Assembly (NCBI GenBank): GCA_024639625.1
Contig: JAHEIA010000016.1
Span: 1 to 13,763 of the forward strand
Direction of reading: 5' to 3'
Length of the DNA: 13,763 bases
DNA from: Chromatiales bacterium
Lineage (GTDB): Bacteria > Pseudomonadota > Gammaproteobacteria > Chromatiales > Chromatiaceae
Positions 1 through 13,763 of the stretch are shown piece after piece. Within the stretch, counting starts at the first letter, position 1. Every line of letters begins with the position of its first letter. Position numbers and translations under genes: made by a program. A model generated the notes under the pieces. It saw nothing but the letters and a program-made list of their open reading frames with translations. It was not told where the DNA came from and made no database searches.

Positions 1-429
1 CATCTCGACGGGATTGAGGAACGGACCCGCCGCCTGCTCGACCAAGGTGTTGGCCCGGCCATTCCAGAACTGTCCGCCGACGAACAGCCCTTCGACACCG
101 TCCCAGTGGAAGAACGGGCTGAAGGCGGCGTAGGCCGCACTGGGGGAATTGAGCCCTCCGGTCGAGGTAGTAATCGAGCCGTCGGAAACCGGGAAGAACT
201 CAATGTCTTCTGACATAGCGAACGACTTCGTATTGTCAGGGTCCACGAAGCCCGCGCCTGGATCGTGGCAACTCGAACAAGCCTGATTCCTATTACGCGA
301 GAGATTCTGATCGAAATATAAGGCCTTACCCAATTCTTGGATTGGTGTCAGCTCTTGTGCAACCGCGGTAAGCCCCACTACCGACGACAGGGTCATACAC
401 CCAGCCAGCAGTATTTTCATTTTCTTCAT
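1..429 (-). CDS. Cytochrome c peroxidase / MauG-family di-haem protein, N-terminal part (runs off the left edge)
   Basis: The first 143 residues are present and the rest lies beyond base 1. The N-terminus is basic and then hydrophobic (MKKMKILLAGCMTLSSVVG), with likely signal-peptidase cleavage after AVA near residue 24. LAGC at residues 8-11 resembles a lipobox but sits early, so a lipid anchor is less likely. Residues 34-55 carry the family pattern GKALYFD..LSRN..QACSSCH; C51, C54 and H55 form the first c-type haem site. Near the truncation, FWNGRANTLVEQAAGPF..PVEM matches the conserved FWDGRA..L..QA.GP...P.EM segment of bacterial cytochrome c peroxidases. Members are periplasmic and reduce hydrogen peroxide or act as MauG-type oxidases; which applies cannot be told without the C-terminal half and its second haem. 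The ATG at 429 has AAGGAG at 438-443. A CRP-like palindrome lies 281 bp upstream. Confidence 0.9.
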   Translation of the reverse strand, partial: MKKMKILLAGCMTLSSVVGLTAVAQELTPIQELGKALYFDQNLSRNRNQACSSCHDPGAGFVDPDNTKSFAMSEDIEFFPVSDGSITTSTGGLNSPSAAYAAFSPFFHWDGVEGLFVGGQFWNGRANTLVEQAAGPFLNPVEM

Positions 430-1048
430 TCGTTTTTCTCCTTGAAATTCGGTTCTTGCTGCAGACTCGATAGCTGGAATTTCGAGCCGACCGTTACGAC
501 TAGATTTCGAAAGCTCGATATCTTGTGGTTGCCTCACCCCCTTTCTACCTGCGCCGGTTGTCCTTGTTCTTGCTTGGTCGATTCCCGTGGAACACGACCC
601 CGGCTTCGGACTATTTGGTTCGGATGCGGTGCTCCCTTGGCGCTACAACTCATCGCAGGTCCTGTGGGAGCGAGGGAAGGATTCAGGACTCTGTCGGCAA
701 TCTGGCGTCTGTGACGTGGTTCACATTTTTTCGAACCAAATCGGGTCAATCAATGACAATCATCAATGAATGTGTTGCTCCCGCGTGACAAGGCACTCCG
801 AAGTTCTTTAGTCCCATTCGTGGCGGGGAGGACGTGCCGAGGTGGTCCGCGCGAATGTGCTGATCCTGACGGCGCAAAGCGCTGCAAGACGGGGGAGCGA
901 TCGCAGGAAGACGCAGGCAATTCAGGGGACCAAACGGAAACGGATTTGTGACTTCTCCGCGCAGTGGCCGCATTTACGTCAGTTCGCCTGTCGCGCTCGG
1001 TCTCTCGACTTCCGTACCCGCCCTTAGCGTGGAGCGCGGGCCACCACG
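430..1048. other. Long stretch without a recognisable gene
   Basis: About 620 bases lie between the peroxidase start and the FAD monooxygenase remnant. Reading frames here are short, lack good ribosome sites and resemble no family I know on either strand. It contains the perfect TGTGA-N6-TCACA palindrome at 710-725. Two exact copies of ATCAATGA lie at 749-756 and 762-769, 13 bp apart. Because a broken gene follows directly, some of this may be older decayed coding sequence, but I cannot identify it. Confidence 0.5.
710..725. promoter_or_regulatory. Perfect CRP/FNR-superfamily-type palindrome
   Basis: The sequence TGTGA-CGTGGT-TCACA has both pentamers of the CRP/Vfr consensus, exactly inverted, with the canonical 6-bp spacer. 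The nearest intact gene is the peroxidase, reading away on the minus strand from 429. No convincing -10 box is visible at the class I or class II distance on either side, so the regulated promoter is unassigned. Confidence 0.45.
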
Positions 1049-1553
1049 GAGTCAGGCGTAACAATAGCCATCGACGGAACCGGCATTGCGGGCACCACCC
1101 TTGGTTTCCCGTTGCTGAAGTCCAGTCACTGGGTGCGTTGGTCGAGGAGGCGCCTCAGCTTCGCAGCAGAAGCTACGTGATCGACTCTTGGGGAATCAGA
1201 TTCGACATCGCGAAGATGGGCCTGATCCAGCGGTTGCGAGAGCTCGTTTACCAGGTACGGGAGGTCCGCTTCGGGGACCGGCAGGGCCCGCGGAAGCGAC
1301 GGCTTCTCGCCGGGTGTGGTAGGCGCATCAGCGACGGCCGTTGGACCAGCCTCCGGCACTCCGATCTCGCAGCCGCCCTACGCCGGGCCGTCGAAGGCCG
1401 AGTTGACACTTCTTAGCGACTCGATTGCGGGTGTTCAAACCCACGCAGACGGCATGCAGACCAGCTTCGAGCATTCAGCACCGCGCTACATCGATCTGCT
1501 CGTCGAGACGACTGTCAATCACCTCGGTGCGAAAGCCGCCAAAGCATGTTGGC
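1049..1553 (+). pseudogene. Decayed FAD-dependent monooxygenase (PHBH/TetX-like), frameshifted and truncated
   Basis: Joining frames gives a recognisable N-terminal part of an FAD-binding aromatic-hydroxylase-type protein. From 1049 one frame reads ESGVTIAIDGTGIAGTTL, with the dinucleotide-binding GxGxxG (GTGIAG) at 1076-1093. Near 1130 the frame changes and reads LVEEAPQLRS, then YVIDSWGIRFDIA, MGLIQRLREL and VREVRFGDRQG. These match the family's V(E)RAPxLRxGGYVIDxWGxGYDVAERMGL and YxVREVRFVD patterns. The same frame continues with DGRWTSLRHSDLAAALRRAVEGRVDT until a stop at 1414-1416. The first frame then takes over again with SDSIAGVQTHADGMQ, SFEHSAPRYIDLLV. No start codon lies between the upstream in-frame stop (1025) and the first conserved strand. 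Homology ends after roughly 165 residues, where the next gene ends on the opposite strand, so most of a roughly 400-residue enzyme is missing. At least two frameshifts are needed. Confidence 0.82.
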
Positions 1554-1895
1554 TCAATCGCAGCCGTCGTCCTCCACTTCATACGAGCCAGTCTGCGGAT
1601 CGAGCTTCGGCTCGCCATCCGGCTGCGTCTTTACGACACGCACGAACATCATGCTATCCACTCGATCGAACTCCTCATCCAAAGCCCGCTCGATATCGGT
1701 GGATCGTAGATGGTCGTAGATTATTATTTGCCCGTGCTCTTCGGCTTGTAACTCCTGCGGCGTCGGGTGGAACAGCCGCCTCTTGTTCCAGTCAAAGTAA
1801 TCATCGTCGGCCTCTGCCCAACACATCCCGGAAAGCGCCAACAATACACTCGCTGTCAACATTCCCTCTATCTGCAAAAGCCGTTTAGTATTCAA
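1554..1895 (-). CDS. Small exported acidic protein of unknown function
   Basis: The product is 113 residues with a signal peptide (hydrophobic core LTASVLLALSGM, likely cleavage after CWAEA near residue 29). The mature part is strongly acidic: it begins DDDYFDWNKRR and ends EVEDDGCD. A central segment, IIIYDHL..TDIERALDEEFDRVDSMMFVRVV, looks like a conserved core, an alpha-helical stretch before a strand, but I cannot name the family. The chosen start is TTG at 1895, because GAGGG lies about 7 bases upstream; an inner ATG (M12) has its GAGGG almost touching it and would shorten the signal peptide. The gene is divergent from the AraC regulator with about 290 bp between them, so it is a candidate target. 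The protein would be periplasmic. Confidence 0.72.
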   Translation of the reverse strand: MNTKRLLQIEGMLTASVLLALSGMCWAEADDDYFDWNKRRLFHPTPQELQAEEHGQIIIYDHLRSTDIERALDEEFDRVDSMMFVRVVKTQPDGEPKLDPQTGSYEVEDDGCD

Positions 1896-1985
1896 GCTGT
1901 TCCCTCGCTGTTAGGTATCCTGACCTTGTGAATGCAAGATGGACTCAAACCGGGGGGATCGCAATACGCTAACTCCCGAATCCCT

Positions 1986-2003
1986 GGTAGGGCATACCCT
2001 ACC
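1986..2003. repeat. Perfect inverted repeat, candidate operator
   Basis: The arms GGTAGGG and CCCTACC (7 bp each) are separated by CATA. The repeat lies about 90 bp upstream of the minus-strand gene start and about 180 bp upstream of the AraC gene. The short spacer and lack of a T-run suit a dimeric protein site better than a terminator, though AraC-family sites are more often direct repeats. Confidence 0.4.
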
Positions 2004-2095
2004 TGCCATTAGTATCCCTTAGTGGCAAACCAGATTGATCACTCGACAACCTTTGCGACCCCTATGGGGCCATTTCGGCGCTTTCGTGTGAACGT

Positions 2096-2118
2096 GAAGC
2101 GAAATCTTTGTTCGCTTC
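2096..2118. repeat. Perfect inverted repeat upstream of the AraC-family gene
   Basis: The arms GAAGCGAA and TTCGCTTC (8 bp each) are separated by 7 bases (ATCTTTG). It ends 67 bp before the chosen ATG, so it is either an operator near the promoter or a stem-loop in the leader RNA. No T-run follows, which argues against a terminator. Confidence 0.42.
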
Positions 2119-2185
2119 GTACCCACAACTACACTATCGTTTATCGTTTGAAAGACTATTTCGAAGAAATCTAAAGACCCTAGCG

Positions 2186-3280
2186 ATGAGCACTCGGCGT
2201 GTCCCGAAACCGCTGCCGCCAAAGACACCTTGTGCAGGTTCCTTCGTCGTTGGCGGGTCACTACGGGCTGGGCCGCTGCTAGTCATTCCGCAGATGCTCG
2301 AGGAGCAGCGCCTGGATCCCAATCAGATCCTGGCGGAGATCGGCATCAAGCCAAACCTCTTCGCGGACCCGGAAAATATCATCTCATTCGCGACAGCGGG
2401 TCAGCTGTTGCAGCATTGTGCGCATCGGACTGGATGCCCACACTTCGCGCTGTTGGTTGGACAGAAAGGGGGGGCCGAGTCGCTCGGCTTGATCGGCCTC
2501 CTGGCCCAGAACGCACCCGATGTGGGTACAGCCCTGCAGGACATCATCCTGCATATGCACCTGCATGATCGGGGGGCCACCCCAACCTTGTCGGTATCCG
2601 GGGACGTAGCGGTGGTGAGTTATGCGATCTATCAACCGGGTGTGGTCGGAACGGATCACATCTACGACACCGCAATGGCGATCGCTTTCAACATCATGCG
2701 GGAGCTCGCCGGCCCTGCCTGGACGCCCGCAGAGGTGCGGTTCTGCCATTCCGCGCCGCGCGACATCCAGCCCTTCCGCCGGTTGTTCAGATCGCCGCTG
2801 CGCTTCGACGCCGAACAGTCGGCACTGGTCTTTTCCTCGAGCTGGCTGCGACAGCCGTTGCCCGGTTCGAACTCGCGGCTGCGCCAGATTCTCGAGGCCG
2901 AGGTCAATCGGCTCGAGAGCCAGTCGGGGGAGGACCTATCCGACCGGCTGCGCTGCGTATTGAGGAACCTGCTGGTCAGTGGAAGAGGCTCCATGGATGA
3001 GGCGGCACGGTTGCTCGCGCTGCATCGGCGCACACTCAACCGGCGGCTCCACGCGGAAGGGATCAGCTTCCAGCAACTGGTAGAGGAGACCCGATTCGAG
3101 ATCGCTCATCAGTTTCTCAGAGACACCAAGATGCCGTTGGCTGATATCGCGGCACTGCTCGACTATGCCGACGCCACGTCGTTCACTCGTGCATTCCGGC
3201 GCTGGTCGGGAACGACGCCCGGTGCCTGGCGGGAGGCGCTGCGGGACCCAAACCATCAAGGGCATAGGCCACCGAAGTAG
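2186..3280 (+). CDS. AraC-family transcriptional regulator with arabinose-binding-like N-terminal domain
   Basis: The product has 364 residues, typical of the OruR/ArgR-like branch of AraC regulators. The N-terminal two thirds match the Arabinose_bd-type sensor: L.IPQMLEEQRLDPNQILAEIGI, LFADPENIISF, ESLGLIGLLAQNAPDVGTAL and EVRFCHSAPRDIQPFRRLF, then LRFDAEQSALVF. The C-terminal 80 residues (about 270-352) hold the double helix-turn-helix: MDEAARLLALHRRTLNRRL.AEG.SF, then LADIAALLDYADATSFTRAFRRWSG.TPGAWR, the classic AraC signature. The start is ATG 2186. A TTG at 2108 would add 26 basic residues that do not fit the family and would overlap the inverted repeat. The ribosome site is weak (AAAGA). 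No inducer can be inferred; the divergent small exported protein is the most obvious target. Confidence 0.9.
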   Translation: MSTRRVPKPLPPKTPCAGSFVVGGSLRAGPLLVIPQMLEEQRLDPNQILAEIGIKPNLFADPENIISFATAGQLLQHCAHRTGCPHFALLVGQKGGAESLGLIGLLAQNAPDVGTALQDIILHMHLHDRGATPTLSVSGDVAVVSYAIYQPGVVGTDHIYDTAMAIAFNIMRELAGPAWTPAEVRFCHSAPRDIQPFRRLFRSPLRFDAEQSALVFSSSWLRQPLPGSNSRLRQILEAEVNRLESQSGEDLSDRLRCVLRNLLVSGRGSMDEAARLLALHRRTLNRRLHAEGISFQQLVEETRFEIAHQFLRDTKMPLADIAALLDYADATSFTRAFRRWSGTTPGAWREALRDPNHQGHRPPK

Positions 3281-3571
3281 GCCCTCGTGTTTGCAGTCGC
3301 TGACACGGGCTGCAAAGATGGCCCCAGCCAACCGCCTTCTGGCAGTCCAGATCCGTAGGCCGCCTCGCCGCTCCAAGCTACTCCACCAGCGTTCCGATTG
3401 GCGCTAAAAACGAGACCATGCCGCATCTCGCCGTTCGCGGTTGTCATTTCCCCAGAACAGGCTATGATCCCCAGCCAACAAGGGTGGATACGCCCTGTCC
3501 GGGCAGCGGCGCCGGGGAATTCGTCTGCTTTGGGCCAGACGAAATAACGAGCACAACCGGAAGATGAAACC
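3281..3571. other. Intergenic region before the small lipoprotein gene
   Basis: No gene is evident in these 291 bases. A 7-bp inverted repeat (TTTGCAG 3290-3296, CTGCAAA 3310-3316) with a 13-base loop just past the AraC stop might form a weak stem. The second half holds the promoter at 3441-3468 and a leader of about 95 bases. Confidence 0.5.
3441..3468 (+). promoter_or_regulatory. Sigma70-type promoter for the small lipoprotein gene
   Basis: A -35 hexamer TTGTCA (3441-3446) and a -10 hexamer TATGAT (3463-3468) are separated by 16 bases. Each matches the consensus at five of six positions. Transcription would start near 3475, giving a leader of about 97 bases to the ATG at 3572. Confidence 0.55.
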
Positions 3572-4081
3572 ATGAAAGCATTGACACCCAATACCTTCAG
3601 CCCAGCACTGGCCGTCGGCACCGCCGTCATTCTGGCCACCCTCGCGGGTTGTAGCGCCCGGCACCAGGCGCAATCCGCGCCGGCTCCGCAGGATGTCACG
3701 CCAGGTTCCACCTTCACCGTTAGCAAAGGATTCCTCATACCGGACGGCGAAACCAGCGTCTACTTCCAGGACGCCCGACTGTACCCGGAGGGAGAGATCC
3801 AGCCGGACTATCCGTTCTGCGATTTCCTTAGCGCCACAAGCGGCGAAATTATCCACAGCGGGGCATTCGAGGTCAGCAAAGTGGACTACGAGGAAGATGG
3901 CATCGGACCGAAGGGCACGGATGTCTCGATTACACAGATACACCTGCGGGAGGCGGCGACCGGAAAGACTTATCGCATGAACTGCATGTTGCCCCTGGCG
4001 TCACATGGGGCCCGGTTTATCACACCGGAGGAAATCCAGGGCGCCGTCGGCGGATACATGGATATCGAAGTCGCTCCCTAA
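3572..4081 (+). CDS. Small lipoprotein of unknown function
   Basis: The 169-residue product begins with a lipoprotein signal peptide; the lipobox is TLAGC with C27 as the lipidated residue, followed by Ser (no Asp at +2), which in Gram-negatives favours sorting to the outer membrane. The mature part is beta-rich, with segments FTVSKGFLIPDGETSVYFQDARLYP, YPFCDFLSATSGEIIHSGAFEVSKVDYEEDG, TQIHLREAATGKTYRMNCMLPL and ITPEEIQGAVGGYMDIE. Two cysteines, in PFCDF and MNCML, could form a disulphide. I do not recognise the family. The gene stands alone: a promoter precedes it, and it converges on the patatin gene with a hairpin between them. ATG 3572 has GGAAG about 9 bases upstream. Confidence 0.85.
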   Translation: MKALTPNTFSPALAVGTAVILATLAGCSARHQAQSAPAPQDVTPGSTFTVSKGFLIPDGETSVYFQDARLYPEGEIQPDYPFCDFLSATSGEIIHSGAFEVSKVDYEEDGIGPKGTDVSITQIHLREAATGKTYRMNCMLPLASHGARFITPEEIQGAVGGYMDIEVAP

Positions 4082-4169
4082 CCTGGTAGGGAACCAGTCG
4101 GCGGGACAACGGGCCAGCCATGGGCGCAGGCCGCCCAAATTGGTCTTCGCGATTGAAATAGCTGGCACC

Positions 4170-4202
4170 GGCTAGCCGCGTGGATCCGACGGCCGGCTAG
4201 CC
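4170..4202. terminator. Hairpin between convergent genes, likely bidirectional terminator
   Basis: The arms GGCTAGCCG (4170-4178) and CGGCTAGCC (4194-4202) are perfect 9-bp complements around a 15-base loop. They sit in the 126-bp gap between the plus-strand lipoprotein gene and the minus-strand patatin gene. There is no clear T-run on either side, so Rho-independent activity is uncertain; position and symmetry are the evidence. Confidence 0.45.
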
Positions 4203-4207
4203 AGTTG

Positions 4208-5629
4208 CTAATCCTCCAGCGTGCCGCCGAACTCTCGTACGACCTTCCCGTACCCTAGCGATTGGCGCATTGTTTCACCGGCCGCCTCGCGCAGCCGATC
4301 GACCTCTTCTGGCTTGAGCACAAAGCTCGTGGGCAGGTTCATCAGATAGGCGCGTTGCTCAGGATCCTTGATCTGACTGAAGCTCACGTTTAGCACCTGC
4401 AGACTGACTTCCGGCACTTGGGCCTCGGCCTCGGCCTTGCTCATGCCCTGAAGACGCAGCTCATCGACCTGCAACTCGCGCCGCCATTTCCAGATCTCGG
4501 CGATGTCTTTCATGGTCTCGACGGTCTCGAACGAATAACGCTCGATCGGCACGCCGGCGGATTGCAGGAGCTGAACCACCATACCCGGAGGCCGCTCCTT
4601 GCGGTCCCAATCGGTCTTGGGTGATGAGTGGGAGTCTACGACTAGCAGCACGATCCGGTGATACTGGCCAAAGCCCACTTCCCCGCGAAATTTCGCGCTC
4701 GCCGCCAGCTCCTCGATGGCCTCGAGCACGCCGCGCACACCGATGTTGTCCGATACCCCGCCGTCGACGAGATGGATGTAGGGGCGCTCCGCGCTATTCT
4801 GGAAACGCTGCATGTCATGGTATCGCTGCACCGCACGTCCCGACGGACGAACTCGGGTCTTCGGGTCATCCACCTCCGCTACCCACGGTGGGTACCGATA
4901 GCCGCAGGTGCCGCCATAGTTGTTGAACGTCACGGGTGAGAGCACTACGGGGACCGCGGAGGACGTGGCTGCGGCCCGCGATAGGTGAACCTTGTTCAGA
5001 TCCGAGCACAAAAGGTCGAAGTCGTTCTGAAAGAACGCGAGCCGCGAGCCCGTGGAGAGGTCGGTTCCGGTTGCAATCGCAACCGGTCCCGGCTTCTTCA
5101 GGAGATCGGCAAAGGTTGCGTTTTCGAACAGGATCTCGTCGTAGTACTCCGCGGCGAGCTCCGAACGCCCGGCGGTGCCGCCGATGTACTTGCGCCAGTT
5201 GACGGGGTTGAAGGCGCGCCCAACCAGCGCGCCCTGCACGTCGCGCTTGAGAAAGCGCTCCTCGTACTCGTCGAACAACCGGTCGCCGTAGAGCGCGTAG
5301 GCGAGCGCCGTGAAGCTCCCCCCAGACACCCCGGTGATCACATCCACTTCGTCGATCAGCCTTCGCCGCTGACCGTCGACCTCGATCTCGGTGCGGCGCA
5401 GCTCCTCCAGAACCCCATAGGAGAACGCCGCTGCGCGTGTCCCGCCCCCCGAGAACGAGAGCACGAACAGGGTGCTGTGGTCGTTGTTCGGGATCTTAGT
5501 GATCAGGAGATGCGGCCGGTAACCCGCCATCGGGTCGACCTGATCGATCCGCTCGTTGATCGGCCGGCTGGCGCAGCCCGCCAGGAAAGCAGCGGCAAAA
5601 AGACAGACGATTAGACGTTCGGCGCGCAT
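4208..5629 (-). CDS. Patatin-like phospholipase, lipoprotein
   Basis: The 473-residue product has a lipoprotein signal peptide (FLAGC, C19). Patatin-fold landmarks appear in order. The glycine-rich oxyanion loop SGGGTRAAAFSYGVLEEL lies at residues 60-77, the nucleophile elbow GVSGG at 100-104 with catalytic S102, the conserved ATSSAVP at 221-227, and the DGG box at 289-291, with D289 completing the Ser-Asp dyad (DGGVSDNIGVRG). The active site is complete, so it should be an active acyl hydrolase on phospholipids or other acyl esters, lipid-anchored on the periplasmic side of a membrane. The C-terminal third (about 330-473) is charged and helical (WRRELQVDELRLQGMSKAEAEAQ) with no assigned function. 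The ATG has GAGGGA 6 bases upstream. It is the last gene of the minus-strand cluster, 64 bp behind the chalcone-isomerase-like gene. Substrate unknown. Confidence 0.92.
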   Translation of the reverse strand: MRAERLIVCLFAAAFLAGCASRPINERIDQVDPMAGYRPHLLITKIPNNDHSTLFVLSFSGGGTRAAAFSYGVLEELRRTEIEVDGQRRRLIDEVDVITGVSGGSFTALAYALYGDRLFDEYEERFLKRDVQGALVGRAFNPVNWRKYIGGTAGRSELAAEYYDEILFENATFADLLKKPGPVAIATGTDLSTGSRLAFFQNDFDLLCSDLNKVHLSRAAATSSAVPVVLSPVTFNNYGGTCGYRYPPWVAEVDDPKTRVRPSGRAVQRYHDMQRFQNSAERPYIHLVDGGVSDNIGVRGVLEAIEELAASAKFRGEVGFGQYHRIVLLVVDSHSSPKTDWDRKERPPGMVVQLLQSAGVPIERYSFETVETMKDIAEIWKWRRELQVDELRLQGMSKAEAEAQVPEVSLQVLNVSFSQIKDPEQRAYLMNLPTSFVLKPEEVDRLREAAGETMRQSLGYGKVVREFGGTLED

Positions 5630-5693
5630 GGTTTATCCCTCGATTTCAACTCGCGTTCAGCATTTGTGGTGCACCTTTCGCAGAGAGCCCAAC

Positions 5694-6272
5694 TCACCCG
5701 CACGCCCCCCCCAGCAGCCCGGCCTTCAAGTCGTCATTCGGCGGATGGGACCCCAGCCAGATGGCGAACAGGGCGCGCGCAAAGTCATCGCCGGCGATCG
5801 TGCCCTTGGGCGTGCCGTCCACATCCACCTCAACCCCCTTCCCCGGCTGGTAGACGAAGCGCAATCGCTGGCCCTTGCTCACGTCCACCATCATCGCCTT
5901 GAACGCCTCGATCCGGTCCTTGAGCACGGGGAGCTGGTCCTTGGCATTCTTCTCGAAGCCCTCGTCCCAACCCTCGTTCAACTTGGATTGGTCCACATCA
6001 CGCACGAAATGGAGAACGATCTCCTTCGGCGCCCTCGCTTCGAGGATGGCGTCGGCATCGCCAGACATCTGCGAGATATAGAGCGCCGCCACATAGACAT
6101 CGACCTTAAGAAAAGTCGCCTGCCGCAAACCAAGGCCGTTGAGCTGCAGCGTGGTGCCCGCTGACTGCACCTGATCCGGAAAAGAGACGCCCTCGCAGGC
6201 CTTGCCATGGGCCATACCGGCAACGAGTGCCATGCAAATGCTGAGCAAAACGTAGATCGGCAATCTATTCAT
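5694..6272 (-). CDS. Chalcone isomerase-like periplasmic protein
   Basis: The 192-residue product has a signal peptide (LPIYVLLSICMALVAGMAHG, cleavage near residue 23). The mature part follows the bacterial chalcone-isomerase-like pattern: QLNGLGLRQATFLKVDVYVAALY at about 43-65, KEIVLHFVRDVDQSKLNEGWDEGF at about 83-106, and the C-terminal ALFAIWLGSHPPNDDLKAGLLG. Most bacterial members have no known enzymatic role; the fold is shared with fatty-acid-binding relatives of plant chalcone isomerase, so ligand binding is as plausible as catalysis. The ATG at 6272 has GGAGGGGGG upstream; a longer reading to 6425 would add 51 residues before an obvious signal peptide and was rejected. It lies between the outer-membrane barrel gene (122 bp) and the patatin gene (64 bp). 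Confidence 0.85.
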   Translation of the reverse strand: MNRLPIYVLLSICMALVAGMAHGKACEGVSFPDQVQSAGTTLQLNGLGLRQATFLKVDVYVAALYISQMSGDADAILEARAPKEIVLHFVRDVDQSKLNEGWDEGFEKNAKDQLPVLKDRIEAFKAMMVDVSKGQRLRFVYQPGKGVEVDVDGTPKGTIAGDDFARALFAIWLGSHPPNDDLKAGLLGGACG

Positions 6273-6394
6273 GTTTCGTCCCCCCTCCACGGGCCCGCTT
6301 CGGTGCCCCGAGTATAGCCGCCATTCGCCCTCGAGCCCCAGACCGCCGCCTGACGGGCTGCATCCGTCATACGACCCCGGTTCTCGCCACGGGA

Positions 6395-7318
6395 TCACAA
6401 CCCCGCACCCCAGCGGTATTGCCAAGCAAGGCCAAGCGCGTTGAAGTCAGACCCGGAGCGTGCGCTAACGCCGGAGCTAAAATACAACTTGACCGAGTTG
6501 TTCCTGTCGAAAGCACGGGCGAGCGTCGCCCCCCAGCGCGAGTTCTGCTGCCGGTCGTGGTCGAGCGTGCCGTTCACCGAGGTTCGTCCGCCAGTGTAAA
6601 AGTTTGCGTCCAGGGCGGCCCATAGGGCCGAACTGAAATTGTAGATCACATGTCCCTGCACACTGTACAGTGGCTCCTGCTCGCGGACATTGCCGTTCAG
6701 GAAATCGTTGTTGTCGGTGAAGAAGGTGACGCTGGCCGCCGCCTCGAGAGTCCAGGGACCCAGGGCCTTGGAGATCCCGGCCTCCGGCCGGAACGACCAG
6801 CGGTTCGTTCCGAGATTGATCAGCCGCGCAGGATCATACTTGCCGGTCGGCGCGGTCACCATCAGGCTGACGCCGAAGATGGTGTCTTGCCGATAATCAC
6901 GGAACTGCCGCAGGGAGAGCGCCGGCGCGCCGTACAGATTGACCGACAGCCGCAGGGCAAGATCGGCCAGCCCAGAGCGCTTCGCGGTCTTCGACTGACC
7001 ATCGACCTCGCCCTTCGCCGAGAGCCAGGCGTAAGGCGCAACCAGTGTCAACATCCCGGATTGGCCTGCGATATCGAGGACCCGTGTATAGGTGAGACCG
7101 GCAGTGCTGATCTTGGCGTTGACGTCCTTCACCGGCAACGAGGGATCGACCAGGACACCGCCCCATAGATAGCCATAGCCAGCGAGCAGGAAATTAAGTC
7201 CGATCGGTGCGTTCGTGTACGAGAGCGGCTCCATCGACTGGGCGCGTGAGCCAGAGGCTGCACCGAGAAAATACACGGCAGCCAAAAGAACGCTCGCGTT
7301 ACGGCCGACGCTAGTCAT
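6395..7318 (-). CDS. Outer-membrane beta-barrel, MetA-pathway-of-phenol-degradation type
   Basis: The 307-residue product has a signal peptide (ASVLLAAVYFLGAASGSRA, cleavage before QSMEP). The mature part alternates amphipathic strands and turns. It carries the pattern of this transporter-like family: PLSYTNAPIGLNFLLAGYGY, GLADLALRLSVNLYGAPALS, FGVSLMVTAPTGKYDPARLINLGTNRWSFRPEAGISKALGPWTLE, and the terminal FNALGLAWQYRWGAGL. Members often sit in aromatic or hydrocarbon catabolic clusters and are presumed pores; the substrate is not predictable. The chosen ATG (7318) is poorly served: the nearest good ribosome site (GAGGAGG) is 13 bases away, and no better in-frame start fits the signal peptide. 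It follows the lipoprotein gene by 122 bp on the same strand. Confidence 0.84.
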   Translation of the reverse strand: MTSVGRNASVLLAAVYFLGAASGSRAQSMEPLSYTNAPIGLNFLLAGYGYLWGGVLVDPSLPVKDVNAKISTAGLTYTRVLDIAGQSGMLTLVAPYAWLSAKGEVDGQSKTAKRSGLADLALRLSVNLYGAPALSLRQFRDYRQDTIFGVSLMVTAPTGKYDPARLINLGTNRWSFRPEAGISKALGPWTLEAAASVTFFTDNNDFLNGNVREQEPLYSVQGHVIYNFSSALWAALDANFYTGGRTSVNGTLDHDRQQNSRWGATLARAFDRNNSVKLYFSSGVSARSGSDFNALGLAWQYRWGAGL

Positions 7319-7440
7319 AAGGATCGGATAGCCTCCTCGATACTCGATAGGCGGGGTCGGTGCATCGTCCGCCGTCGACCTTTCTTTGCGTAGCAGCGTA
7401 CCAGTTTCTACCAAGCAGCACGGCGGGCATGGCTCCCAAG

Positions 7441-8514
7441 CTAGCGCGTGGGGATGGTGAGCACCGGCCCGGATCGACTGCCGGCCGGGTCCAGCACCTG
7501 CGCATTCGCGAGGAGCTGCAGCATACGAAACCACTGCTTGCTCATCAGGTCGCCGTCCGCGATGTAATACCAGCGATCCTGGTACTCTACGACCAACCGG
7601 GCCTGCGCCGGCCGCGTCGCAGACGACAGGATACGGATACCCCGACCCGCGGGACCGGGCTCGGGATACTGTCTGGCAACCGACTGCAGGTCGGCGGGAA
7701 GGTCGATGCCGGCTGCGGCAAGCTGCATCAGGTGGAACAACGACCGCGTCTCGATCACGATCGCGCCGGGCGGCGGCGAGCCCACCGCCAGCTGGATTGG
7801 AACGACGGCGTCGTCGCCCTCTTGTGCGGGTTTCGGGATGCCGAGAAGCTCAAGCAACCGCGCTGCCTCGTGCGAGCTCGCCGGCGCGTAGCTGTGCAGC
7901 ACCATGGCGTAACCCTTCTTCGCACCTTCGACCCGCACCCAGTACAGACTGCCCCTCTTCTGCAGCTCGCCGATCAGCGCGGCGATCTCTCCGAAGCGGG
8001 GATCAGGTGCGAAGGCTGGCGACTCCAGAAAGTCAGGATTGCGGACGTTGTTTACGCGGCGGATCAGGGCGGTCCACGCCTCGCTGTGCTTGGACGCACC
8101 GTTGATCAGCAGGAGCGCGAGGTCGATAGGCGTCTCGCCCAGAATCTGGCGCATGATGCGGTCACCGCGGACCGGTGTATAGCTGATCGTGGGGTTCTGC
8201 TCGGTCTTAAGCGTGCCAGCAAAAGGGACCAGATTACCCTGGTAGTTCGCCGGCGAACCGAGGCCGGCGTTCACCGTCCCGCTGGCCGTCATCGAAACGT
8301 TGGCCGTGACCGAGGAGACCGTGAGGAAACCCACACTGTCGGCGAAACGCAGGCGCACGATGTTTTGCAGCAACTGTTCGTCGTTCGTGGCGAGGATGGC
8401 ATCGTTATAGGCGGGCCGTCCGCTGCGTAGGATCTCGGGCCCGAACCGGGCGCAGCCCGCGAGAGTCAGCAGCAGCGCACAGCCAATGACGATCAGCCTG
8501 ACGCTTCGACTCAT
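7441..8514 (-). CDS. Lipoprotein of unknown function, 357 residues
   Basis: The lipobox is LTLAGC with C21, followed by Ala. The mature protein starts RFGPEILRSGRPAYNDAILATNDEQLLQNIVRLRFADSVGFLTVSSVTANVSM. The part RPAYNDAI...NDEQLLQNIVRLRF is well ordered and looks like the family's conserved core, with arginines spaced on a helix. Later segments include RIMRQILGETPIDLALLLING, EAWTALIRRVNNVRN, TRSLFHLMQLAAAGIDLP and VEYQDRWYYIADGDLMSKQWFRMLQLLANAQVL. I have seen this arrangement in hypothetical proteobacterial lipoproteins but know no function. The ATG at 8514 has AGGAGA about 9 bases upstream. The 322-bp gap upstream suggests its own promoter. Envelope location is well supported; role is not. 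Confidence 0.85.
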   Translation of the reverse strand: MSRSVRLIVIGCALLLTLAGCARFGPEILRSGRPAYNDAILATNDEQLLQNIVRLRFADSVGFLTVSSVTANVSMTASGTVNAGLGSPANYQGNLVPFAGTLKTEQNPTISYTPVRGDRIMRQILGETPIDLALLLINGASKHSEAWTALIRRVNNVRNPDFLESPAFAPDPRFGEIAALIGELQKRGSLYWVRVEGAKKGYAMVLHSYAPASSHEAARLLELLGIPKPAQEGDDAVVPIQLAVGSPPPGAIVIETRSLFHLMQLAAAGIDLPADLQSVARQYPEPGPAGRGIRILSSATRPAQARLVVEYQDRWYYIADGDLMSKQWFRMLQLLANAQVLDPAGSRSGPVLTIPTR

Positions 8515-8836
8515 GCCGTTAATCTCCTGTGCCAGCCAACCGGCGCCCGCTCGGCGCCGGCGCTGAGCGACAACATGACTCGCCCGAAAGCACCCAGCAG
8601 GAAGCCAGCCTCTGCCGACGGAGGCGATCCCATCAGTTGGGTCCCGGGGTCGACACGGCGCCAAAAATAACGCTCACAGCGATCATTAGGGTCCTCTGAT
8701 GGGACACCTGGTTCACATGACTCGCCCCCCTCGAAGCACAACCGAGTGACATCCGTAGACCATCCGCGTCGCGCAACTCGCCCGCAACCGTGGCCCGTTC
8801 GCGGGCTATTCGAGGTCATCCCCTCCGGCCTGGGAC
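8515..8836. other. Intergenic region upstream of the 357-residue lipoprotein gene
   Basis: No credible gene is present. It contains a near-perfect GC-rich palindrome at 8548-8569 (one G·T pair) in what would be the lipoprotein leader, a 13-bp direct repeat ACATGACTCGCCC at 8573-8585 and 8715-8727, and a UUCG-capped hairpin at 8790-8809 just past the stop of the small protein A gene. No clear -35/-10 pair is seen. Confidence 0.5.
8790..8809. terminator. Short hairpin downstream of small protein A, possible terminator
   Basis: GCCCG-TTCG-CGGGC (8793-8806) makes a 5-bp stem with a stable tetraloop, extendable by three pairs including wobbles. It begins about 27 bases past the stop of the minus-strand gene. 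No T-run follows in that direction, so it is weakly supported. Confidence 0.28.
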
Positions 8837-9280
8837 TCAGGGCTTCGCCGACACGTAGACCAGGTTGTTGCCCTGGAAGGCAGCCCGGTAATACACGCCC
8901 GGCGCACAATTATAGTACTCGATACCGTTGATCGGGGTTGCAACGCAGCCGGCCGGCAGCGCATGCACAACGGTTCCGAGGGGCACCGAACCACTGCTTG
9001 TCGGTGGCGGGGGTGGCGCGCTCGCAGTAGCAGTGGTCGCGGCGGCGGTTGTCGCGGCCGCGGCGTTGGCGTCCGCGGCTGCAAGGGAGTCCATGTACAG
9101 GGCCCGCCTTGTCGTGCGCCTGGCGACCCCGGCGAAGGAAAGCGGCGTGAAGGGAAGGCCGATGATGGCGGCAGCCTCCCGCACGAGGCCCAAGCGGAAC
9201 GGCGGCTGCGGAGAAAGATCCGCGAGCAAAAGCATCACGAGGGCAAGACCGAGTACGAGCACTTTCACTGGCTTCTTCAT
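8837..9280 (-). CDS. Small exported two-cysteine protein A with an AGVARRT motif (module copy A)
   Basis: The 147-residue product has four parts. A hydrophobic N-terminus (residues 5-20) leads to EAAA-IIG, a possible cleavage site. A short conserved stretch, GLPFTPLSFAGVARRTTRR, covers 41-59. A low-complexity Ala/Thr then Pro linker covers about 66-94. The compact C-terminal domain at 99-147 reads PLGTVVHALPAGC, GIEYYNC, YYRAAFQGNNLVYV. C112 and C125 are 13 apart and could form a disulphide. The C-terminal domain matches small protein B at 33 of 47 aligned positions. I recall small alphaproteobacterial proteins with the same TPxSxAGVxRRT stretch and a C-terminal LPxGC...YYxC domain, without known function. 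It lies 15 bp after DUF2092-A, so the two are surely co-transcribed. Confidence 0.86.
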   Translation of the reverse strand: MKKPVKVLVLGLALVMLLLADLSPQPPFRLGLVREAAAIIGLPFTPLSFAGVARRTTRRALYMDSLAAADANAAAATTAAATTATASAPPPPPTSSGSVPLGTVVHALPAGCVATPINGIEYYNCAPGVYYRAAFQGNNLVYVSAKP

Positions 9281-9295
9281 TGCACGCTCCTTCGC

Positions 9296-10072
9296 CTAAT
9301 CCGATCGGGCCCGCTTCGCGCCGCGGGGCAGAAACTCGATCTGCGTCGCATCGCTGGACGGAGTGAATGCGAACGCCCCGTCGTCCAAGTCCGGCGCGAG
9401 GTCCCACTCGTTCATGGTCACGGTGAACTGCGGCGAGCCTGCGATGTCGGTCGAGGTAATCACGAGCTTGCACGGCAGTGGCTTGTCACCTTCCTGGATC
9501 CAGATCTGCCAGTCCACATGCGGGGCGCGAAAAGCCAGATGATCGCAGCGCATGCCTCCCACCACGTCCTTGCCGACGACGAAGCCGGAGGTCACGTCCT
9601 GCATCAGGATTTCGAACGCGTTCTTGTAAAGCAGATCCCCCGCGGGGGCGATGATGCCCAGCGTCTCCCGGGCGAAGTCGAGCGTCTCTTCCAAGGTAGC
9701 GGGCGCATCGGCGGTCGCATAGTAGCCCTCGCTCGGGTTGAACAGCGCGAGCGATTGGCCATCGTAATAAAAGACCTGCTCCACCAAATCGCCGTGACGC
9801 TCGGCCCGCAGCTTATTCGGCCGCTGCACCGAGAGCACAGCCGCCTGATCGAATTCGAGCTTCTGCCCCGAATCGAGCACGCCCTCGATGGTGCTTTGGG
9901 CGTGCACTGTGAACCGCTTCTGGCCGGCAAGGTAGGTGGTTGCCGCCTGCAACAACCCCTCGGCCTGCGGGTCGATTCCCGGGGGCTGGGCAAGGGCTGT
10001 GCGGGCCGCTACCGCCGCGGAGAGTAACGTAGCCAGAGAAATGGCCCACCAGCGCCGATGTTTGTCGAACAT
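9296..10072 (-). CDS. DUF2092 family periplasmic protein, copy A
   Basis: The 258-residue product has a signal peptide (WWAISLATLLSAAVAARTALA, cleavage before QPPG). From residue 34 it follows the DUF2092 pattern: LLQAATTYLAGQKRFTVHAQ, VLDSGQKLEF, QRPNKLRAE, VFYYDGQSLALFNP, YYATADAPATLEETLDFARETLGI, CDHLAFRAPHVDWQIWI and PLPCKLVIT. I recall the family as related to LolA/LolB/RseB-type folds with a hydrophobic cavity; ligand and role are undescribed. Over residues 34-206 it matches DUF2092-B without gaps at 95 of 173 positions. The ATG at 10072 has AGGGG 9 bases upstream; 30 further in-frame residues upstream precede the signal peptide and were excluded. It is 77 bp after the FadL-type gene and 15 bp before small protein A. 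Confidence 0.9.
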   Translation of the reverse strand: MFDKHRRWWAISLATLLSAAVAARTALAQPPGIDPQAEGLLQAATTYLAGQKRFTVHAQSTIEGVLDSGQKLEFDQAAVLSVQRPNKLRAERHGDLVEQVFYYDGQSLALFNPSEGYYATADAPATLEETLDFARETLGIIAPAGDLLYKNAFEILMQDVTSGFVVGKDVVGGMRCDHLAFRAPHVDWQIWIQEGDKPLPCKLVITSTDIAGSPQFTVTMNEWDLAPDLDDGAFAFTPSSDATQIEFLPRGAKRARSD

Positions 10073-10149
10073 GGTCAATTCCCCTCTTTCCTTTGTGTTC
10101 GCGTGCTGTCCCCTTGTTGCACCGCCTGTGCAGCGCGGGGCGGCGCTTG

Positions 10150-11472
10150 CTAGAACTGCCAATTATAGTAGCCGGCGAGGAAGATGATTCCGGTGTTATC
10201 GTAAGAGCCTTCGAGGTTCCCGCGCCCGCCCAGTGCAACCGGCGCCGTGCTCTGCAGGTTCGTATCGAGTGTCCCACCGTACTGGTACTCCGCCGCGATG
10301 CCCCAGTAGGCCGTCCTGCTCAATTGCTGCTCACCGCCGACACCGAAGCGCCAGGCTTTTCCTATCGGGAGCAGAGGCGAGACGTCCGAGCTGCCCTGAA
10401 AGCTGGAGTCATAGGCAACGCCGAAGTTGAGCAGCCAGGGGTCGCTCAGGCGGTATTGCGCCCCCAACGCGACATGCCACGTGTCTTTTAAATCCAGGTC
10501 GGTCTTGATGCTCCTGGGATCACTCGTATCGTCTATGCCGAGCTGCACCTGGCCGAACTCCGACCAGTCCTGCCAGCCCACGCTGCCGAGCACCGCCCAG
10601 CGGTCGTTCACCTGAGTGAAGACGCTGCCCATCACCTGTTGCGGGACCTTGATACCGACCTTTATCTTGGAATTCAGCAGCCCGCGATTGCCCAATACTG
10701 TCTCGAGCCCGGGGGCGAGATTCGAAAACTTGGCGCGGGACTTGAAGTCGAGATCGACCTGCGAGTTCCAGGTGAGTCCGAGCCGAGTGCCTTCGTCGAT
10801 CTCGTAGAGCAGACCGAGGTTGGCGCCCCAGCCCCAGGTCTCGTCGTCGAGCTTGAGCCGGCCGTCCCCGAAGCGGGGGGCGACGTTGTTGATCGCCACC
10901 TTGTTGTCGTAGATCCCGTACATGGCGTTCAGGCTCGCGCCGAGCGAGAGCTTGTCGGTGACCTTGTAGGCGATCGAGGGCAGGAAGGAGATGCCGAGCA
11001 ACGTCCCCGTCTGGACATAGTAGCGTCCGGCCCAGTCGTTATCGTACTCGAGGGGAGCGCCGAAATTGCCGGTGAGGCCGAACCCGAGTTTGAGATCCGG
11101 CGACACACTATAGCTCAGGAACCCGCCCCCACCGACGAACCACCCGTTCGACCCGATCGGACGGCCACCGTCTTCGGTGCCGAGACCAGGCGAGGTGCCC
11201 GAGCCGATAGAGAACTTGGTGTTCGCCCAAAACACCTGTCCCGCCAAGAGGACTTGTCTGCCATCGAGCCGCGTCATGCCGGCGGGGTTGGTGAGCACCG
11301 TCGAGGCATCCTGCGCCCGCGCGCCGTAGCCCGCAGACGCTAGACCGACGTCCGCTGTACCCACCTCGTATGCGATGAGGCCACCGGCGCCTGCCGGAAG
11401 CGCGCTTGCACAGAGCGCGAGGGCCGCGGCCACGCGTTGCGCTCCAGTCCTCGAAACTCGTCGAATGATCAT
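10150..11472 (-). CDS. FadL/TodX-type outer-membrane channel for hydrophobic compounds
   Basis: The 440-residue product has a signal peptide (AAALALCASALPAGA, cleavage before GGLIAYE). The mature N-terminus carries the OMPP1/FadL/TodX signature: YEVGTADVGLASAGYGARAQDASTVLTNPAGMTRLDG, as in FadL's AG.A..A.DAST...NPAGMTRL plug region. Then come alternating barrel strands (LSLGASLNAMYG, TRLGLTWNSQVDLDF, WAVLGSVGWQDWSEF, WHVALGAQYRLSDPWLLNFGVAYD). It ends in NWQF, the terminal aromatic expected for BAM insertion. FadL proteins let long-chain fatty acids or aromatic hydrocarbons cross the outer membrane by lateral diffusion. The ATG at 11472 has AGGAGA nearby. It sits between the two copies of the DUF2092 plus small-protein pair, with 446 bp of apparently non-coding DNA upstream, so it may have its own promoter. 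Confidence 0.92.
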   Translation of the reverse strand: MIIRRVSRTGAQRVAAALALCASALPAGAGGLIAYEVGTADVGLASAGYGARAQDASTVLTNPAGMTRLDGRQVLLAGQVFWANTKFSIGSGTSPGLGTEDGGRPIGSNGWFVGGGGFLSYSVSPDLKLGFGLTGNFGAPLEYDNDWAGRYYVQTGTLLGISFLPSIAYKVTDKLSLGASLNAMYGIYDNKVAINNVAPRFGDGRLKLDDETWGWGANLGLLYEIDEGTRLGLTWNSQVDLDFKSRAKFSNLAPGLETVLGNRGLLNSKIKVGIKVPQQVMGSVFTQVNDRWAVLGSVGWQDWSEFGQVQLGIDDTSDPRSIKTDLDLKDTWHVALGAQYRLSDPWLLNFGVAYDSSFQGSSDVSPLLPIGKAWRFGVGGEQQLSRTAYWGIAAEYQYGGTLDTNLQSTAPVALGGRGNLEGSYDNTGIIFLAGYYNWQF

Positions 11473-11918
11473 CCGCTTCTCCTGATTACACTGCCACAAT
11501 TTCATCAAGCGTGCCGCTACCTCGTAAAAGATTTCTTTGGAACATCCGAGGCAAAAATCGATTCGCAAATGCGGCAGCCTATTTCGCGGCTACCGCCGCT
11601 CGTTCGCACCGCACTTGGAGTAGCCGCAGTTGCTTCTCGCAAACGAACCTCTCCTCTTTTCCAGTACGAGGCTTCGCTAATCTCAACGTAGCTCGGTATC
11701 CAGCGGCACTCCCCCGTCCGCTGTCCAGCAGTGCTTCACCTGACTGACTGGCGCCACAGCTGCATAGCTGCCTTGCGCACGCACTTCAGAGCCGAGCAAA
11801 TCGGGTCCTGCGACCGCGTAGTTCCTCCAGCTACTCTACCCGCGCGGGCAGCGGTCGGACGGCTACGACGCCGGGCACCCGAAGGTGACCCGGCTCGGTT
11901 ACTGCTTCTTCGACTCAC
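11473..11918. other. Intergenic region between the FadL-type gene and small protein B
   Basis: These 446 bases contain no gene I can support on either strand. A strong hairpin lies at 11870-11894 just past the stop of the small protein B gene. The rest should hold the promoter of the FadL-type gene, but no convincing -35/-10 pair was found near the ATG. Confidence 0.5.
11870..11894. terminator. GC-rich hairpin after small protein B, possible terminator
   Basis: GCCGGG-CACC pairs with GGTG-(A)-CCCGGC around the loop CGAA: ten base pairs with one bulged A. It starts 24 bases past the stop of the minus-strand gene. Transcribed leftward it is not followed by a T-run, so it may attenuate or stabilise the mRNA end instead of terminating. 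Confidence 0.4.
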
Positions 11919-12374
11919 TCACGGCTTGGCCGTGACATAGACCAGATTGTTCCCCTGAAAGGTTGCACGGTAGAAGTTGCCGCCGCAATAGTAGTACTCC
12001 ACGCCACCCACCGGGGTTGAGGTGCAGCCTCCAGGGAGGCTGGATACCACGGTCCCCAGCGGCAAGGGCTTGCCATCGGCTGCAGGGGGAGGCGCTGCGG
12101 CAGGTTGCGGCTGGGCCGCAGGGGCCTGCTGTTGCGCGGCCGCCGCCTGGGCACCCGCGGCTGCAGCTTCGTCGGCCGCGGCCACCGTTGCCGTGGTGGC
12201 GACCGCCGCGGTGCCGACAACCGCCCAGCGACGCGCGTGGCGACGCCAGACGCCCAAGATCGCATGAGCGTCCTGCATCAGCGCAAAGCCGAAGCGACTA
12301 TTTGGAGGTGCGTCCCCCATGAGTAGCAGGACAATGGCGGTGCTGACTAATAATGTATTCCGGATCGTCTTCAT
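11919..12374 (-). CDS. Small exported two-cysteine protein B (module copy B)
   Basis: The 151-residue product is a paralogue of small protein A. The N-terminus (hydrophobic 7-19, then RFGFALMQDAHA-ILG) parallels copy A's PPFRLGLVREAAA-IIG. The following motif is shortened: copy A's GLPFTPLSFAGVARRTTRR becomes GVWRRHARRW. An Ala-rich then Ala/Gln/Pro-rich linker covers about 55-100. The C-terminal domain at 105-151 (PLGTVVSSLPGGC, VEYYYC, FYRATFQGNNLVYVTAKP) keeps both cysteines 13 apart (C117, C130). The ATG has GGAG about 8 bases upstream. It starts 20 bp after DUF2092-B, the same arrangement as in copy A, and belongs to one operon with DUF2092-B and the Tat-signal gene. Function unknown. 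Confidence 0.86.
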   Translation of the reverse strand: MKTIRNTLLVSTAIVLLLMGDAPPNSRFGFALMQDAHAILGVWRRHARRWAVVGTAAVATTATVAAADEAAAAGAQAAAAQQQAPAAQPQPAAAPPPAADGKPLPLGTVVSSLPGGCTSTPVGGVEYYYCGGNFYRATFQGNNLVYVTAKP

Positions 12375-12394
12375 GTGCTTGCTCCAATTGGGTT

Positions 12395-13177
12395 TCAGCG
12401 ACTAGGGGCGCTGCCGGCATCGAGCCGCATGAACGGAATCTCCTTCGCCCCCTCGGGTGGCGCGAAGCTGAAGCTGGTATCCGCCACAGACTCGCCGACT
12501 GCCCAGTCGCTCATCACCGTGCTCACGCTCAACAGCGCAGGGGTTCCGGTATCGGTGACGACGTACTTGTAGGGTAGCGGCTGACCGCCGGTCGCAACCC
12601 AGACCTGAAAATCGACCCCCGGGCGGCTGAAGGCCAGATGATCGCACTCCACCCCGTTAATCGCCGACTTGCCGATCACCATCGCGGAGGTCACATGCTC
12701 CATGAGGAGTTCGTAGGCGTTGCGGTAGACCAGGTCGGCGACCGGGACGATGAGTCCAAGGGATTCGCGCGCGAAGTTGAGCGTGTCCTCGATCGTCGCC
12801 GGTGCCGCTTCCGTCGCGTAGGCCTTCGCGGCCGGGTCGTACAGCGTCAGGGTCTTGCCGTCATAGTAGAAGGACTGGCTCACCAGATCGCCCGTGCGCT
12901 CGGCCCGTAGCTTGTCCGGCCGAGTCACGGTGACGCTCGCAGAGACGTCGAAGTCGACCCTTTGTCCCGAGTCGAGCAGATCCTCGATCGTGTTCTGCGT
13001 GTGCAGGCTGAACTGTTGCCGACTGCCGAGGTACTCGGTCATCCGCTGCAGAGCCTGTGTGGCGTTCGGGTCCACCCCGGCCGCCTGGGCGCCCGAGCCT
13101 GCCGGAACCGCGATCGCTACCGCCATTGCGGCGGCCGCGAGCACGCCCGCAGCGGTCATCGCATTGGTTGCCTTCAT
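12395..13177 (-). CDS. DUF2092 family periplasmic protein, copy B
   Basis: The 260-residue product has a signal peptide (AAGVLAAAAMAVAIAVPAGSGAQA, then AGVDPN). The family pattern follows: LQRMTEYLGSRQQFSLHTQ, LLDSGQRVDF, TRPDKLRAERTGDLVSQSF, YYDGKTLTLYDP, YATEAAPATIEDTLNFARESLG, CDHLAFSRPGVDFQVWV and PLPYKYVVT. This copy is closer to the DUF2092 pattern as I remember it (RMTEYL, YYDGKTLTLYDP) than copy A. The ATG at 13177 has AGAGGA about 9 bases upstream; the longer reading to 13300 overlaps the upstream gene and places 41 arginine-rich residues before the signal peptide, so it was rejected. It lies 44 bp after the Tat-signal gene and 20 bp before small protein B, indicating a three-gene operon. 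Confidence 0.9.
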   Translation of the reverse strand: MKATNAMTAAGVLAAAAMAVAIAVPAGSGAQAAGVDPNATQALQRMTEYLGSRQQFSLHTQNTIEDLLDSGQRVDFDVSASVTVTRPDKLRAERTGDLVSQSFYYDGKTLTLYDPAAKAYATEAAPATIEDTLNFARESLGLIVPVADLVYRNAYELLMEHVTSAMVIGKSAINGVECDHLAFSRPGVDFQVWVATGGQPLPYKYVVTDTGTPALLSVSTVMSDWAVGESVADTSFSFAPPEGAKEIPFMRLDAGSAPSR

Positions 13178-13221
13178 CGTGTTTGTCCTCTTGCTTCCGT
13201 TGAATAGCACACGCAGGCCGG

Positions 13222-13755
13222 CTACCGCCAGCCGACTCCGCGACGCCCCACCCCGACGCCGTGAAAGCCGGGGCCGACACCGCCGCCCACACCGATCCAA
13301 TCGATGAACAACGCAGTCGCACCACCGGATTGGGGCATCGTCCCTTCGACAAGCTTGTACTCGTAGACCATGTCATTGCCGTCAATGACGGGATGGCTGA
13401 TCTCTACTACGGCTAGAGTGTTTTCCGCCTGCCCCGACTCCAACACCGAAAGCGTGGCGTTGGGCGGGTCGGCGGCAAAGTTATCCGGTCCCTCGCCCGC
13501 CTTCCATTCGTCCATGTAGGCATCCATCGCAACGTGCCCGGCAATCCGTACCGGGCGGTCGGAGAAATACAGCGTTTGTTGGCTCACCTTGACCAGACGC
13601 AGGGTCTTGGCGTCGGCGTCCAGATCTTCCGCAGTCTGCACGAACATCAACTGGATCTTCTCGTCCCCCGCCTTTGCCAATGACGATGCGGAGATCAACG
13701 GGGTAGCCACCGCCAGCGGCGCCGCGGTGGCCATGAACTTGCGTCTTGTCGTCAT
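13222..13755 (-). CDS. Tat-exported protein of unknown function, FSDRPxR / DPPNAxLSVL family
   Basis: The 177-residue product begins MTTRRKFMATAAPLAVATPL, a twin-arginine signal (TRRKFM) with likely cleavage after SLAKA near residue 29. The mature part reads IQLMFVQTAEDL, LRLVKVSQQTLYFSDRPVRIAGHV, MDEWKAGEGPDNF and AADPPNATLSVLE, ending in ALFIDWIG. I recall a hypothetical proteobacterial family with FVQxA, TLYFSDRPxRxxGH, FxxDPPNAxLSVL and FIDxIG, in which the C-terminus continues RPLTPVSVAGVxRRT. Here that end is replaced by a glycine-rich tail, GVGGGVGPGFHGVGVGRRGVGWR. Tat export suggests folding, perhaps with a cofactor, before transport. Only eight bases lie upstream of the ATG, so ribosome site and upstream neighbour cannot be judged. 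It heads the operon with DUF2092-B and small protein B. Confidence 0.83.
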   Translation of the reverse strand: MTTRRKFMATAAPLAVATPLISASSLAKAGDEKIQLMFVQTAEDLDADAKTLRLVKVSQQTLYFSDRPVRIAGHVAMDAYMDEWKAGEGPDNFAADPPNATLSVLESGQAENTLAVVEISHPVIDGNDMVYEYKLVEGTMPQSGGATALFIDWIGVGGGVGPGFHGVGVGRRGVGWR

Positions 13756-13763
13756 TTGTCATT

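Follow-up and report, generated by a model that had tools for sequence, protein, structure and literature searches.

Outer-membrane lipoproteins are carried by LolA from LolCDE to LolB. The half-barrel fold of LolA recurs in LprG and LppX, lipid-binding lipoproteins of mycobacteria, and in RseB, which is composed of two domains and, like MucB, pairs with an anti-sigma factor (RseA or MucA) that has a cytoplasmic domain. DUF2092 (PF09865) is, to our knowledge, so far a LolA-like family without an assigned function. In open-licence PMC text the family is mentioned in PMC4520260 and PMC4020791.

In the window, the 13,763-nucleotide stretch of chromatialean DNA analysed here, two DUF2092 genes are each followed by a gene for a small protein with a signal sequence. 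This DUF2092–partner pair is a widespread module, of which our searches found no earlier description.

Two related gene pairs in the window

Both pairs lie on the reverse strand, in the same order. Pair 1 comprises DUF2092 copy 1 (positions 12395–13177; PF09865, E = 1e-68) and, after a gap of 20 bp, small partner 1 (11919–12374); pair 2 comprises DUF2092 copy 2 (9296–10072; E = 1.7e-71) and, after 15 bp, small partner 2 (8837–9280). Between them, also on the reverse strand, is an intact gene, uninterrupted by stops, for a FadL/TodX-type outer-membrane channel (10150–11472; PF03349, E = 6.2e-59, 200 bits against a cut-off of 29.7, model positions 7–416 of 421). Directly upstream of pair 1 is the reverse-strand gene of a 177-residue exported-family protein with a twin-arginine-like N terminus (13222–13755), and the run of same-strand genes extends downstream of the pairs to position 4208. 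The layout and both gaps agree exactly with the preliminary description of this DNA. A promoter and terminator scan of positions 8500–13763 returned no promoters and three terminator-like sites, against 4.0 in shuffled sequence. A third copy of the module is located on another contig of this genome (C232).

The two DUF2092 copies are about 48–49% identical (111 of 231 residues overall; BLASTP E = 3e-81), with 95 identities in the best ungapped stretch of 173 residues, and the partners (E = 3e-25) share 33 of 47 residues in their C-terminal domains; these recounts reproduce the likeness first reported. When one DUF2092 copy was shuffled 500 times, no shuffle exceeded 36 identities; the real sequence has 113. 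A recent local duplication is ruled out, as copy 1 is 71% identical to its relative in locus L067 and only 49% identical to copy 2. Phylogenies of both families had been proposed as a check on concerted duplication. The DUF2092 tree places the window copies in separate clades (support 100/100 and 97/91), with L067, L059 and L070 as the nearest relatives of copy 1; the partner tree, which is weakly supported and misplaces L070, likewise groups each window copy with different outside relatives. This agreement between the trees suggests that the window pairs are old types, mostly passed down as pairs.

A predicted LolA-like fold for DUF2092

Both copies match PF09865 over its full length, with 231.4 and 240.4 bits against a cut-off of 21.2. 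The AlphaFold model of copy 2 (mean pLDDT of 93.8) is a single domain, an open β half-barrel with helices, and as modelled it shares this fold with LolA, LprG and RseB, bearing out the LolA-like fold given for the family in the preliminary description. Belonging to the same fold family as LprG and LppX, DUF2092 finds among its fold matches LprG structures with bound lipids (3mha and 4zra). It differs from LolA itself in falling far below the cut-off of the LolA equivalog TIGR00547 (copy 1 scores 14.6 bits and copy 2 is not matched, where 112 bits are required), and the genome encodes a separate, ordinary LolA (PF03548) elsewhere. PF09865 is also matched by two archaeal control genomes; short weak matches to it (E of about 4e-6 to 9e-4) are presumably ordinary LolA-type proteins.

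Architecture of the small partner

The partner consists of a signal sequence followed by the motif GRPxTPxSxAGVARRTxRR or, at the same place in other lineages, an RG-rich stretch, and usually ends in a domain with two cysteines. In partner 2 the signal sequence ends in AAA and is followed by the motif GLPFTPLSFAGVARRTTRR, a linker and the two-cysteine domain; the segment spanning the A-x-A end of the signal sequence and the motif (9098–9214, reverse strand) is covered by an alignment of 27 sequences (A7). Partner 1 has a signal sequence, a degenerate basic motif (GVWRRHARR), an Ala/Pro-rich linker and the two-cysteine domain. The original designation as a small two-cysteine protein thus holds for the C-terminal domain and misses the N-terminal motif. 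As a definition of the partner it fails, because 51 of 128 DUF2092 domains are accompanied by the motif without a long cysteine domain downstream. Partner 2 has 1,817 database relatives, of which the 120 listed, itself included, all carry both motif and cysteine pair as judged by pattern; the shortest form, at 70 residues, has 5,214.

In the predicted structure of a long-form partner the two-cysteine end is a four-stranded sheet, and the N-terminal part is predicted to be disordered (pLDDT of about 50). A PDB fold search with the C-terminal domain, made from within this largely disordered model, gave a best match of E = 1.5, and a sequence search with it gave nothing below E = 0.37. The domain resembles part of DUF6515 (PF20125), to which partner 1 scores 24.3 bits against a cut-off of 24.9 and partner 2 has no match; six further long forms score 0 to 22.8 bits, so that none of the eight scanned reaches the cut-off, and no partner scanned exceeds any Pfam or NCBIfam cut-off. 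Five proteins recovered with the partner-domain profile from genomes lacking DUF2092 are DUF6515 members above the cut-off; unlike the partner, their matched domains are, by eye, without the cysteine pair. In open-licence PMC text, DUF6515 is mentioned in one paper.

These features bear on two likenesses to known systems. The partner might be cargo, a small basic peptide that DUF2092, as its dedicated chaperone, ferries through the periplasm to the cell surface or the outer membrane in the manner of LolA. The fold of DUF2092, the strongly conserved mature part of the 70-residue form and the gene order would fit such a role, but partners also exist without DUF2092, and those read show by eye no lipobox, so that a LolA cavity would have no evident feature to grip; we consider this unlikely. 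Alternatively, the partner could be a membrane-tethered peptide that DUF2092 covers and releases on a lipid signal, as in the RseB–RseA or MucB–MucA sensors. In the partners read, however, so few residues precede the hydrophobic segment that there is no cytoplasmic, sigma-binding part; the A-x-A that 73 of 76 motif partners possess points to cleavage of this segment; and the DUF2092 model is single-domain, compared with two domains in RseB. A sensor of this kind is quite unlikely.

Conservation of the pair

A recognizable partner is encoded close to 120 of 128 DUF2092 domains (one of them a duplicate, L065 and L095 being the same DNA) in several phyla, as counted with a partner profile iterated on these very loci. 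Of the eight domains without one, six are within 375 nucleotides of a contig end. The 80 named loci are the best 80 of 280 from one pattern and are biased towards relatives of copy 2; in a sample of classes selected through Pfam (L052–L075), a partner is close by for 21 of 25 domains. DUF2092 precedes the partner in nearly all loci, the exceptions being L009 and one of the two in L010. The expectation that each pair is a unit is therefore borne out at the level of genes, as is the prediction that DUF2092 genes elsewhere would mostly have the small protein beside them. With thousands of database relatives, this near-constant companion provides the DUF2092 family with a testable partner.

We tentatively favour, at somewhat less than even odds, a two-gene module of the cell envelope in which DUF2092 is a periplasmic carrier of hydrophobic ligands and the small protein its docking partner. 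DUF2092 would shuttle a hydrophobic or lipid ligand through the periplasm, and the partner, probably disulfide-bonded after export, would use its basic motif to dock, either on DUF2092 or on the envelope surface. Once docked, it could act as adaptor or acceptor, by analogy with LolB for LolA, or with the MucA and RseA peptides for MucB and RseB, although the small, basic partner is by eye not LolB-like.

The motif beyond DUF2092

Partners without DUF2092 in the fetched stretch are found in this genome (L051), in L169 and in L178–L186, and L148 has a second partner. In a survey by phylum, 12 of 21 motif-bearing genomes have no detectable DUF2092, ruling out that the motif is strictly tied to this family. 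Conversely, 11 of 20 DUF2092 genomes have no motif match; such genomes, of which G143 and G170 were the two inspected, may carry RG-rich partners. Some proteins of an unrelated exported family, that of the protein at 13222–13755, also carry the motif in their C-terminal tails; the window protein matches no Pfam or NCBIfam family and has 2,488 database relatives at E ≤ 0.001. We identified 12 motif-bearing members, 11 of them fetched because of the motif, so the set gives no share within the family; the window member has a glycine-rich tail, ...GVGVGRRGVGWR, in place of the motif. Searches of open-licence PMC text for AGVARRT, SVAGVARR and TPVSVAGVARR returned no mention.

The motif turns up where no DUF2092 is detectable and also in the tails of a second family, so the term relay pair captures only part of the picture. 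The motif genomes without detectable DUF2092, the solitary partners and the disordered partner N terminus sit uneasily with a carrier and its docking partner. The first of these, together with the RG-rich versions at the same place, would suit a basic envelope peptide with a disulfide bond that acts independently, such as a binder of lipopolysaccharide or peptidoglycan, and is kept beside DUF2092 by shared regulation alone. Adjacency across several phyla and at each of this genome's three DUF2092 copies would, however, be difficult to maintain unless the two had a role in common, and such independence is distinctly unlikely.

Under the favoured carrier and docking arrangement, proteins of the second family with the motif in their tail would use the same docking site. 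A broader possibility, which we regard as rather doubtful, is that GRPxTPxSxAGVARRTxRR is a portable envelope recognition tag, forming, once the signal peptide is cleaved, the bulk of a secreted peptide of some 30 residues that goes with a LolA-like carrier, also grafted onto the tail of the unrelated family, and read in both by one receptor (DUF2092, or another factor where it is absent). A motif common to exported proteins of two unrelated families would indicate a docking or sorting element of the bacterial envelope that has not been described before.

Genomic neighbours of the module

The position of the FadL gene in the window had suggested that the pairs relay substrates of the channel between them, with two specificities. 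Some loci recall this arrangement: in L164 a homologue of the 13222–13755 protein has a full-length FadL (77% identical) as its neighbour, and in L089 two DUF2092 genes flank a stretch of FadL. However, a tblastn search with the window's FadL, which distant FadL types could escape, matched just 3 of the 117 other loci, and these matches are imperfect: in L164 the FadL and DUF2092 genes are on opposite strands, the match in L089 spans no more than 86 residues, and that in L054 is 29–38% identical and in two pieces. On this tblastn count we reject FadL as part of the module, its supposed role as a regular companion is not supported, and a relay of its substrates is very unlikely; the window gene is best read as a local companion.

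The neighbours of the module are otherwise mixed, including sulfatases, DUF1254/1214 and DUF3604. This mixture and the genome's own LolA are further observations that do not fit easily with a carrier and docking partner. No two of DUF1254, DUF3604, DUF2092 and arylsulfatase occur together in any open-licence PMC text. Sulfatases, counted by eye, are enriched near the module, occurring in 15 of 53 loci where 1.1 would be expected.

Gene layout of the window

The window is the entire contig C601 of a draft genome (3.48 Mb, 626 contigs, estimated 88% complete). First in transcription order on the minus strand is a 177-aa protein without a Pfam family (13222–13755), lying directly upstream of DUF2092 copy 1 (12395–13177). 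Small partner 1 (11919–12374), a FadL-type channel (10150–11472), DUF2092 copy 2 (9296–10072) and small partner 2 (8837–9280) follow on the same strand, the channel and both DUF2092 copies being assigned by Pfam. Next are an unclassified frame without a Pfam family (7441–8514), whose N-terminus by eye resembles a lipoprotein signal and which has a distant relative near the DUF2092 of locus L053, and then a Phenol_MetA_deg barrel, a Chalcone_3 protein and a patatin, all on the minus strand. The identities and gaps that the preliminary description had counted for the two pairs were reproduced exactly on recomputation. A third DUF2092 gene of this genome lies on contig C232, where its stop codon and the start codon of a 70-aa partner gene share bases (ATGA).

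DUF2092 and its partner form a conserved module

That DUF2092 and the small exported partner constitute a conserved module is well supported. The sample comprised 127 sources (the window, L004, nine short loci and loci L051–L166), of which 119 contain the 128 DUF2092 domains, one being a duplicate; the search used a profile built on 15 seeds. With the motif GRPxTPxSxAGVARRTxRR or the profile of its C-terminal domain as criterion, the partner that the preliminary description proposed to seek beside DUF2092 elsewhere lies near 120 of the 128 (43 by the domain alone, 51 by the motif alone and 26 by both, leaving 8 with neither), including 21 of the 25 domains in a subset of class genomes chosen by Pfam alone (L052–L075). 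Whole-genome co-occurrence agrees with this locus-level pairing: full-length DUF2092 (E < 1e-30) is present in 19 of 370 class genomes, 16 of which also have a partner-domain match (E < 1e-7), and no such match occurs in the other 351. Within these 16 genomes, no more than 1.4 kb separates 21 of the 23 partner-domain matches from a DUF2092; the remaining two are on contigs G000:C46 and G359:C13. The former, in the window's own genome, encodes a partner of the long form with a canonical motif (L051:2969–3502), and the fetched 8 kb contain no DUF2092.

Six of the eight domains scored without a partner (L068, L075, L090, L098, L155 and L162) lie 0 to 375 nt from a contig end, and a partner-like start is visible by eye in all of these except L075; the start in L162 carries the motif itself, its frame diverging from the motif type afterwards. 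The other two are L053, with an RG-rich frame lacking the C-terminal domain, and L058, with a shortened partner frame on the minus strand downstream of 5377. The L058 frame has apparently lost the motif and retained the signal sequence and the last residues. The order is reversed in L009, where the partner is 5′ of DUF2092, and in L010 DUF2092 is flanked on both sides by motif proteins. At least two partner-type domains or DUF6515 (PF20125) relatives occur within one larger protein in L052, L078, L079, L080, L115, L121 and L131; those of L052, L115, L121 and L131 adjoin DUF2092.

Genomes with the motif and without DUF2092, and the reverse, count against a strict pairing of DUF2092 with the motif. 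The motif occurs in 21 of 397 genomes of the phylum survey, nine with full-length DUF2092 and 12 without any PF09865 match; in these 12 it resides in small proteins (seven genomes) or in the longer 13222–13755 family alone (five). Eleven of the 20 DUF2092 genomes of this survey have no motif match, as judged by the motif search alone. In the class survey, DUF2092 is present in all six motif genomes.

Anatomy of the partner

Invariant in 27 aligned motif-bearing partners are A-x-A and then G19, P21, P24, S26, A28, G29, R32 and R33. The A-x-A, kept in 73 of 76 motif partners downstream of DUF2092 (exceptions L087, L149 and L160), has the appearance of a signal peptidase I site; cleavage there probably places the mature N-terminus immediately ahead of GRPxTP. 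The short form would thus retain about 29 mature residues ending in C-x6-C, an end found in 119 of the best 120 of its 5,214 relatives; P71, C74 and C87 are invariant across 38 aligned long-form partners. An RG-rich stretch replaces the motif in other lineages, partner 1 and related partners in L059, L067 and L093 have only a reduced basic motif, and the cysteine pair is missing from some short partners (for example, L065, L112 and L164).

At E ≤ 0.001, relatives number 5,214 for the short form, 1,817 for partner 2 and 2,488 for the 13222–13755 protein; among the best 120 for each, no Pfam domain was found, and any names assigned either say uncharacterised or refer to export alone. NCBIfam VPA0510 is matched weakly by one long-form partner, L150 (24.1 of 95 bits). 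Partner-domain matches weaker than the 1e-7 of the class survey are present in six genomes that lack full-length DUF2092 (G105, G151, G235, G242, G288 and G325). Fetched and scanned, those of the five other than G105 proved to be DUF6515 proteins above the Pfam cut-off, and the partner's C-terminal domain is therefore probably a distant cousin of DUF6515; by eye, the cysteine pair is absent from the five matched domains.

History of the two pairs

Protein distances correlate across 66 DUF2092–partner pairs (r = 0.685, matched by none of 2,000 permutations, common descent of the genomes not being removed), and in 43 of the 66 cases the closest partner accompanies one of the three closest DUF2092 proteins. 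A DUF2092 tree of 18 chosen rows places copy 1 with L059, L067 and L070 (100/100), and copy 2 falls beside L088 and L089 (97/91). The partner tree (45 columns) likewise separates partner 1, with L059, L067 and L093 (92/94), from partner 2, with L088 and L070 (80/87); L070 is placed differently in the two phylogenies, and support in the latter is low. The duplication is old, as the preliminary description had it, and the pairs have for the most part moved together.

The motif recurs in a second exported family

Profile A7, built from the 27 motif-bearing partners, also matched longer proteins which, once fetched and read, proved to be relatives of the window protein 13222–13755. Their core ends in FIDIIG or similar and is followed by xPxTPxSxAGVARR. 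Twelve members carry the motif (E of 5.6e-7 to 7.6e-11; L126 reads AGVARE), 11 of them fetched on account of it; 20 stretches around motif matches were fetched, and matches outside these include G734:C1 and C2, G486:C68 and G531:C12. Alphaproteobacteria-like members have an extra tail after the motif, ending in two cysteines. By a loose pattern, the motif is absent from the window member and the best 120 of its 2,488 relatives, itself included, which have a glycine-rich tail instead, and it is also absent from members in L059, L125, L142, L161 and L164. The same motif is thus common to two unrelated exported families, in the second of which it is limited to some members. The shared tail makes a portable envelope tag conceivable, if rather unlikely. 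In L067 a fragmentary second-family match lies, as the gene does in the window, directly upstream of a DUF2092, and in L059 the gene comes after the partner.

Neighbouring genes and functional reading

The fold of DUF2092, together with the type of genes around it in the window, points to a carrier of a hydrophobic ligand; the partner may dock on it. Among 110 sources longer than 4 kb, neighbour clusters, each named from one scanned member, are sulfatase (29 sources), an unclassified protein that is barrel-like by eye (23), DUF1254/DUF1214 (15), DUF1214 (12), AraC-type regulator (11), DUF900 (10), FGE (8) and DUF3604 (8). A sulfatase lies within 10 kb of 15 of 53 full-length DUF2092 loci, compared with 1.08 expected (38 genomes, 143 sulfatases). 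Loci with a sulfatase nearby include L055, L056, L058, L070 and L073, and FGE-type sulfatase activators are present too. The AraC cluster includes the AraC-type regulator at 2108–3280 of the window; its scanned member comprises Arabinose_bd and HTH_18, and the gene lies on the opposite strand in 8 of 11 sources.

Relatives of the window FadL are found nearby in 3 of 117 loci. The lipid-transport proteins PqiA and PqiB, searched for with L059 proteins as queries, were found in L059 and L164 only. In L059 (8289–11728), PqiA, PqiA, PqiB and PqiC adjoin a homologue of the 13222–13755 protein; in L164 (236–5388), PqiA, PqiA and PqiB lie near such a homologue, with a FadL 77% identical to that of the window in between.
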